From Flavobacterium sp. AED (GTDB lineage: Bacteria > Bacteroidota > Bacteroidia > Flavobacteriales > Flavobacteriaceae), in contig NZ_JSYM01000001.1 in NCBI RefSeq assembly GCF_000812945.1, positions 1,116,001-1,180,000 on the forward strand: DNA of 64,000 nt. The letters are read 5' to 3'. The notes beneath the pieces were generated by a model. That model saw nothing but the letters and a program-made list of their open reading frames with translations, searched no databases and was not told where the DNA came from. Position numbers and translations under genes: made by a program. Numbering within the stretch: position 1 is the first letter of the stretch; each line of letters begins with the position of its first letter. Below, one piece after another: positions 1 through 64,000 of this stretch.

Positions 1-317
1 CTCAGGCTGATTTTAGATTGGATGGAGAATTAATTGGTAATTTTCAATCCAGTGGAAAAATAGTTATAGGACCAGCAGGAAGTGTTACCGGTGATATAGT
101 TTGCAAAAATGCTGATATAGAAGGAAAGTTCAACGGTAAAATTCATGTCACCGAAATATTAAACGTGAAATCGAAAGCAAGTATTCATGGCGAAGTTTCA
201 GTAGGGAAGCTATCGGTGGAGCCGGGTGCTGATTTTAGTGCTTCTTGTACAATGAAGACCAATATAAAAAATCTAATGCCGCACGATGGACAACAAACCC
301 AACAAAAAACAAGCTAG
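1..317 (+). CDS. Bactofilin family protein, 3' part only
   Basis: The reading frame is open from the left edge, so the true start lies outside the window. The visible ~104 residues form the short beta-helix repeat pattern of bactofilins (polymer-forming cytoskeletal proteins): regularly spaced Gly/Val/Ile turns such as GKIVIGPAGSVTGDI and ASIHGEVSVGKL. Bactofilins self-assemble without nucleotide into membrane-associated filaments and serve as scaffolds for cell-shape and envelope enzymes. The last 32 bases overlap the start of the AtpZ-like gene, so the two are probably co-transcribed and translationally coupled. The C-terminal tail is polar (QQTQQKTS), as usual outside the beta-helix core. 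Confidence 0.85.
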   Translation, partial: QADFRLDGELIGNFQSSGKIVIGPAGSVTGDIVCKNADIEGKFNGKIHVTEILNVKSKASIHGEVSVGKLSVEPGADFSASCTMKTNIKNLMPHDGQQTQQKTS

Positions 318-513
318 TAAGTGGCTCGCCTTGATTAATATCCCGATTCAAATGGGAGCAATCATCTTTCTGTTTTCCTATCTGGGAAATTGGTTAGACG
401 AAAATCATCCCAGCCCTAAAGTGTATTACAATAAAATTTTAGTGATGGTTGGTGTTGCGTTAGCGTTATATAATGTGATCAGACAAGTTAACGAAATCAA
501 TAAATCGCAATGA
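286..513 (+). CDS. AtpZ/AtpI family small membrane protein
   Basis: This 75-residue protein has two predicted membrane helices (about residues 16-36 and 48-66) joined by a short polar loop, matching the AtpZ/AtpI family encoded at the head of atp operons. Family members are thought to help assemble the c-ring or supply Mg2+/Ca2+ to the F-type ATP synthase; this role is known for the family, not shown here. The ATG at 286 overlaps the bactofilin gene by 32 bases. The next gene has its own promoter at 563-593, so the link with the downstream atp genes may be only partial. Confidence 0.85.
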   Translation: MDNKPNKKQASKWLALINIPIQMGAIIFLFSYLGNWLDENHPSPKVYYNKILVMVGVALALYNVIRQVNEINKSQ

Positions 514-562
514 TTTTTTTTTAATATAAAGATCAGTACGAATCAATAGTAGACCAAATAGG

Positions 563-593
563 TTTGTGATAAATTAAATTTAAAATAACTTTG
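563..593 (+). promoter_or_regulatory. Bacteroidota-type promoter for the small membrane protein gene
   Basis: TTTG at 563-566 is followed after 19 nt by TAACTTTG at 586-593, an exact match to the TAnnTTTG -7 element. Transcription should begin near 600. That rules out the upstream in-frame TTG at 591, which is inside the -7 element, and supports the ATG at 627. Confidence 0.7.
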
Positions 594-626
594 CCCCTAG
601 TGCCTTCTCGGCAAAAACCGAACCCA

Positions 627-1019
627 ATGAATTTAAAAAATTACAAACCGCTCTTAAACCTATTGTTACTTGCCGGATTAGCTTACATCCTTCACAAAGT
701 TGTTTTTTATGCTTTTGACATAAATGACAAAGCTTTTCACTATTCGATAGAAACCCTTTATTTACTGTTTTTAGGTTTATCAATACTAGTCTTTATTGTT
801 TTGTTGAAAGTCAAAGAGCGTAGTTTTGACAACATAGGAATGTCGTTTCTATTAAGTACAAGCGTTAAGATGATTTTTTGCTACTTGATTCTAAGACCTT
901 TATTACAGGTTTCAAACCAAAATAGCACAATAGAGAGAAAGAATTTTTTTGCGATGTTTATTCTCTTTTTAGCAATTGAAACCGTTCTAACGATACGCAT
1001 ACTAAACGAAAAGCAATAA
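627..1019 (+). CDS. Small integral membrane protein of the atp region (DUF6168-like)
   Basis: The protein has 130 residues from the ATG at 627 and four predicted membrane helices (about residues 8-28, 38-58, 70-92 and 106-124 of this start). It resembles the small membrane protein (DUF6168) that flavobacteria keep between atpZ and atpB; no enzyme motif is visible. By position it may act in F0 assembly, like the unrelated AtpI/AtpR proteins of other phyla, but that is inference. The start is chosen because the longer frame would begin inside the promoter. A separate promoter (1069-1097) precedes atpB. Confidence 0.7.
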   Translation: MNLKNYKPLLNLLLLAGLAYILHKVVFYAFDINDKAFHYSIETLYLLFLGLSILVFIVLLKVKERSFDNIGMSFLLSTSVKMIFCYLILRPLLQVSNQNSTIERKNFFAMFILFLAIETVLTIRILNEKQ

Positions 1020-1068
1020 ATATGATGTTTATGTATCAAATGCTTCAAAAAATAAATTTTTATATGCT

Positions 1069-1097
1069 TTTGAATATTAATAAAAAATGTACATTTG
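1069..1097 (+). promoter_or_regulatory. Promoter of the main atpBEFHAG operon
   Basis: TTTG at 1069-1072, 17 nt, then TACATTTG at 1090-1097, an exact TAnnTTTG. The predicted transcript begins near 1104, 37 nt before the atpB ATG at 1141. Confidence 0.7.
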
Positions 1098-1140
1098 CAC
1101 CAAATTTCAGAAACGTAATAAATTAAGATAATTAACTGTT

Positions 1141-2274
1141 ATGGTGATTTCAAACAAACCACTTAGATTTATATTAGTAGCTTTAGTAGCATGTCTTCCA
1201 TTAATTAGTTTTGCAAATCCTGAAGTGGATACTGTGAAAGTAAAAACAGAAGTTGCTCATGAAGTGTCAGAAGAAGCTCATGCTGAACCAACAGATGTAA
1301 AATCTAAAATCAAGGAATTTATCAATCATCACCTTTTGGATGCTCATGATTTTACATTTTCTGTAAATGAAGAAACTGGTGAGCATTATGGTTTTTCATT
1401 ACCAATTATTCTTTGGGATAATGGATTGCAAGTTTTTTCTTCTTCAAAATTCCATCATGGTGAAGAAACGGCTGAGCACAATGGTAATTATTATGTGTTA
1501 CACCACGAAAAAATATATAAAACAGATGCTTCTGGAGAATTAACAGAAGGAGAAAATGGTCATCCTACAAATGCTAGACCGATAGATTTCTCAATCACTA
1601 AAAGTGTTATTGGTATAATGTTGGTTTCCTTGTTTATGTTTTTGTTGTTTTCAAGTTTGGCAAAATCATACGCTAAAAATAACGGAATCGCTTCAGGATT
1701 AGGACGTATTTTTGAACCTCTTGTTTTGTATGTACGTGATGAAATTGCAATTCCAAATATTGGAGAAAAAAACTATAAAAAATACATGAGCTATTTGCTT
1801 ACTATATTTTTCTTTATTCTTTTTCTTAATATTTTAGGATTGATGCCACTTGGATTTAATGTAACTGGAAATATTGCTATTACAGTATCGTTGGCAATTT
1901 TAACGTATATCATTACAACCTTAACAGCTAATAAAAATTATTGGGGACACATTTTCTGGATGCCAGGTGTGCCAACTCCAATGAAATTTATCTTGGCACC
2001 TATAGAATTGTTAGGAACAATAATCAAACCATTTTCATTAATGATACGTTTGTACGCTAATATGTTAGCTGGACACGTAGTTTTAATGAGTATCATTGGT
2101 TTAATGTTTATCTTTAAAAGCTGGATTGGTAGTACGTTATCTTTTGGATTGGCGTTTGCGCTTTCTATCCTTGAAATATTGGTTGCGTTTTTACAAGCTT
2201 ATATTTTCACAATGTTATCTGCACTTTATTTTGGAGCAGGAAACGAAGAGCATCATCACGACGAGGCTCATTAA
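1141..2274 (+). CDS. atpB: ATP synthase F0 subunit a
   Basis: Subunit a forms the proton half-channels beside the c-ring of the F-type ATP synthase in the inner membrane. The essential arginine lies in MIRLYANMLAGH, followed by the hydrophobic C-terminal helices. At 377 residues it is about 130 longer than the E. coli protein. The extra length is an N-terminal signal peptide (VALVACLPLISFA) plus a His/Glu-rich extracytoplasmic region of roughly 120 residues before the first core helix; this extension is usual in Bacteroidota. The C-terminus is also His/acid-rich (EEHHHDEAH). It is the first gene of the operon transcribed from 1069-1097. Confidence 0.97.
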   Translation: MVISNKPLRFILVALVACLPLISFANPEVDTVKVKTEVAHEVSEEAHAEPTDVKSKIKEFINHHLLDAHDFTFSVNEETGEHYGFSLPIILWDNGLQVFSSSKFHHGEETAEHNGNYYVLHHEKIYKTDASGELTEGENGHPTNARPIDFSITKSVIGIMLVSLFMFLLFSSLAKSYAKNNGIASGLGRIFEPLVLYVRDEIAIPNIGEKNYKKYMSYLLTIFFFILFLNILGLMPLGFNVTGNIAITVSLAILTYIITTLTANKNYWGHIFWMPGVPTPMKFILAPIELLGTIIKPFSLMIRLYANMLAGHVVLMSIIGLMFIFKSWIGSTLSFGLAFALSILEILVAFLQAYIFTMLSALYFGAGNEEHHHDEAH

Positions 2275-2369
2275 AAAAGTTTAATCGTTTTTTGTTTAAC
2301 CGTTTCAACGAAAAAACAAATCATAGATTAAACCATAAAAAAGAATGTTTAATTTTTAATATATATATT

Positions 2370-2561
2370 ATGCAAATTCCAACTATTGTAGGAGCAGGAT
2401 TAATTGTAATCGGAGCAGGTTTAGGTATTGGTAGAATTGGTGGTTCAGCAATGGACGCTATTGCTCGTCAACCAGAAGCTTCAGGAAAAATCCAAACAGC
2501 TATGCTTATCGCAGCTGCACTTATTGAAGGTATTGGTTTCGCTGCGTTATTCGCATCTTAA
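2370..2561 (+). CDS. atpE: ATP synthase F0 subunit c
   Basis: This 63-residue hairpin proteolipid forms the rotor ring. Helix 1 carries the Gly-rich packing motif (GAGLGIGRIGGSAMDA), the loop has ARQPE, which contacts F1, and Glu53 in helix 2 (ALIEGIGF) is the ion-carrying carboxylate. The coordinating Gln of helix 1 and the Ser/Thr after the Glu found in Na+-type rings are absent, so a proton ring is inferred. The ATG at 2370 is preferred: a longer frame from 2292 would add a charged N-terminus foreign to the family. A terminator-like hairpin follows at 2578-2613. Confidence 0.96.
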   Translation: MQIPTIVGAGLIVIGAGLGIGRIGGSAMDAIARQPEASGKIQTAMLIAAALIEGIGFAALFAS

Positions 2562-2577
2562 TTAAAACTAAAAAAAG

Positions 2578-2613
2578 CAATAGTTGCAACGGTTGGTTGT
2601 GACTATTGTTTTT
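2578..2613 (+). terminator. Hairpin with U-tract between atpE and atpF
   Basis: Arms 2578-2590 and 2596-2608 pair over 13 bp (two G-U pairs) around a GGTTG loop and are followed by five T (2609-2613). It has the form of an intrinsic terminator inside the operon, or a 3' end that protects the atpE message. Confidence 0.6.
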
Positions 2614-2648
2614 AAAATTAAAACATAAAAAATTTATAATTATATATA

Positions 2649-3149
2649 ATGGATAAGTTAATAAATGATTTTTCGTTTGGTTTGTTTATTTGGCAAGTTT
2701 TAATATTTGTTGGATTAATATTCTTATTAAAAAAATTCGCTTGGAAACCAATTCTTGATGCAGTAAATGATAGAGAAGAAGGAATTAAAAATGCATTACT
2801 TTCTGCTGAAAACGCTAGAAAAGAAATGCAAAATCTTCAAGCAGACAACCAACGTATTTTACAAGAAGCAAGATTAGAGCGTGACAACATGCTTAAAGAT
2901 GCTCGTGAAATGAAAGAGAAAATGGTTGCTGATGCTAAAAACGAAGCACAAGCTCAAGGTTTAAAAATGATTGAGCAAGCGAAAGCAGCAATTGAAAGTG
3001 AAAAAAATGCAGCAATGGCTGAATTGAAATTACAAGTTTCAACTTTATCATTGAGTATCGCAGAAAAAATATTGAAAGACGAATTATCTAACAAAGAAGC
3101 TCAAACTAAATTAGTTGAGAAAATGTTAGGTGACGTAAAGTTAAACTAA
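2649..3149 (+). CDS. atpF: ATP synthase F0 subunit b
   Basis: The protein (166 residues) has one N-terminal membrane helix (FGLFIWQVLIFVGLIFLL) and then a long charged, Ala/Lys/Glu-rich coiled coil ending near the C-terminus, the usual architecture of the peripheral stalk that holds F1 against rotation. It lies 87 nt after atpE, separated by the 2578-2613 hairpin, and 5 nt before atpH. The order matches atpB-E-F-H-A-G of other bacteria. Confidence 0.96.
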   Translation: MDKLINDFSFGLFIWQVLIFVGLIFLLKKFAWKPILDAVNDREEGIKNALLSAENARKEMQNLQADNQRILQEARLERDNMLKDAREMKEKMVADAKNEAQAQGLKMIEQAKAAIESEKNAAMAELKLQVSTLSLSIAEKILKDELSNKEAQTKLVEKMLGDVKLN

Positions 3150-3154
3150 CAATT

Positions 3155-3688
3155 ATGGCAAGTACAAGAGCAGCAATTCGTTATGCAAAAGCAATTCTAG
3201 ACTTAGCAAACTCAAAAGGTGTTGCCGAAGTTGTAAATAACGATATGAAATCTATTGCTTCGACAATTAATGGTAATTTGGAATTGAGTACTTTTATTCA
3301 AAATCCTACCATGAAAGTGGAAGTTAAAGAAAAAGCACTGTTAGAAGTTTTTGCAGGTATCAATGGTGTAACTCAAGGGTTATTTCATTTATTATTTGAA
3401 AACAAAAGATTCGAAATTCTAGAAGCGATTGCTTTAGAATACAGTAAATTATCTGATATCATGAATGGTGTTGAAGTGGCGCAAGTGACTACAGCTATTA
3501 CAATGGATGCAGCATTAGAAGCTAAAGTTTTGGCTAAAATTGCAACATTATCAGATAAAAAAATTACAATAGAAAATATAGTAGATGCTTCAATCATTGG
3601 AGGATTTATTCTAAGAATAGGCGACAAGCAGTACAATGCTTCAGTAGCCAACAGATTACAAGTATTAAAGAGAGAGTTAAGTAATTAG
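3155..3688 (+). CDS. atpH: ATP synthase F1 subunit delta
   Basis: This 177-residue subunit sits on top of F1 and joins the alpha subunits to the b stalk. The N-terminal six-helix region (from ASTRAAIRYAKAILDLA) and the C-terminal GGFILRIGDKQYNASVANRL segment match the OSCP/delta family. It begins 5 nt after atpF and ends 38 nt before atpA, consistent with co-transcription. Nothing unusual was seen. Confidence 0.96.
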   Translation: MASTRAAIRYAKAILDLANSKGVAEVVNNDMKSIASTINGNLELSTFIQNPTMKVEVKEKALLEVFAGINGVTQGLFHLLFENKRFEILEAIALEYSKLSDIMNGVEVAQVTTAITMDAALEAKVLAKIATLSDKKITIENIVDASIIGGFILRIGDKQYNASVANRLQVLKRELSN

Positions 3689-3726
3689 TTTTATTACACA
3701 TTTAAGTGTCTAAATTATAAATTAAG

Positions 3727-5304
3727 ATGGCGGAAATCAAACCTGCTGAAATTTCAGCAATATTAAGAAAGCAAGTAGAAGGTTTTGAATCTGGTGCTAC
3801 ACTAGAAGAAGTAGGAACAGTACTTCAAGTTGGAGATGGTATTGCTCGTGTTTACGGGCTTTCGAATGTTCAATATGGAGAGTTAGTTGAATTTGACAAT
3901 GGATTAGAAGCTATTGTTTTGAATCTTGAAGAAGACAATGTGGGTGTGGTACTTTTAGGACCATCTACAGGAATCAAAGAAGGTTCAACTGCAAAAAGAA
4001 CACAACGTATTGCTTCTCTTAAAGTAGGAGAACAAATGGTAGGTCGTGTAGTTAACACTCTTGGTTTTCCAATTGATGGAAAAGGACCAATTGGTGGAGA
4101 TTTATACGAGATGCCTTTGGAAAGAAAAGCTCCTGGAGTTATCTTCCGTCAACCAGTTACTGAACCATTACAAACAGGTATTAAAGCAGTAGATGCTATG
4201 ATCCCAGTTGGTCGTGGACAACGTGAGCTAGTTATTGGTGACCGTCAAACAGGTAAATCAACTGTTTGTATCGATACTATCTTAAATCAAAAAGAATTTT
4301 ATGATGCTGGGAAACCAGTATTCTGTATATATGTTGCAATTGGACAAAAAGCGTCAACTGTAGCAGGAATTGCTAAAATGTTAGAAGAAAAAGGAGCAAT
4401 GGCGTATACCATTATTGTTGCTGCTAATGCTTCTGATCCTGCTCCAATGCAAGTTTATGCTCCTTTCGCAGGTGCTGCAATTGGAGAATATTTTAGAGAT
4501 TCAGGTCGCCCGGCTTTAATTGTTTATGATGATTTATCTAAACAAGCTGTTGCGTATCGTGAGGTTTCTCTTTTATTAAGAAGACCACCGGGACGTGAAG
4601 CATATCCTGGAGACGTTTTCTACTTACACAGTAGATTATTAGAACGTGCTTGTAAAGTAATTGCAGATGATGGAATTGCTAAAGACATGAACGATTTACC
4701 AGATTCATTGAAATCAATTGTAAAAGGTGGTGGTTCATTGACTGCTTTACCAATTATTGAAACTCAAGCGGGTGACGTTTCTGCTTATATCCCAACAAAC
4801 GTAATTTCGATTACAGATGGTCAAATTTTCCTTGATGGAGATTTGTTTAACTCTGGGGTTCGTCCAGCGATTAACGTAGGTATTTCAGTATCTCGTGTTG
4901 GAGGAAATGCACAAATTAAATCAATGAAAAAAGTAGCAGGTACTTTGAAACTGGATCAAGCACAATTCCGTGAATTGGAAGCGTTTGCTAAATTTGGTTC
5001 TGATTTAGATGCCGTTACTTTAAACGTAATTGAAAAAGGAAAAAGAAACGTTGAGATCTTGAAACAAGGTTTGAATGATCCTTATACTGTTGAAGATCAA
5101 GTTGCGATTATCTATGCTGGTTCTAAAAACTTATTGAGAAATGTTCCTGTAAATAAAGTAAGAGAATTTGAGAAAGATTTCTTGGAATTCTTGAACAATA
5201 AACACAGAGGTACTCTTGATGCTTTGAAAGCAGGAAAATTAACAGACGAAATTACAGATGTAATCGAAACTGTAGCAAAAGAATTATCAGCAAAATATAA
5301 CTAA
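3727..5304 (+). CDS. atpA: ATP synthase F1 subunit alpha
   Basis: The protein (525 residues) has the three expected parts: an N-terminal beta-barrel (about 25-95), the nucleotide-binding domain with Walker A GDRQTGKS at 171-178, and a C-terminal helical domain. The ATP synthase alpha/beta signature [10 protein letters not shown] is intact. Alpha carries the non-catalytic nucleotide sites of the alpha3beta3 hexamer. The catalytic beta subunit (atpD) and epsilon (atpC) are not encoded in this window; in flavobacteria they usually form a separate operon. Confidence 0.98.
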
Positions 5305-5320
5305 AAAAGTTTTAAATTTT

Positions 5321-5382
5321 AAGTAGTAAGTAGTAAGGTTTTCTTTATTACTTATTACTTAACAATTACTACTTAATACTTA
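5321..5382. repeat. AAGTAGTAAG-type inverted repeat between atpA and atpG
   Basis: Low-complexity repeats of AAGTAGTAAG (5321-5337) face CTTATTACTT/TTACTACTT units (5351-5382). The longest perfect pairing is AAGTAGTAA (5321-5329) with TTACTACTT (5366-5374). The structure ends 8 nt before the atpG start and may affect its translation or be an inert repeat. Confidence 0.5.
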
Positions 5383-5390
5383 CAAAAACA

Positions 5391-6251
5391 ATGGCAAATT
5401 TAAAGGAAATCCGTAATAGAATTACTTCCGTTTCATCTACGATGCAAATTACATCGGCAATGAAAATGGTTTCTGCAGCAAAGCTAAAGAAAGCACAAGA
5501 TGCAATCACAGCAATGCGCCCTTATGCCGAAAAATTAACGGAATTATTGCAAAATCTTTCTGCGACACTTGAAGGGGATGCAGGTGGAGAGTTTACAACA
5601 CAACGTGAGATTAAAAAAGTATTGGTTGTAGCCATAACTTCAAATAGAGGTTTGTGTGGTGCATTTAATACGAATGTTATCAAGGAAGCAAAAAGCCGTT
5701 CTGAGTTTTATGCCGGAAAACAAGTTGATATTTTTGCTATCGGTAAAAAAGGAAATGATGTTTTGAGCAAAACATTGTCAGTAGTAGATAATCAAAGCAC
5801 TGTCTTTGACGATTTAACTTTTGATAATGTAGCTAAAATTGCGGACCTATTAACGGAGAAATTCGTTTCTGGAGAATACGATAAAATTGAGTTGATTTAC
5901 AACCAATTTAAAAATGCTGCAACACAAATCGTTCAAACAGAACAATTTTTGCCATTAGCACCAATAAAATCTGATCTTACAGCTTCAACTGGCGATTATA
6001 TATTTGAACCTTCAAAAGAAGAAATCGTGTTGACCTTGATTCCAAAATCATTGAAAACGCAATTGTATAAAGGAATTCGCGATTCATTTGCTTCAGAACA
6101 CGGAGCGCGTATGACAGCCATGCACAAAGCAACTGATAACGCAACTGAATTGAGAAATCAATTGAAATTGACTTATAATAAAGCACGTCAAGCTTCTATT
6201 ACTAATGAGATCTTAGAGATTGTTGGTGGTGCGGAAGCATTGAATGGATAA
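5391..6251 (+). CDS. atpG: ATP synthase F1 subunit gamma
   Basis: Gamma is the central rotor shaft of F1. The 286-residue protein begins with the conserved helix NLKEIRNRITSVSSTMQITSAMKMVSAAK and ends with the paired C-terminal helix containing ARMTAMHKATDNATELRNQL, the signature region of the family. The internal SNRGLCGAFN motif is also typical. It is the last gene of the operon and is followed within 30 nt by a strong terminator. Confidence 0.97.
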   Translation: MANLKEIRNRITSVSSTMQITSAMKMVSAAKLKKAQDAITAMRPYAEKLTELLQNLSATLEGDAGGEFTTQREIKKVLVVAITSNRGLCGAFNTNVIKEAKSRSEFYAGKQVDIFAIGKKGNDVLSKTLSVVDNQSTVFDDLTFDNVAKIADLLTEKFVSGEYDKIELIYNQFKNAATQIVQTEQFLPLAPIKSDLTASTGDYIFEPSKEEIVLTLIPKSLKTQLYKGIRDSFASEHGARMTAMHKATDNATELRNQLKLTYNKARQASITNEILEIVGGAEALNG

Positions 6252-6277
6252 TAAATTATTGATTCAAAATATATTCT

Positions 6278-6307
6278 AAGAGCCAACCATGTGTTGGCTC
6301 TTTTTTT
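6278..6307 (+). terminator. Terminator of the atp operon
   Basis: A perfect 10-bp stem AAGAGCCAAC (6278-6287) / GTTGGCTCTT (6293-6302), loop CATGT, runs into a seven-T tract (6301-6307). Confidence 0.9.
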
Positions 6308-6341
6308 GTTTAATTTTATAGTTTAAAACACAATAGGAAGA

Positions 6342-6785
6342 ATGCAATTAGAAATTAGAGAACTGACCACGTTAGACGAAATGCTTAGCAATATAGAAGT
6401 AATGCGATTTTTATATCCCACATTTACTTTAGAAAAATATGGAACCTATCTGGTTGAGATGATTCCACATAATTACAAGCAAGTAGCTGTTTTTGAAAAT
6501 GAGGTTTGTGTGGCTGTTTCAGGATTTTGGTCGGGAACAAAACTTTGGTCGGGAAAATACATCGAGATAGACAATTTTATTGTTCATCCCGAACATCGCT
6601 CTAAAGGTTTGGGGAAAATGATGACCGATTATATAGATGCAAAAGCCAAAGAGACAGGCTGTACCATGATTGTTTTGGATGCTTTTACGGGAAATTTTAC
6701 GGCTCACCGCTTTTATTACAACCAAGGATATGTGCCAAAAGGATTTCATTTTCTTAAAATTTTAAACGAAGACGGATTAAGTTAA
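6342..6785 (+). CDS. GNAT family N-acetyltransferase
   Basis: This 147-residue single-domain protein has the acetyl-CoA pyrophosphate-binding loop HRSKGLGK at 85-92 (pattern R/QxxGxG/A) after the beta4 strand IDNFIVHPE, and the final strand region FYYNQGYVPKGFHF. It should transfer an acetyl group from acetyl-CoA to an amine; the substrate cannot be read from sequence. It follows the atp terminator, so it belongs to a new transcription unit, and lies 10 nt before a small lipoprotein-like gene. Confidence 0.85.
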   Translation: MQLEIRELTTLDEMLSNIEVMRFLYPTFTLEKYGTYLVEMIPHNYKQVAVFENEVCVAVSGFWSGTKLWSGKYIEIDNFIVHPEHRSKGLGKMMTDYIDAKAKETGCTMIVLDAFTGNFTAHRFYYNQGYVPKGFHFLKILNEDGLS

Positions 6786-6795
6786 ATCCCAAAAG

Positions 6796-7230
6796 ATGAA
6801 ACGATGTAAAAGAATTTTGCTCTTTTTTATACTTGTAATCAGCTTAACTTTTTGTGCTATGAAACAAGAACTTCAAACTGAATTTCCACAAGAAATCAAA
6901 TCAGTTTATTTACAGAAATGGATTGGTGGACAGAAAGAAACCGATAGCGGAACTGATTTTTACATTGAATTCAAAAAACGGCTTTCTAAGGAAATTAAGC
7001 TAGAGAAAATCTATTTTAGAAATCAGGAATCAAACCTTGAAGGAGTTGCTGAAAATACTTTTGTAGCACATTTTCACCAACAAAATAGCATTCCAGATTT
7101 AATCTTGGATAGTGATTCCTTAAAAGAATATGGGAACAAAGCACCTGTTATACTAAAACCCAAATTTGATTTAAAACCTAACGAAGCAGTATTGGAATAT
7201 AAGAAAATGGATCACCCCCTTTTTTTTTAA
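6796..7230 (+). CDS. Hypothetical exported protein, possible lipoprotein
   Basis: This 144-residue protein is not recognised as a known family. It has an N-terminal hydrophobic segment ending in a lipobox-like SLTFC and then a soluble domain of beta-strand character without Cys. The Cys and short leader suggest a membrane-anchored periplasmic protein; this is an inference. It is probably co-transcribed with the GNAT gene 10 nt upstream. The reading frame ends in a run of nine T just before the stop, a place where length changes could easily alter the C-terminus. Confidence 0.6.
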   Translation: MKRCKRILLFFILVISLTFCAMKQELQTEFPQEIKSVYLQKWIGGQKETDSGTDFYIEFKKRLSKEIKLEKIYFRNQESNLEGVAENTFVAHFHQQNSIPDLILDSDSLKEYGNKAPVILKPKFDLKPNEAVLEYKKMDHPLFF

Positions 7231-7294
7231 ATAGTAAATCCCAAAGAAAAGCCAATGATTGCGTATCCATCGATAAATAAACCAAAGAATTAGT

Positions 7295-7302
7295 TATTTT
7301 TG
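7295..7302 (+). promoter_or_regulatory. -7 element before the flippase gene
   Basis: TATTTTTG matches TAnnTTTG and lies 28 nt before the TTG start. No TTG element at 17-23 nt upstream was found, so only the -7 half is supported. Confidence 0.4.
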
Positions 7303-7330
7303 TTTTATAAATATAAACAGATAAATCATT

Positions 7331-8797
7331 TTGGGATTATATAAAAGCCTTTTCAAACAAACAGCAATTTATGGACTAGCTACGGTTATACCTAGAATGT
7401 TCAGTTTTTTACTAGTTCCGCTTTACACTGATTTATTGCCAAAAGCCGAGTATGGAAAAGTCTCCATAATTTTCGCTTGGATGATTTTTTTCAATGTTAT
7501 TCTTGCTTACGGAATGGAAACCGCTTTTTTTAGGTTTTATAATAATGAAACGAACAAGAAGTCCGTTGTAGAAACTACTATGGTTTCGATTTTTTGGACC
7601 TCCATTTCTTTTCTATTTGTTGGGCTTTTATATCGAAATACCTTGTCTCAATGGTCAGGAATAGATGCACAATATATCACCTATACCATTTGGATTTTAG
7701 CATTGGATGCTTTGGTGATTATTCCGTTTTCAAAATTGAGAGCCTATCAAAAACCGATGGTTTATGCTGCAATCAAAATTGGTAATGTTTTAATTAATCT
7801 TTCTTTAAGCGTTTTCTTTTTACTCTTTTTACCCAAAATTGCGGAATCACATCCTAATGGATTTTTAGGTTCTTTTTATATAGAAAATTTCCAGATTGGC
7901 TATATCTTTTTAGCTAATATCATTGCCAGTTTATTAACATTTGTAGTCTTGTCACCGGATTACATCTTGCTTAAATGGAAGTTTGATGCTGCTCTTTGGA
8001 AACGAATGATGCGTTACGGATTGCCTATAATGGTTGCCGGAATTGCATTTGCCATCAACGAGCAATTTGATAAAATTCTATTAGGGAAATTATTACCGGC
8101 AAATATTGCCGAAGCTGAAGTTGGAGTATATTCTGCCTGTTATAAATTAGGGTTATTTATGGTTTTGTATCGAACCGCTTATACATTAGGAATTGAACCA
8201 TTCTTTTTCAGCCATGCTTCTAATGCGAATGCACCGCAAACGTATGCCACAGTGACTAAATATTTTGTCATTTTTGGCTCTTTTATTTTATTGGGAGTAA
8301 TTGTCTTTGCCGATGTTTTAAAACAGCTTATGATTCGGGATACTTCCTATTGGGAAGCCATGAAAGTTGTTCCGCTGATTATTTTAGCCAATTTTTTCCT
8401 CGGAATTTACACGAATCTTTCCGTTTGGTACAAACTCATCGACAAAACCTATATTGGGGCTTATATCTCCATTGTTGGCGCAATTGTCACATTGCTGTTG
8501 AATTACCTGCTTATTCCAACGATGAGTTATTATGGATCGGCAATCGCAACAATAGCTGCTTATGGGAGCATGATGTTTATCTCCTATTATTTAGGGAATA
8601 AATACTACCCAATACCGTATGATGCTAAGAAAATAGGCGGATATCTTGGTCTTTCAATAGGATTTTCGGCCATTTCATTCTATGGTTTTAGAGAAAATTA
8701 TTTTGTTGGAATCCCATTACTACTCGCATTCATGTATTTCATATATTACAACGAAAAAGAAATGTTAACCAGAATTTTGAACCGAAAAAATAACTAG
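7331..8797 (+). CDS. Polysaccharide flippase (Wzx/MATE-like)
   Basis: The protein (488 residues) has about 14 predicted membrane helices and the N-terminal pattern FKQTAIYGLATVIPRMFSFLLVPLYT common in lipid-linked oligosaccharide flippases (PST/Wzx, MVF superfamily). It probably moves undecaprenyl-linked sugar units across the inner membrane. The TTG at 7331 is chosen as the start because it places family-typical GLYKSLFKQ at the N-terminus and there is no in-frame ATG before it. A -7 element TATTTTTG lies at 7295-7302. The neighbouring nucleotidyltransferase and cell-wall genes fit an envelope role. Confidence 0.85.
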   Translation: MGLYKSLFKQTAIYGLATVIPRMFSFLLVPLYTDLLPKAEYGKVSIIFAWMIFFNVILAYGMETAFFRFYNNETNKKSVVETTMVSIFWTSISFLFVGLLYRNTLSQWSGIDAQYITYTIWILALDALVIIPFSKLRAYQKPMVYAAIKIGNVLINLSLSVFFLLFLPKIAESHPNGFLGSFYIENFQIGYIFLANIIASLLTFVVLSPDYILLKWKFDAALWKRMMRYGLPIMVAGIAFAINEQFDKILLGKLLPANIAEAEVGVYSACYKLGLFMVLYRTAYTLGIEPFFFSHASNANAPQTYATVTKYFVIFGSFILLGVIVFADVLKQLMIRDTSYWEAMKVVPLIILANFFLGIYTNLSVWYKLIDKTYIGAYISIVGAIVTLLLNYLLIPTMSYYGSAIATIAAYGSMMFISYYLGNKYYPIPYDAKKIGGYLGLSIGFSAISFYGFRENYFVGIPLLLAFMYFIYYNEKEMLTRILNRKNN

Positions 8798-8810
8798 AAT
8801 TTAATTTAAA

Positions 8811-8900
8811 TTTTTAGGAGCTATTTCCTGCTTTTTGCTATATCTTTTCTTTTTTAAAGAAAAAAAGAAAAGGATGCCGCTTCAATCAGGGCTATAATCC
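8811..8900 (+). repeat. 3'-UTR palindromic repeat, copy 1
   Basis: It begins 14 nt after the flippase stop with TTTTTAGGAGC. An inner hairpin CTTTTCTTTTTT / AAAAAAAGAAAAG follows, then GGATGCCGCT and CAGGGCTATAATCC. It shares its end motifs and inner CTTTT...AAAAGGAT palindrome with copies at 46447-46563 and 57525-57640, while the loop sequence differs. Confidence 0.55.
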
Positions 8901-8956
8901 AAAATAATATGTACGGACAAGTCGCGACTTGTCCTTTCCTTTCTAAATAAATAACA

Positions 8957-9391
8957 ATGACAATAAAAATTATCAATAAATCAGAACATGCTTTGCCAAA
9001 CTATGAAACCATAGCTTCGGCAGGAATGGATTTAAGAGCAAACCTAACAGAATCAATAACCCTAAAACCATTGGAAAGAGCCATTGTAAAAACAGGTCTT
9101 TTCATAGAATTACCAATAGGGTACGAAGCACAGGTTCGCCCAAGAAGTGGTTTGGCTGCCAAAAAAGGAATCACCGTTCTCAATTCTCCTGGAACAGTTG
9201 ATGCTGATTATCGAGGAGAAATAGGAGTGATTTTAGTAAATTTATCCAATGAAGCTTTTGTGGTCGAAAATGGGGAACGCATCGCACAACTAATCATCGC
9301 ACAACACGAACGTGCTGAATGGATTGAAGTTCCGGAATTAAGTGAAACTTCGAGAGGTGAAGGCGGTTTTGGAAGTACAGGAGTGAAGTAA
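8957..9391 (+). CDS. dut: dUTP diphosphatase
   Basis: This enzyme hydrolyses dUTP to dUMP and pyrophosphate, keeping uracil out of DNA and feeding dTMP synthesis. All five motifs of the trimeric dUTPase family are present in order: [41 protein letters not shown] and the C-terminal [10 protein letters not shown] that closes over the active site. The length, 144 residues, is normal. Its link with the downstream sugar-transferase, TPR, DUF4292 and EnvC-like genes is by position only. Confidence 0.97.
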
Positions 9392-9500
9392 TAATCAGTG
9401 TTCAGTCGCAGTTAGCAGTTGTGAAACGAGATGATATTTTGCAACAAATTTCAAATAAAAATTGGTTTAATCTGTGGCCAAATAATATAAAAAAAATCTT

Positions 9501-9534
9501 CGCAAAGTTTGCAGCGTTTTCTGCAAACTTTGCG
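9501..9534. repeat. Perfect 14-bp hairpin just before a start codon
   Basis: Arms CGCAAAGTTTGCAG (9501-9514) and CTGCAAACTTTGCG (9521-9534) with a six-base loop. It ends 15 nt before the ATG at 9550. A run of A, not T, follows on the plus strand, so it is not a classical terminator for dut. Confidence 0.7.
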
Positions 9535-9549
9535 GTAAAAAAATAACAA

Positions 9550-10560
9550 ATGAAAATAATAGTACCAATGGCTGGGCGAGGTTCCAGATTAAGACCACAT
9601 ACATTAACTATTCCTAAACCATTAATTCCTATTGCAGGCAAACCGATTGTACACCGCTTGGTCGAAGATATTGCAGCTGTTTTAAATCAAGATATTGAAG
9701 AAATTGCCTTTATTATTCATGAAAGTTTTGGAACAAAAGTGGAAGAGGATTTAATCGCAATTGCTCAAAAATTAGGAGCCAAAGGGATAATTTACTATCA
9801 AAACGAAGCACTTGGAACAGGTCATGCCATTATGTGTGCTAAAGATTCTTTGAGTGGACCAGCTGTTATTGCTTATGCCGATACTTTAATTCGTGCTGAT
9901 TTCGATTTAGATCAAAATGCGGACAGTGTTATTTGGGTAAAACAAGTAGATCACCCGGAAGCTTTTGGTGTGATAAACCTAAACGATGCGAATGAAATAG
10001 TCGAACTGGTTGAGAAACCCAAGGAGTTTGTTTCGGATCTTGCGGTTATTGGAATTTACTATTTTAAAGATGTTGCTGTTTTAAAAAATGAACTTCAATT
10101 AGTATTAGATAATAATATTATTCACGGTGGAGAATATCAAATTAACGATGGAATAAAACAAATGATGGCAAAAGGCATGATATTTGTTCCCGGTAAAGTA
10201 GCGGAGTGGATGGATTGTGGAAACAAAGACGTTACTGTGGAAACGAATTCCAGAATGCTAGGGTTCTTGCATAACGATGGAATACATTTAGTGGACTTTG
10301 ATGTTAAGTTAGAAAATTCAACCATCATTCCGCCCTGTTATATTGGTGAAGATGTGGTTTTGATCAATGCAACTGTTGGACCTAATGTATCATTGGGAAA
10401 AGGATGTCATGTGTCAAACAGTACCATAAAAAACAGTTTGGTACAAACCCATTCCCATATTAAAAATGCAAATCTGGATAATGCCATGATAGGGAATCAT
10501 GCCAGTTTTGACGGTAATTTCACAAACATAAGTATTGGAGATTATTCGGTGTTAGAATAA
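9550..10560 (+). CDS. Sugar-1-phosphate nucleotidyltransferase (NDP-sugar pyrophosphorylase)
   Basis: The N-terminus has the pyrophosphorylase signature MAGRGSRLRPHT...PKPL, the nucleotide-binding G-x-G-x-R loop plus the substrate Lys. GTGHAI and the catalytic-region EKPKEF are also present. The last ~100 residues show hexapeptide left-handed beta-helix repeats (IGEDVVLINATVGPNVSLG). It should make an NDP-sugar from NTP and a sugar-1-phosphate; RmlA-like glucose-1-phosphate or GlmU-like substrates cannot be told apart by eye. It is 336 residues, preceded closely by a strong hairpin and followed 34 nt later by a TPR gene. Confidence 0.88.
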   Translation: MKIIVPMAGRGSRLRPHTLTIPKPLIPIAGKPIVHRLVEDIAAVLNQDIEEIAFIIHESFGTKVEEDLIAIAQKLGAKGIIYYQNEALGTGHAIMCAKDSLSGPAVIAYADTLIRADFDLDQNADSVIWVKQVDHPEAFGVINLNDANEIVELVEKPKEFVSDLAVIGIYYFKDVAVLKNELQLVLDNNIIHGGEYQINDGIKQMMAKGMIFVPGKVAEWMDCGNKDVTVETNSRMLGFLHNDGIHLVDFDVKLENSTIIPPCYIGEDVVLINATVGPNVSLGKGCHVSNSTIKNSLVQTHSHIKNANLDNAMIGNHASFDGNFTNISIGDYSVLE

Positions 10561-10594
10561 TTGCATCCAGTGATGAAATGGCAAGAAACATTCA

Positions 10595-11944
10595 ATGAAA
10601 AAAGGAGCTTTCATAATTCTATTTTTGGTTTTGCAATGCAATTCAACTTTGTTATTGGCGCAAACTGAACCGGAAGAAATTAAGCAGGAGAAAGATCAGT
10701 TTCAGGAATTTTTTTATGAAGCGTTGCTTCAAAAGGGGATTGAAAATTATGATAAAGCGATTAAAGCTTTGGAACAATGTGTAAAACTTCAACCCAATAA
10801 TGCCACAGTCTATTTCGAATTAGGGAAAAACTATCTGGTATCAAAGGATTATGGAAATGCGTACAATTCATTTGAACACGCCACACAAATTGACCCCAAA
10901 AACAAATGGTTTTGGGTGGGAATGTATGATGTGAGTTATGAAACCAGCAATTACAATCAAGCGCTGATTGCCATAAATAAATTAATACCATTTGACGAAA
11001 AATATAAAGAGGATTTAACATCGCTTTATATGGGGACCAAGCAATTTGATAAAGCGCTTGATCTCATTAATGAATTGAATGCCACTTTTGGAAAATCGGA
11101 AAGAAGGGAATTATATAAAATGCAGATTTTATCGGAAGGGAAATTTCAAAATGTTGAAGAGTCCAATTTAATAGCGCAAATCGATAAAAACCCAAAAGAA
11201 GAATCCAACTATATCGCATTGATTAATTTGTATTCCAAGAATAATGAAACTGAGAAAGCATTTGAAATAACCAAAAAGTTAGCGGTGGCAATTCCAAATT
11301 CTGAATGGGCGCAAGTGAGTTTATTCAAAGTTTATTTGGATAATAATGAAGCTCCAAAAGCTATAAATGCGATGAATATTTCCTTGGCCAGTGCTAAAAT
11401 AGATTTAAAGATAAAGCATAGGATGCTGAATGAGTTTTTGATATTTGTGGATAAAAATCCTCAATATTCTCCTGATTTAGAAAAAGCAATTGCCTATTTC
11501 GATACTGATGCAACAGTTGATGTAGCTAAAGAAATTGGAAAATATTATCATAGTAAAAAGCAATGGGACAAAGCCATTACGTTTTATGAACGTGCTTTAA
11601 AGAATGGTTCGGCTGAAGATATCGAAACGAATTTGCTTTTGCTTCAAGCGTATACTGAAGTAAAGCAGTTTGATTTGGTTGCCAAAAAAGCCATGACAAT
11701 GATTGAAACATTTCCTACGCAACCGCAGTTTTATTATTATGCAGGTTTAGCGAACAATCAATTGCAGCAATATAAAAAAGCGGCAGCAATACTCGAAATG
11801 GGTTTGGATTATTTGGTAGACGACATAACATTAGAAACAAATTTCAATATCCAGCTTGGAGAAGCGTATAACGGTTTGGGAGATTTCAAGAAAAAAGAAG
11901 TGTATTTCTCCAAAGCCAACGAATTATTAAAACAAAAAAAATAA
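10595..11944 (+). CDS. Exported tetratricopeptide repeat protein
   Basis: A signal peptide (KKGAFIILFLVLQCNSTLLLAQ) precedes 449 residues in total, most of them TPR units with the usual A/G-Y/F-A-P spacing (for example AIKALEQCVKLQPNNATVYFELGKNY at the start). TPR proteins act as binding scaffolds; here it probably works in the periplasm. The stop codon overlaps the next ATG by one base (11944), so the DUF4292 gene is translationally coupled. The conserved neighbourhood suggests cell-envelope assembly, but no direct function can be stated. Confidence 0.85.
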   Translation: MKKGAFIILFLVLQCNSTLLLAQTEPEEIKQEKDQFQEFFYEALLQKGIENYDKAIKALEQCVKLQPNNATVYFELGKNYLVSKDYGNAYNSFEHATQIDPKNKWFWVGMYDVSYETSNYNQALIAINKLIPFDEKYKEDLTSLYMGTKQFDKALDLINELNATFGKSERRELYKMQILSEGKFQNVEESNLIAQIDKNPKEESNYIALINLYSKNNETEKAFEITKKLAVAIPNSEWAQVSLFKVYLDNNEAPKAINAMNISLASAKIDLKIKHRMLNEFLIFVDKNPQYSPDLEKAIAYFDTDATVDVAKEIGKYYHSKKQWDKAITFYERALKNGSAEDIETNLLLLQAYTEVKQFDLVAKKAMTMIETFPTQPQFYYYAGLANNQLQQYKKAAAILEMGLDYLVDDITLETNFNIQLGEAYNGLGDFKKKEVYFSKANELLKQKK

Positions 11945-12717
11945 TGAAAAAAATTTCAATATTACTGGTACTTGCAGTCTTTATGGCTTCGTGTAAATCG
12001 AAAGCTATTGTGGCAGAGGCTAGTGTAAAATCAAACTATTTGACCGCTGATAAAATAATAGAAAATCATTACAACAATAAAAACAATTTTTCTACATTAT
12101 ATATTAAGTCTAACGCAAGATATGCTGATGATAAACAAACTCAAAATGTTACTGCAGAAATAAAAATAAAGAAAGACCAACAAATTTTGATTAGTATTCG
12201 ATTTTTGGGAATTACAATGGCAAAAGCATTGATTACGCCAACTGCAGTAAACTATTATGAAAAAATAAATGGCAGTTATTTTGAAGGCGATTTCAGAGGA
12301 TTGAGTCAATGGCTGGGAACTGATTTAGATTTTAATAAAATCCAAAATATGTTGCTTGGTGATGCTATTGATGATTTGAATAAAGGAAAATATACCGAAT
12401 CATTAGTGGAACAAACCTATAGACTGGATGATGTTTCGAATGACAATACAAAAAAATCGTTCTTTTTTGATACTGAGAAATTTTTGGTCAAAAGACAGGA
12501 AATAAAACAAACTGCCGAAGATAGAATGATTCAGGTAGCTTATTCAGATAACAAGGTGTACAATGAAGCGACATTGCCTTCAAATGTTTCTATAAATACG
12601 TTTCAAAAGAAAGGTAAAACAGAAATTAATTTAGATTATAACACAATAACATTCAATGAGGAACTTTCTTTTCCTTATAGTGTTCCAAATGGGTACAAAA
12701 GAATTATAATTAAGTAA
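11944..12717 (+). CDS. DUF4292 lipoprotein
   Basis: A 17-residue lipoprotein signal ending in FMASC (lipidated Cys17) is followed by a beta-rich domain of the DUF4292 family, whose fold resembles LolA/LolB-like lipoprotein carriers. This suggests binding of a lipid or lipopeptide at the outer membrane, an inference from the fold. The 257 residues include IRFLGITMAKALITPTAVNYYEKING, a stretch typical of the family. It is coupled to the TPR gene by a one-base overlap and followed 24 nt later by the EnvC-like gene. Confidence 0.85.
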   Translation: MKKISILLVLAVFMASCKSKAIVAEASVKSNYLTADKIIENHYNNKNNFSTLYIKSNARYADDKQTQNVTAEIKIKKDQQILISIRFLGITMAKALITPTAVNYYEKINGSYFEGDFRGLSQWLGTDLDFNKIQNMLLGDAIDDLNKGKYTESLVEQTYRLDDVSNDNTKKSFFFDTEKFLVKRQEIKQTAEDRMIQVAYSDNKVYNEATLPSNVSINTFQKKGKTEINLDYNTITFNEELSFPYSVPNGYKRIIIK

Positions 12718-12741
12718 ATTTGCAAAAAATATTTTTTTAAT

Positions 12742-14052
12742 ATGCCAAAATTTCTCCTAAGCCTAATTTTTATAAGCATGACTTCATTACTATGGAGCCA
12801 GGAAACACAACAAGAAAAATTAGAAGAACGAAAAGCCCAGATTCAAAAAGAAATTCGCGAAAATGAAAAGCTATTACAAACCGTAAAGAAAAAAGAAAAA
12901 ACGGCTGTAAATGTAATTGTTATTCAAAGCAATAAGATTAAGCTTAAAGAAAAACTGATCAATACTACTGAAAAGCAAACTAAGCTTTTGGGGAATGACA
13001 TGTATATTAATCAGGTAAAAATTAATAAACTCAAGAAAGAACTGGTAATTCTAAAGGAAGATTACGCTGAGATGATTGTAAAGTCGTATAAAAGCCGTTC
13101 TGAGGAAAGTAGAGCGATGTTCTTATTGTCTTCCGAGAATTTCTTGCAAGCGTATAAAAGAGCGCAGTATATGAAGCAGTATACGAATTACAGAAAGATG
13201 CAAGGGGAAGAAATAAAAACGAAAACAGGAGACCTTGTCGTGTATAACGGAAAGCTGAATGTACAAAAAACGGCGAAACAAAAACTTATTGCTGAAAATG
13301 AAAAAGAGCGCTTATCATTAGAAAAAGAAAGACAAGAGCAAGAAAAATTAGTCAAATCCATTAAGAAAGATAAAAGCAAGATTCTTGCTGAAATCAAGAA
13401 AAAACAACAAGAGTCGAGACAAATCGATAAACAAATTGACCGATTAATTCGTCAAGCAATTGCTGAAGCCAATAGAAAAGCGGCGATGGAAAGAGCGATG
13501 GAAAAAGCAAAAGCGGAATCAAAAGCGGATGCAAAAACAGAAACAAAAGCTGAAATAAAAACACGAGCTAAAGAAATTGCAGCTACGTCTTCAGTATCTT
13601 CATCAAAAATTGAACTAACTGCAGAAACGAAGTTAATCGCTGATAACTTTAGAGCCAATAGAGGGAAGTTACCATGGCCGGTAGAAAAAGGTTTTGTGTC
13701 ATTAGGATATGGAGATCAGGCGCATCCTGTATACAAAACATTGGTAATTCACAATAGTGGAGTGGAAATTACAACTGATGCTGGCGCTAGTGCAAGAGCC
13801 GTTTTTGGAGGGGAAGTAACCAGTGTAATTGTTTTATCACCTATAAATAAAGCGGTAATGGTACAACATGGAGATTTCTTTACAGTGTATCAAAATTTAA
13901 GTTCTGTGTTTGTCAACAAAGGCGATAAAGTAAGTACCAAACAGAGTTTAGGAAAAGTTAGAACGAATAGTGAAGGTAAAACGATAATCAAATTTTTAAT
14001 TCTTCAAAACACTACCTACAATAATCCTCAAAGTTGGTTGTATAATATGTAA
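12742..14052 (+). CDS. EnvC-like coiled-coil protein with degenerate LytM (M23) domain
   Basis: A signal peptide precedes a long coiled coil (about residues 20-290, rich in Lys/Glu/Ala/Gln) and a C-terminal LytM domain (about 310-436), the layout of EnvC-type activators of peptidoglycan amidases. In the LytM domain the zinc motif HxGxD is changed (SGVEIT) and the later HxH is VYQNL, so zinc ligands are missing. This predicts a non-catalytic activator rather than an endopeptidase. It is 436 residues and the last gene before a bidirectional terminator. Confidence 0.85.
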   Translation: MPKFLLSLIFISMTSLLWSQETQQEKLEERKAQIQKEIRENEKLLQTVKKKEKTAVNVIVIQSNKIKLKEKLINTTEKQTKLLGNDMYINQVKINKLKKELVILKEDYAEMIVKSYKSRSEESRAMFLLSSENFLQAYKRAQYMKQYTNYRKMQGEEIKTKTGDLVVYNGKLNVQKTAKQKLIAENEKERLSLEKERQEQEKLVKSIKKDKSKILAEIKKKQQESRQIDKQIDRLIRQAIAEANRKAAMERAMEKAKAESKADAKTETKAEIKTRAKEIAATSSVSSSKIELTAETKLIADNFRANRGKLPWPVEKGFVSLGYGDQAHPVYKTLVIHNSGVEITTDAGASARAVFGGEVTSVIVLSPINKAVMVQHGDFFTVYQNLSSVFVNKGDKVSTKQSLGKVRTNSEGKTIIKFLILQNTTYNNPQSWLYNM

Positions 14053-14095
14053 TAATTGATTGGAATCGAAGTAGTTTCAGTTCTTATATTTAACT

Positions 14096-14136
14096 AAAAA
14101 AGCGAATCAAATTATTATTTTGATTCGCTTTTTTTG
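14096..14136. terminator. Bidirectional terminator
   Basis: AAAAAAGCGAATCAAA (14096-14111) pairs with TTTTGATTCGC plus T-run (14118-14135). It serves the EnvC-like gene on the plus strand and the transglutaminase gene on the minus strand. Confidence 0.88.
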
Positions 14137-14151
14137 TGCCAAATAACTTGA

Positions 14152-15114
14152 TTATTGTTGTTGCTGTTGCTTTTGTTGCTGCTGCAGTAACTCTATGTAA
14201 TCCAATTGTTCCTGAAGTTCTATGGAAACTTCCTCGAGTTGCACATCGTTTATATCTTCAAATTGTCTTCCGTCTTCGTAGCCTATTGAAACGCATACAG
14301 AAAGTGTTTGTCTGGAAAGTCCCTTGAAAGTCCCTTTTACCGGAGTACAATCATAGAAATTACGACCTACTGACAGTTTCACGTGATTGTCCATTGTCCA
14401 GATATTATTTGTAGGATCAAGACCAAGCCAGCCCTGTTTTGGAGTATAAATTTCTACCCAAGCATGCGTGGCACCTTCACCTCTGAGTCCGCTTTCGTTC
14501 GGGCAGATGTAACCGCTTACATAGCGCGATGGGATTCCTGCCGTACGTAAAAGTTGTAATAGTACATGCGCAAAGTCCTGGCAAACGCCTTTTCTAATTT
14601 CTAAAATCTCGTCGACTGTGGTTTCTATATTAGTGATTCCTTTGGTGTACTTGAAATTTGTAAAAATGTATTGATTGCACTGCTGGGCAATTTCTATAAT
14701 GGGTTTATCAGTACAGTTTATTTCGTCCAGAATTGCATTGATTTCGTTTTGTTTTTTGATGGTTTCGGGATAACAAAGGCGCAGTAAAAGAATACTTTTT
14801 TCTTTTTCTTTTACCAAATCCTTTACAGTAGTATGATCTATTTCTGGTATTTTAAGCGAATGATTGACACGAACTAACATTCTCGATTCGATAGTCATTT
14901 CAGTATGCGCTTCCAATGTATTGAAATTACCCACTCGATTACCGAAGTAATCCTGAGAAATTTCCACCTCGGGATTATTCGTTATTAAAAGCTGATATTG
15001 AAGTACATCTTGGTTATCAAAATGGTGTGGGAATAAACGAATCTCATTTATGCTTTCTTTTATGGGCCAGTTGTATTGGTATTTTGTGATGTGAACTATT
15101 TTGAAAATTGCCAT
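14152..15114 (-). CDS. Transglutaminase-like cysteine peptidase-fold protein
   Basis: The protein (320 residues) has an N-terminal bacterial transglutaminase-like domain and the catalytic triad Cys178 (RKGVCQDFAH), His217 (GATHAWVE) and Asp233 (LGLDPTNN). It belongs to the COG1305 set encoded next to circularly permuted ATP-grasp and alpha-E proteins; the operon may form or cut amide bonds in an unknown peptide. Gene spacing to the alpha-E gene is 6 nt. The last 12 residues are almost pure Gln (LLQQQQKQQQQQ), encoded by a CAA/CAG repeat next to the terminator, probably a variable tail. Confidence 0.9.
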   Translation of the reverse strand: MAIFKIVHITKYQYNWPIKESINEIRLFPHHFDNQDVLQYQLLITNNPEVEISQDYFGNRVGNFNTLEAHTEMTIESRMLVRVNHSLKIPEIDHTTVKDLVKEKEKSILLLRLCYPETIKKQNEINAILDEINCTDKPIIEIAQQCNQYIFTNFKYTKGITNIETTVDEILEIRKGVCQDFAHVLLQLLRTAGIPSRYVSGYICPNESGLRGEGATHAWVEIYTPKQGWLGLDPTNNIWTMDNHVKLSVGRNFYDCTPVKGTFKGLSRQTLSVCVSIGYEDGRQFEDINDVQLEEVSIELQEQLDYIELLQQQQKQQQQQ

Positions 15115-15120
15115 TTTATA

Positions 15121-16074
15121 TTACGTATAAGAGAAAAATAATTTAGAAAAATCTGTCGAAAACTGTATCAATTGTGTTCTGGTATTGTTAAGTACATCTT
15201 CTAATTCTTTGTTAGTCAGATGATGATAATCCGTAAATTCTACTGAACTTTTAAGTCTTCCAAATTGATTGTGCAATGTTCTTGCTTCGCTCAGATTGTT
15301 ATCTTTAAACAAGTTGTTCAAATAGGTGTCTATTAATTCTAAAGTGTAAATCACTGAATGTGCAAAATCTCTATTGAAGATGACTTGTTGCACCACTTTA
15401 CGATTGTGCGGAATATTACTGTAACTTTTTAAATACAATTCGTATCCAGAAAGAGAAAGTAATAATCTTCTCCAATACAATAAATCTTCATTTCCATCGA
15501 GATTATACTGAATAGGAGCGTAGTACGCTTGAGTTAGCGAAATAGTTTGCAGACATCTTTCTATATGTTTACCAATACTTGAAAAACACCAACCCAATCC
15601 TCTGGGCATTGTAACCTGAAGAATTCCATTGTACAGCAAGAAATCTTTGTTGAGTTTTGAGATAATATTACTCGCATCAGAAGTTTCTAATTTTTTTGGC
15701 AAGTCAGGTGAATTCATGAAGTGATACAAAGAATTGATGTGCTCCCAAAGTTCTTTTGTAATTTTATCTTGGGATCCTCTCGCATTTTCCCGTGCTTTGA
15801 TAACGAGATTCTTTACTGAATTATGGTTTGGACTATCACAAATAATATACTTTAGAACAAAATTTGTGTCGTATTGCATTTGATTTATTTGTTCCATGGG
15901 CAAATCAGTGTAGTATTCCAATAACGGTTTGTACCCTTGAGAATCATTTGTTTCTTTATCAAAAGATAAGATATAAAAGGTATTTAGAGTAAGTAACATT
16001 CCATCTGTTCTTTCCATATATCGGTTGAGCCAAAACATTCCGTCTGCAACTCGGCTGAGCATATTTACTTTCAT
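15121..16074 (-). CDS. Alpha-E domain-containing protein
   Basis: This all-alpha protein (317 residues) is of the alpha-E family (COG2307). It starts with MLSRVADGMFWLNRYMERTDGMLLTLN, where the conserved W-x-x-RY-x-ER pattern is visible. It is nearly always encoded between a circularly permuted ATP-grasp enzyme and a transglutaminase, exactly as here (gaps 44 nt and 6 nt). Its biochemical role is not established; a helper of the ATP-grasp peptide ligase is the usual proposal. It is probably cytoplasmic, with no signal peptide. Confidence 0.9.
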   Translation of the reverse strand: MKVNMLSRVADGMFWLNRYMERTDGMLLTLNTFYILSFDKETNDSQGYKPLLEYYTDLPMEQINQMQYDTNFVLKYIICDSPNHNSVKNLVIKARENARGSQDKITKELWEHINSLYHFMNSPDLPKKLETSDASNIISKLNKDFLLYNGILQVTMPRGLGWCFSSIGKHIERCLQTISLTQAYYAPIQYNLDGNEDLLYWRRLLLSLSGYELYLKSYSNIPHNRKVVQQVIFNRDFAHSVIYTLELIDTYLNNLFKDNNLSEARTLHNQFGRLKSSVEFTDYHHLTNKELEDVLNNTRTQLIQFSTDFSKLFFSYT

Positions 16075-16118
16075 TTTGTTTATTTTTTAAAAAGGTTTCG
16101 CACTGTTAGACCTTTAAT

Positions 16119-17555
16119 TTATTTTACTATCCAAGTATCTTTACTTCCTCCGCCTTGTGAAGAATTAACGACTAATGAGCCTTCGGTAAGAGCGACTCGG
16201 GTTAGTCCACCAGGGACTATTTTTACGCCATTGGGGCCACACAAAGCATAGGGTCTTAAATCAACATGACGTAGTTTTAGTTCTCCGTCGATAAGGCAAG
16301 GAACGGTGCTAAGTTGAATGATGGGTTGTGCAATGAAATTACGTGGATTACCAACAATGGCAATTTTTGCGTTATCTAATTCCTCTTGTGTAGCCTTATT
16401 TCCCATAATCATTCCATAGCCACCACTCTGATTAGTTTCCTTGATAACCATGTTTTCCATATTGGCAAAAACCATTTCTCTTTCATCCAGATTTTCCATT
16501 CGGTACGTTGGAACATTTTTTAGGATTGGTTCTTCGTTCATGTAATATTTTATCATGTCCGGGACATACGCATATACCGCTTTATCATCGGCGACACCGT
16601 TTCCTACTGCATTTACCAAAGCTACATTTCCTTGTTTGTAAGCGCTAATAAGTCCTGGAACGCCCAGCGTACTATCTGGTTTGAAAACTAAAGGGTCAAG
16701 ATATTCGTCATCCAAGCGTCTGTAAATAACATCTACTTGATGAAGTCCTGAAGTAGTTTTCATATAAACTTTATTGTTGTTTACCACTAGATCCCTTCCT
16801 TCCACCAAAGGAATTCCCATTTGTCGGGCTAAAAAAGTATGCTCATAATACGCCGAGTTGTAAACTCCGGGGGTTAATAAGACTACGTTTGGGTTAGCAA
16901 TATTTCTTGGAGACAGCGAAACCAAAATATTATGAAAAATCATCGGATAATTACTGACCATACTCACATGATTGGAGGTGAGCATTTCCGGAAAAATACG
17001 TTTGGTTATTTCTCTATTTTCGAGCATGTAACTCACGCCACTTGGGCAACGCAGATTATCTTCCAATACATAAAACTCTCCTTTTGCTCCCCGAATTAAA
17101 TCTATCCCTGCAATATGCACATGAATGTTGTGAGGTACTTTAATGCCATGAACTTCTTGGATATAATGCGGACAAGAGGCTATTAATGAAGCTGGAATTA
17201 TGCCTTCTTTTATAATAAGCTGTTCGTTATAAATGTCTTCCAAGAATAAATTGAGTGCTTTTAGCCTTTGTTTTATTCCGGATTCTACTTCGTTCCAGTC
17301 TTGTTGGGTAATGATTCTTGGGATGATATCAAAAGGGAAAATCCTTTCAATGCCTTGATTGTCGTCACTATAAACGGTAAAAGTAATCCCTTGATTCATA
17401 AAAAAATCGGAAGCCTGCCTATGCTTATCATTCAGTTTTTCGTGATTTAAACTTTGTAATGTTTGCAATACTTGACGGTAAGATTCCCGAACTCCTTCAT
17501 TAGAAAACATTTCGTCCCAACCATTTGGGTTTAAATTAGGCATCAATTTCATCAT
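16119..17555 (-). CDS. Circularly permuted type 2 ATP-grasp protein
   Basis: This 478-residue enzyme is of the COG2308 family, with the permuted ATP-grasp elements DNLRCPSGVSYMLENRE, RRLDDEYLDPL and NQSGGYGMIMG (glycine-rich ATP loop). ATP-grasp enzymes join a carboxylate to an amine through an acyl phosphate, so it may be a peptide ligase or amidoligase. It is first in the operon with alpha-E and transglutaminase genes. The start may be Met1 (17555) or Met2 (17552). No Anbu-type protease, sometimes linked to this operon elsewhere, is nearby. Confidence 0.9.
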   Translation of the reverse strand: MMKLMPNLNPNGWDEMFSNEGVRESYRQVLQTLQSLNHEKLNDKHRQASDFFMNQGITFTVYSDDNQGIERIFPFDIIPRIITQQDWNEVESGIKQRLKALNLFLEDIYNEQLIIKEGIIPASLIASCPHYIQEVHGIKVPHNIHVHIAGIDLIRGAKGEFYVLEDNLRCPSGVSYMLENREITKRIFPEMLTSNHVSMVSNYPMIFHNILVSLSPRNIANPNVVLLTPGVYNSAYYEHTFLARQMGIPLVEGRDLVVNNNKVYMKTTSGLHQVDVIYRRLDDEYLDPLVFKPDSTLGVPGLISAYKQGNVALVNAVGNGVADDKAVYAYVPDMIKYYMNEEPILKNVPTYRMENLDEREMVFANMENMVIKETNQSGGYGMIMGNKATQEELDNAKIAIVGNPRNFIAQPIIQLSTVPCLIDGELKLRHVDLRPYALCGPNGVKIVPGGLTRVALTEGSLVVNSSQGGGSKDTWIVK

Positions 17556-18022
17556 AACACATATTGTTAAAAAATTAAATTTTTTTGCATTTTATTATAA
17601 AAAATGCATCTTTAAAGCTAAAATACCAATTTAATTTTTATGTAAATAAGGATTACGTGACTATTTAATAATTTTTATAGCATTCTTTTTTTGGCAATTG
17701 TTTTTTGACAATTATTTTGTTTTACAATGTTGTTTTTTTTGATTTCGCAGTAGAATAAATATTTTTTGATTGACAAACCCCTTTAAATATAGCACTTGAG
17801 AATTTATTATTTAAAAAATAACAATAAATAGTTTATAAAAAGGAGGGGTGTTAAAAATAAAAAACAGAAAAAGGTAATTTTTGTTGATGAAAAAGAGGCG
17901 TCAATTTTAGGGTGTAAATTGTACGGCTGTTTTTAATTCGAAGAAAAAGAAAAATCCCAGTTATTAATTAGATTTAATAACTGGGATTAGGGTTTATTTT
18001 TATGTGAATAATCGTGTTTCGA
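17556..18022. other. 467-bp A/T-rich intergenic region
   Basis: No credible gene is present. It contains the start region of the ATP-grasp operon (no clear TAnnTTTG found) and, at its right end, the terminator at 17953-17988. Confidence 0.6.
17953..17988 (-). terminator. Terminator of the deacetylase operon
   Basis: A perfect 15-bp stem AATCCCAGTTATTAA (17953-17967) / TTAATAACTGGGATT (17974-17988) with a six-base loop. The minus-strand product runs on into a T-rich stretch. Confidence 0.8.
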
Positions 18023-18865
18023 TTATTTATTAAAAGAAGATTTTATAGCTTTCATTACACTTGGAGTTGACCATTGACCAGCCACAATAATACGTCTGAT
18101 GGTGTATAGGGGGTCAATTGAATCTCTTTTGGTGGACAAGATAAATGCCATTTGGTATCCGCTCTTTTTTATTTCTGGGATTGCTTCCTTGTTCCACAGG
18201 CCAAAAGGATAAGCAAAATAAGTTACCGGTTTACCAATGATGTCTTCCAATTTCTTTTTGGGTTTTACCAATTGAGTCTCCCAGTCTTTTCCAGCGTATT
18301 TAGTCACCATGTGGTGATCCCAAGTATGTGCTGCAACTGTATTCCCGCTGTCAGATAAACTTTTAATTTGCTCTTTTGTCAAATAGTTAGGACGGTTAAT
18401 GGAAACGGTCATTACAAAGAATACTCCTTTGAAACCGTATTTTTTCATTTCGGCAGCACCTAAGCTGTATTGTTCTCCGCGTGTATCATCAAATGTAATC
18501 ATTACTGGATTTGTCGGTAACGGGGCATCATGAACTAAATATTCATATAATTGATCGGGTAAAATGCTATGATATCCTTCGTCTGACAACGCTTTCATTT
18601 GTTGTGCAAAATTAGCTGGAGATACGGTATAGGTTTTTGTCATTTCACCGGCATTGGCGCTAAGCTCCTTAATATTATGATAACATAATATAGGTACTTC
18701 CTTTTTGGAAAGAATGGTTGCCAAATCAGCCATTTCTTTCTTGGGAGCAACTTTTTGAACAGGTACATTAACTTCGGTTGTCTCCTTTTCTATCTTAGTT
18801 GGTTTAGAGTTGCAACCAGCTAATAAAAATAGGCCTATAGAAACTAAAAATAAGATATTTTTCAT
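18023..18865 (-). CDS. Polysaccharide deacetylase lipoprotein (NodB domain)
   Basis: The lipoprotein signal ends in LLAGC (Cys18). The NodB homology domain has motif 1 TFDD (124-127), the zinc-binding HTWDH (His180, His184) and YFAYPFG (motif 3). The family removes N- or O-acetyl groups from polysaccharides such as peptidoglycan, chitin or PNAG; the lipid anchor places it on a membrane facing the periplasm or outside. It is 280 residues, 14 nt downstream of another lipoprotein gene and ahead of a strong terminator, so the two form an operon. Confidence 0.9.
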   Translation of the reverse strand: MKNILFLVSIGLFLLAGCNSKPTKIEKETTEVNVPVQKVAPKKEMADLATILSKKEVPILCYHNIKELSANAGEMTKTYTVSPANFAQQMKALSDEGYHSILPDQLYEYLVHDAPLPTNPVMITFDDTRGEQYSLGAAEMKKYGFKGVFFVMTVSINRPNYLTKEQIKSLSDSGNTVAAHTWDHHMVTKYAGKDWETQLVKPKKKLEDIIGKPVTYFAYPFGLWNKEAIPEIKKSGYQMAFILSTKRDSIDPLYTIRRIIVAGQWSTPSVMKAIKSSFNK

Positions 18866-18879
18866 AATTGAAAAGCGAA

Positions 18880-19905
18880 TTATTGGTATTGAATGTAGAT
18901 AGGTTTAGGAGTAAATTTCATCAGCTCTTCTGGTGTGTACATTACCCAATTTTTTTTAATGTCATTTTTATAAAACAATTTAAAACCAGTAAATTGAACA
19001 GGTTCTCTATAAATATAACTTAGATAAGTAGATCTTTTCAAGATTCTGTCGCCAAAACCATCCATATCCATTACAATCTGTACTTCAGGTACTTTTTTTA
19101 TATTCTTATAGTTAGTTACCATCCCTTGTGTAAAACGATGTACTACGAGTATTTTTGGAGTCAGCTTGTTTTTACGAACTAGGTTTGCCAGAATATCAAC
19201 CGCATCATTGATATCAGCAGCATCGAAAGTGCCTATTTTTGAGCCGGGACGATGCCCACCCTTCATCGAAAATTCAGGGTCAATTCCTAAATGGACATTG
19301 GGCATTGACAGGTATTTTTCTAATGTTGTCACTTCATCTTTTACATTACTATGACCTACTTGGATGTCTAGAAATACCAAGGCATCTATAGGCTTAGCCC
19401 AACTTAAAATGGTGTCAATTTGTTTAAAAGGCATACGCATTCTGTGTTTATTGTCTTTTCCAGGTGCACCTTGGGCAGTGATGGCAATATAATGCAAAGC
19501 AGGAATTGTTTTCACTGAAGGATCTACTGCCTGCCATTTGGCTACTTCTCCTTGTAATTTTTTAATCATTTCGTTTCTGGGAAGTTCACCTAAAATCCCC
19601 ATTCTTTTGGAATATAGATTTCCGTAATAGGCAATGATTCTATTGTATGGCAAAAGTGCTCCAGGCAAAGGATAAGGTGTTTTTACCGGCCATTTTCCTG
19701 TAGTATCATTATTGCTTAACGCTAGCATTCTCTTGTTATAGTCAGTAGTGTCAATAGTCAGAGCCATCTTTTTGACTAAGGTATCAGGCTGTTTTGTTAC
19801 TGTTTTTTCTTCTCCGTTTACTGTATCAGCGGCTTTACCGCGATTACAACTGGATACAAAAAATAAAAAGGGAAGTATAAGTAATGCGAGAGCTGGCTTT
19901 TTCAT
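18880..19905 (-). CDS. Lipoprotein of unknown function, TIM-barrel-like
   Basis: From the ATG at 19905 the product is 341 residues, with a lipoprotein signal ending in FVSSC (Cys20). The longer frame from 19929 would start almost at the predicted transcription start, so the shorter one is chosen. The middle shows alternating hydrophobic strands with conserved-looking acids (DALVFLDIQVG, HLGIDPEFSM, QIVMDMDGFGD), suggesting a TIM-barrel hydrolase. The family is not recognised with certainty. Pairing with a polysaccharide deacetylase in one operon suggests action on an exopolysaccharide; this is inference. Confidence 0.7.
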   Translation of the reverse strand: MKKPALALLILPFLFFVSSCNRGKAADTVNGEEKTVTKQPDTLVKKMALTIDTTDYNKRMLALSNNDTTGKWPVKTPYPLPGALLPYNRIIAYYGNLYSKRMGILGELPRNEMIKKLQGEVAKWQAVDPSVKTIPALHYIAITAQGAPGKDNKHRMRMPFKQIDTILSWAKPIDALVFLDIQVGHSNVKDEVTTLEKYLSMPNVHLGIDPEFSMKGGHRPGSKIGTFDAADINDAVDILANLVRKNKLTPKILVVHRFTQGMVTNYKNIKKVPEVQIVMDMDGFGDRILKRSTYLSYIYREPVQFTGFKLFYKNDIKKNWVMYTPEELMKFTPKPIYIQYQ

Positions 19906-19931
19906 AAATAAACAGTGTTTAGTTTTCAATG

Positions 19932-19964
19932 CAAATATAAAGTATTTTGTTTGTGGCTTGTCAA
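19932..19964 (-). promoter_or_regulatory. Promoter of the two-lipoprotein operon
   Basis: On the minus strand TTG (19964-19962), 22 nt, then TATATTTG (19939-19932), an exact TAnnTTTG. Transcription should start near 19925, consistent with the ATG at 19905. Confidence 0.65.
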
Positions 19965-20246
19965 TTATAATACCGCCTAAAGGCTATATTTTTTACATAA
20001 TTCACGGATTCAGATTTAGAATTTGAGTTGTTTTGATTTTAATGATAATTAGATTGTAAAGAAGATTTATTTTAGGCTAAAACGAGTAAAATTCTTTTTT
20101 ATGCGAATACCCAACATAAATTAAATTAAAACGATTAAAAAATAGTTTATTAATAATTGCCTAACGGGATTTTTACAGAATAATTAGTTGTTTTTAAACC
20201 GTATTTATATAAATTGCGAATTGCAAATACAATTAATTAAAGTGGT
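19965..20246. other. Intergenic region before the MGH1-like glucosidase gene
   Basis: Together with the adjoining promoter it is about 340 bp without a gene. It is A/T-rich, holds a TTGC...GCAA near-palindrome close to 20215-20228 and an AAAACGATT word upstream, but no convincing promoter or hairpin. Confidence 0.4.
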
Positions 20247-22889
20247 ATGTCAGAAATAGATGCAGAACGAGCGCGGTTAAAATTAAGGCACGATAATAAA
20301 GGCTGGAAAAAGTGGGGACCTTATTTAACAGAAAGACAATGGGGAACGGTTAGGGAAGATTATTCACAAAACGGTGATGCCTGGAATAATATTACCCATG
20401 ATATGGCACGCTCCAAAGCATATCGATGGGGAGAAGAGGGTATTGGTGGAATTTCCGACAATAAACAACATATTTGTTTTGCTTTCGCTTTTTGGAACCA
20501 CAAAGACCATATTTTAAAAGAACGGTTTTTTGGTCTGACCGGAAATGAATCAAATCATGGTGAAGATGTTAAAGAATTATATTTCTATCAAGATGCTACG
20601 CCTACGCATTCGTATCAAAAGATGCTTTACAAGTATCCTCAAGCTGCTTTTCCTTATGAAAAACTGGTTAACGAAAGCAAAAAACGAACACGGCTTCAAC
20701 CGGAATATGAATTACTGGACACTGGGATTTTTGATAAAGATGCCTATTTTGATATTTCTATTGAATACGCAAAAGCTGATGAACAGGATATACTAATTAA
20801 AGTTACAGTAGAAAATAGATCAAATGTTGCTGCTCCCATGACGGTTTTGCCAACACTTTGGTTTAGGAATACGTGGTGTTGGGGGTATGAAAAATATAGT
20901 CATAAACCAATATTAACGGGTATTGGAAACTCTATTATTGAAGTAAGTCATCGTTTAGTAGGGCATTTTAAATTATACGCTGAAAAAGCAAAGGAAGTTT
21001 TATTCTGTGATAATGAAACAAATTTTGAGCGGTTATATAATTCTCCCAATCCGACGCAATACACCAAAGATGGTATAAATGACTATATTGTCAATAAACG
21101 CAAAGAGGCTGTAAATCCGAATCATATAGGTACTAAAGCTTCGGTAAAATATGACGATGTAATTCCTGCGAATGGCAAAAAGGTCTATCGCATGCGATTT
21201 ACGAATCAAACTCCAAGTGATGCTTTTGCCGATTTTGATACTATTTTTGAAAAACGACTTGTAGAAGCCGATGAATTTTATGCCAGTCTTCAAAAAGGAA
21301 TTGAAGAAGAAAAATTAAGGTCTGTGCAACGCCAAGCGTATGCTGGAATGCTTTGGACGAAACAATGGTATTATTATAATGTGTTTGAATGGATAAAAGG
21401 TGATCCATCCATGCCAAAACCTGATTTGAATAGGAAGAATGGACGAAACAGTTCTTGGAAACATTTGTATACGTCCAATATCCTATCGATGCCAGATAAA
21501 TGGGAATATCCTTGGTTTGCCGCATGGGATTTAGCATTTCATACGTTGCCTTTAGCTCGTCTTGATCCTGATTTTGCAAAAAGACAATTGTCAGTTATCT
21601 TGAGGGAATATTACATGCATCCAAATGGTCAAATACCGGCTTACGAATGGTCATTTTCTGATGTAAATCCACCAGTACATGCTTGGGCAACTTGGAAGGT
21701 TTATGAAATTGACAAAGAAATGAATGGCGGAAAGGGAGACATTGTTTTCTTGGAACGCATTTTCCATAAACTGCTATTAAATTTCACTTGGTGGGTGAAT
21801 TTGAAAGATGAAGGCGGGAATAATATTTTTGGGGGTGGATTCCTTGGAATGGATAATATTGGAGTTTTTGACCGTTCAGCAGCCTTGCCAACCGGTGGGC
21901 ATTTAGAGCAAGCAGATGGAACAGGTTGGATGGCTATGTATAGTTTAAATATGTTGCGTATAGCTTGTGAAATCTCTCTTGAAAACCCTGTTTATCAGGA
22001 TATGGCTTCTAAATTCTTTGAGCACTTTTTACATATTGCAGGCGCCATGCAATCCATTGGCGGTGATAAATTAAATCTTTGGGATGAAGATGACCAGTTT
22101 TATTACGACATGCTTCACAAAGAAAATGGAGATGCTGAGCTTTTAAAAGTACGTTCCATGGTGGGGTTAATTCCTTTATTTGCGGTCGAAGTTTTAAATG
22201 CAGATTTGCTGGAAAAATTACCGGATTTTAAACGTCGTGTCGAATGGGTATTGAACAACCGTCCTGATTTAGCCAGTTTAATCTCCAGTTGGTATCATCC
22301 CGGAAAAGGCGAAACCCGTTTGCTTTCCATTCTTCGTGGTCACCGAATGAAAATGATTATGAAGCGAATGTTTGATGAAACAGAGTTTTTATCCGATTTT
22401 GGAATTCGTTCGTTGTCCAAATATCATAAAGAGCATCCTTATAAATTTAATTATGAAGGAGGAACGGTGCAAGTAGATTATACACCAGCCGAGGCTACTG
22501 GGGATATGTTTGGTGGAAATTCAAATTGGAGAGGTCCTATTTGGTTTCCAATGAATTATTTGATTTTAGACTCTTTAGAAAAATTCTCGAGTTATTACGG
22601 AAACGACTATGAAGTTGAATTCCCTACAAACTCAGGGCAAATGATGAATATAAAACAAGCAGCGGAAGGAGTTTCTAAGCGATTATTATCTCTTTTTATT
22701 CCGGATGAGAATAAGAAAATTCCAATGTATGGTGAATACGAGAAGTTTCAAAACGACCCTGTTTTCAATAAAAATCACTTGTTTTTTGAATACTTTGACG
22801 GAGATACCGGTAAAGGGTTAGGTGCCAATCACCAAACAGGGTGGACTGGACTAATCTCAGAAATTATCCGACAGTTATATGTGAAATAA
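20247..22889 (+). CDS. MGH1-like (GH63-related) glucosidase
   Basis: The 880-residue protein has no signal peptide. Its C-terminal half shows an (alpha/alpha)6-barrel typical of MGH1/GH63-like glycosidases (YPWFAAWDLAFHTLPLARLDPDFAKRQL, and WRGPIWFPMNYL near the end). Acid-rich active-site segments such as EYPWFAAWDLAF and NWRGPIW are conserved in the family, which cleaves alpha-glucosidic bonds in glucosylglycerate, mannosyl-type or related small glucosides. The substrate here is unknown; a cytoplasmic site is expected. It converges with the GH3 gene over a shared terminator. Confidence 0.8.
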   Translation: MSEIDAERARLKLRHDNKGWKKWGPYLTERQWGTVREDYSQNGDAWNNITHDMARSKAYRWGEEGIGGISDNKQHICFAFAFWNHKDHILKERFFGLTGNESNHGEDVKELYFYQDATPTHSYQKMLYKYPQAAFPYEKLVNESKKRTRLQPEYELLDTGIFDKDAYFDISIEYAKADEQDILIKVTVENRSNVAAPMTVLPTLWFRNTWCWGYEKYSHKPILTGIGNSIIEVSHRLVGHFKLYAEKAKEVLFCDNETNFERLYNSPNPTQYTKDGINDYIVNKRKEAVNPNHIGTKASVKYDDVIPANGKKVYRMRFTNQTPSDAFADFDTIFEKRLVEADEFYASLQKGIEEEKLRSVQRQAYAGMLWTKQWYYYNVFEWIKGDPSMPKPDLNRKNGRNSSWKHLYTSNILSMPDKWEYPWFAAWDLAFHTLPLARLDPDFAKRQLSVILREYYMHPNGQIPAYEWSFSDVNPPVHAWATWKVYEIDKEMNGGKGDIVFLERIFHKLLLNFTWWVNLKDEGGNNIFGGGFLGMDNIGVFDRSAALPTGGHLEQADGTGWMAMYSLNMLRIACEISLENPVYQDMASKFFEHFLHIAGAMQSIGGDKLNLWDEDDQFYYDMLHKENGDAELLKVRSMVGLIPLFAVEVLNADLLEKLPDFKRRVEWVLNNRPDLASLISSWYHPGKGETRLLSILRGHRMKMIMKRMFDETEFLSDFGIRSLSKYHKEHPYKFNYEGGTVQVDYTPAEATGDMFGGNSNWRGPIWFPMNYLILDSLEKFSSYYGNDYEVEFPTNSGQMMNIKQAAEGVSKRLLSLFIPDENKKIPMYGEYEKFQNDPVFNKNHLFFEYFDGDTGKGLGANHQTGWTGLISEIIRQLYVK

Positions 22890-22912
22890 AAACGAATCTA
22901 TTTATTAAAAAC

Positions 22913-22943
22913 AAAAAGACCATCAGCAATGATGGTCTTTTTT
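22913..22943. terminator. Bidirectional terminator between glycosidase genes
   Basis: AAAAAGACCATCA (22913-22925) / TGATGGTCTTTTT (22930-22942), loop GCAA: a perfect 13-bp stem with T or A tracts on both sides. Confidence 0.92.
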
Positions 22944-22960
22944 ATATTCGGTTTAATTAA

Positions 22961-25291
22961 TTACTTCTTAACGCTGTATTTTTCAGTTCTGGCATCTTTG
23001 ATTACCCCTTTCCAGTTTAATCCGAAACCAAAATCATACACATTCCCGTTAGCATCTATATAAGGAGTCATGTCGTGAGGAACGTCTTCCATTTGTTTTT
23101 CAACGGTAGTCATGTTCAATGGCATTTGTAAAGGCAACAATCCAGAAGGCTCCGTTTTTCCAGAAATAATATCCATTAAAGCTTCTACTTGTACACCAAA
23201 TTCTCCCACTATTGCATCAACTTCTTTTTCAAATTCACCAAAAACCATTGGGTTTGAAATATTTACAGATACCAATACCGGCTTTCCATTCATCGCTTTT
23301 TTAGTTTCCAGAATCGTATTTAAATCCGGATAGGAATTTGATTTAGACGTTTTATTCAAATACGATCTGTTTGTAATCGTTGGATCAACCACTGGATCTC
23401 CGGCAGCAATACTTTGCGCTCTGGCATCGACTGCTGTATAGTCTTTTAATTGTAAACTGATTGGAACGTATCCATTTCCTCCGGCTTCTCTATCGGCTTT
23501 ACTATATCCGCCGCTTATTGGACTTTTGATAAATACGATGGCAAAATCAGCTTTAGCAGGATCATCCGTTACGGTATAATATTTTTTAATCAATTCTAAA
23601 TTAATAGGGTACTCGATTTTTTCAGGAGATGGTTGACCAAAAAAGTTGATACTCGCAGGAGTAACTCTTTTCGGGATATATACGGTCTTTCCTTTTGCGA
23701 TTGGCAAGGTCTTGTTTTGATTTTTAATCATCACAATAGATTTCAATTGTGTGTCATAACCTGCTTTCATAAATTCAGGTTGACCTACAATTGCTTTGGT
23801 CTCATTAGCATCTAAATAAGAATTTTCAAATAATCCCACTCTAAAAATATTCAAAAGTAAACGAACCGCTGATTGCTCAAAACGCTTGCGCATAAAAGTT
23901 TCGCCATGTTCTTTAATGCCTATTTGGTACGCTTCAAGTACTGGCTTGATGTCGTTATTTCCACCAAATTGATCCACCCCGGCCATCATAACTTTGTAAT
24001 GTCTTTCGGCAATACTTAATTTTTCAACACCCCATGATTTACCAGCAAAGACATCAGGTGTAGGTCCTTCATTGGCTGTAATTAACCAATCCGTACAGAC
24101 CACCCCGTCATAACCGTATTTATTTCTCAATAAATCAGTAACGATGTATTTACTAAATCCGTTTCCAACATTCTCACCGTATTTTTTATCCTGATTATAG
24201 GAGATAGTGTAATAAGGCATAACCGCCGATGCTTTTTTAGTTTTTCCTTTCAATTTAAAAGCGCCTTCTAAAAAGGTTTTTAAATGGGTTTCAAAGTTAT
24301 TACCTGGATACACGGCAAATTTTCCATAAGCAAAATGTCCATCACGACCTCCTTCTTCCGGACCTCCACTTGGCCAATGTTTTACCATTGCGTTGACACT
24401 TTGATTTCCCCATCCATCATAAACAGCAATTGATTTAGGTGAGGTTTGAAATCCATCTACATAGGCTCTTGCCATGTCTGTGGCTAATTTTGGGTCTTCG
24501 CCAAAGGTGCCTACAAAACGATTCCATCTTGGTTCTGTCGCTAAATCAATTTGTGGAGATAAGGCTGTAGTAATTCCTAAGGCTCTGTATTCCTTGGCTG
24601 CAATAGATCCAAATTTCTCTGTAATAGCGGGGTCAAATGTTGCTGCCAATCCTAATTCCTCAGGCCATTGTGATATGGAACCACCCGATCCTGCATTGTA
24701 TTCAGAATCTTTATTGGCACCATTTCTTGGGTCAGAACTGTTATTGGATGGAATTCCCATCCCAATCCCTTCCACTAATGCTTGTATGTTGTTATTCCAT
24801 TCTGCCGCAATTACCGGGCTTTGAACCGAAGTCATTAGCACATGGCGTAAATTGTCATTGGTTAAAAATGCAATTTGTTGATCGGATAAATCCGAAGGTT
24901 TTGCGCCACTTTTAGAAAATGGTTTTTCATTATACGTTCCGGTAAACATTCCTGCTTCCTGTGCCGGCACAGATTGATGTCGGCTATATAACATTAATCC
25001 GGCCATTTGATCCACTGTCATTTTGGTGGCAAGATCTTTGGCACGTTCCGCTACCGGTTTTCTCCAATCTTCATAAATATCTAACTTCCCGTTTTTATTC
25101 AAGTCTTTAAAAGCTAAACCATCTACTTGTATGATTTTAACTCCTGATTTGGGTGAATAGCCTAATGTTTGGCCTCCTTTATTTTGAACAATAGAGTAAG
25201 AACCTTTAGGCGTTTCCGTCCATTTTTTTTGGGCATAAGTTTGCGTTCCAACAAGTAAAATTAACGCAGGTAGTACAATTCCTTTTTTCAT
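22961..25291 (-). CDS. Glycoside hydrolase family 3 beta-glucosidase-type enzyme, exported
   Basis: The signal peptide ends near QTYAQ (residue 21). The 776-residue enzyme has the GH3 (alpha/beta)8 domain with the nucleophile Asp401 in YDGVVCTDW, the KHWPSGGPEEGGRD substrate-binding loop, and a C-terminal alpha/beta sandwich. Residues 63-74 (DLNKNGKLDIYE) form a complete EF-hand calcium loop close to the N-terminus, unusual for simple GH3 enzymes. GH3 members remove glucose or xylose from the non-reducing end of beta-linked sugars. It is probably periplasmic. A promoter lies at 25425-25458 with a site resembling those at the GH13 and GH97 genes. Confidence 0.93.
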   Translation of the reverse strand: MKKGIVLPALILLVGTQTYAQKKWTETPKGSYSIVQNKGGQTLGYSPKSGVKIIQVDGLAFKDLNKNGKLDIYEDWRKPVAERAKDLATKMTVDQMAGLMLYSRHQSVPAQEAGMFTGTYNEKPFSKSGAKPSDLSDQQIAFLTNDNLRHVLMTSVQSPVIAAEWNNNIQALVEGIGMGIPSNNSSDPRNGANKDSEYNAGSGGSISQWPEELGLAATFDPAITEKFGSIAAKEYRALGITTALSPQIDLATEPRWNRFVGTFGEDPKLATDMARAYVDGFQTSPKSIAVYDGWGNQSVNAMVKHWPSGGPEEGGRDGHFAYGKFAVYPGNNFETHLKTFLEGAFKLKGKTKKASAVMPYYTISYNQDKKYGENVGNGFSKYIVTDLLRNKYGYDGVVCTDWLITANEGPTPDVFAGKSWGVEKLSIAERHYKVMMAGVDQFGGNNDIKPVLEAYQIGIKEHGETFMRKRFEQSAVRLLLNIFRVGLFENSYLDANETKAIVGQPEFMKAGYDTQLKSIVMIKNQNKTLPIAKGKTVYIPKRVTPASINFFGQPSPEKIEYPINLELIKKYYTVTDDPAKADFAIVFIKSPISGGYSKADREAGGNGYVPISLQLKDYTAVDARAQSIAAGDPVVDPTITNRSYLNKTSKSNSYPDLNTILETKKAMNGKPVLVSVNISNPMVFGEFEKEVDAIVGEFGVQVEALMDIISGKTEPSGLLPLQMPLNMTTVEKQMEDVPHDMTPYIDANGNVYDFGFGLNWKGVIKDARTEKYSVKK

Positions 25292-25411
25292 ATTTTTGGG
25301 TTGTTTTTTAGATAAATGAACAGCTAAATTGTATTCGCAGGCTAATCTGTCTTCTTGTTTTTAATTGGTAATATTTCACCCAATTATTATTCAGATTTCT
25401 ATATGAGCTTT

Positions 25412-25427
25412 ACGAAAACGATTTCAA
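25412..25427 (-). promoter_or_regulatory. GH3 leader site, variant of the alpha-glucosidase motif
   Basis: The minus strand reads TTGAAATCGTTTTCGT. It matches the 16-nt site of the GH13 and GH97 leaders at 12 of 16 positions (AAATCGnTTTCGT all shared). It overlaps the -7 element, 120 nt upstream of the GH3 ATG. Confidence 0.45.
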
Positions 25428-25458
25428 ATATAATAAATAATGCGTCACATCAACACAA
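25425..25458 (-). promoter_or_regulatory. Promoter of the GH3 gene
   Basis: On the minus strand TTG (25458-25456), 23 nt, then TATATTTG (25432-25425). The -33 element lies inside the duplicated block at 25439-25493. It gives a leader of about 125 nt. Confidence 0.6.
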
Positions 25459-25493
25459 TGAAATAAAAATATTTTAAAAAAAATAGTTTCTGA
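25439..25493. repeat. Duplicated upstream block, copy A (GH3 promoter)
   Basis: It shares ACACAATGAAATAAAAAT and the following TTTTAAAAAAAA, plus flanking AATGYGTCA and GAA ends, with copy B at 26303-26355 (about 52 bp, few differences). A second AATGCGTCA lies at 25505-25513. Confidence 0.65.
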
Positions 25494-25554
25494 ATACGCT
25501 ATAAATGCGTCATTTAACACTCTTTTGTATCCTTAATAAATAGTTGACAAGGAC

Positions 25555-25583
25555 AAAAGCCTGACATTATCGTCAAGCTTTTT
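25555..25583 (-). terminator. Terminator of the small beta-barrel-like gene
   Basis: AAAAGCCTGAC (25555-25565) pairs with GTCAAGCTTTTT (25572-25583) with one mismatch. Same stem family as 37878-37905 and 40660-40686. Confidence 0.6.
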
Positions 25584-25614
25584 CATTTTTTCTACTTTTG
25601 GTAATACTATTGAT

Positions 25615-26250
25615 TTACAAGTTGTATCTAGCCCCTAATGTCCAATTGAATTTACCGTCAGATATAGTCTTATTAGCAAATCCTCTAACATCAAATTTTT
25701 TATTTATTTTATAAGTAATGGTTTCGGAAATACCGTAAGTATTATCCAGATCAAGACCGTAAAGTTGAGATACAAAACTAAAATCACCTTTGGTTATAGT
25801 TGTATTAAAAGCTAAAAAATTAGCTTCAAAATCATTGTTCTTGCCTTTACCATGTAAATAAAAAGTACCTATCGAAACGCTTTTGGATAACTCATAACTC
25901 GCGATTAATTCTTGGGCAAAGAAAGTGTCAACGACATAATCTTTACTGATTTGTAATGCTGGTAAATGGACTCCTATATTTACTTTTAATTTTTTGTCAA
26001 CTAATTTATATCGGGAGATAAAAACAATTCCTCTGGGAGTTAGATTACTTAATCGTATCGTAGACAATAAGTGAAACGAAAGTCGTTTGTTTTCATTTGT
26101 TCCTGCGTTAATTATTAAATGAGGATCTTTAGAGGTAAAGGTCGGGATAAAAGAGAATCCACCTGTACTCGCCTCAAAATTGGCGTATTGAGCATGCAAA
26201 AATGTGCTAAAAAAAAGAGATGTAATGATTACAAGTAAAGTTTTGTTCAT
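25615..26250 (-). CDS. Exported beta-barrel-like protein of unknown function
   Basis: This 211-residue protein has a signal peptide (MNKTLLVIITSLFFSTFLHAQ) followed by amphipathic beta-strands with aromatic residues near strand ends (KFNWTLGARYNL at the C-terminus), as in small outer-membrane beta-barrels. The final Leu rather than Phe is atypical but tolerated. It is not assigned to a named family. It is divergent from the DUF6377 regulator gene, and its promoter overlaps duplicated block B. It ends 323 nt before the GH3 start, so the two are probably separate units with similar control. Confidence 0.6.
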   Translation of the reverse strand: MNKTLLVIITSLFFSTFLHAQYANFEASTGGFSFIPTFTSKDPHLIINAGTNENKRLSFHLLSTIRLSNLTPRGIVFISRYKLVDKKLKVNIGVHLPALQISKDYVVDTFFAQELIASYELSKSVSIGTFYLHGKGKNNDFEANFLAFNTTITKGDFSFVSQLYGLDLDNTYGISETITYKINKKFDVRGFANKTISDGKFNWTLGARYNL

Positions 26251-26290
26251 AAAATAAAATTAGATGTATTTTTTTTTTCGAAATAAATTA

Positions 26291-26322
26291 CAAATGTATA
26301 ACAATGTGTCAATCAAACACAA
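26291..26322 (-). promoter_or_regulatory. Promoter of the small beta-barrel-like gene
   Basis: On the minus strand TTG (26322-26320), 21 nt, then TACATTTG (26298-26291), an exact TAnnTTTG. The -33 element lies in the duplicated block. Confidence 0.6.
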
Positions 26323-26355
26323 TGAAATAAAAATGTTTTAAAAAAAACGTTCAGA
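26303..26355. repeat. Duplicated upstream block, copy B
   Basis: Copy of the 25439-25493 block, placed between the beta-barrel-like gene (minus) and the DUF6377 regulator (plus). The core ACACAATGAAATAAAAAT is identical to copy A. Confidence 0.65.
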
Positions 26356-26532
26356 ACTAACTAAAAATAAACATTTTAAGAATATTTTGTGAAAAAAAAG
26401 TACTGTTTTAAAGCATGCTACAAACAAAAATTCTAGTATTACAAAAAGTGGTTACTAAAAGGAGTATTTGAAAACTGCTATTCCGTTAAACTGGTTTTTT
26501 AGTTATTTTTACACGATTCTAATCAACCTAAA

Positions 26533-28182
26533 ATGAATAAATTTTCAGCTTTACTTATCGCATTGATTTTTCCCGTTTTTCTTTTCGGTCAAGTTAAAAA
26601 CGATTCATTATTAAAAGAACTGGATAATAGCGTCAATGAATATGGGTTGTATTTAAATAGAAAAGAGGCCGATATAAATAAACTTAAAGGGCTTTTAAAC
26701 TATACTGCTACAGACCTGCAAAAATTAGATATTTATGGCAAATTGTATGTTCAATATAAAGCATACCAGTCGGATTCAGCATTAATTTACGCTAGGAAGA
26801 GTTTATTAATTTCCCAGAAATTAAAAAATACAAACAAAGTATACGAAGCAAAATTAAACGTTGCCTCCATAATGGGAACTTTAGGAATGTATAAGGAATC
26901 CCTTGATATATTGGAAACAATAAACATCCATTTGACACCAAATTTAAAGGGAACCTATTATTGGACGAATCGGATTATCTATGGTTATTTGAATGATTAT
27001 GGGGCTTCCAGTCAAGAAAAAAAGGAATACGGTGCGCTGACAAAAAAATATAGAGATTCAGCAATGCTTTATTTTCCGCCAAAATCCATAGAATTTGGTA
27101 TTGCCAAATCAGACCAATTATTGGAACATGGGCATGCGGATAAAGCGATAGCATTGCTGCAGGTATTCTTTTCAAAAACAGCAAAACAAGATCTGGACAG
27201 AGCTGTTATCGCCTATATTATTTCAGAAGGGTATCGATTGAAAAAAGACAAAGAACAGGAAGAAAAGTGGTTGATTGTCTCTGCAATATCGGATTTACAA
27301 TTGGTAAAAAAAGAAAATATTTCTTTGCGTAAATTGGCTTTCATCCTATATGAACAAGGAGATATAGACCGGGCCTATAAATACACTAAAAGATCATTAG
27401 AAGATGCTCTTTTTTGTAATGCCAAATTGAGAACCTACGAAATATCAAAAATGTTGCCCATTATCAATGAGGCTTATGAGAATAAAAATGAAACCAACAG
27501 AACGCAGCTAATCATTTTTTTAATTTGTGCCAGCATCTTATCCTTGTTCTTATTAGTTGTTTTGATGCTGCTTTTTAAACAAATGAAAAAATCAGCAAAT
27601 GCCCAAAAAGAAATAAGTTTAGCCAATACAAAACTGTCAATATTGAACAAAGAATTAAATGAAATCAATGAAAAGTTGAATCAAACCAATGCAACACTTG
27701 CCGAAGCGAGTTTGTTGAAAGAAATTTATATTGGCCGCTACATGGATCAATGTTCGGATTATATTGCAAAACAGGAGGAATACAGACGAAAATTGAATGT
27801 AATGGCTACCTCGGGGAAAATGAATGAACTCGTAAAAGCAGTGAAGTCAAATACTCCTATTGAGAAAGAATTAAAAGAATTTTATGCCAATTTTGACCAA
27901 ACCTTTTTACAATTATTTCCGAGTTTTATTGATGAGTTTTCGAAATTGTTAGTAGACAAAGAGGTACTTCATTTGAAACAAGGTGAGTTTTTAAACACGG
28001 AGTTAAGAATCTTTGCGCTGATCCGTTTGGGTATTAAAGACAGTACAAAAATTGCAGAATTTTTAAGGTATTCCGTATCGACGATTTACAATTATCGTTC
28101 CCAAATAAAAAATAAATCGGTAGGGCCTAGGGAAGAATTTGAATCCAAAGTCCTTTTGATTGGGTCATCTGGCAAAAACTAA
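26533..28182 (+). CDS. DUF6377 membrane-spanning TPR/HTH regulator (SusR-like), copy 1
   Basis: In order: signal peptide or N-terminal anchor (to about residue 20), a TPR-like helical sensor (about 60-310), one membrane helix (LIIFLICASILSLFLLVVLMLLF, about 324-346), a coiled coil, and a C-terminal HTH (ELRIFALIRLGIKDSTKIAEFLRYSVSTIYNYRSQ). This is the plan of DUF6377 proteins and of SusR, which senses maltose-type sugars in the periplasm and activates starch genes in Bacteroides. It is 549 residues. The next gene, 271 nt downstream on the same strand, is a GH13 alpha-glucosidase, its likely target. A paralogue lies at 54103-55749. Confidence 0.85.
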   Translation: MNKFSALLIALIFPVFLFGQVKNDSLLKELDNSVNEYGLYLNRKEADINKLKGLLNYTATDLQKLDIYGKLYVQYKAYQSDSALIYARKSLLISQKLKNTNKVYEAKLNVASIMGTLGMYKESLDILETINIHLTPNLKGTYYWTNRIIYGYLNDYGASSQEKKEYGALTKKYRDSAMLYFPPKSIEFGIAKSDQLLEHGHADKAIALLQVFFSKTAKQDLDRAVIAYIISEGYRLKKDKEQEEKWLIVSAISDLQLVKKENISLRKLAFILYEQGDIDRAYKYTKRSLEDALFCNAKLRTYEISKMLPIINEAYENKNETNRTQLIIFLICASILSLFLLVVLMLLFKQMKKSANAQKEISLANTKLSILNKELNEINEKLNQTNATLAEASLLKEIYIGRYMDQCSDYIAKQEEYRRKLNVMATSGKMNELVKAVKSNTPIEKELKEFYANFDQTFLQLFPSFIDEFSKLLVDKEVLHLKQGEFLNTELRIFALIRLGIKDSTKIAEFLRYSVSTIYNYRSQIKNKSVGPREEFESKVLLIGSSGKN

Positions 28183-28408
28183 AACGGTTTACCTCGCGAT
28201 TACTTGTTGAAAACAATTCTTTATTGCATTTTTATTTTATAAATCTACCACTTTTTCTGCATATAAATTAATTTTAAATTATTGATTTACAATTAATTAT
28301 AAAAAATATAATTTACTTTTTTTCTGCCTGTAAAATTTTAAGCAGGGAAAGAATCTACTTTTACTATATCGAAATTTTTGAAATATAAGGCAATGTTCCA
28401 ACGTGTTT

Positions 28409-28424
28409 AATAAATCGATTTCGT
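28409..28424 (+). promoter_or_regulatory. 16-nt leader site, GH13 gene
   Basis: AATAAATCGATTTCGT with palindromic core AAATCGATTT, ending 29 nt before the GH13 ATG at 28454. The same 16-mer in the same orientation lies before the GH97 gene (53846-53861). Candidate regulator site. Confidence 0.5.
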
Positions 28425-28453
28425 CCAAAAAACCACTAACTAAAAAAATTAAA

Positions 28454-30229
28454 ATGAAAGTAGTATTATCAAAGGGAATGGCCATTGCATTGTTTTGCTT
28501 TGGACTAGTATCAACAAACCCATCTGCAGCGCAGGAAAAAAAACCGACAGTTGAGCGCAAATGGTGGAAGGAAGCCGTTGTATATCAAATTTATCCAAGA
28601 AGTTTCAAAGATACTGATGGAGATGGCGTAGGAGATTTGAAAGGGATTATTCAAAAATTAGATTATATCAAAAGTTTAGGAATAGATGTGGTTTGGTTGA
28701 ATCCAATTTACGGTTCACCAAATGCGGATAACGGATACGATATTTCTGACTATCAATCTATTATGAAAGAATTTGGAACCATGGAAGATTTTGATGCATT
28801 ATTAAAAGGAATGCACGAAAGAGGTTTGAAATTAGTAATGGATTTAGTTGTCAATCACAGTTCAGATGAGCATAAATGGTTTCAGGAAAGCAGAAAATCC
28901 CGAGACAATCCATATAGAGATTATTACCATTGGTGGCCAGCCGAAAAAGGAAAACCCGCTTTCCGCCCAGGTGCTTTTGAAGCAGATGGCAGCGGTTGGA
29001 GATATGATAAACAAACGGATTCGTATTATTTACATTACTTCAGCTATAAACAGCCTGATTTGAATTGGGAAAATCCAAAATTGCGTCAGGAAATTTATAG
29101 TATGATGAATTGGTGGTTTCAAAAAGGGATTGATGGATTCCGTATGGACGTGATTCCATTTATCGCAAAAGACACTACTTTTCCGGTAATCACTCAAGCT
29201 GATTTAGATAAAAACTACCAAGGACGTTGGGATGTTTTTATGGCTAGCGGACCTCATTTGCACGATTATTTGAAAGAAATGAATAAAGAAGTTTTGAGTA
29301 AATATGATGTAATGGCATTAGCAGAAGGTGCTGGAATGACACTGAAATCAGCTCACGATTTTGTGGATGCCGATAGAAAAGAATTGGATATGGGGTATCA
29401 TTTTGAAGGAACTAACTTAGGGTACATTCCGGGTTATTTCAAAAAAATGAATCCAAATTGGAGTTTAGTTGATTTCAAAAAGATTTATTCTGACTGGGAT
29501 GCAGTTTATGATCAAAAAGGATGGGGAACTATTTATTTAGGGAACCACGATCAACCTAGAATGACTTCTCGTTGGGGAAATGACGCACCAGAATTTAGAG
29601 CTGTTTCATCAAAAATGTTGACCACTTTTTTACTTTCAATGAAAGGAACGCCTTATTATTATAATGGAGATGAAATAGGAATGGTGAATGCCAAATTCAA
29701 TAAAATTGAAGATTATAGAGATATTGAAACGATTGCAGAATATGAAAAAGTAAAAATTGCCGGAGGTGATTTAAAACAATTCATCGAAGATCAAAAAACT
29801 GGTGGAGCAAGAGACAACGGAAGAACTCCTTTTCAATGGGATAGCTCTAAAAATGGAGGTTTTTCAACAGCGGAACCTTGGTTAAAAGTAAATGACAATC
29901 ACGCTACTTTGAACGCAGCAGCTCAAGAAAAAGATCCAAATTCAGTCTTGAATTACTTTAGAAAAATGACCAAACTTCGCAAATCGAATCCCGTTTTAGT
30001 TTATGGGAAATACACTCTTTTAGACAAAAATAATCCTAATGTGTATGCTTACACCAGAGAATTAGATGGTAAAAAAGTATTGGTGTTATTAAATTTTTCT
30101 ACTAAAAATGCAGTGGCAAATACTGGAATTAATTTAAAAAATGCAAAAGTGCTGATTAATAATTATGCAACGGTATCAAAAAAAGCAACACTAAGACCTT
30201 ATGAGGCTCTTGTTTTAGAGTTGAAATAA
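28454..30229 (+). CDS. GH13 alpha-glucosidase (oligo-1,6/alpha-glucosidase type), exported
   Basis: From the ATG at 28454 (591 residues) the protein has a signal peptide ending near NPSAAQ; an earlier frame start would place 17 charged residues before it. The (beta/alpha)8 domain carries nucleophile Asp232 (GFRMDVIPF), acid Glu291 (ALAEGAG) and Asp366 (GNHDQPRM), plus the calcium loop DTDGDGVGD (53-61) common in alpha-1,4/1,6-glucosidases. It probably releases glucose from maltodextrins or isomaltose in the periplasm. The regulator copy 1 lies just upstream and a long-stem terminator follows. Confidence 0.93.
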   Translation: MKVVLSKGMAIALFCFGLVSTNPSAAQEKKPTVERKWWKEAVVYQIYPRSFKDTDGDGVGDLKGIIQKLDYIKSLGIDVVWLNPIYGSPNADNGYDISDYQSIMKEFGTMEDFDALLKGMHERGLKLVMDLVVNHSSDEHKWFQESRKSRDNPYRDYYHWWPAEKGKPAFRPGAFEADGSGWRYDKQTDSYYLHYFSYKQPDLNWENPKLRQEIYSMMNWWFQKGIDGFRMDVIPFIAKDTTFPVITQADLDKNYQGRWDVFMASGPHLHDYLKEMNKEVLSKYDVMALAEGAGMTLKSAHDFVDADRKELDMGYHFEGTNLGYIPGYFKKMNPNWSLVDFKKIYSDWDAVYDQKGWGTIYLGNHDQPRMTSRWGNDAPEFRAVSSKMLTTFLLSMKGTPYYYNGDEIGMVNAKFNKIEDYRDIETIAEYEKVKIAGGDLKQFIEDQKTGGARDNGRTPFQWDSSKNGGFSTAEPWLKVNDNHATLNAAAQEKDPNSVLNYFRKMTKLRKSNPVLVYGKYTLLDKNNPNVYAYTRELDGKKVLVLLNFSTKNAVANTGINLKNAKVLINNYATVSKKATLRPYEALVLELK

Positions 30230-30246
30230 GCGACTGTAATTTTTCT

Positions 30247-30304
30247 AATAATTTACTATGTTGTCTAAGTTTTAAAAAAGGACGATATAGTAAATTATTT
30301 TTTA
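30247..30304 (+). terminator. Terminator of the GH13 gene
   Basis: Arms AATAATTTACTAT (30247-30259) and ATAGTAAATTATT (30287-30299) form a 13-bp stem with a 27-nt loop, followed by a T tract. Confidence 0.7.
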
Positions 30305-30365
30305 ATAAAAAACTTCCTTTATGTTAAGAGGAAGTAAATCCAAAGCTTTGCTCAAATCTTGCGCA

Positions 30366-30398
30366 TAGAAAAGGTTTCAAGATTTATTTCCTGAAACC
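30366..30398 (-). terminator. Terminator of the Dabb gene
   Basis: GGTTTCA (30373-30379) pairs with TGAAACC (30392-30398). The left part, TAGAAAAGGTTTCAAGA (30366-30382), is identical to the left arm of the terminator at 32941-32981. Confidence 0.55.
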
Positions 30399-30434
30399 AT
30401 AATTTTAATGACTTTGGATTGATTACACCAACTC

Positions 30435-30827
30435 CTATACATCTATAGCATCATAAACAACTACTTTTTCCCATAAATGAGAACAGTTTTTTATAAAAGC
30501 CAGATGAAGTGGGTGGTCCTGGTATGTTTTTTGTCCGGCTTCATCATCAAAAAACATGAGTTCTGAAACACTCCAAGAGGTGTCTACTACCTCACGTTTT
30601 TCCGTTGAGGCTAAAACGCCTACATGAATTTGACGAATAGTTGGAATTGCCGCTAAGGTTTTCAAACCGGAAATCAATTGCTGTTTATCAGCCTCTGATT
30701 GGGGGTTCTTTAACCAAAAAAATACATGATGCAATAAGGGTTTCTTCTTTGGACGCATTGCAAAGCCCATAATACCAGCAACTCCAAATAAAGCTGCAGA
30801 ACCAATAAATCTTCTACGTATCATCAA
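30435..30827 (-). CDS. Dabb (stress-responsive) domain protein with Tat-like signal
   Basis: The 130-residue protein starts with a twin-arginine-like signal (MIRRRFIGSAALFGVAGIMGFA) and then a single Dabb ferredoxin-like domain (LHHVFFWLKNPQSEADKQQ, TIRQIHVGV, HPLHLAFIKNCSHLWEKVVVYDAI). Dabb domains form dimeric beta-barrels; some members act as oxygenases or bind small ligands, but no catalytic assignment is possible. Tat export would mean it folds, perhaps with a ligand, before export. It is alone on this strand and followed by its own hairpin. Confidence 0.85.
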   Translation of the reverse strand: MMIRRRFIGSAALFGVAGIMGFAMRPKKKPLLHHVFFWLKNPQSEADKQQLISGLKTLAAIPTIRQIHVGVLASTEKREVVDTSWSVSELMFFDDEAGQKTYQDHPLHLAFIKNCSHLWEKVVVYDAIDV

Positions 30828-31179
30828 TTTATTTATTTTAAAAGGTAAATATCGAAATTTAAAAAATAAAAAAGGACAAAATGACTCCTTAATATTTTAT
30901 TCCTAAAATTTTTAAAACAATTAATTCCCCAATTCTTTTTCGTCGTTCCAGTCAAATATTGATTTGCGTTTAGTAATCAGTTCAAGAATGCTTTCAGCTG
31001 TTCCGTTTTATGAGAGTTAGGATTTAAATGAACCATGCCATTTCACACCTATTTTCAAACAGAAAGAAGGTTACGCCCTAAATGAATATACAATAATGAA
31101 TTAATTAGACCTTCTGGGGAATAGTTGTAGCCAGCCTTCCTTTTTTTAATTATTTTTATACGGTTTTAACAAAGAAGTA
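30828..31179. other. 352-bp region with a possible gene remnant
   Basis: Mostly non-coding and A/T-rich. A 28-codon open stretch on the minus strand (30921-31007) has protein-like composition but no start codon. A TTATTTTTA element lies about 30 nt before the Crp gene start, similar to the leaders of both DUF6377 genes. Confidence 0.35.
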
Positions 31180-31743
31180 ATGGAAGCAATTTTAAGAAGA
31201 CAAATTGAGAAAATAGTAAAATTAACGGATGATGAATTTCAATTGGTACTCTCGTACTTTTCGGTGGGTAAATATAAAAAACATCAATACATTGTGCAAC
31301 AGGGAAATTCCGTTCCGGATGTACATTTCGTAGTAAAGGGTCTCTTAAAATCTTTTTATATAGACAAATCAGGTAAGAATCATATTCTGCAATTTGCCAT
31401 GGAAGATTGGTGGATAACGGATAACCAGGGTTTTTATAATAAACAGAATGCCACGCTCAATATTGATTGCTTAGAAGATGCACAAACCTATTCTATCACT
31501 CTTGATAACAGAGAAAAGCTATGTGTCGAGTCACAGAAAATGGAATTCTTCTTTTTGCAGAAAATGACAGCCGGTAATATTGCGCTTCAAAACCGTATTC
31601 TCTCGCTTATGAGCAAGAATTCAGAGGAACGATACACGCAATTTATCCAATTATATCCGGATTTGATTCACCGCATTCCTAAAACTTTGATAGCATCCTA
31701 TCTGGGTATTTCAAGAGAAACATTGAGTCGTCTATCACATTGA
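31180..31743 (+). CDS. Crp/Fnr family transcriptional regulator
   Basis: The 187-residue protein has the cyclic-nucleotide-like beta-barrel domain (residues ~20-115, QYIVQQGNSVPDVHFVVKGLLKSFY) and a C-terminal winged helix with recognition motif IASYLGISRETLSRL. Bacteroidota members seldom bind cAMP; the effector is unknown. The protein stops directly after SRLSH, a few residues sooner than many relatives. The SDR reductase gene begins 96 nt downstream on the same strand and is its likely target. Confidence 0.88.
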   Translation: MEAILRRQIEKIVKLTDDEFQLVLSYFSVGKYKKHQYIVQQGNSVPDVHFVVKGLLKSFYIDKSGKNHILQFAMEDWWITDNQGFYNKQNATLNIDCLEDAQTYSITLDNREKLCVESQKMEFFFLQKMTAGNIALQNRILSLMSKNSEERYTQFIQLYPDLIHRIPKTLIASYLGISRETLSRLSH

Positions 31744-31838
31744 CGTGATATAGGTCACAAATTTTATGTGAGGTATGTCCTTTATAATCCATGGAATGTT
31801 TTCGAATTTTGTACTTCATAAAATTTTAAAATAGAATT

Positions 31839-32906
31839 ATGGAAAATATAGCGTTAGTAGTTGGAGCGACCGGAATAACAGGCAGTAATCTCGCAGAAAG
31901 ACTTATTGCTAAAGGCTGGATAACTTTTGGTTTAGCCAGAAACCCTCGAAAAGATATAGAAAACCTTCAGCCTGTTGCTGCAGACCTTTTGGATTTGGAG
32001 AATTTAAAAACAGCTTTAAAAGACATTTCTCCCACACACATTTACATTACAAGTTGGATGCGCCAGGACTCTGAAGCTGAAAACATACGAGTAAACAGCT
32101 TGATGGTTAAAAATCTTCTGGAGGTATTATCTCCTAAAAAATCAGTGCAACATGTAGCGCTTGTTACGGGACTGAAACATTATCTTGGGCCGTTTGAGGC
32201 TTACGCCAAAGACGGATTTTTGCCCGAAACGCCACTTAGGGAAGAGCAACCCCGTCTGGAGATAGAAAATTTTTATTATGCTCAAGAAGATGAAGTTTAT
32301 GCCGCTGCCATGCGAGATGGTTTTACATGGAGTATCCATCGACCGCATACGGTTATAGGTAAAGCGGTAGGTAATTTAATGAATCTTGGCACTACGCTCG
32401 CGGTATATGCCAGCATTTGTAAAGAAACAGGAAAGCCGTTTCAGTGGCCGGGTTCAGCAGCACAATGGAATGGACTTTCAGATGTTACGGATGCCAGAGT
32501 ATTAGCGGAACATTTAATATGGGCTTCCACTACAGAAGCGGCTCGTAACGAAGCATTCAACGTGGTAAATGGAGACTTTTTTCGCTGGAAATGGCTGTGG
32601 AAAAAATTAGCAGAATCGTTCGGAATTGATGCAATAGGCTTTGATGGTACGATACATACTCTTGAGGAACAAATGGTAAATGAAGCTCCGGTTTGGAAAA
32701 ATATTGCCGTTCAACATGCTCTTGCAGAGTCTGATTTAAGCAGATTGGCATCTCCCTGGCATACTGATCTTGACTTGGGACGGCCAATAGAAGTGATGAC
32801 TGATATGTCTAAAAGCCGTAGACTTGGCTTCACTATTTTTCAAAGAACTGAAGACTCGTTTTACGATTTGTTTGAACAGCTTCGGGTGGAACGATTAATC
32901 CCCTAA
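31839..32906 (+). CDS. PRISE-type short-chain reductase (SDR family oxidoreductase)
   Basis: The 355-residue protein has the NAD(P)-binding glycine motif GATGITGSN (residues 9-17) and the TGLKHYLGPFE and FYYAQED segments. These are the lysine and tyrosine catalytic motifs of the PRISE group (progesterone 5-beta-reductase/iridoid synthase-like), which reduces activated C=C bonds of enones. The natural substrate in bacteria is unknown. It follows a Crp regulator in a probable two-gene unit and converges with the outer-membrane protein gene over the hairpin at 32941-32981. Confidence 0.87.
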   Translation: MENIALVVGATGITGSNLAERLIAKGWITFGLARNPRKDIENLQPVAADLLDLENLKTALKDISPTHIYITSWMRQDSEAENIRVNSLMVKNLLEVLSPKKSVQHVALVTGLKHYLGPFEAYAKDGFLPETPLREEQPRLEIENFYYAQEDEVYAAAMRDGFTWSIHRPHTVIGKAVGNLMNLGTTLAVYASICKETGKPFQWPGSAAQWNGLSDVTDARVLAEHLIWASTTEAARNEAFNVVNGDFFRWKWLWKKLAESFGIDAIGFDGTIHTLEEQMVNEAPVWKNIAVQHALAESDLSRLASPWHTDLDLGRPIEVMTDMSKSRRLGFTIFQRTEDSFYDLFEQLRVERLIP

Positions 32907-32940
32907 AGGAAGTTTTCTTTTAGCTATTTATAAAATCTTA

Positions 32941-32981
32941 CTAGAAAAGGTTTCAAGAGAGTATCTTGAAACCTTTTCTAG
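32941..32981. terminator. Perfect 18-bp hairpin between convergent genes
   Basis: CTAGAAAAGGTTTCAAGA (32941-32958) pairs fully with 32964-32981 around GAGTA. There is no long T tract after it on either strand; probably a bidirectional terminator or processing signal. Confidence 0.75.
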
Positions 32982-33003
32982 TGTTGCTCCACTTACTATT
33001 GTC

Positions 33004-35490
33004 TTATTTCATTGCAGGCATACCTCCCTGATTGTTTTGATCTCCTTCTTTAAGGTCATCATTACTAACTCCTTTCTTTTTGGCTCCGGTGAACTTCATT
33101 GAACCAAAATTATAGCTGAATGTAACTCCAAAAGAACGTATTGGAAATTTAAAGGTACTGGTTTGGCTGAATCCCTGTCCACTTGAATTCTGTTTAAATT
33201 CTAAATCTTTTTTGAATGGCGAGACCATGTTAACTCCCAATGATGCCGTTTTGTTCCAAAACTGTTTTTTGACTCCAAACACCATTAAATTAAAAGCGGG
33301 ACTGGTGCCTTGCAACGTTTTCTTAGAAGAATTTTGGATTACAAAAGCTTCAGCCGAAATGTCGTTTTTTAATTGAAGTGTCCCACTCACAAACGCAGAA
33401 TATTGAATTGATGTGCCATTTGTGGATTGTTCTAAATTATATACTCCGGTTGGATCTGGTTTGTAAGTAAAGGCATTAAAGTTTCCACGTAAAGTCAATA
33501 TCTTAAACGGATTTACGGAACCAAAAAGACTCATTCCAAAAGATTTATTGCTCCCAATGTTTTGATAATTGGTGATTGTCCCTGTCTCGTCTGATAAAGG
33601 TGTTGCAATACCTTCAATTAGGTCTGATGTATATTTATAATAGGCCGAAATATTCAGAGTACGCTTTTGTGAAAATGTGGAGTATCCAAATTCTACGGTT
33701 TGTGATACTTCAGGATCCAGGGTAGGGTTTCCTTGTGTTTGTGCTTGAATATTTGATTTATTGATAAATGGGTTGAGGTAGGTAAAGCTTGGTCTTGAAA
33801 TACGTTTGCTGTACGTCAATTTTAAAGAAGAAGACTGTGACAATGCTTTCTGTAATGTAAAGCTTGGAATAAAGGTCCCATAGTCAATTTTGAATGGGCT
33901 TAAATCGGTTTGAAGCGCATTCGTAGGATCACCTTTGATGGCTGTATTTTCGAAACGAGCACCTGCCATTACGGTAAAACCTTTGGGTAAAGTTAGCGTT
34001 CCTACTGTATAAAGGGATGCAACATCTTGATCGTAATTGTATAAATTAGAACTGATAGGGTCATAAACAAATGCATTTTGTGCATCAGGAACGTAATTTT
34101 GGAAATCGCTCGAAATCTTTCTGATGATTGTTTTACCTCCTGCTTCCAGTTTGAATTTTTCGGTTACTGGTAGCGTATAATCCAATTGTAGCGTGTATTC
34201 ATTATTTGTTCCGTCATTATTTGCTTTTTGATTGGTATAAAAACTGGAATATATATTTTGATAATCTGTATTGACTAAACTATGGCTCCATTGCGATGAA
34301 AATGTAAGTTCGTGTCCCTCTTTTGCAAATTTATGGCTATAGTTAAGATTCCAGTCAAATCCTCCAAAAGAGTTTTTCGCACTACTTTGTCCGGTATAAA
34401 TGCTACTGTTCGCGTTATTTAGGTAATCAGTAAAGGTGTTTTCACTCGTGCCAGTTCGCTCAAATCCTCCGTCGTTATATCTAAAGGTGGTGCTTAAACT
34501 GTTGAAAGTATTAAAATCATATCCAGCAGTTACTGATGCTACTACGCCACTACGTTTTACTTCGTTAGTACCTTTACTCGTTTGCAAACTGTTGGCGTTA
34601 CTATTGTTCAAAATTTGATTGGACTCAGAAGCGGACTCTTGTGGCCAGCCATTGTTGAATCCAACATTTGCCGAAAGGCTGAAACGGTTTTTATTATAAT
34701 TAACGTTGGCATTAAAGTTGTTTTGTCTCGTGCCAATACCACCACTTACGGAGCCACTCACTCCGGAAACACTTTTCTGTTTGGTGATAATGTTTATTAT
34801 TCCGGCAGATCCTTCGGCATCATATTTTGCGGATGGTGAAGTAACCACTTCGATGTTTTTGATTTGGTCAGCAGGTATTGTTTTCAACACATCCGAAAGG
34901 TTTGCGGAAGTTGCCCCCGATGGTTTTCCATTGATAAGTACTCGCACATTTCCATCTCCACGAATGGATACTTTTCCGTCAATATCTACATTTACCATAG
35001 GAACTTTCTGCAATACGTCTGTAGCATTACCGCCGCTTGCTGTCAAGTCTTTCTCTACGTTGTAAACAATTTTATCAATCTTGTTCGTCACTTGTTGTGT
35101 TTTCCCTACGACTACAACTTCTTTCAATGTATTTGTTTCAGGACTTAAAACTACCTTCCCAATTTCAAGATCCAACTTTGCATCTGTTGTAATTATTGAT
35201 TTAATAGTTTTGTCATTGTAACCAATAAATGAAATGGTAACGGTATAGGTCCCGGCTTGAATTTCATTCAATTTGAAATTTCCGGTAGCATCGGTCAAAA
35301 CGCCCGTTATGGGTTTAGTAGAGTTGATTTTGTAAAGGCTTACCGAAGCATAATCTACGGGTACCTTAGTTATCGAATCGATTACGGTACCAGAAATTTT
35401 TCCTTTTAAACTATTCGTTCCGGTAAAAGTTTGAGATTTTACAGATACAACAGCAAAAAACAACACGGTTAGAAGGATGATTTTTTTCAT
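33004..35490 (-). CDS. Outer-membrane beta-barrel protein with CarboxypepD-like N-terminal domain
   Basis: The 828-residue protein has a signal peptide (ILLTVLFFAVVSVKSQ), a carboxypeptidase-regulatory-like beta-sandwich (about 28-115), a plug-like domain (VTNKIDKIVYNVEKDLTASGGNATDVLQKVPMV) and a large C-terminal barrel. This is the TonB-receptor-like outer membrane beta-barrel family (OMP_b-brl_3), whose role is poorly known and may be transport or surface assembly. A Gly/Asn-rich tail ends the protein. It is just downstream of a LytS/LytTR pair on the same strand, 332 nt away, so the sensor may control it. Confidence 0.88.
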   Translation of the reverse strand: MKKIILLTVLFFAVVSVKSQTFTGTNSLKGKISGTVIDSITKVPVDYASVSLYKINSTKPITGVLTDATGNFKLNEIQAGTYTVTISFIGYNDKTIKSIITTDAKLDLEIGKVVLSPETNTLKEVVVVGKTQQVTNKIDKIVYNVEKDLTASGGNATDVLQKVPMVNVDIDGKVSIRGDGNVRVLINGKPSGATSANLSDVLKTIPADQIKNIEVVTSPSAKYDAEGSAGIINIITKQKSVSGVSGSVSGGIGTRQNNFNANVNYNKNRFSLSANVGFNNGWPQESASESNQILNNSNANSLQTSKGTNEVKRSGVVASVTAGYDFNTFNSLSTTFRYNDGGFERTGTSENTFTDYLNNANSSIYTGQSSAKNSFGGFDWNLNYSHKFAKEGHELTFSSQWSHSLVNTDYQNIYSSFYTNQKANNDGTNNEYTLQLDYTLPVTEKFKLEAGGKTIIRKISSDFQNYVPDAQNAFVYDPISSNLYNYDQDVASLYTVGTLTLPKGFTVMAGARFENTAIKGDPTNALQTDLSPFKIDYGTFIPSFTLQKALSQSSSLKLTYSKRISRPSFTYLNPFINKSNIQAQTQGNPTLDPEVSQTVEFGYSTFSQKRTLNISAYYKYTSDLIEGIATPLSDETGTITNYQNIGSNKSFGMSLFGSVNPFKILTLRGNFNAFTYKPDPTGVYNLEQSTNGTSIQYSAFVSGTLQLKNDISAEAFVIQNSSKKTLQGTSPAFNLMVFGVKKQFWNKTASLGVNMVSPFKKDLEFKQNSSGQGFSQTSTFKFPIRSFGVTFSYNFGSMKFTGAKKKGVSNDDLKEGDQNNQGGMPAMK

Positions 35491-35822
35491 TTTAAGATAT
35501 TTTAAGTTCCAAATCCATTTGAATTATTTCAATAAATTCGTTTGGATTACGGTACAAAGCAACATCTTAATAGGAACTTATGCCAACACATTCGACAGAG
35601 AGGGGGAGAACGTCGACGGAATTTTAACAATTCAATTTTTTGGGTCTACTGAATTTTGTTCGAAAATAATAAATAGGTTCATTTAAGTTTAGCTGATACA
35701 ATTTGGGCATTCGCTTTTAAAAAAATCTACGTAAAAATATTGGCACGCAGATTCTGAAGTCGATTATATATTCTTATTTGGTAAAAATGACTGTTTCACA
35801 ACATTTTCTGTTGAATCAAAAT
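35491..35822. other. 332-bp region before the outer-membrane protein gene
   Basis: No gene. It includes a short piece (35671-35694) matching part of the convergent repeat at 42431-42508. No clear promoter was found for the outer-membrane gene. Confidence 0.45.
35671..35694 (-). repeat. Truncated copy of the 42431-42508 repeat
   Basis: AAATAGGTTCATTTAAGTTT followed by AGCT matches the reverse strand of the 42431-42508 repeat apart from a two-base and a one-base gap. Confidence 0.5.
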
Positions 35823-36575
35823 TTAAGACCAGCCTTGAAAAAATTTTATAAAATTGTCTTTGTATTGATCAGTGACAACAATGGTAATTTTATCAATTTG
35901 GACTGAATTTTTTGTAGCGGATTTTATTTTATCCAATGACACAATATAAGACCTGTGAATTCGCATAAATTTATTTTCAGGAAGCTTTTCTTCAAGTGAT
36001 TTCATACTTGTCAGCGACAGCAGGGGTTTGTCTTCGCTGAGGCGGAATACTTTCACATAATCTTTCATGCTTTCTACATAAATGATGTCATCGACTGCGA
36101 TTCTAACGAGTTGGTATTCAAATTTCAGATAAATATAAGCTACTTCAGTTTCGGGAATTGGCGGACTAAATTTTCGTATTTCCTGTTCCGGGTTTCGGAT
36201 GAGTTCGAAATAACCCAGTGCCTTTGCCACCGATTTACTGAAATCAACAAAGCTAAAAGGTTTAAGGAGGTAATCAAGCGCATCTACCTTGTAACCATCA
36301 AGCGCATACTGATCAAAAGCTGTTGTAAATATGATTCTTAAATTCCCTTTTACACGGTACTGTTCTACAATTTTTGCGAGTTCAATTCCATTTATGTCGG
36401 GCATTCGAATATCAAGAAAAATTAGGTCAATATCCTGCTCATGGATTGCTTTTAATGCTTCGATGGCATTCGAAAACTGTCCCACTAATGATAAGGATGG
36501 TGTTTGTTCTATATAAGAAACTAGAATCTGTAACGCCAGCGGCTCGTCATCAACCGCGATACATTTTAATATCAT
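35823..36575 (-). CDS. LytTR family response regulator
   Basis: The 250-residue protein has a receiver domain (phospho-acceptor Asp55 in LIFLDIRMPD, Thr84/Thr85, Lys105 in DYLLKP) and a C-terminal LytTR DNA-binding domain (about 146-245, with FMRIHRSYIVSLDKI). LytTR regulators bind direct repeats upstream of promoters. Its ATG overlaps the last four bases of the histidine kinase gene (36572-36575), so the pair is coupled. Likely targets include the adjacent outer-membrane protein gene. Confidence 0.94.
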   Translation of the reverse strand: MILKCIAVDDEPLALQILVSYIEQTPSLSLVGQFSNAIEALKAIHEQDIDLIFLDIRMPDINGIELAKIVEQYRVKGNLRIIFTTAFDQYALDGYKVDALDYLLKPFSFVDFSKSVAKALGYFELIRNPEQEIRKFSPPIPETEVAYIYLKFEYQLVRIAVDDIIYVESMKDYVKVFRLSEDKPLLSLTSMKSLEEKLPENKFMRIHRSYIVSLDKIKSATKNSVQIDKITIVVTDQYKDNFIKFFQGWS

Positions 36576-37639
36576 GAGATTTGTAATTTTAAGATTACCG
36601 AGTATTCCATTTGAACGGTGTCTTCATTAGTTGTCAATTCGTACTTGCCGGGATAAATCAAATCGAGTCTTCGGCGGGTATTGATTAAACCAATTCCGTT
36701 GCTTTCTTCTTTACTTAGGGTTTGATTTTCAAATATAGAATTGCGGACTTCAATTTGCAGCAATTTTTCGGACTGTTCAATTCCGATGTAAATATAACTT
36801 GGATAAATACCGCTAATTCCATGTTTATAGGCATTTTCGATAAAAGGTAAAAACAACATTGGGGCTATAGCTACATCCTTGATATTAGTAGGCTTTTCAA
36901 ATATTACCTGGACCTTATCCGTTATTCTGAGTTCCATAAGTTTAAGATAATCTTCTACAAAACCTATTTCTTTACCTAGTGATGTTAGATTGTTTCTGGT
37001 ATCATAAAGTACATAGCGCATCATGTGTGACAAGGTGTATATGGCTTCCCGTGCCGGTTGGTTTTCTGTACCTGCCAAGGCATAAATGCTATTCAGAATA
37101 TTGAAAAAGAAGTGAGGGTTGATTTGCGATTTAAGGAATGATAATTCCGAAGTGATTTTTTCTTTTTCAAGATTTTGACGCACTTGGGTTTCTGCTTGCA
37201 GTTTTTTGGCAACGCTTATCACTGTGCTTGCGCCCACCATTAATAAGGTTATTATGATTTCGCTTAAATTTGAAATCAAAGCACCATGCATATTGTCTTT
37301 TTTAGAAATTTTAAAATGTTGATTTAAAATAGCATCAAGGTTTATGAGTGAGTTGAAAGTATCACTAATGTACAGAACCGATAGTGTCAGAAGGCATATC
37401 GAAATAAAGAAGAAACCGTTCTTGCCTTGAAATAAAAGGGTAGGAATAATTATTTTATAAGTAAGATAAAACACTATAATCCATATAACATACATGAATA
37501 TTTGCTTTATCCAAAATTCTATCGGGAAGCTAATATTCATATATAGTGGCATACTTTGGACAATAAGCAGTCCAAAAAAGAGTATAGCTTTTGAAAAAAT
37601 CGAAATATCTTTAACTGAAAATGGTTTCATCATATGCAA
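36572..37639 (-). CDS. LytS/YehU-type sensor histidine kinase
   Basis: The 355-residue kinase has four predicted membrane helices in residues ~15-145 and a His_kinase domain with phospho-accepting His176 in FLKSQINPHFFFNILNS. The HATPase region follows (PFIENAYKHGI and NGIGLINTRRRL). No extracytoplasmic sensor domain is seen, so sensing is by the membrane part. The start may be Met1, Met3 or Met4 (MHMMKP). It is first in a two-gene operon with the LytTR regulator. Confidence 0.92.
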   Translation of the reverse strand: MHMMKPFSVKDISIFSKAILFFGLLIVQSMPLYMNISFPIEFWIKQIFMYVIWIIVFYLTYKIIIPTLLFQGKNGFFFISICLLTLSVLYISDTFNSLINLDAILNQHFKISKKDNMHGALISNLSEIIITLLMVGASTVISVAKKLQAETQVRQNLEKEKITSELSFLKSQINPHFFFNILNSIYALAGTENQPAREAIYTLSHMMRYVLYDTRNNLTSLGKEIGFVEDYLKLMELRITDKVQVIFEKPTNIKDVAIAPMLFLPFIENAYKHGISGIYPSYIYIGIEQSEKLLQIEVRNSIFENQTLSKEESNGIGLINTRRRLDLIYPGKYELTTNEDTVQMEYSVILKLQIS

Positions 37640-37990
37640 TTTAAAAATAAATGTACGGAATATATTATGTCCTAAAATCGAAATCGACAGTTTCCTATAG
37701 AATGTCGATAGATAGACCTAGTTTATCTCAGAAAAATTAAATACATCTTATTAATTCCTGGATTGTGATGAATGTGTAAAAAAACATTTGTAAGCTGTGA
37801 TAAAGAATTTTATCCGTTTTAATTGAGTCAGCAACTTTGTTGAAAACATAAAAGCAATTGAAGATTTTTAGGCATAAAAAAGCCTGACATTGTTGTCAGG
37901 CTTTTAAAATTTCCCTTATTGGCGAAAGATGCAGAACAAATCATCTCGTTTCAATAAAAGGGTTATGCTTACTGTAAAATGGAAGGAACC
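37640..37990. other. 351-bp intergenic region
   Basis: No gene seen. It contains the terminator at 37878-37905 for the alpha/beta hydrolase and the A/T-rich upstream region of the kinase gene. Confidence 0.6.
37878..37905 (-). terminator. Terminator of the alpha/beta hydrolase gene
   Basis: AAAAGCCTGACA (37878-37889) / TGTCAGGCTTTT (37894-37905), loop TTGT, a perfect 12-bp stem. The minus-strand product ends in T residues. Confidence 0.85.
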
Positions 37991-38854
37991 TTAGTTTTCT
38001 TTTATGAACGGAGCTATACTAGCCCAAGCGGAATTAAAATTCACAATAAAAGCAGGATGACCAGCATTAGGGATAATCGCTAACTGATGATTGGGAATTA
38101 ACAATGCGGCATTTAAAACATTTTGTACGGAGTTCCCCTCGTCTCGGTCGCCTGCCATCACTAAAACCGGGCATTTAATGGATCCTAATAAATCCTTGCC
38201 CACTGTTAGTTTATTGTAACAATTGGAAACCTGTTTAAACACTTCTTCTAAGCGATTCGGTTCTGGCATTAAGGCCCGCTGTTGGATCCAAAATTCCGCA
38301 TCCAACTCCATCGCATTATTGAAGTTAAAATTAAAATCTCTTAATCCCGGATATAAAATACCCGCGCCTATTACGATCATTTTTTTTACTTTATCAGGAT
38401 ACATCGAGCCGAATTTATAAGCGGTAAATCCTCCATCACTAAATCCGAGAATCATTACTTTTTCTTTGGTTACTTCATTGATTACTGCCAGTACATCATT
38501 GGCTCTTTGTTCTAATGTCAAAGGTTCGACTCCGATTTCAGATTTACCGTGCCCACGGGTAGAAACAGCTATTACCTGAAAATCAGTTGAAAGACTATCT
38601 ATAATTCTTCCCATTTCGATAGTTGACCCAAACAGCCCGCCATGTAAGACTACAATGGGTTGCCCTTTGCCGTATACTTCATAATAAATTTTGGCATCTT
38701 TTGATTTTACATACTGCCCTGCTTGCGGATTATTTCCATAGGGAACTTTATAAATTACATTTGCAGGCTGCATAAATCCTCGGATGGGCTGTTGGGCTTG
38801 TAGCTGTATTGCACATAAGATACAGACCCAGAATAGATTGAAAAAACGTACCAT
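37991..38854 (-). CDS. Exported alpha/beta hydrolase
   Basis: The 287-residue protein has a signal peptide (WVCILCAIQLQAQ) and a canonical alpha/beta-hydrolase fold. The oxyanion region is HGGLFGS, the nucleophile elbow GFSDGG holds Ser139, the acid is in MAGDRDEG and the base is in NAGHPAF. It should hydrolyse an ester or similar bond in the periplasm; the substrate is unknown. The start at 38854 gives the signal peptide directly. The next gene on the strand begins 29 nt upstream, so they may be co-transcribed. Confidence 0.87.
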   Translation of the reverse strand: MVRFFNLFWVCILCAIQLQAQQPIRGFMQPANVIYKVPYGNNPQAGQYVKSKDAKIYYEVYGKGQPIVVLHGGLFGSTIEMGRIIDSLSTDFQVIAVSTRGHGKSEIGVEPLTLEQRANDVLAVINEVTKEKVMILGFSDGGFTAYKFGSMYPDKVKKMIVIGAGILYPGLRDFNFNFNNAMELDAEFWIQQRALMPEPNRLEEVFKQVSNCYNKLTVGKDLLGSIKCPVLVMAGDRDEGNSVQNVLNAALLIPNHQLAIIPNAGHPAFIVNFNSAWASIAPFIKEN

Positions 38855-38883
38855 TTTTTTATTAAAGTTAAAGTTTTTTATAA

Positions 38884-39582
38884 TTAGCGTTTTATAATTT
38901 TCAAATCCTTGAAATAACCAATAGTTCCTATATCAACCCATAAAGCGATAGCTCCTTTAGTGGTGCTTCCCTTCATCGTATCAACAATAAAATTAGAATA
39001 CTTTGCATCATTTACAAACAATTCAGCTCTTTGTCCTTTTATTTCTATTCTCAGTTTTATCCATTCATTGATAGCAACGGGAGCTGATGTCTCGTACATA
39101 TCAGGAGAGAGTTTTCTTAATGTTTCAAATTTAAATTTTGGATAAGCATAATATTGAACGGTATGATTTCTGTAGGATTGATTGTCTGATCTTCCTACTT
39201 TTGGTCTTAAATAGATGTTCTCAAAAGCCTTATCGGTATCATCTATTCGGAAAGCAACTCCTATAAAACCTTGAGCAGATTGAAATGGTGAAGGATTCTG
39301 AATTTGGCTATACATTTTTACTTCAATCGTTCCGTTTTCAAATTCTAAATCGGTGAGTTTTGCATAAGTAGGTTCATCAACAGTAGATTCCAATCTGTTT
39401 ACATCAAAAGCTAAGGCATTAAGATCTCGTTCTATTTTCAATACTTTTTGACCCTGAAAAGTAATAATTGATCCTGTAACATTTTTTAATTCAAATGTTT
39501 GCTTTCCCAGTGTCAGTTTCTGTCCATAAGAAACCACACATAAGAGCAAAAACGGAATTGTAATTTTTAATAACTTTATCAT
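38884..39582 (-). CDS. Exported ConA-like beta-sandwich protein (DUF1080-like)
   Basis: The 232-residue protein has a signal peptide (ITIPFLLLCVVSYGQ) and then one beta-rich domain. The strands FENGTIEVKMYSQI, GFIGVAFRIDD and INEWIKLRIEIKGQRAELFVN resemble concanavalin-like lectin/glucanase folds such as the DUF1080 (3-keto-disaccharide hydrolase) group. No catalytic residues can be assigned. It lies 24 nt from the DinB gene on the same strand and 29 nt before the hydrolase, forming a possible three-gene unit. Confidence 0.6.
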   Translation of the reverse strand: MIKLLKITIPFLLLCVVSYGQKLTLGKQTFELKNVTGSIITFQGQKVLKIERDLNALAFDVNRLESTVDEPTYAKLTDLEFENGTIEVKMYSQIQNPSPFQSAQGFIGVAFRIDDTDKAFENIYLRPKVGRSDNQSYRNHTVQYYAYPKFKFETLRKLSPDMYETSAPVAINEWIKLRIEIKGQRAELFVNDAKYSNFIVDTMKGSTTKGAIALWVDIGTIGYFKDLKIIKR

Positions 39583-39606
39583 AATTGGTTTGTTTCAAGA
39601 AATTAA

Positions 39607-40128
39607 TTAAAATAATTTTTCTGCTGGAGGAGTTGCACCTACTAATCGTAAATAAACGGTTGTTTGCGCTCTATGATGAGTTTGATGTTCGAAACATTTG
39701 TTTAACACCTGTTCTCTACTCATATCAAATTTGCCAAAAAGTTTAATCTGTTCCCCTAATTTATTATTAGGATATTTTTTAATGGAATTGATGGCAAAAT
39801 CATAAGCAGCCATTACTTTGCTGGTAACACTTGCTTTGTTCTCATCACCGGATTTTTCTAAATCCCCAAAACCTACTGGTGGTTTTTCATCGGTAGCAGC
39901 GCCTACGAAACCATATATGGCATCGCTCAAGTGTAAAACTTGACCTGAGAAAGAACGCATTTCTTTTGTTGGTTTAAATGAATACCCACTTTCTGGCATT
40001 GCATCCAGATACTCTTTAGTATATGCTTTGGCTCTTTCCCAGTCTTTAATAATATCAGATGTTGTTGTTTGTGCATTCAAATTTCCCACAGATAAAATGA
40101 ATGTCAGAAGTAATACAATTTTTTTCAT
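39607..40128 (-). CDS. DinB family protein with signal peptide
   Basis: The 173-residue protein has an N-terminal signal (MKKIVLLLTFILSVGNLNAQ) and a four-helix DinB/YfiT-like domain. His residues that could bind a metal lie at GQVLHLSDAIYG and FEHQTHHRAQTTVYLR (HQTHH). DinB proteins are often metal-dependent transferases acting on thiols; the export signal is less usual. It is divergent from hxlR-like gene 40229, across a control region with repeated GTAACCAATA sites. Confidence 0.85.
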   Translation of the reverse strand: MKKIVLLLTFILSVGNLNAQTTTSDIIKDWERAKAYTKEYLDAMPESGYSFKPTKEMRSFSGQVLHLSDAIYGFVGAATDEKPPVGFGDLEKSGDENKASVTSKVMAAYDFAINSIKKYPNNKLGEQIKLFGKFDMSREQVLNKCFEHQTHHRAQTTVYLRLVGATPPAEKLF

Positions 40129-40153
40129 GTTTTCTTGTTTTTATAGTTTTTTA

Positions 40154-40161
40154 CAAATTTA
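40154..40161 (-). promoter_or_regulatory. -7 element of the DinB gene
   Basis: The minus strand reads TAAATTTG, an exact TAnnTTTG, 26 nt before the DinB ATG. No TTG at the usual distance was found. Confidence 0.5.
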
Positions 40162-40173
40162 CGACCATTAGTG

Positions 40174-40181
40174 TATATTTG
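40174..40181 (+). promoter_or_regulatory. -7 element of the HxlR gene
   Basis: TATATTTG, an exact TAnnTTTG, 47 nt before the HxlR ATG, back to back with the DinB element. Confidence 0.5.
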
Positions 40182-40218
40182 TAACCAATAAATTAAATAC
40201 CAGTAACCAATAGGTAAC
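40181..40218. promoter_or_regulatory. Likely HxlR operator
   Basis: GTAACCAATA occurs twice (40181-40190 and 40203-40212). The second is part of the imperfect palindrome GTAACCAATAGGTAAC (40203-40218). It lies between divergent DinB and HxlR genes, where HxlR-type regulators commonly bind. Confidence 0.5.
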
Positions 40219-40228
40219 TACAAATTGT

Positions 40229-40573
40229 ATGAGATATATAGAAAACCCTTATGATTGTCCTGTAACAAGAGCCATGTCAATTTTTGGCGGAAAATGGAAA
40301 CCTATAATATTAAATTGCATTGGCGAAAGCTCGTTGCGGTTTGGGAAGCTAAACCAATTAATGCCGGCTATTTCAAACAAGGTGCTTTCTAATGAATTAA
40401 AAGAATTAGAAACATTAGGATTAATTGAGAGAACAGCGTTTAAGGAAAGCTCCCAAAGAGTAGAATATACGTTATCAGATTCGGGGAAAAGTTTGATGCC
40501 TGTTTTACATGAAATTGCAAACTGGGGTAATTCAAATCAGGCAAAAAAGATTGTTACGGAAATGGTAAAGTAG
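40229..40573 (+). CDS. HxlR family winged-helix regulator
   Basis: The 114-residue protein matches HxlR/YodB-like regulators: N-terminal Cys10 (NPYDCPVTRAM) at the position used for thiol sensing in the family, then the MSIFGGKWKPIILNCIG helix and the winged helix RFGKLNQLMPAISNKVLSNELKELETLGLIER. It probably senses electrophiles or oxidants through Cys10, an inference. Divergent transcription from the DinB gene suggests it regulates that gene and itself. Confidence 0.92.
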   Translation: MRYIENPYDCPVTRAMSIFGGKWKPIILNCIGESSLRFGKLNQLMPAISNKVLSNELKELETLGLIERTAFKESSQRVEYTLSDSGKSLMPVLHEIANWGNSNQAKKIVTEMVK

Positions 40574-40659
40574 AAAACCCGTTTCTTGTAATTACGGCTA
40601 ATCATTTTTTTTAGATTCAATCCCAGAAAAACCAGGAATCACTACTTTTTAGACATAAA

Positions 40660-40686
40660 AAAAGCCCGACATTGCTGTCAGGCTTT
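40660..40686. terminator. Terminator of tRNA-Asn
   Basis: AAAAGCCCGACA (40660-40671) pairs with TGTCAGGCTTTT (40676-40687 region) with one mismatch and loop TTGC. It ends only 6 nt from the tRNA 3' end. Confidence 0.8.
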
Positions 40687-40691
40687 TAAAG

Positions 40692-40765
40692 CTCCCTCTC
40701 TTGGGCTCGAACCAAGGACCCTCTGATTAACAGTCAGATGCTCTAACCAACTGAGCTAAGAAGGA
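40692..40765 (-). tRNA. tRNA-Asn (anticodon GTT)
   Basis: The reverse strand folds as a 74-nt cloverleaf. The acceptor stem TCCTTCT pairs with AGAGGGA (one G-U). The D-arm is GCTCAGTTGGTTAGAGC, the anticodon loop CTGTTAA has GTT, the T-arm is CTTGG/CCAAG around TTCGAGC, and the discriminator is G73 as in tRNA-Asn. CCA is not encoded. No duplicated 3' end or integrase was found nearby. Confidence 0.95.
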
Positions 40766-40903
40766 AACTGTATATTTTTATTCTGATAATGAATGAACGT
40801 TTTTGTGTGCTTATTAGTGAAGTGTGTTTCACTTGTAAAGCGGTGCAAAGATAGGGCTTAATTTGATTTCTGCAAGCAAAAATAAAATTTTTTTTAATTT
40901 TTT

Positions 40904-42247
40904 TTACTTCCCAAGAATTGCCTTGTAAATGTCGTTTCCATTAGCAAATAGTAACAGTGTTATAAGTAATACGAAACCAACCATTTGTGCATTCTCTAGG
41001 AATTTATCACTTGGTTTTTTACCACTAACAATTTCATATAATAAAAACATTACATGACCACCATCAAGTGCCGGAATAGGCAATAAGTTCATTACACCAA
41101 GCATAATTGATAACAAAGCAGTGATTGTCCAGAAAACTTCCCAGCTCCAAGTATTAGGAAAAATGTCAAATATGGCTTTAAAACCACCTACTTGTTTGTA
41201 GGCACCCGTACTTGGACTGAAAATCATTTTCAGCTGTTTTCCGTATCCTACTAACTGGTCTTTTCCTTTTGCTAATCCTACAGGGATAGATTCTAATAGG
41301 CCAAATTCCTGCTTGCTAATTTTATAATAGCCTAGTTTCTCTAAAGATTCCATTCCTAAACCTCCAATTTGTACCCCTAGTTTTCCCTCTTTAGAAACGG
41401 TAACAGGAACTTGTACTTCTTTTTGATCTCTTAAAACAGTAGCATTAATGGTTTTGTTTTTATTGTTTTCCAAAACTGTTTTGGCTTCATCAAAATATTT
41501 TGTTTTTTGACCGTTAAGGGCAATAACGATATCTTTTGGTTGTAAAGCAGTATTTTTAGAATCCGCAGCAACAGCACCAATGACAAACGGCATTCTGATA
41601 GATACTAATGGTCCTTTTTCAAATTTTGATAATTGATCCACAAAATCATTTGGCATTGTGATAGACTGCTCAGTTCCATTTCTTTCAATAAGGACTTGTT
41701 TCCCCATTACCACTTTAGCATTGATTCCATTATCAAAACGTTCTACTTTTTCACCATCAATAGAAATGATTCTGTCACCCGTTTTGAAACCTGCATTTTG
41801 CATGGCTTTATTTTCGATCGAAAGACCGTCTTTCAAATCGGAGTTAGCAATATAGGTATCGCCATAAGCAAATGCCATTCCGATATAAATAATGAATGCC
41901 AAAATGAAATTCACGGTAACACCACCAAGCATGATAATCAAACGTTGCCAAGCCGGTTTAGAACGAAATTCCCATGGTTGAGGTGGTAAAGCCATTTGCT
42001 CTTTGTCCATGCTTTCGTCAATCATTCCTGAAATTTTTACATAACCACCCAAAGGCAACCAACCGATACCGTATTCAGTTTCGCCAATTTTCTTTTTTAG
42101 AAGGGAATATTTAACATCAAAAAACAAGTAAAATTTTTCGACTCTGGTTTTAAACAATTTAGCAGGAATAAAATGTCCTAATTCGTGAAGTATAATAAGT
42201 AATGATAAGCTCAATAAAAATTGAGAAAGCTTGATAACTATGTCCAT
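40904..42247 (-). CDS. rseP: RIP zinc metalloprotease RseP
   Basis: This 447-residue site-2 protease cleaves membrane-bound anti-sigma factors and signal-peptide remnants inside the inner membrane. The zinc motif HELGH is at 21-25 in the first membrane helix and the second motif LDGG (about 394-397) is in the C-terminal helices. At least one PDZ domain lies between (GFKTGDRIISIDGEKVERFDN). A minus-strand promoter lies at 42276-42309. Confidence 0.95.
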   Translation of the reverse strand: MDIVIKLSQFLLSLSLLIILHELGHFIPAKLFKTRVEKFYLFFDVKYSLLKKKIGETEYGIGWLPLGGYVKISGMIDESMDKEQMALPPQPWEFRSKPAWQRLIIMLGGVTVNFILAFIIYIGMAFAYGDTYIANSDLKDGLSIENKAMQNAGFKTGDRIISIDGEKVERFDNGINAKVVMGKQVLIERNGTEQSITMPNDFVDQLSKFEKGPLVSIRMPFVIGAVAADSKNTALQPKDIVIALNGQKTKYFDEAKTVLENNKNKTINATVLRDQKEVQVPVTVSKEGKLGVQIGGLGMESLEKLGYYKISKQEFGLLESIPVGLAKGKDQLVGYGKQLKMIFSPSTGAYKQVGGFKAIFDIFPNTWSWEVFWTITALLSIMLGVMNLLPIPALDGGHVMFLLYEIVSGKKPSDKFLENAQMVGFVLLITLLLFANGNDIYKAILGK

Positions 42248-42275
42248 TTTTTAATTTTAGTTCTTTTACAACTTA

Positions 42276-42309
42276 CAAAAGTAAGGTTTTCTATTTGTTT
42301 AATTTACAA
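42276..42309 (-). promoter_or_regulatory. Promoter of rseP
   Basis: On the minus strand TTG (42309-42307), 23 nt, then TACTTTTG (42283-42276), an exact TAnnTTTG. The start codon is 28 nt further. Confidence 0.55.
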
Positions 42310-42430
42310 TAATTGTTCCATACCGTTTTAAATGTTTGTTAATTAATTAAATTTCAATTTTTACTTTCGGTTATGTCCCTTAACTTTACTTTTTTTCAGG
42401 AAATGTTGTGAAACAGTAAAGTATAATTTT

Positions 42431-42508
42431 GACCATATAAGAAATAGAAGTTCACATAAGCTATAATTTAAGCTAAAACTTAAATGAACTGCTATTTCTT
42501 ATATGGTT
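42431..42508. repeat. Convergent inverted repeat of a 24-nt unit
   Basis: The unit at 42431-42454 (starts GACCATATAAGAAATAG, ends AGTTCA) is repeated inverted at 42485-42508 with two differences. The 30-nt spacer is itself near-palindromic (TTTAAGCTAAAACTTAAA). It is a hairpin with the ACCATATAAG ends outermost. A partial copy lies at 35671-35694 and an inside-out pair at 43866-43918. Confidence 0.75.
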
Positions 42509-42624
42509 AAAAATAAGTAGTATATGCTTTTTTCGAAAGTATGCTCTTTATTATTTCCAAACAAATCCTGTCGAACTACTTTTTTAGAAAATCATTTTTA
42601 ATTTTTAAATTAAACTTCATACAA

Positions 42625-43695
42625 ATGGCATCACAGTTATTTTCACCACTTCAAATAAAAAACACCACCCTTAAAAATAGAATTGTTATTTCACCCATGT
42701 GCCAATATTCGGCAACAGATGGTTTTGCCAATGATTGGCATCTCGTTCATTTGGGTAGTCGTGCCAGTGGTGGAGCAGGATTAATTATTCAGGAAGCGAC
42801 TGCAGTTTCTCCCGAAGGTAGAATTTCCCCTAGTGATTTGGGACTTTGGAAAGACGAACAAATTGAAAAAATGCAAGCGATTAATCGTTTTATTGTGAGT
42901 CAAAATTCAATTCCCGGAATTCAATTGGCGCATGCCGGAAGAAAAGCAAGTGCAGCTGCACCTTGGGAAGGGGGCAGAAAATTAGACGAAAGCCAAGGAG
43001 GTTGGGATACAGTGGCGCCAAGTGCTGTCGCTTATCATGACAATGAAAAAACACCTATTGCATTAGACAAAACGGGAATTGAAAAAGTAATTTCCGATTT
43101 TAAAGCGACTACTAAAAGAGCGGTTCAAGCCGGTTTTCAAGTCTTGGAAATTCATGCGGCTCATGGCTATTTATTGCATCAGTTTCTCTCGCCTTTGTCT
43201 AATTTTCGAACGGACGAATACGGAGGAAGTTTCGAAAACCGAATCCGTTTTACTTTGGATATTGTGGAAGCAGTACAATCGGAATGGCCAGAAAACTTGC
43301 CTTTATTTGTTAGAATTTCTGCTACGGATTGGGCGGAAGGCGGTTGGGACATCGAAGAATCAGTTCAACTTTCGAAAATACTAAAAGAAAAAGGGGTGGA
43401 TTTAATTGATGTTTCTTCGGGTGGATTGGTGTCACACCAACAAATTCCGGTTGGACCCAATTATCAGGTTCCTTTTGCAGAAAGAATAAAAAAAGAAACT
43501 GCAATAATGACAGGTGCCGTAGGATTAATCACAGCATCCGGTCAAGCGGAAGAAATAATTGCAACTGGAAAAGCCGATTTGGTTTTGTTCGCAAGAGAAT
43601 CCCTTAGAAACCCCAATTTAGGCTTGACATTCGCTCAAGAATTACAGGCAGATATTCAATGGCCTAAACAATACGAAAGAGCAAAAATTAAATAA
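42625..43695 (+). CDS. NADH:flavin oxidoreductase, old yellow enzyme family (YqjM-like)
   Basis: The 356-residue FMN enzyme starts at the ATG at 42625; a longer frame upstream gives a foreign hydrophobic N-terminus. YqjM-type features are SPMCQYSA, where the Cys tunes FMN, HAGRKAS, and IHAAHGYLLHQFLSPLSNFRTDEYGG with the His pair binding the carbonyl substrate. The family reduces C=C bonds of enals, enones or nitro-compounds with NAD(P)H. Inverted repeats lie on both sides of the gene. Confidence 0.93.
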   Translation: MASQLFSPLQIKNTTLKNRIVISPMCQYSATDGFANDWHLVHLGSRASGGAGLIIQEATAVSPEGRISPSDLGLWKDEQIEKMQAINRFIVSQNSIPGIQLAHAGRKASAAAPWEGGRKLDESQGGWDTVAPSAVAYHDNEKTPIALDKTGIEKVISDFKATTKRAVQAGFQVLEIHAAHGYLLHQFLSPLSNFRTDEYGGSFENRIRFTLDIVEAVQSEWPENLPLFVRISATDWAEGGWDIEESVQLSKILKEKGVDLIDVSSGGLVSHQQIPVGPNYQVPFAERIKKETAIMTGAVGLITASGQAEEIIATGKADLVLFARESLRNPNLGLTFAQELQADIQWPKQYERAKIK

Positions 43696-43793
43696 AATGT
43701 AAACACGAATTAACGCGAATTATTTTTTACCGAATTCCCGGAGCAAAAATTAAATAATTTATTAGATAAATCTTCTGAATCGATTAATACGTC

Positions 43794-43918
43794 AGTTCGT
43801 CCCGACGCTTCGGGATTTTGAGCAGTGAAACGGGACAAAAAAGTATCGAGGACCAATTCTTCAACGAACTTATATTCCTATATGGTTCAAAATTTAACCA
43901 CATAAGGAATATGAGTTC
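43794..43918. repeat. Composite repeat after the OYE gene
   Basis: It holds a CGTCAGTTCG...GTATCGAGGACCA segment (43794-43855) with an internal TCCCGA/TCGGGA hairpin. Then follow two divergent copies of the 22-nt unit (43866-43887 reversed, 43896-43918 forward), the inside-out arrangement of 42431-42508. Confidence 0.6.
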
Positions 43919-43975
43919 CTGTAAATTTTAAAATTAAAAGTTATAAATTCGTGTTCGACTAAAAAAAAACAGCAC

Positions 43976-45016
43976 ATGCAAAAAATAAGAACTGCTTTAC
44001 TTTCCTACGGAATGTCTGGAAAAGTATTCCATGCTCCGTTTATATCATTCCATGAAGGATTTGAACTGATTGGTTCATGGGAAAGAAGCAAAAAACTGAT
44101 ACGCGAGGATTACCCTTTGGTTAAAAGTTATGCCACTATGGAGGCTTTACTCGAAGATGATGTCGATTTGGTGATTGTAAATACGCCAGTGGACACGCAT
44201 TATGAATATGCCAAAAAAGTATTGCTTGCGGGAAAACATGCCATTGTCGAAAAAGCATTTACCACAACCGTTGCCCAAGCGCAGGAATTAGCTGCTTTGG
44301 CAAAAGAAAGGGGAGTTAAGCTCGCCGTTTTCCAAAACAGAAGATGGGACAGCGATTTCAAAACCGTGCAAAAAATTATTTCAGATAAAATGCTGGGTGA
44401 CATTGTGGAAGCCGAATTCCATTTTGACCGCTACAATCCGCTTTTGAGCCCAAAATCACACAAAGAAACTGCTAATTCCGGTGCTGGAATTCTAAAGGAT
44501 TTAGGTCCGCATTTAATTGATCAGGCCTTGTGTTTATTTGGTTTACCTGAATCTGTTTTTGCTGATATCAGAATTACGCGGGAACATTCTTTGGTAGATG
44601 ATTATATAGACATCTTGTTGTATTATCCTGATTTCCGTGTCCGATTAAAAGCGGGATTTTTTGTTCGAGAAGCAATTCCGGCGTTTGTTGTTCATGGTAA
44701 AAAAGGGTCTTTCTTGAAACCACGTGGCGATGTACAGGAAGATGATTTAAAACTGGGGAAAAAACCGAATCTCGACACTTGGGGGAAAGAGCAAAAAGAC
44801 AAAGAAGGTTTGCTTCATACGGAGTTCCATACCGATATATTAAAGGAAAATGTACCAACACTTCAAGGCAATTACTACGATTTTTTTGATGGAGTTTACA
44901 ATTCTATTTCAAATGATGTTCAAGAGCCGGTAACGGCGCAGGATGGGGTTCATGTCATGCAAATTATCGAAGCGGCAATACAAAGTAGCGTCCAAAAGAA
45001 AGCAATTAATTTGTAG
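43976..45016 (+). CDS. Gfo/Idh/MocA family oxidoreductase
   Basis: The 346-residue protein has an N-terminal Rossmann domain, with the loop LLSYGMSGKVFHAPF where the usual GxGxxG is altered to GMSGKV as in YdgJ/YhhX-type members, the EKAFTTTVAQA motif (EKPxxxx-type catalytic Lys region), and a C-terminal alpha/beta domain. It oxidises or reduces a sugar or cyclitol with NAD(P). The substrate is unknown. A long-loop terminator (45041-45104) follows. Confidence 0.9.
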   Translation: MQKIRTALLSYGMSGKVFHAPFISFHEGFELIGSWERSKKLIREDYPLVKSYATMEALLEDDVDLVIVNTPVDTHYEYAKKVLLAGKHAIVEKAFTTTVAQAQELAALAKERGVKLAVFQNRRWDSDFKTVQKIISDKMLGDIVEAEFHFDRYNPLLSPKSHKETANSGAGILKDLGPHLIDQALCLFGLPESVFADIRITREHSLVDDYIDILLYYPDFRVRLKAGFFVREAIPAFVVHGKKGSFLKPRGDVQEDDLKLGKKPNLDTWGKEQKDKEGLLHTEFHTDILKENVPTLQGNYYDFFDGVYNSISNDVQEPVTAQDGVHVMQIIEAAIQSSVQKKAINL

Positions 45017-45040
45017 ATTTCATCCAATGAATGTAATAAC

Positions 45041-45104
45041 TAACCGCAAATTTGCCAATTTAAAACATGCAGATGAATGGGTAAATTTGCGGTTATCACT
45101 TTTT
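45041..45104 (+). terminator. Terminator after the MocA-type gene
   Basis: TAACCGCAAATTT (45041-45053) and AAATTTGCGGTTA (45083-45095) form a 13-bp stem with a 29-nt loop, followed by TTTTT (45100-45104). Confidence 0.65.
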
Positions 45105-45196
45105 AAGTTGTACTAAATCCCCTCCTTTTTTATAAACAATAACGATATATTTTTGACGGGATGCGTTGTTTAGAGGTAATGAACGATTGCTTTTTG

Positions 45197-45204
45197 TACT
45201 TTTG
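45197..45204 (+). promoter_or_regulatory. -7 element before the MFS gene
   Basis: TACTTTTG, an exact TAnnTTTG, 29 nt before the TTG start at 45234. No TTG at the right spacing was seen. Confidence 0.45.
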
Positions 45205-45233
45205 ACGGTATAAAACTCTAAAATCAAATCCTT

Positions 45234-46445
45234 TTGATAGATTTAAACTTTTTAGGCAGGTTCAGAACCAAAGCAAAATTCAAAAAAACGTATAAAGATG
45301 CCAAGATTTCTTATTTAAATAGAATTCGATGGGCAGTATCTATGTTTTATTTTGGAATGGGATTGTGTTTTGCCACTTGGGCAAGTAGAATCCCGGATAT
45401 TAAAACAGCATTGCATTTAAGTTCAGGAGAATTAGGGTCAATATTATTTGCAGTTCCATTAGGACAATTGGTGGTTATGCCTTTTTCCGGAAAATTAGTC
45501 ACCCGTTTCGGGAGTCATCGCATCCTTATACTATCACTATTATTTTACGTTTTTAGTTTAACAAATCTTGGACTGGCTGCTCAGGCTTGGCAATTATCAC
45601 TTGGATTATTTGTATTTGGGATATTTGGAAATTTGGCAAACATAGCAGTAAATACACAAGGTGTTTATACCGAAGAACTTTTCAAGAAAACCATTATGTC
45701 TTCTTTTCACGGGATGTGGAGTTTTGCAGGATTTACTGGCGCATTAGTTGGTTTAGGAATGTTAGCACTGGAACTAACGCCGTATGAACATTTTTTAATA
45801 GTAGCCGGTATTGTACTTTTGATGATTGCTTTTAATTATAAATTCCTGATAAAAGCCAAAGAAATCATCAAAACCGAAAAGAAAAAATTATTTACAAAAC
45901 CGGACAGTGCCTTAATTTGGCTGGGTATAATTGGTTTTTGCTGCATGGCCAGCGAAGGGGTTATGTTTGACTGGAGCGGTGTTTATTTCAAAGATGTCAT
46001 CAAAGCACCCGGACCATTGGTTATTTTAGGCTATACTTCTTTTATGATAATGATGGCTGGAGGACGATTTTTTGGTGATGGCCTGATACATAAATTTGGA
46101 AGAAAACCAGTAATGCAAATCAGCGGAATTATTATTTCACTGGGATTATTTACCTCAGTATTTTTTCCATATATAATACCGTCAACTATTGCATTTATGT
46201 TTGTTGGACTTGGGGTTTCCACCATTGTTCCTACCTTATACAGCATTGCAGGGAAAAACCCAACGGTACCTCCTGGTGAAGCTTTAACAATCGTTTCAAG
46301 CGTAAGTTTTCTTGGATTTTTAATGGGTCCTCCCGTTATAGGATATATTGCAGAATTGTCCAGCTTGCGATTTTCATTTGCCTTTATAGGTGTTTTTGGT
46401 TTTTTAATTGCATTCATGGTTTCCAGAATCAAGGCAATTCAATAG
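45234..46445 (+). CDS. MFS transporter
   Basis: The 403-residue protein has 12 predicted membrane helices, loop motifs of the major facilitator superfamily (GKLVTRFGSHRILI between helices 2 and 3, and HKFGRKPVMQISG in the second half) and a short cytosolic N-terminus. The substrate is unknown; its neighbour is a MocA-type sugar oxidoreductase, so a sugar or polyol is possible. The TTG at 45234 is used because it fits the -7 element at 45197 and no ATG precedes the first helix. A repeat (46447-46563) follows the stop immediately. Confidence 0.85.
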   Translation: MIDLNFLGRFRTKAKFKKTYKDAKISYLNRIRWAVSMFYFGMGLCFATWASRIPDIKTALHLSSGELGSILFAVPLGQLVVMPFSGKLVTRFGSHRILILSLLFYVFSLTNLGLAAQAWQLSLGLFVFGIFGNLANIAVNTQGVYTEELFKKTIMSSFHGMWSFAGFTGALVGLGMLALELTPYEHFLIVAGIVLLMIAFNYKFLIKAKEIIKTEKKKLFTKPDSALIWLGIIGFCCMASEGVMFDWSGVYFKDVIKAPGPLVILGYTSFMIMMAGGRFFGDGLIHKFGRKPVMQISGIIISLGLFTSVFFPYIIPSTIAFMFVGLGVSTIVPTLYSIAGKNPTVPPGEALTIVSSVSFLGFLMGPPVIGYIAELSSLRFSFAFIGVFGFLIAFMVSRIKAIQ

Positions 46446-46446
46446 A

Positions 46447-46563
46447 TTTTTAGGAGCACAACTTCTCGTTTTTCATAAGCGTTCACACCCGCTGTACACA
46501 GTATCTTTTGTCTCGTAAAAAACGAGAAAAAAGGATACTTGCTCCCATCGGGGCTACTAATCC
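46447..46563 (+). repeat. 3'-UTR palindromic repeat, copy 2
   Basis: It starts two bases after the MFS stop with TTTTTAGGAGC and has CTTTTGTCTCGT / ACGAGAAAAAAGG as inner hairpin. It ends CATCGGGGCTACTAATCCC, closely matching the ends of copy 1 at 8811-8900. Confidence 0.6.
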
Positions 46564-46764
46564 CGTTTTTAATTTCTTAGGACTTTTGCAAGGAGATAAG
46601 TATGTAAAATAGTTTTTTAAAAACATAAGATTTATTTTATTAAAAAATATATTTTTATAGTTTTTTTCTTATATTTACAATTAGAAATTCTAAACACCAC
46701 GCCTTTCAGCAGAATTTCATTCGGTATCAAATTCTAATTTCCAAAAACATTTTACCATTATTTT

Positions 46765-46793
46765 ATTCTTTATCTCTTTTTGGGATAAAGAAT
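46765..46793. repeat. Hairpin in the TonB-receptor leader
   Basis: ATTCTTTATC (46765-46774) and GATAAAGAAT (46784-46793), a perfect 10-bp stem, 50 nt before the receptor ATG at 46844. It could be a leader control structure. The whole 46446-46843 region (398 nt) has no gene; a TTATATTTAC element lies near 46670. Confidence 0.5.
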
Positions 46794-46843
46794 CTTTATT
46801 CATTGGCGTATTCTCATTCGCTTATAAAAGACATAATGTGCTT

Positions 46844-49681
46844 ATGAAAAAAATTACCCTAATTCTCTTCTTTTTTGTTGTAATACCTTTTGCTTTTGCA
46901 CAGCAAGAAACAGGCATTTCTGGAAAAATTATCGATTCCAAAACCCAGCAACCATTAGCATCTGTTGTAGTTACCATTCAAAACACAAATTTAATGCAGC
47001 TGACAACAGTTGACGGAAAGTTTAGGTTTAGCACTGTTCCCGCAGGAGAACAATTAGTTTTATTTCACAGTCAGGGGTATAAAGACGCCTTATTTCCAGT
47101 TGAAATCATAGCGGGACAACTACTCGATTTAGACACCATATTATTAGAAGATGACCAAAGTTCAGAACAACAAACCGGTTTAATTGCACTTTCCGAAAGT
47201 GATTTAAGTGATGACAACAGTGGCTCCGAAAGCACTTCAGGGCTTTTGCAATCCTCCAAAGATGCTTTTCAGCAAGCGGCGGCTTTCAATTGGGGACAAG
47301 CTCGTTTTAGGATTCGAGGGTTGGATAGCGAGCATTCCACGATGATGATTAATGGTGTTTCCATGAATAAATTGTACGATAGTAGACCGCAATGGGGCGA
47401 TTGGGGCGGACTGAACGATGCGCTCCGAAATCAGGAATTTTCCATAGGAACTGCTCCTTCTGATTATACTTTTGGCGGAATATTAGGGACTCAGGAAATC
47501 AATACCCGTGCTTCCATTTACAGACCCGGCACCCGAATTTCATTTTCTGGCACCAATACTAATTACAGTTGGCGCATGATGGGAACGTATGCTTCCGGTA
47601 TGAATGCACGAGGCTGGGCATTTGTAGTTTCGGCTGGAAAGCGATGGGCACAGGAAGGCTATTTTGAAGGAACAAATTACGATGCCAGTTCCGCCTTTAT
47701 AAGTGTGGAGAAAAAACTGAACGAGAATCATTCCTTAAACTTTACGGCTTTTTATACTCCAAATTCACGAGGGAAAAATTCCCCAAATACCACCGAAGTT
47801 TCCCAATTAACAAACGGAAAATACAATTCCTATTGGGGTTTTCAAGATGGGAATAAGAGAAATTCAAGAATGAAAACCATCGAAGAACCGATTGTGATGC
47901 TAACCCATTTTTTTAAAATAAACGATCATACAAATTTGAATTCCAGTTTGATGTATCAATTTGGAAAAATTGGGAACAGCAACATCGATTATCAAAATGC
48001 CAATAGCCCAGATCCGACTTACTATAGAAAACTGCCAAGTTATTACAGTTCGCATTACGATTCAGATAACGGGGAATTTTCAGGAGAATTCACACCAGAT
48101 TTAGAGAATGCGAAGAAAAGCAAAGAACAGTTTTTAGCCAATCAGCAAATGGATTGGAATGGGATGTACCAAGCGAATCAAAATCCGATTGTAGATGCAA
48201 ATGGAACAATTTCAGGTTACGAACCTTCTAAAAGCAAGTATGTTTTGTATGAAGATCGAACCGATGATAAAACAATCGTGGCGACTTCTACTTTCAATAC
48301 ACAACTCACGGAAAATGTTATTTTGAATGCTGGAGCTTCTTTCAAAAACTTGAAATCACACAATTATCAAAAGCTTTTGGATTTATTGGGTGGTGCTTAT
48401 TTTGAAGATATTGATGGCTTTTATAACGGAAACCAATCTCAATCAGACTTGAATAATCCAAACCGTCAAGTGGTTGTTGGTGACGAATACGGATACAATT
48501 ATAATTATGTTGCCCATACGCTCGATGCGTTCACCCAATTCAAATTCTCGTATAACAAAGTCGATTTTTATCTGGCTCAAAGTTTCTCAAGCACCAATTA
48601 TCAAAGGGAAGGTTTGTACAGAAACGGGATTTACGAAACCAATTCCTTTGGAAAAAGTGAGAAAGCAACATTCGAAAATTTCGGGTTTAAAGGAGGATTA
48701 ACCTACAAAATATCTGGAAAACAATTGTTGATTTTTAACGGAGCGCACTTGACGAAAGCCCCAACAATCAGAAATACTTTCCCTAATTCCCGATTAAATA
48801 ATAGGATTGTTGATGATTTAAAAAACGAGAACATAAGCAGTCTGGATGTCAGTTATGTGTATCGTTCTCCAAAATTAAAAGCCCGACTTACCGCTTTTTA
48901 TACGTTGATAAAAGATGCCACACAAACTTCTTTCTTTTATGCCGAAGGAATTTTTGATGATGGTGCGGGGTATAATAACACGAGTGCTTTTGTGAGCCAG
49001 ACGCTGACGCATTTGAACAAGAAAAATCTAGGTACGGAATTAAGTTTAGAATATCAGATAAACCCAACATTGAAAACCACTTTTTCCGCGGCTTTTGGAG
49101 AATATACCTACGACAGCAATCCAAATGTAATGGTGACTAATGATGCCGAAGCGTCAATAGAAAATACGAACCCTGTTTTTGATTTTGGAACCGCAGCATT
49201 AAAAAACTACAAACAACCGGGTTCGCCGCAACAAGCGTATTCGTTGGGAATTGAATATCGAGATCCTAAGTTTTGGTGGATTGGTGTTAATATTAATTAT
49301 TTAACAAACAGTTATATTGATGTCTCTCCCATTGCCAGAACAGATCACTTTTTTATCAATCCTGCCAGTGGATTTTCCTTTCCGGAAGCCACCGAAGAAA
49401 GAGGCAAGGAATTATTGCAACAGGAAAAATTTGCTCCAACAACATTATTAAATATAGTTGGCGGTAAATCATGGCGAGTTTTCAGTAAGTATGTAGGTCT
49501 TTTTGCCAGCATCAATAATGTGCTCGATGTTACTTACAAAACAGGCGGTTATGAACAGGCAAGAAATGCCAATTTCAGGCAACGCAATCAGGATGTTTCC
49601 AGTGGAACACCATCTTTTGGCAACAAATATTTTTACGGGTACGGGAGGACTTATTTCGTCAATCTTTCCATCAATTTATAA
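46844..49681 (+). CDS. TonB-dependent receptor
   Basis: The 945-residue protein (ATG at 46844) has a signal peptide (LILFFFVVIPFAFAQ), a carboxypeptidase-regulatory-like domain (ISGKIIDSKTQQPLASVVVTI), a plug (RFRIRGLDSEHSTMMINGVSMNKLYD) and a barrel ending in YFVNLSINL. It imports a large ligand through the outer membrane using TonB energy. There is no SusD partner; instead the next gene, 19 nt away, is a DUF5689 lipoprotein that may be the surface binding partner. The ligand is unknown. Confidence 0.93.
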   Translation: MKKITLILFFFVVIPFAFAQQETGISGKIIDSKTQQPLASVVVTIQNTNLMQLTTVDGKFRFSTVPAGEQLVLFHSQGYKDALFPVEIIAGQLLDLDTILLEDDQSSEQQTGLIALSESDLSDDNSGSESTSGLLQSSKDAFQQAAAFNWGQARFRIRGLDSEHSTMMINGVSMNKLYDSRPQWGDWGGLNDALRNQEFSIGTAPSDYTFGGILGTQEINTRASIYRPGTRISFSGTNTNYSWRMMGTYASGMNARGWAFVVSAGKRWAQEGYFEGTNYDASSAFISVEKKLNENHSLNFTAFYTPNSRGKNSPNTTEVSQLTNGKYNSYWGFQDGNKRNSRMKTIEEPIVMLTHFFKINDHTNLNSSLMYQFGKIGNSNIDYQNANSPDPTYYRKLPSYYSSHYDSDNGEFSGEFTPDLENAKKSKEQFLANQQMDWNGMYQANQNPIVDANGTISGYEPSKSKYVLYEDRTDDKTIVATSTFNTQLTENVILNAGASFKNLKSHNYQKLLDLLGGAYFEDIDGFYNGNQSQSDLNNPNRQVVVGDEYGYNYNYVAHTLDAFTQFKFSYNKVDFYLAQSFSSTNYQREGLYRNGIYETNSFGKSEKATFENFGFKGGLTYKISGKQLLIFNGAHLTKAPTIRNTFPNSRLNNRIVDDLKNENISSLDVSYVYRSPKLKARLTAFYTLIKDATQTSFFYAEGIFDDGAGYNNTSAFVSQTLTHLNKKNLGTELSLEYQINPTLKTTFSAAFGEYTYDSNPNVMVTNDAEASIENTNPVFDFGTAALKNYKQPGSPQQAYSLGIEYRDPKFWWIGVNINYLTNSYIDVSPIARTDHFFINPASGFSFPEATEERGKELLQQEKFAPTTLLNIVGGKSWRVFSKYVGLFASINNVLDVTYKTGGYEQARNANFRQRNQDVSSGTPSFGNKYFYGYGRTYFVNLSINL

Positions 49682-49700
49682 ATTTGAAAACAGAAACATA

Positions 49701-51053
49701 ATGAAAACAACTTTCAATAATCTATTTTTTTCTATAGTAATAGCAATTGCTTTTACCAGTTGCGTAAACGATGAAGTAGCTATTCCAAAACTAATGTGTG
49801 CCCAACCTGATTTAACTGTAAACCGGACTGTTGCAGAAGTTCGGGAAAATGCCAATGCAATTGTAAGCCAATACAAGTACGACGATATCATAGAAGCGTA
49901 CGTTGTTTCCAGCGATGAATCGGGTAATTTTTTTAAGTCCATTTCCTTTCAAACTTTGGCAACAGCCACAACGCCAGCTATAGGGTTTAGTGTTCCAGTA
50001 GATGCTACAAACTTGTATATTGATTACAGATTAGGCAATAAAGTATATTTAAAACTAAAAGACCAATACACTGATATTTCGTTTGGAGGCCTGCGCATAG
50101 GAAGCATTTTTGTTAATTCTTACAATGAAGGAGGAGTGGGGCGACTTTCCCAAAATGAGTATAAAAAAGTGTTGAATGCCTCTTGCACAACCGTAAAGGA
50201 GGAACTTCTAGTAAAGACAATTTCGATGGAGGATCTATTGAATGATTCTAATTTGAATATGTTGGTCGAATTATCGGATGTTCAGTTTACAGCGGATGCT
50301 ATTGGTCGCCATTATTTTGAGGAAACCAATAATGTGGGTGGCGCAACCAATTGGGGTTTGATGGATAAATTAGGGAATCAAGTGTATTTTAGAACCAGTA
50401 GTTTCGCTGATTTTTCGAGTAGTATAGTTCCAAATGGAAGTGGAAAAGTAAGAGGGGTTTTAACAAAATATGGAACGGACTATCAACTATTACCGCGCTC
50501 CGAGAAAGATGTTGTGATGACTGGAACTAGAGCAGCTCCTTTTTTCTCTCAAGATTTTGAAACGGTTATTGATAAATCAAATTTGAGTCTTCCGGGATGG
50601 GCAAATATTGTTCAAAAGGGAGCGATTTCCTGGAAAGGGACAGTATATTCCGGAAATGGTTATGCCGAATTTAATATTTCAGGCGCAAAGGTAGTTTCGA
50701 ATGTAGCTTGGTTGATTTCCCCAAAAATAGATATGGACAAGCACACTAATGAAATCTTAACTTTCAGGGCTGCCCAACATCATTTAGATGTTGATTCCCA
50801 ATTGAATTCTTTGGAAGTTTATGTTTCCACTAATTTTGACGGATTGAATGTGGCTACCGCAACTTGGGTTCCCATTTTGGCGAAATTACCAAAACAAGCC
50901 ACGCCTTGGTATCAATTTGTAGGAAGTGGAGGAATAGATTTATCCTCCTATAAAGGCAAAATAAATATTGCTTTCAAATATACAGGTTCCGGAAAAAATC
51001 TGGCTTTGGACGGTGCTTTTCAAGTGGATGATGTGCAGATCTTTGGAAATTAA
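49701..51053 (+). CDS. DUF5689 domain lipoprotein with choice-of-anchor-type C-terminus
   Basis: From the ATG at 49701 the 450-residue protein has a lipoprotein signal ending in FTSC (Cys21), then a DUF5689 domain (about 30-240) and a C-terminal jelly-roll (about 260-450; SQDFETV, GWANI, WLISPKID, ALDGAFQVDDVQIFGN) of the choice-of-anchor J type. A longer upstream frame overlaps the receptor gene and is not believable. By position it pairs with the TonB receptor as a surface-bound ligand-binding lipoprotein; this is inference. It lies 19 nt after the receptor. Confidence 0.85.
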   Translation: MKTTFNNLFFSIVIAIAFTSCVNDEVAIPKLMCAQPDLTVNRTVAEVRENANAIVSQYKYDDIIEAYVVSSDESGNFFKSISFQTLATATTPAIGFSVPVDATNLYIDYRLGNKVYLKLKDQYTDISFGGLRIGSIFVNSYNEGGVGRLSQNEYKKVLNASCTTVKEELLVKTISMEDLLNDSNLNMLVELSDVQFTADAIGRHYFEETNNVGGATNWGLMDKLGNQVYFRTSSFADFSSSIVPNGSGKVRGVLTKYGTDYQLLPRSEKDVVMTGTRAAPFFSQDFETVIDKSNLSLPGWANIVQKGAISWKGTVYSGNGYAEFNISGAKVVSNVAWLISPKIDMDKHTNEILTFRAAQHHLDVDSQLNSLEVYVSTNFDGLNVATATWVPILAKLPKQATPWYQFVGSGGIDLSSYKGKINIAFKYTGSGKNLALDGAFQVDDVQIFGN

Positions 51054-51102
51054 TATTGGCCACATAGCAGAGAAAAACACAATTTATGTAGCGTGTGTTT
51101 TA

Positions 51103-51110
51103 TATATTTG
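51103..51110 (+). promoter_or_regulatory. -7 element before the FKBP gene
   Basis: TATATTTG, an exact TAnnTTTG, 26 nt before the ATG at 51137, so the FKBP gene probably has its own promoter. Confidence 0.5.
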
Positions 51111-51136
51111 CAATCTTAAAAATTAAATTAAAATTT

Positions 51137-51598
51137 ATGAAATCTATTTTATTAGCATTAGTTTCTATACTATTTGTTTCTTGCTTATCAGATGCTGGAA
51201 CATCTAAACCTGTTGATTATACAGTTCAAAATGAAAAAGAAATTGTTGATTATGTCGCCAAAAATCATTTAACTGCTACAAGAACCGATTCAGGATTGTA
51301 TTATGTGGTTAATGAAGCCGGTACTGGAACTCAACCTACCGCAACGTCTAATGTAACAGTGGCTTATAAAGGTTATTTTACAAACGGAAATGTATTTGAT
51401 GAAAGTAAAGCCGAAGGAATTTCATTTGGATTGAATCAAGTGATAAAAGGTTGGACAGAAGGAATCCCTTACTTTAAAGCAGAAGGAAGTGGTATCCTTT
51501 TAATTCCGGCTCACTTAGGTTATGGAAGTAATGATAGTGGTCCTATTCCTGGTGGTTCTGTACTTGTTTTTGAAGTTAAATTAATTTCAGTGAATTAG
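51137..51598 (+). CDS. FKBP-type peptidyl-prolyl cis-trans isomerase lipoprotein
   Basis: From the ATG at 51137 (153 residues) the protein carries a lipoprotein signal (FVSC, Cys16) and one FKBP domain (about 55-153) with the conserved YKGYFTNGNVFDES, GWTEGIPYFKAEGSG, IPAHLGYGS and VLVFEVKLI segments. It catalyses proline isomerisation and probably assists folding of exported or outer-membrane proteins, possibly the receptor system upstream. It is followed by a shared terminator. Confidence 0.93.
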   Translation: MKSILLALVSILFVSCLSDAGTSKPVDYTVQNEKEIVDYVAKNHLTATRTDSGLYYVVNEAGTGTQPTATSNVTVAYKGYFTNGNVFDESKAEGISFGLNQVIKGWTEGIPYFKAEGSGILLIPAHLGYGSNDSGPIPGGSVLVFEVKLISVN

Positions 51599-51634
51599 GC
51601 CATTTGTTTTTCTTTCCTAAATAACACCAAAATA

Positions 51635-51662
51635 AAAAGGCTGTCTTTTCGGACAGCCTTTT
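51635..51662. terminator. Bidirectional terminator FKBP/GH97
   Basis: AAAAGGCTGTC (51635-51645) / GACAGCCTTTT (51652-51662), a perfect 11-bp stem with a six-base loop. Confidence 0.9.
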
Positions 51663-51670
51663 ATACTTAA

Positions 51671-53791
<2,121 letters not shown>

Positions 53792-53845
53792 TTAAATAGA
53801 ATTTAATAATTAATTTTTCAGGTTCGGTAATAGAATGTGATTTTC

Positions 53846-53861
53846 ACGAAATCGATTTATT
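53846..53861 (-). promoter_or_regulatory. 16-nt leader site, GH97 gene
   Basis: The minus strand reads AATAAATCGATTTCGT, identical to 28409-28424 before GH13 and in the same orientation relative to its gene. It ends 57 nt before the GH97 ATG. Confidence 0.55.
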
Positions 53862-54042
53862 GAAAAAGACAAAGTTTTAATCCCAATTCCGAATTTCGAG
53901 AAAGTAAAAGTAAACGCTTTATGCGCTACATATTTTCATCATTCTAAAAAAGTAGATTGTGTTTCTATTTTTAAAATGCAATATACTGAATAACTGACTA
54001 TTAAATAAATTTATTGTTTAAAAAAAGTAGTGTATTTATAAT

Positions 54043-54083
54043 AAAAAAGAGGTCTTCCAGATTGTTTTAACCTGGAAGACCTC
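54043..54083 (-). terminator. Terminator of DUF6377 regulator copy 2
   Basis: GAGGTCTTCCAG (54049-54060) / CTGGAAGACCTC (54072-54083), a perfect 12-bp stem with an 11-base loop and a minus-strand T tract (54048-54043). Confidence 0.9.
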
Positions 54084-54102
54084 CTTAAAAAACAGATTTT
54101 TT

Positions 54103-55749
54103 CTATTTTAAATTGGTACCTATACGCATTACTTTTGCTTCAAATTCTTCCCGTGGACCTGCTGCTTTGTTTTTGAGTTGTGAACGGTAATTGTAAATAG
54201 TGGATACAGAATAGCGAAGAAATATTGAAATTTTTGCGCTATCCTTGATGCCCAAACGAATCAGGGCAAAGATTCTCAATTCCGTATTCAGCAGTTCACC
54301 GTCCTTTAATTGTGTTGCTTCATCATCAATCAATAAAGCTTTAAACTCTTCGATAAAATCAGGAAAGAGTTGCAAGAATGTTTTGTCGAAATTAGTATAA
54401 AATGCTGCGAGCTCATTTTCGATAAACTGTTTCGATTTTACGGCACTGATCAAGTCGTTCATTTTCCCCGTAGTCGCCATAACATTCAATTTTCGGCGGT
54501 ATTCGTCTAATTTGCCAATGTAATCAGAACACTGGTCCATGTAACGGCCAATGTATATTTCTTTCAAAAGATTGGCTTCGGTCAGCGTATAATTGGTCTC
54601 ATTCAATTTCTCAATAAATGTATTTAATTCGGCATTCAGTTCAGAAAGCTTGGTGTTGGCCAAACTTAAATCCTGTTTTGCTTTGGACAATTTTTTCATT
54701 TGCTTAAAAAGTAAAAAAAGCACCGCCAACAAGAACACCGATAGTATACTGGCACTTATCAAAAATAGCATTAATTGGAGTCGGTTGGTTTCATTTTGTT
54801 TTTGATACGCCTCGTTAATGATGGGCAGCATCTTAGAGATTTCATACGTCCTTAAACGCGCATTGCAAAAAAGGGCATCTTCGAGGGAACGTTTTATATA
54901 TTTATAAGCGCGGTCAATATCTCCATTTTCATACATTAGAAAAGCCAAAGAACGCAACGAAATATATTCCTTTTTGGCCAACTGCAAATCAGAAATAGCA
55001 GAAATTGTCAACCATTTTTTCTCCTGTACATGGTCCTTTTTTTCGCGATATGCCTGCGAAATAATATAGGCAATGACAGCTTTATCAGGACTATTAGGAG
55101 CAATATTCGGAAAATAGTTCAGCAATAAATGCAGTGTCTCATTGAGTTTTCCAGCGTCAATAAGCGTGCTGGACTTCGCCATAATATAAGCACTTGATTG
55201 CGTTGGATAAAAATTTAAGGAGGAATCACGGTACTTTTTGGTTAACAGAATATATCTTTCTTTTTCCTGAGGTGAAGCCGCATAATCAGACATATATCCA
55301 TAAACCACACTGTTTACGGTAAAATAATATCCTTTTAGGTCGGGAGTTGTATTGATGTTGATGGTATTAAGGATGTCAGTCGCTTCTTTGTACATTCCTA
55401 ATGTTCCCATGATGGAAGCCAGATTTAATTGGGCATCATTTAGCTTTCGGGCATCATTCAGCTTTTCGGCTATTTGAAAACTTTTTCGGGCGTAAATCAA
55501 TGCCGAGTCCGACTGATATAATTTATATTCCGAATACAATTTTCCGTAAATGGCATATTTTTGAAGATCAGCGACAGTGTATTGTAGCAGTCCTTTGAGT
55601 TTGTTTATTTCAGTCTCTTTTTTATTCGAATACAATTGGTAATCAGTTACAGTTTTATCCAATTCATCCAACAGTGAATCAAAATTATTTTGCCCAAAAA
55701 GAAGAACAGGAAATAGCGATGCAATAAGTAATGTCAAAAATCGATTCAT
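54103..55749 (-). CDS. DUF6377 membrane-spanning TPR/HTH regulator (SusR-like), copy 2
   Basis: The 548-residue paralogue of the 26533 protein has the same order: N-terminal leader, TPR-like sensor, membrane helix (LMLFLISASILSVFLLAVLFLLF), coiled coil and C-terminal HTH (ELRIFALIRLGIKDSAKISIFLRYSVSTIYNYRSQ). The HTH regions are nearly identical, so both may bind the same DNA; sensor regions differ more (for example TPDLKGYYFTVNSV). The next gene on the strand is GH97, its probable target. The core promoter region TTATTTTTACA is shared with copy 1. Confidence 0.85.
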   Translation of the reverse strand: MNRFLTLLIASLFPVLLFGQNNFDSLLDELDKTVTDYQLYSNKKETEINKLKGLLQYTVADLQKYAIYGKLYSEYKLYQSDSALIYARKSFQIAEKLNDARKLNDAQLNLASIMGTLGMYKEATDILNTININTTPDLKGYYFTVNSVVYGYMSDYAASPQEKERYILLTKKYRDSSLNFYPTQSSAYIMAKSSTLIDAGKLNETLHLLLNYFPNIAPNSPDKAVIAYIISQAYREKKDHVQEKKWLTISAISDLQLAKKEYISLRSLAFLMYENGDIDRAYKYIKRSLEDALFCNARLRTYEISKMLPIINEAYQKQNETNRLQLMLFLISASILSVFLLAVLFLLFKQMKKLSKAKQDLSLANTKLSELNAELNTFIEKLNETNYTLTEANLLKEIYIGRYMDQCSDYIGKLDEYRRKLNVMATTGKMNDLISAVKSKQFIENELAAFYTNFDKTFLQLFPDFIEEFKALLIDDEATQLKDGELLNTELRIFALIRLGIKDSAKISIFLRYSVSTIYNYRSQLKNKAAGPREEFEAKVMRIGTNLK

Positions 55750-55959
55750 TCAAATGGGATTAAATTCATGTAAAAATAATTAAAAATCCAAATTAACTCC
55801 TAAAGTGCGCAGTGCAAAAGCGTGAGAGTTATTTTTTAGCTACGAATTTTCCCTAATTTTTTTAAATTAAAGACTAATTTGTGGTGATTTGTATAATTCT
55901 ATCTAACTCTTTTCAAATGGTTGGTATTAAGAATTCGAAATAGTACTACGGCACTATAA

Positions 55960-56017
55960 AATCTGCTGAATCTGCGTGCTAAAATTTTTCACGTAGATTT
56001 TGCAGATTCAGCAGATT
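55960..56017. repeat. Inverted repeat with perfect 16-bp arms
   Basis: AATCTGCTGAATCTGC (55960-55975) and its exact reverse complement (56002-56017), separated by 26 nt. A fragment with a related CACGCAGATTCTG word is seen near 35744. Confidence 0.7.
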
Positions 56018-56196
56018 AGTTTTGTAGAAAATTTGTTTTTTATCAGTATTTCGCTTTAGCGAACCTATTTCATCTGCTTACGGTTGACAATGCTTTTTTC
56101 TTTAGTCTAATTTCCAGCTCGACCAAAAAACTATCATTATTCACACCTTCTGACTTTTTTATAAACCCATAATTACATAAGTCCCTGACAAATCAT

Positions 56197-56204
56197 TAAA
56201 TTTG
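56197..56204 (+). promoter_or_regulatory. -7 element before hflX
   Basis: TAAATTTG, an exact TAnnTTTG, 16 nt before the hflX ATG. No TTG at the expected distance. Confidence 0.45.
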
Positions 56205-56220
56205 TAGCTTATTCAAAGAC

Positions 56221-57465
56221 ATGTTAGAAAAAGAAGTAATAAATTTCGAAAAAACGGCTATAGTTGGTATTGTAACTCAAAATCAAAGTGAAGAGAAACT
56301 AAACGAATATCTTGACGAATTAGAATTTTTGACCTTTACCGCTGGGGGCCAAGTGGTAAAACGTTTTTCGCAAAAAATGGAACGCCCAAATCCCAAGACT
56401 TTTGTTGGAACTGGAAAAATCGAAGAGATTCATCAATTTGTAAAAGAAAATGATATCTCGACTTTGGTATTTGATGATGAATTATCGCCTTCACAACAAA
56501 AAAATATTTCTAAAATAATTGAGGAATGTAAAATCCTCGATAGAACGCACCTTATCCTTGATATTTTTGCGCAACGTGCCGAAACTTCGTATGCAAGAAC
56601 GCAAGTGGAATTAGCGCAATGCCAGTATTTATTACCAAGACTTTCCGGAATGTGGACGCACCTTGAACGTCAAAAAGGGGGAATTGGAATGCGTGGACCT
56701 GGGGAAACCGAGATTGAAACCGACAGACGTATTGTTCGTGACCGAATTGCTTTATTGAAGGAGAAAATAAAAACCATCGACAAGCAAATGGGCGTGCAAC
56801 GTGGCAATCGTGGCGCTATGGTTCGTGTGGCTTTGGTAGGATATACTAATGTGGGAAAATCAACCTTGATGAATGCCGTTGGGAAAAGTGATGTTTTTGT
56901 AGAAAATAAACTTTTTGCGACTTTGGATACCACCGTTCGAAAAGTAGTGATTAAAAACTTGCCTTTCTTGCTTTCGGATACCGTAGGTTTTATTCGAAAA
57001 TTACCAACACAATTGGTTGATTCTTTCAAAAGTACGCTGGATGAGGTTCGTGAAGCCGATTTGTTATTGCATGTGGTGGATATTTCGCATCCTGAATTTG
57101 AAGATCATATCGCATCGGTAAATCAAACTTTATTGGACATCAAAGCAAATGACAAACCGGTAATTATGGTTTTCAATAAAATTGATGCCTACAAACCGCT
57201 GACTATTGATGAAGACGATTTAATGACCGAAAAAACACCAAGACATTTCACTTTGGAAGAATGGAAATCGACTTGGATGAGCCGAGTAGGCGAGCAAAAT
57301 GCCTTGTTTATTTCGGCAACAAACAAAGAAAATTTCGAGGAATTTAGAGAACGCGTTTACGAAGCCGTAAGACAAATTCACATCACCCGTTTTCCATACA
57401 ATAAGTTTTTATATCCCGATTATAAAGATGCTGTGGAGAAAGAAGAAAAAGAAGAAATCGATTAA
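56221..57465 (+). CDS. hflX: Ribosome-associated GTPase HflX
   Basis: The 414-residue protein has an N-terminal HflX domain (PNPKTFVGTGKIEEI, FDDELSPSQQKN), a coiled coil, GRGxGE-like linker RGPGETEIE, and a GTPase domain with P-loop GYTNVGKS at 207-214, DTVGF (G3) and NKID (G4). HflX binds the 50S subunit, splits stalled or heat-damaged ribosomes, and may have RNA-helicase activity. It is a single gene with its own promoter, and is followed by a terminator and a repeat. Confidence 0.96.
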   Translation: MLEKEVINFEKTAIVGIVTQNQSEEKLNEYLDELEFLTFTAGGQVVKRFSQKMERPNPKTFVGTGKIEEIHQFVKENDISTLVFDDELSPSQQKNISKIIEECKILDRTHLILDIFAQRAETSYARTQVELAQCQYLLPRLSGMWTHLERQKGGIGMRGPGETEIETDRRIVRDRIALLKEKIKTIDKQMGVQRGNRGAMVRVALVGYTNVGKSTLMNAVGKSDVFVENKLFATLDTTVRKVVIKNLPFLLSDTVGFIRKLPTQLVDSFKSTLDEVREADLLLHVVDISHPEFEDHIASVNQTLLDIKANDKPVIMVFNKIDAYKPLTIDEDDLMTEKTPRHFTLEEWKSTWMSRVGEQNALFISATNKENFEEFRERVYEAVRQIHITRFPYNKFLYPDYKDAVEKEEKEEID

Positions 57466-57490
57466 TTTCTCCAAAAATATAAAGCTTACC

Positions 57491-57524
57491 ATCCCTTTTG
57501 ATATTTTCAAGAGGGATTTTTTTT
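57491..57524 (+). terminator. hflX terminator
   Basis: ATCCCTTTTGA (57491-57501) / TCAAGAGGGAT (57507-57517), one G-U pair, loop TATTT, followed by eight T. Confidence 0.85.
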
Positions 57525-57640
57525 GGGCATGTCTCAGCTTCCTCTGTGTTACAGCTACGTCAGGCTCTGCGCTAAAATCTTTTATTTCGCTATGCTACAT
57601 AAAAGGATTTCCGCTACCGTCCTTCATGCGGGCTCTGGGG
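57525..57640 (+). repeat. 3'-UTR palindromic repeat, copy 3
   Basis: A diverged member of the family at 8811 and 46447. The inner palindrome AATCTTTTAT / ATAAAAGGATT is flanked by CAGCTTCCTCTGTGTTACAGC on the left and TTTCCGCTACCG and GCGGGCTCTGGGG on the right. The 57466-57820 region has no gene. Confidence 0.5.
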
Positions 57641-57778
57641 ATATAATTGCTATTCTGGGTTTTAGACTATTTGTAAGAAAAAATCAATATATTTGATAAT
57701 AAATAAAGTCTTACGTTTATCAGACATATTTACTCAATTTAGGGGTGATATGTCTGATGTCGTCAGTACTATATACTA

Positions 57779-57793
57779 GTTGGCGGTTAGTTG
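57779..57793. repeat. Left inverted repeat flanking a lone gene
   Basis: GTTGGCGGTTAGTTG. Its reverse complement matches CAACCAACCACCAAC at 58501-58515 in 13 of 15 positions. The pair brackets the 57821-58483 gene. Confidence 0.55.
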
Positions 57794-57820
57794 AATAAAA
57801 ACTGCATAAAAAATAGAAAA

Positions 57821-58483
57821 ATGAAAGAATATAATTTTGAATACTCTAATCAAAAATACGCAACTAAATTATTTTTAATTTGCTTTGGAATTGGTTTTGG
57901 TTTATTTTTTGGAATAATTGGTCTTTCAAAAATAGTCAAACTATCAGGAACATATTTTTTACTAGTATTTATTATGTTTATTATTGGAATTCCTTTTTTA
58001 ATTTTTTGGCTAAACCGAAAGAATATCAAAAAAATAGGTTCTGCGAAATTAGATGAAAATAAAGTCCAATTTATTTATGAAAACAGCATTAAAGAAATTG
58101 ATTTTAGCAACATTCAAAATTATTTAGTCCAAACTTATAATGGAACATTATTGCAAATGAAACTTTTAAATGGAGAAAAATTTAAAATGTTCTCAAATTC
58201 TAATTATTGTAATACTTTAGAATTTGATAAGTTCAGCTATGATTTAGAAATCAAACTCGAGAATTTTAAAAAACTAAATAATACAAGCATAATTAGAAAA
58301 AAATCATTTTTTGAAAGAGTTTGGATTTATCCATTCTTAATAATAATGACCATATTTGTAGCAATAATTGTTGTTTATGGTTTCTATGTTGGAAAAGGAT
58401 TTTCTTTAAAATTTATTACTGCTATTTTTCCATTAATTTCTCTTTGGGCTGGTTATTATAGCGCAAAAAACAGGAATAAATAA
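57821..58483 (+). CDS. Orphan membrane protein, unknown function
   Basis: From the ATG at 57821 (220 residues) there are four predicted membrane helices: two N-terminal (KLFLICFGIGFGLFFGII, YFLLVFIMFIIGIPFLIF) and two C-terminal, with a central cytosolic segment rich in Asn/Lys. No family is recognised. It is very A/T-rich even by local standards and lies between inverted repeats (57779-57793 and 58501-58515), suggesting insertion as a unit. The next gene is also an orphan. Confidence 0.65.
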   Translation: MKEYNFEYSNQKYATKLFLICFGIGFGLFFGIIGLSKIVKLSGTYFLLVFIMFIIGIPFLIFWLNRKNIKKIGSAKLDENKVQFIYENSIKEIDFSNIQNYLVQTYNGTLLQMKLLNGEKFKMFSNSNYCNTLEFDKFSYDLEIKLENFKKLNNTSIIRKKSFFERVWIYPFLIIMTIFVAIIVVYGFYVGKGFSLKFITAIFPLISLWAGYYSAKNRNK

Positions 58484-58500
58484 GCGCTAAAGGAACTAAA

Positions 58501-58515
58501 CAACCAACCACCAAC
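58501..58515. repeat. Right inverted repeat flanking a lone gene
   Basis: CAACCAACCACCAAC, partner of 57779-57793. The following CACACGCTACAAGCAATTT is of a kind that often borders orphan genes in flavobacteria. Confidence 0.5.
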
Positions 58516-58667
58516 ACACGCTACAAGCAATTTGGGTATTAGGCTTAATTTGAAATTGGCTTTGTATTTGGAAGATTTGGAAAATCTGAATATAGGGCTT
58601 GATTTAGTCCAAAACCATCTGTAGTCCAAAGTTTTAACGGCAATTCCAAAACTAAATAGACAATTCA

Positions 58668-59090
58668 ATGAACTCAAATATTAAAATAAAAGCTTTAGAT
58701 ATCGACGAAAATGATTTTACAAAATTTAGAATATTTTTCGATAATGGATTAATTTCGTCCCCATTTGAATTCTATCATTACATTGATTGTTTTACTGAAT
58801 TTGCTTTAAAACTTGAGTCTTTTCCAATAGATGTTAATGATACTATTACGTTCGAGGTTGGAGAAGATTCTGAAAAATGGGCTTATTACTTGGCTTTAAA
58901 AATTAGTTGTGAATCTGATGGCAGATCAATTATACATATAAAACTCGACAACCATTTAGGTGACTCAGATTTAATTAAAGCAGAGTTTTTTATAAAAACA
59001 CTTCCTGCTTCTTTAAATAAATTTGGGCAACTCCTTAAAAGTTGGAATCCAAAAGAAAGTACAGAAGTGTCTTGGGAAACAACATACTAA
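58668..59090 (+). CDS. Orphan small protein, unknown function
   Basis: The 140-residue, acidic, soluble-looking protein has no signal or membrane helix. Alternating strands (FYHYIDCFTEFALKLES, TITFEVGEDSEKWAYYLALKISCES) give an immunity-protein-like impression, but no family is recognised. It is A/T-rich, preceded by the 58501-58515 repeat and followed by REP-like palindromes (59145-59232). No toxin gene is next to it, so an immunity role is only a possibility. Confidence 0.55.
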   Translation: MNSNIKIKALDIDENDFTKFRIFFDNGLISSPFEFYHYIDCFTEFALKLESFPIDVNDTITFEVGEDSEKWAYYLALKISCESDGRSIIHIKLDNHLGDSDLIKAEFFIKTLPASLNKFGQLLKSWNPKESTEVSWETTY

Positions 59091-59144
59091 AGGCACAGCC
59101 GTTAACAGATGTTTCGGCTTATAGCGGTTCTTTAGTAGCTTGAA

Positions 59145-59232
59145 GATTTTCGTCATGGAAAATCGTTCTCTGGTGCTCGTTTGCAACGAGTACCTACTTA
59201 AATTAAGAGGTAAATTATAGCGTTTGCAACGC
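59145..59232. repeat. REP-like palindromes
   Basis: Three short hairpins lie close together: GATTTTC...GAAAATC (about 59150-59167), CTCGTTTGCAACGAG (59176-59190) and GCGTTTGCAACGC (59220-59232). The last two share the core GTTTGCAAC. No RAYT transposase gene is in the window. Confidence 0.6.
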
Positions 59233-59276
59233 GGATCGCTAAAACAGAGCTATTCCTGGACGAGACAAATAAAAAC

Positions 59277-59316
59277 AAAAAGGACCTTTAGAAAATTTCT
59301 AAAGGTCCTTTTTTAT
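59277..59316. terminator. Terminator of the DUF3078 gene
   Basis: A near-perfect palindrome AAGGACCTTTAGAAA / TTTCTAAAGGTCCTT centred at 59295, with A and T tracts on both sides. Works for the minus-strand DUF3078 gene. Confidence 0.88.
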
Positions 59317-59331
59317 GAAAAATGCGTTTTT

Positions 59332-60183
59332 TTAGAAACCGTAATTAACCCCTAAGCCAAATACTTCTCTTACTTGAACGGCTTGAATCGAATTGTCATC
59401 GTAAATTGCTTGTACGGCCACATTTGCTGACAAGTATTTGTTTATTCTCATGATTACATTCATTTGATAATCGACATCAATGTTTTGCGGTTTGTCTAAA
59501 TAATTGGAATATAAATTCAATCTGTTTTCAATACCAACATTTGTCATGATGTTGAATTTATAATATCCCGAAATACTGGCTCCAAATTCAAATCGGGAAG
59601 AATCACCTTGTAATACTCCAAAAGAAGGACCAAATTCAGTAAAATGAGGATGAACTATAATTAGTTTTGCTGTTGCAGGAGAAAAATTGACGCTTAAATG
59701 ATTGTTTTTTTTCCACCACATTCCAGGTCCAACTTGAAAATAAGCCGGAGAAAAGAGATGAGAAATTTTGATGTTATTTTTATCAAAACCAGAGTCCATT
59801 TGGCTTTTGAAATTAAAAAACATGGAATAGTACCATTCTCCTTGGGCATTTTTACCCCAAAGTGAATTCAGTTCTAAACGATCATCGGTTTTGGCTATTT
59901 TTTCAGCTCCTTTTATTTTACTCAGACCATAAGCCAGAATGAATTTATTATCCCAAACTACATCTCCATTTTTATAGTTGAAATCATAATTCAACCCAAA
60001 ATTCCCCGCAACGTTTGAAGTTCCGCCTCCCAGCCATTGTTTGTTATAAGCGGATTGATTAAGAAGCAAAGAGATATTTCCTTTTTTGGTCCAAAGTTTT
60101 GTGGTGTCTTTTGTAGTTTCTTCTTGCGCATTAACTGAAATTATGGCAAAAAGGAACAGTAAAGAAAATGCTGTTTTTTTCAT
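59332..60183 (-). CDS. DUF3078 outer-membrane-type protein
   Basis: The 283-residue protein has a signal peptide (FSLLFLFAIISVNAQ) and the DUF3078 pattern LWTKKGNISLLLNQSAYNKQWLGGGTSNVAGNFGLN with amphipathic beta-strands to a C-terminal GVNYGF. It is expected to be an outer-membrane barrel or a periplasmic beta protein; its function is unknown. It follows the DUF2480 gene by 52 nt, a common neighbour in Bacteroidota beside SUF genes. Confidence 0.85.
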   Translation of the reverse strand: MKKTAFSLLFLFAIISVNAQEETTKDTTKLWTKKGNISLLLNQSAYNKQWLGGGTSNVAGNFGLNYDFNYKNGDVVWDNKFILAYGLSKIKGAEKIAKTDDRLELNSLWGKNAQGEWYYSMFFNFKSQMDSGFDKNNIKISHLFSPAYFQVGPGMWWKKNNHLSVNFSPATAKLIIVHPHFTEFGPSFGVLQGDSSRFEFGASISGYYKFNIMTNVGIENRLNLYSNYLDKPQNIDVDYQMNVIMRINKYLSANVAVQAIYDDNSIQAVQVREVFGLGVNYGF

Positions 60184-60234
60184 GTCTATATCTTTTAAAT
60201 TCTACTATTAAAGTATAAAATAAACGGAATACTA

Positions 60235-60747
60235 CTACTCTTTTTTACTCGCTTTATATAATGGAACGGCAGAGCAAGCTTCGCCATACATAATACTTCG
60301 TGCATAAGGCTGTAGGTAGTGTGCTGCTAATACGTAAGCCCGCATTGGAACCGGTTTTCTGGAGCATCCTTTTATAATAACAGGTTTGTTTTCATACACC
60401 GAATAATCAATTTTAGGCAACAATTCTTCATAAAGAGAAGCGTCTAAATCTTCTAATGTCCCATTGATGATTTTCTTTGCAAATGGCGCTAATTGAATAG
60501 CAACCAAAATAGAAGCCCAAGCAGGAACAATAGCATCGGTACTGCAATTAATAGCAACATATTGATCTTGATATTGTGACCAATCGTGATTTTTCAGCTG
60601 CTCTCTAAAGTCTTTTTCTTTTAATAAAAAACCTTCCAAAAGCCATTGCGAAATATCTATTTGCGCACGAATCCCCTTTGGATAATAATCTTCAAGATCG
60701 AAGACTTCCAATACGCTATTCGCAACTTTATTTATTATTTCTTCCAT
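60235..60747 (-). CDS. DUF2480 family protein
   Basis: The 170-residue soluble protein is of the DUF2480 family (ISQWLLEGFLLKEKDFREQLKNHDWSQYQDQYVAINCSTDAIVPAWA). A Cys in AINCS and KGCSRKPV could be metal or cluster ligands, but this is unproven. It is often linked with SUF or MIP18-like genes in Bacteroidota, as here (67 nt after the MIP18-like gene). The function is unknown. Confidence 0.82.
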   Translation of the reverse strand: MEEIINKVANSVLEVFDLEDYYPKGIRAQIDISQWLLEGFLLKEKDFREQLKNHDWSQYQDQYVAINCSTDAIVPAWASILVAIQLAPFAKKIINGTLEDLDASLYEELLPKIDYSVYENKPVIIKGCSRKPVPMRAYVLAAHYLQPYARSIMYGEACSAVPLYKASKKE

Positions 60748-60813
60748 TTTGAAAAGTTTAAAGGTTTAAAGTTTAAAGTTGCTCAACCTTAGACTTTAAA
60801 CCTTGAACAAATT

Positions 60814-61140
60814 TTACAACATTCCCAATTCTAATTTTGCTTCTTCGCTCATTAAATCTTTGCTCCAAGGCGGATCAAAAGTAATTTCTACTTCAGCATC
60901 TTTTACATTGGTAATCGATTTTACTTTTTCTTCTACTTCTCTTGGTAAGCTTTCTGCAACAGGGCAGTTTGGGGAAGTAAGTGTCATCAGTATTTTTACT
61001 TCGTAATCCGTATTGACCATAACATCATAAATCAATCCTAATTCGTAAATATCTACAGGAATCTCCGGATCGTAAATAGTCTTTAATATTTTTACGATTG
61101 ATTCTCCTAATTCGGCAGTGTCTATAATTGTTTCTTCCAT
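60814..61140 (-). CDS. MIP18/DUF59 family Fe-S assembly protein (SUF system)
   Basis: The 108-residue protein has the MIP18 core ILKTIYDPEIPVDIYELGLIYDV and the conserved LTSPNCPVAESLP with a Cys on the putative cluster loop. Relatives (SufT, PaaD, MIP18) help deliver or assemble Fe-S clusters. It starts 6 nt after sufE ends, so both are co-transcribed. It is the usual downstream member of the flavobacterial SUF set. Confidence 0.93.
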   Translation of the reverse strand: MEETIIDTAELGESIVKILKTIYDPEIPVDIYELGLIYDVMVNTDYEVKILMTLTSPNCPVAESLPREVEEKVKSITNVKDAEVEITFDPPWSKDLMSEEAKLELGML

Positions 61141-61146
61141 TTTTAT

Positions 61147-61566
61147 TTAGTTTTGCGTGTTGAATGCCAAAGCATACATTTTTATATTTTTTATCATGGA
61201 TACTAATCCATTGGCGCGTGTAGGCGATAAATGTTCTTTCAAGCCGATTTCGTCGATAAAATTCATGTCGGCTTCCAGAATATCGGAGGCTTTTTGATTC
61301 GAAAAAGTACGAATTAATATAGCGATAATTCCTTTTGTCAAAATGGCATCACTATCAGCCGTGAAAACAATTTTATCGTCGTTTTTTTCTCCCTGCAACC
61401 ACACTTTCGATTGGCAACCTTTAATCAAATTGTTTTCTGTTTTGAATTCTTCTTTTATCAAAGGAAGATTTTTTCCTAATTCGATGATGTATTCATAACG
61501 TTCCATCCAGTCGTCAAACATAGAAAACTCATCAACGATTTCTTCTTGTATGTCTTTAATTTTCAT
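61147..61566 (-). CDS. sufE: SufE family sulfur acceptor
   Basis: The 139-residue protein has the acceptor Cys51 in LIKGCQSKVWL, as in E. coli SufE, which takes persulfide sulfur from SufS and raises its activity. The C-terminal LSPTRANGL motif is also conserved. It lies 23 nt downstream of a small exported-protein gene and 6 nt before the MIP18-like gene. Confidence 0.96.
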   Translation of the reverse strand: MKIKDIQEEIVDEFSMFDDWMERYEYIIELGKNLPLIKEEFKTENNLIKGCQSKVWLQGEKNDDKIVFTADSDAILTKGIIAILIRTFSNQKASDILEADMNFIDEIGLKEHLSPTRANGLVSMIKNIKMYALAFNTQN

Positions 61567-61589
61567 AGTATGCTGAATTTATTTCAGTA

Positions 61590-62024
61590 TTATTCTTTTT
61601 TAGCGAATGAAGTTATTTTATTTACGAATTTCTTAATTTCTTTTGGTGGAAAACCATGATCAAAACCAGTCGTTTCATACGTTTTGTCTTTGTAGGTAAT
61701 TTTCAAATTGGCAATAGGCGCACCGTCATAAAAACGTTTTTCAGTTGGTGCTTTTAATTTTGCCAAACTGTCTAATTCCACTGTTTTAAAACATTCCACT
61801 AGTTCTTTCCAGTCGGCATCAGCTATTTTTGTTGGTACCGGTTTGTCGTTTCCACTTCTATCTTTTGAAACAGTGACCATCTGATTCTTCACCGTTATTT
61901 TTTGATAAGAACCTCTGGTATTGGCAACATATTCAATTACAGCAGTTTCAATATCTTGTTTTTTTTGGGCTTCACACCCTTTTCCAAGAAAAATTGTCAA
62001 GAACAAAATAGATAGTATTTTCAT
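61590..62024 (-). CDS. Small exported protein between sufS and sufE
   Basis: The 144-residue protein begins with a hydrophobic segment ending in LGKGCEAQ, a weak lipobox or signal-peptide site. The rest is a soluble domain with the segment LTITYKDKTYETTGFDHGFPP-like beta content. No family is recognised. It sits 20 nt after sufS and 23 nt before sufE, inside the SUF operon, where an exported protein is unexpected; it may be only a passenger. Confidence 0.6.
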   Translation of the reverse strand: MKILSILFLTIFLGKGCEAQKKQDIETAVIEYVANTRGSYQKITVKNQMVTVSKDRSGNDKPVPTKIADADWKELVECFKTVELDSLAKLKAPTEKRFYDGAPIANLKITYKDKTYETTGFDHGFPPKEIKKFVNKITSFAKKE

Positions 62025-62044
62025 GTGTAGCTAATTTTAAATTT

Positions 62045-63259
62045 TTAAGACAACATAAGTTGCGCTTTTTTAATGGCTTCAACCATAACGTCAATTTCTT
62101 CTTTGGTATTATAAAAAGCAAATGATGCTCGTATCGTTCCCGGAATACAAAAGAAATTCATGATTGGTTGCGCACAATGATGCCCTGTTCTTACGGCTAT
62201 ACCTAATTTGTCAATTATCGTACCAATATCATACGGATGAATTCCTTCAATATTAAAGGAAACTACAGAAGTTTTTGCTGCCGATGTACCAAAAATCTTC
62301 AAACCTTCAATTTCCAGTAAACGTTGCGTTGCATGTTCCAGTAATTCTTTTTCTTGTTGTTGAATGTTTTCAAAACCAACTTCGTTCATATAATCAACAG
62401 CAGTTCCCAGAACAATTCCTCCTGCAATATTTGGTGTTCCGGCTTCGAATTTATGAGGCAATTCAGCATAAGTAGTTTTCTCGAAAGTCACTTCCTTAAT
62501 CATTTCGCCCCCACCTTGATACGGAGGTAATTTATTCAACCACGCTTCTTTTCCGTATAAAATTCCAGTTCCTGTTGGACCACACATTTTATGTCCAGAA
62601 AAAGCATAAAAATCACAATCCAATTCTTGAACATCTGGTTTCAAATGCGGAACCGCTTGTGCGCCGTCAATGAAAACAGCTGCTCCAACTTCATGTGCTT
62701 TGTCAATCATGTATTTAATTGGATTGACAGTTCCAAGAGCATTCGAAATATGATTTACGGTTACGATCTTTGTTTTATCCGAAAGTAATGTGTCATATTC
62801 GGACATAATCAATTCGCCATCCTCATTCATTGGAATTACGCGTAAAGTCGCTCCTGTTTTCTCACATAACATTTGCCAAGGCACAATATTGCTGTGGTGT
62901 TCCAATGCCGAAACTAAAATTTCATCACCCGGTTTTAAAATCGAAGCAAATCCATTGGCAACCAAATTAATTCCATGCGTTGTTCCCGATGTGAAAAGCA
63001 CTTCGTGAGCAAATTTTGCATTGATATGATTTTGAAGTTTACCACGTGAAATTTCATAGGCATCGGTCGCCAGTTGACTCAAAGTGTGAACACCACGATG
63101 AATATTAGCATTAATCTCCTGATAATATTTTGAGATTGCATCAATCACAACTTGTGGTTTTTGCGAAGTAGCTCCGTTGTCGAAATAAACCAATGGTTTT
63201 CCGTTTACTTTCTGAGAGAGAATCGGGAAGTCGGCTCTAATTTTATTTATATCTAACAT
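62045..63259 (-). CDS. sufS: Cysteine desulfurase SufS
   Basis: The 404-residue PLP enzyme moves sulfur from cysteine to SufE for Fe-S cluster assembly. The PLP lysine is Lys224 (FSGHKMCGPTGTG) and the persulfide-forming Cys362 lies in RTGHHCAQP. The promoter -7 element is at 63286-63293. The usual scaffold genes sufB, sufC and sufD are not adjacent; the neighbour on the other side is a divergent serine hydrolase. Confidence 0.97.
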   Translation of the reverse strand: MLDINKIRADFPILSQKVNGKPLVYFDNGATSQKPQVVIDAISKYYQEINANIHRGVHTLSQLATDAYEISRGKLQNHINAKFAHEVLFTSGTTHGINLVANGFASILKPGDEILVSALEHHSNIVPWQMLCEKTGATLRVIPMNEDGELIMSEYDTLLSDKTKIVTVNHISNALGTVNPIKYMIDKAHEVGAAVFIDGAQAVPHLKPDVQELDCDFYAFSGHKMCGPTGTGILYGKEAWLNKLPPYQGGGEMIKEVTFEKTTYAELPHKFEAGTPNIAGGIVLGTAVDYMNEVGFENIQQQEKELLEHATQRLLEIEGLKIFGTSAAKTSVVSFNIEGIHPYDIGTIIDKLGIAVRTGHHCAQPIMNFFCIPGTIRASFAFYNTKEEIDVMVEAIKKAQLMLS

Positions 63260-63285
63260 TTGTTTATTTAGAATTTTTCTAAATA

Positions 63286-63293
63286 CAAAAGTA
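63286..63293 (-). promoter_or_regulatory. -7 element of the suf operon
   Basis: The minus strand reads TACTTTTG, an exact TAnnTTTG, 26 nt before the sufS ATG. No TTG with normal spacing was found. Confidence 0.5.
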
Positions 63294-63423
63294 ATAAAAA
63301 CTAAATTGTTTTAGCCATGAATTAACCAATTTACTTCTATTAATTTCGGTGTTTTATTAAAATTAATTTCGAGAATTCGTGACTAAAAAATAATTATATT
63401 GCATTGTTTTACAATTAGCTACT

Positions 63424-64000
63424 ATGAAAAAACTCTTCAAGTTCGTTGGTTTTGCCTCTTTTATCGGAATCTTTTATTTTGGATTCACCACCTATCCAAA
63501 ACTGGATTTAATTTCTGGCTTTTCAGCCAAAAGTATCGCTTCGGGACATTTTATTGATAATCGTTCCCAACAAATGATTGAGAAAGGGGACAATGATATC
63601 GATATGATTGATTTGGCGAAAAACAAAATCGATGATGCCGGAAAATTTGCGGATGCTTCAGTTTATGGTTTGAAAGAACGAAAAGCAATTTACCGTGAAG
63701 GTTTGGGAGCCACTTTAATCAACGATGATTTTGATGTCACAAAACCGTATGAAGTTCCAAAAAGAACGAAATCGAACAACAATTTGCCTTTTCCGTATGG
63801 AAATAATGAGCCAAAAGATACCGTTTTTAGTACTATTGATTATACTAAATTGAATGCGGCAGTCGCCAATGCTTTTGATAAAACTACCGAAATCAAAAAA
63901 AGAACCCGTTCCATTTTAGTGATTTATAAAGATAAAATCATTGCCGAAAAATATGACTCGGGTTTCGATAAAAACAGTAAAATATTGGGTTGGTCCATGA
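63424..64000 (+). CDS. Serine hydrolase (beta-lactamase/penicillin-binding-like), 5' part only
   Basis: It starts with an ATG at 63424 and is open to the window edge (192 codons). The protein has an N-terminal membrane anchor (FKFVGFASFIGIFYFGF), an adaptor region, and then a strand and Ser-Met (ILGWSM) that begins the SxxK motif of class C beta-lactamase-like hydrolases exactly at the end of the window. The catalytic domain is therefore outside. Such proteins cut esters, amides or peptidoglycan peptides; the substrate is unknown. It is divergent from the suf operon. Confidence 0.75.
   Translation, partial: MKKLFKFVGFASFIGIFYFGFTTYPKLDLISGFSAKSIASGHFIDNRSQQMIEKGDNDIDMIDLAKNKIDDAGKFADASVYGLKERKAIYREGLGATLINDDFDVTKPYEVPKRTKSNNNLPFPYGNNEPKDTVFSTIDYTKLNAAVANAFDKTTEIKKRTRSILVIYKDKIIAEKYDSGFDKNSKILGWSM

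Follow-up and report, generated by a model that had tools for sequence, protein, structure and literature searches.

Duplicated promoter blocks at a GH3 gene and an adjacent barrel gene of Flavobacterium sp. AED as probable operators of an NrtR-family repressor

Two similar blocks of non-coding DNA in Flavobacterium sp. AED, one in front of a GH3 glycoside hydrolase gene and one in front of the adjacent "barrel" gene, are probably two operators of a sugar-responsive NrtR-family repressor that we refer to as nudix1. As judged by sequence comparison, the conserved part of these blocks is a dyad that recurs at the GH3, barrel and nudix1 promoters. This predicted operator is a 21-bp inverted repeat, ATTGYGT-N7-ACRCAWT, that would extend from approximately -33 to a position just upstream of the TAnnTTTG -7 box. 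All positions are those of the window, by which we mean the whole stretch of 64,000 nt that was analyzed (GCF_000812945.1, NZ_JSYM01000001.1:1,116,001-1,180,000). It belongs to a genome of 3.93 Mb (G000) that is close to that of F. gawalongense, the SusR-like regulators of the two being 95% identical. The features of interest are listed in Table 1. The best PDB match of the GH3 gene product is a beta-glucosidase. The barrel protein has no match to Pfam or NCBIfam, and its predicted structure contains strands at a very low confidence (pLDDT 36). The SusR-like gene passes the SusR_regulator model NF058541 with 581.7 bits (cut-off 480) and is followed on its 3' side by a GH13 gene on the plus strand. 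A second SusR-like (DUF6377) gene is located at 54103-55749, with a GH97 gene (51671-53788) downstream; these two DUF6377 matches, both in the window, are the only ones in the entire genome.

Table 1. Features of the two blocks and their neighbouring genes (window positions; operators are predicted).
Feature	Position	Strand	Basis
GH3 family glycoside hydrolase, 776 aa, predicted target gene 1	22961..25291	-	Pfam PF00933/PF01915
TAnnTTTG -7 element TATATTTG, GH3 promoter	25425..25432	-	sequence, spacing table
Operator 1 (predicted), ATTGTGT-TGATGTG-ACGCATT, GH3 promoter	25439..25459	-	0 mismatches to AWTGYGTN7ACRCAWT
AT-rich tract of block 1, 23/24 identical to block 2 tract	25460..25483	-	
Extra TGACGCATT, degenerate half-operator, 65 bp from operator 1	25504..25512	-	
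"Barrel" protein, 211 aa, signal-peptide-like start, predicted target gene 2	25615..26250	-	name from the original prediction
TAnnTTTG -7 element TACATTTG, barrel promoter	26291..26298	-	sequence, spacing table
Operator 2 (predicted), ATTGTGT-TTGATTG-ACACATT, barrel promoter	26303..26323	-	0 mismatches to AWTGYGTN7ACRCAWT
AT-rich tract of block 2	26324..26347	-	
SusR-like regulator (DUF6377), neighbour gene, outside the element	26533..28182	+	PF19904, NCBIfam NF058541

A repeat search aligned positions 25436-25483 with 26300-26347, a 48-nt match with 41 identical positions (85%) at a spacing of 864 bp. This was also the best ungapped 48-bp match between positions 25000 and 26900, whereas 100 dinucleotide-preserving shuffles of the region averaged 29.8 identities and never exceeded 33. 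The duplication claimed in the original prediction is therefore real, but the ends given there, 25493 and 26355, are too long since the similarity stops at 25483 and 26347. The sequence ACACAATGAAATAAAAAT is located at 25453 and 26317, and its first 17 bases occur as exact matches only at these two positions of the genome; with two mismatches allowed, the 17-bp pattern finds 16 sites in the genome as compared to 12 for the reversed control and thus adds no information to the two exact matches. Minus-strand TAnnTTTG elements were found at both blocks, as had been predicted. The third copy of AATGCGTCA that had been reported is also present, starting at 25504 instead of 25505, and by eye the half-operator at this position is only partly kept in the GH3 promoter of genome G010. 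Block 2 is located between the divergently oriented barrel and SusR-like genes, and it belongs to the barrel gene, towards which its promoter points.

To define the conserved element, we searched for the GH3 protein in 199 Flavobacterium genomes and found it in 18 of them at E<=1e-200, with at least 77% identity in 11. The 21-bp inverted repeat (at most 1 mismatch) is present in 8 of these 11 genomes, upstream of the GH3 gene or, in G104, upstream of the barrel gene that leads the pair, and also in F. gawalongense. Operator 1 has counterparts in the GH3 promoters of eight genomes (G000 included), and operator 2 has counterparts at the barrel genes of G010 (1 mismatch), G092 and G104. Altogether, 12 sites at GH3 or barrel promoters were collected from nine genomes at no more than 1 mismatch. 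All 12 are positioned 4-11 bp before TAnnTTTG, and 10 are preceded by TTC. Nine core bases together with Y5 and R17 are invariant in 12/12 sites and position 19 is kept in 11/12, part of this invariance being due to the selection at no more than 1 mismatch. In a comparison of nine promoters, from which the barrel sites other than that of G104 were left out, ten core positions were 100% identical in all pairs, while the mean identity of the flanks amounted to 31% (-70 to -25), 53% (the AT-rich 24 bp) and 34% (+21 to +60). The spacer between TTG and TAnnTTTG varies from 21 to 28 among the 12 sites, so that a conserved -33 element alone does not account for the dyad. According to the original prediction, the block would be only a recent copy if its conservation across species were confined to the -33 and -7 elements. 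In the related genomes the conservation is not confined in this way, since both dyad halves are kept and the spacer differs. The proposed co-regulation is thereby supported and can be sharpened: what is shared across nine genomes is an operator plus a promoter.

The original prediction also allowed for a recent duplication. This would make block 2 a functionless tandem copy of block 1 in which similarity has not yet decayed, and of the explanations considered here we regard it as the least probable. The AT-rich tracts of the two window copies share 23 of 24 positions, an identity that only 3 shuffles in 100000 attained when the last three bases were left in place, as compared to 13/24 for the tract of block 2 and that of the orthologous barrel promoter in G010. 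In addition, F. gawalongense has the block at its GH3 gene only. The tract of block 1, for its part, is identical in 21/24 positions to the GH3 promoters of G010 and G178 and in 15/24 to that of F. gawalongense. The operators themselves give a different picture. G010 and G092 carry separate operators before the barrel gene and before the GH3 gene, and the presence of this layout in two other genomes indicates that it is not recent; G104 has a single operator before its barrel-GH3 pair. Moreover, operator 2 is closer to the barrel operator of G010 (18/21) than to operator 1 (16/21), and the operator core is conserved where the flanks have diverged. A recent copy is thus supported for the 24-bp AT-rich tract only, and for the operators this explanation is already largely refuted. 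Block 2 may consist of an older barrel operator next to a locally copied AT tract, the low complexity of which makes the support for local copying weak. In F. gawalongense (L022), other genes separate the GH3 gene from the SusR-like gene (L022 792-1604, 4182-6861), and the region downstream of GH3 encodes a protein related (35% identity) to the barrel protein.

Our first hypothesis, derived from the neighbouring gene and the repeat at 65 bp, was that the blocks are bound by the SusR-like (DUF6377) regulator encoded next to them and that this protein activates the GH3 gene, the barrel gene and perhaps its own gene. The regulator gene exceeds its model cut-off and begins about 190 bp from block 2, and the further AATGCGTCA 65 bp away comes near the published repeat spacing, the predicted Bacteroides SusR motifs being described in PMC3878776 as direct repeats with a spacing of 67 or 77 bp. 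A close SusR-like gene (at least 57% identity, fragments included) is present in 7 of the 8 genomes that have both operator and GH3, and the palindrome occurs in 44/69 genomes with any DUF6377 gene as compared to 22/130 without (p=5e-11). However, the element is an inverted repeat, while the SusR sites described in that source are direct repeats with spacings other than 65 bp, and by eye the partner at 65 bp is not generally conserved. A search of 39 SusR-like loci with TTGTGTTNNNNTGACRCATT (at most 2 mismatches) returned only the GH3 promoter of F. gawalongense and a site inside the regulator coding region of another locus (L057). Close SusR-like genes show no association with the palindrome, which is found in 10/27 genomes with and 56/172 genomes without such a gene (p=0.66). 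In genomes lacking nudix1, the palindrome occurs in 1/15 of those with a close SusR-like gene and 3/24 of those with any DUF6377 gene, as opposed to 34/36 genomes that have nudix1 and no close SusR-like gene; it is present in 2/3 genomes with nudix1 and without any DUF6377 gene, which is a small sample. The SusR-like operator was dropped after the locus search and these co-occurrence counts, and the link between block and regulator gene that the original prediction had implied is not supported. We consider control of the blocks by this regulator improbable.

The preferred candidate, nudix1, is a 251-aa NrtR/AraR-type Nudix regulator encoded outside the window (G000:C3:421075-421827). It matches the NUDIX (PF00293), NrtR_WHD (PF21906) and AraR_C (PF19368) domains above cut-off, and thus has the NrtR-family architecture of a Nudix-like domain and a winged helix; the NCBIfam NtrR equivalog matched it below cut-off (125.7 of 400 bits). 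In the PDB it matches BtAraR best (1.9e-38), and its Nudix catalytic box, read by eye on an alignment as SILHGRTG, is degenerate with respect to the signature REUXEEXG (PMC4666351). When the genome was searched with TTGTGTTNNNNTGACRCATT, the next-best match (1 mismatch) was upstream of nudix1, and the site there also deviates from the palindrome by 1 mismatch. We found nudix1, defined as a match of at least 72% identity, in 48 of the 199 genomes, and inspected the upstream regions of the best 30 of these 48. Within 600 bp upstream, GYGT-N7-ACRC is present at 24 of the best 30 loci, the full palindrome (at most 2 mismatches) at 23 and a GCTT variant at none, the site being missing at 6. The exact AWTGYGTN7ACRCAWT occurs in 43/48 genomes with nudix1 and in 23/151 without (p=3e-21; reversed-pattern control, 11/48 and 16/151), an association that rests largely on the promoter of nudix1 itself. 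Where GH3 shows at least 77% identity (11 genomes), the operator is present in 8/8 genomes with nudix1 and in 0/3 without (G050, G197, G180). When all 18 genomes with GH3 are counted, the figure is 8/15 with nudix1, because seven further nudix1 genomes have more distant GH3 genes (67-68% identity) in whose analyzed stretch no site was found; these seven genes adjoin another regulator gene, nudix2. Three genomes, G178, G129 and G104, have no site at nudix1 itself and retain the one at GH3 or barrel.

The loci around nudix1 were also viewed by eye. The gene stands next to GH3-type genes, divergently and with the operator in between in L162, L174 and L175, and in G000 it adjoins GH3-, GH30- and GH5-like genes. 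An amylosucrase gene (PDB match 1.2e-147) is found within 1.5 kb downstream of nudix1 at 4 of the best 30 loci. In G010 (L177), a distant SusR-like gene (31% identity) is directly downstream of nudix1. The GH3 orthologues of G197 and G180 (L234, L235) have no operator; their neighbours look by eye like sugar-oxidoreductase and isomerase genes, which we presume may perhaps belong to a 3-keto-glycoside pathway.

Another dimeric regulator, either Crp/Fnr-like or an NrtR-like paralogue, might bind the palindrome and control nudix1 as well, which we consider unlikely, if somewhat less so than a recent copy or control by the SusR-like regulator. G000 has six NrtR-like matches at E<=1e-20, a cNMP-binding, Crp/Fnr-like protein is encoded nearby at 31180-31743, and a third exact palindrome of this genome (G000:C1:531174; L241 2675) is followed at a distance of about 200 bp by the gene for what by eye is a GntR-type regulator, thus a regulator of another type. 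However, the Bacteroides Crp-like motif given in PMC3878776, TATGTT-N4-AACATA, has another core and another spacing, nudix2 has a predicted operator of its own (ATTGCTT-N7-AAGCAAT), and the GYGT palindrome was found upstream in 0/6 and 0/4 loci of two other NrtR clades and in 1/2 loci of a third. The neighbours of the site at G000:C1:531174 have no evident link to GH3.

Allowing up to 2 mismatches, the palindrome finds 83 sites per strand in G000 as compared to 25 for the reversed control, which is too noisy for a list of regulon members. Of 20 further exact-palindrome loci that we chose, 10 have the site inside an ORF, 1 overlapping an ORF end and 9 outside ORFs. An exact palindrome is present at an MFS gene in G105 and in G046, the latter being without nudix1, and it is located between the two genes of an oxidoreductase-MFS pair that is homologous to the one at 43976-46445; the window copy of this pair is without palindrome. 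Exact palindromes also occur just 5' of orthologous efflux-adaptor-like genes in G003 and G153 (L240 2380, L247 1895), with a TAnnTTTG-like box by eye. In G168 one accompanies a GH3 gene of 624 aa, and G094 has a site almost identical to that of G168. G092 has identical exact palindromes near two contig ends (L239 2312, L246 4077), the neighbours of which show no evident link to sugar metabolism.

The assignment of the operators to nudix1 draws on the similarity to AraR of Bacteroides thetaiotaomicron (BtAraR, BT0354), a member of the NrtR family on which L-arabinose acts as a negative effector (PMC4666351). Both proteins combine a Nudix-like domain with an NrtR winged helix, and the operators assigned to both lie on the promoters of carbohydrate genes, those of AraR being arabinose genes and those predicted here a GH3 and a barrel gene. 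The candidate BtAraR site is described as a 21-bp motif with two semipalindromic copies before the arabinose operon; the DNA in the co-crystal contains GTGT-N7-ACAC, and according to the authors it is the contacts with the protein that define GTGT, with Arg180 intercalating between T8 and G9, the TpG step of GTGT (PMC4666351). The window operators share with the BtAraR operator of that source the core GTGT-N7-ACAC, its spacing and a semipalindrome of about 21 bp; they differ from it in their outer bases (ATTG/CAWT), and one of them has GCGT/ACGC on one side instead of GTGT/ACAC. According to by-eye mapping, nudix1 keeps Asp178, Arg180 and Asn181 of the BtAraR DNA-contact helix, but not all DNA contacts: Lys179 and Lys184 are replaced by Arg, Lys204 by His and Arg205 by Lys. 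Among the arabinose contacts, Arg86 and His131 are kept by the same kind of mapping, and Arg34 is replaced by Thr, for which reason we rejected nudix1 as an AraR orthologue.

Other known systems resemble the present one in part. XylR of Bacteroides (BT0791), from the same phylum, is likewise a sugar-gene regulator of the NrtR family (PMC3878776), with xylose genes as its targets. The SusR-like (DUF6377) regulators of Bacteroidota, one of which is encoded beside block 2, also control glycan genes, but they are membrane regulators whose predicted sites are direct repeats at a spacing of 67/77 bp, and the palindrome described here does not track close SusR-like genes. The box that follows all 12 sites agrees with the Flavobacterium sigma-A promoter consensus, which includes TAnnTTTG (PMC9723704); the dyad is an additional element at a variable distance from this box. 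Among the literature titles listed for NrtR/Nudix regulators with Flavobacterium, where subscription journals are sparsely covered, none concerned an NrtR-family sugar regulator of this genus.

A further view of the specificity is offered by nudix2, a second NrtR-type regulator whose gene is divergent from two others in seven genomes, a gene for a 748-752-aa protein and an orthologue of the GH3 gene. The motif ATTGCTT-N7-AAGCAAT was found in all seven intergenic regions and at the nudix2 gene of G000. Counting 14 of the 15 nudix2 loci (L272, which is incomplete, was left out), the GCTT operator is present at 13/14 and the GYGT palindrome at none. The position of BtAraR Arg180 is Arg in nudix1 (DRRNF, 30/30 of the best 30 of 48 loci) and Gly in nudix2 (NRGNF, 14/14 loci, the helix having been read in all of the 15 except L224). 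The nudix1 operator with GYGT contains the YpG step (24 of the best 30 of 48 loci), and this step is lost in the GCTT of nudix2. Arginine and YpG step are therefore lost together. A quite possible reading, which we put forward tentatively, is that a single residue and a single base step set two regulons apart, each of them controlling an orthologue of one and the same GH3 enzyme. What is seen is a correlation across two clades that may go back to one evolutionary event, and neighbouring contact residues also differ between nudix1 and nudix2. The third NrtR clade mentioned above also has DRRNF, with TTTGCGT-N7-ACGCATA at 1/2 loci.

Taken as operators of nudix1, the two blocks would function as follows. 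In the absence of its ligand, a nudix1 dimer would bind both operators and block RNA polymerase at the GH3 and barrel genes. A sugar, probably released from the glycans on which GH3 enzymes act, would move the winged-helix domains and free nudix1, by analogy with the effect of L-arabinose on BtAraR; we infer that this signal is probably a glucoside product. With one operator per gene, the adjacent barrel and GH3 genes would be switched together from separate promoters. The predicted overlap of operators and promoters fits repression, and activation would also be compatible with it. Because the operator logic matches that of the solved AraR-DNA complex, the prediction is directly testable. A predicted operator together with its candidate regulator is now available for glycan genes of Flavobacterium, and the nudix1/nudix2 pair would serve as a naturally occurring test case for the way in which DNA specificity is set by an intercalating arginine.
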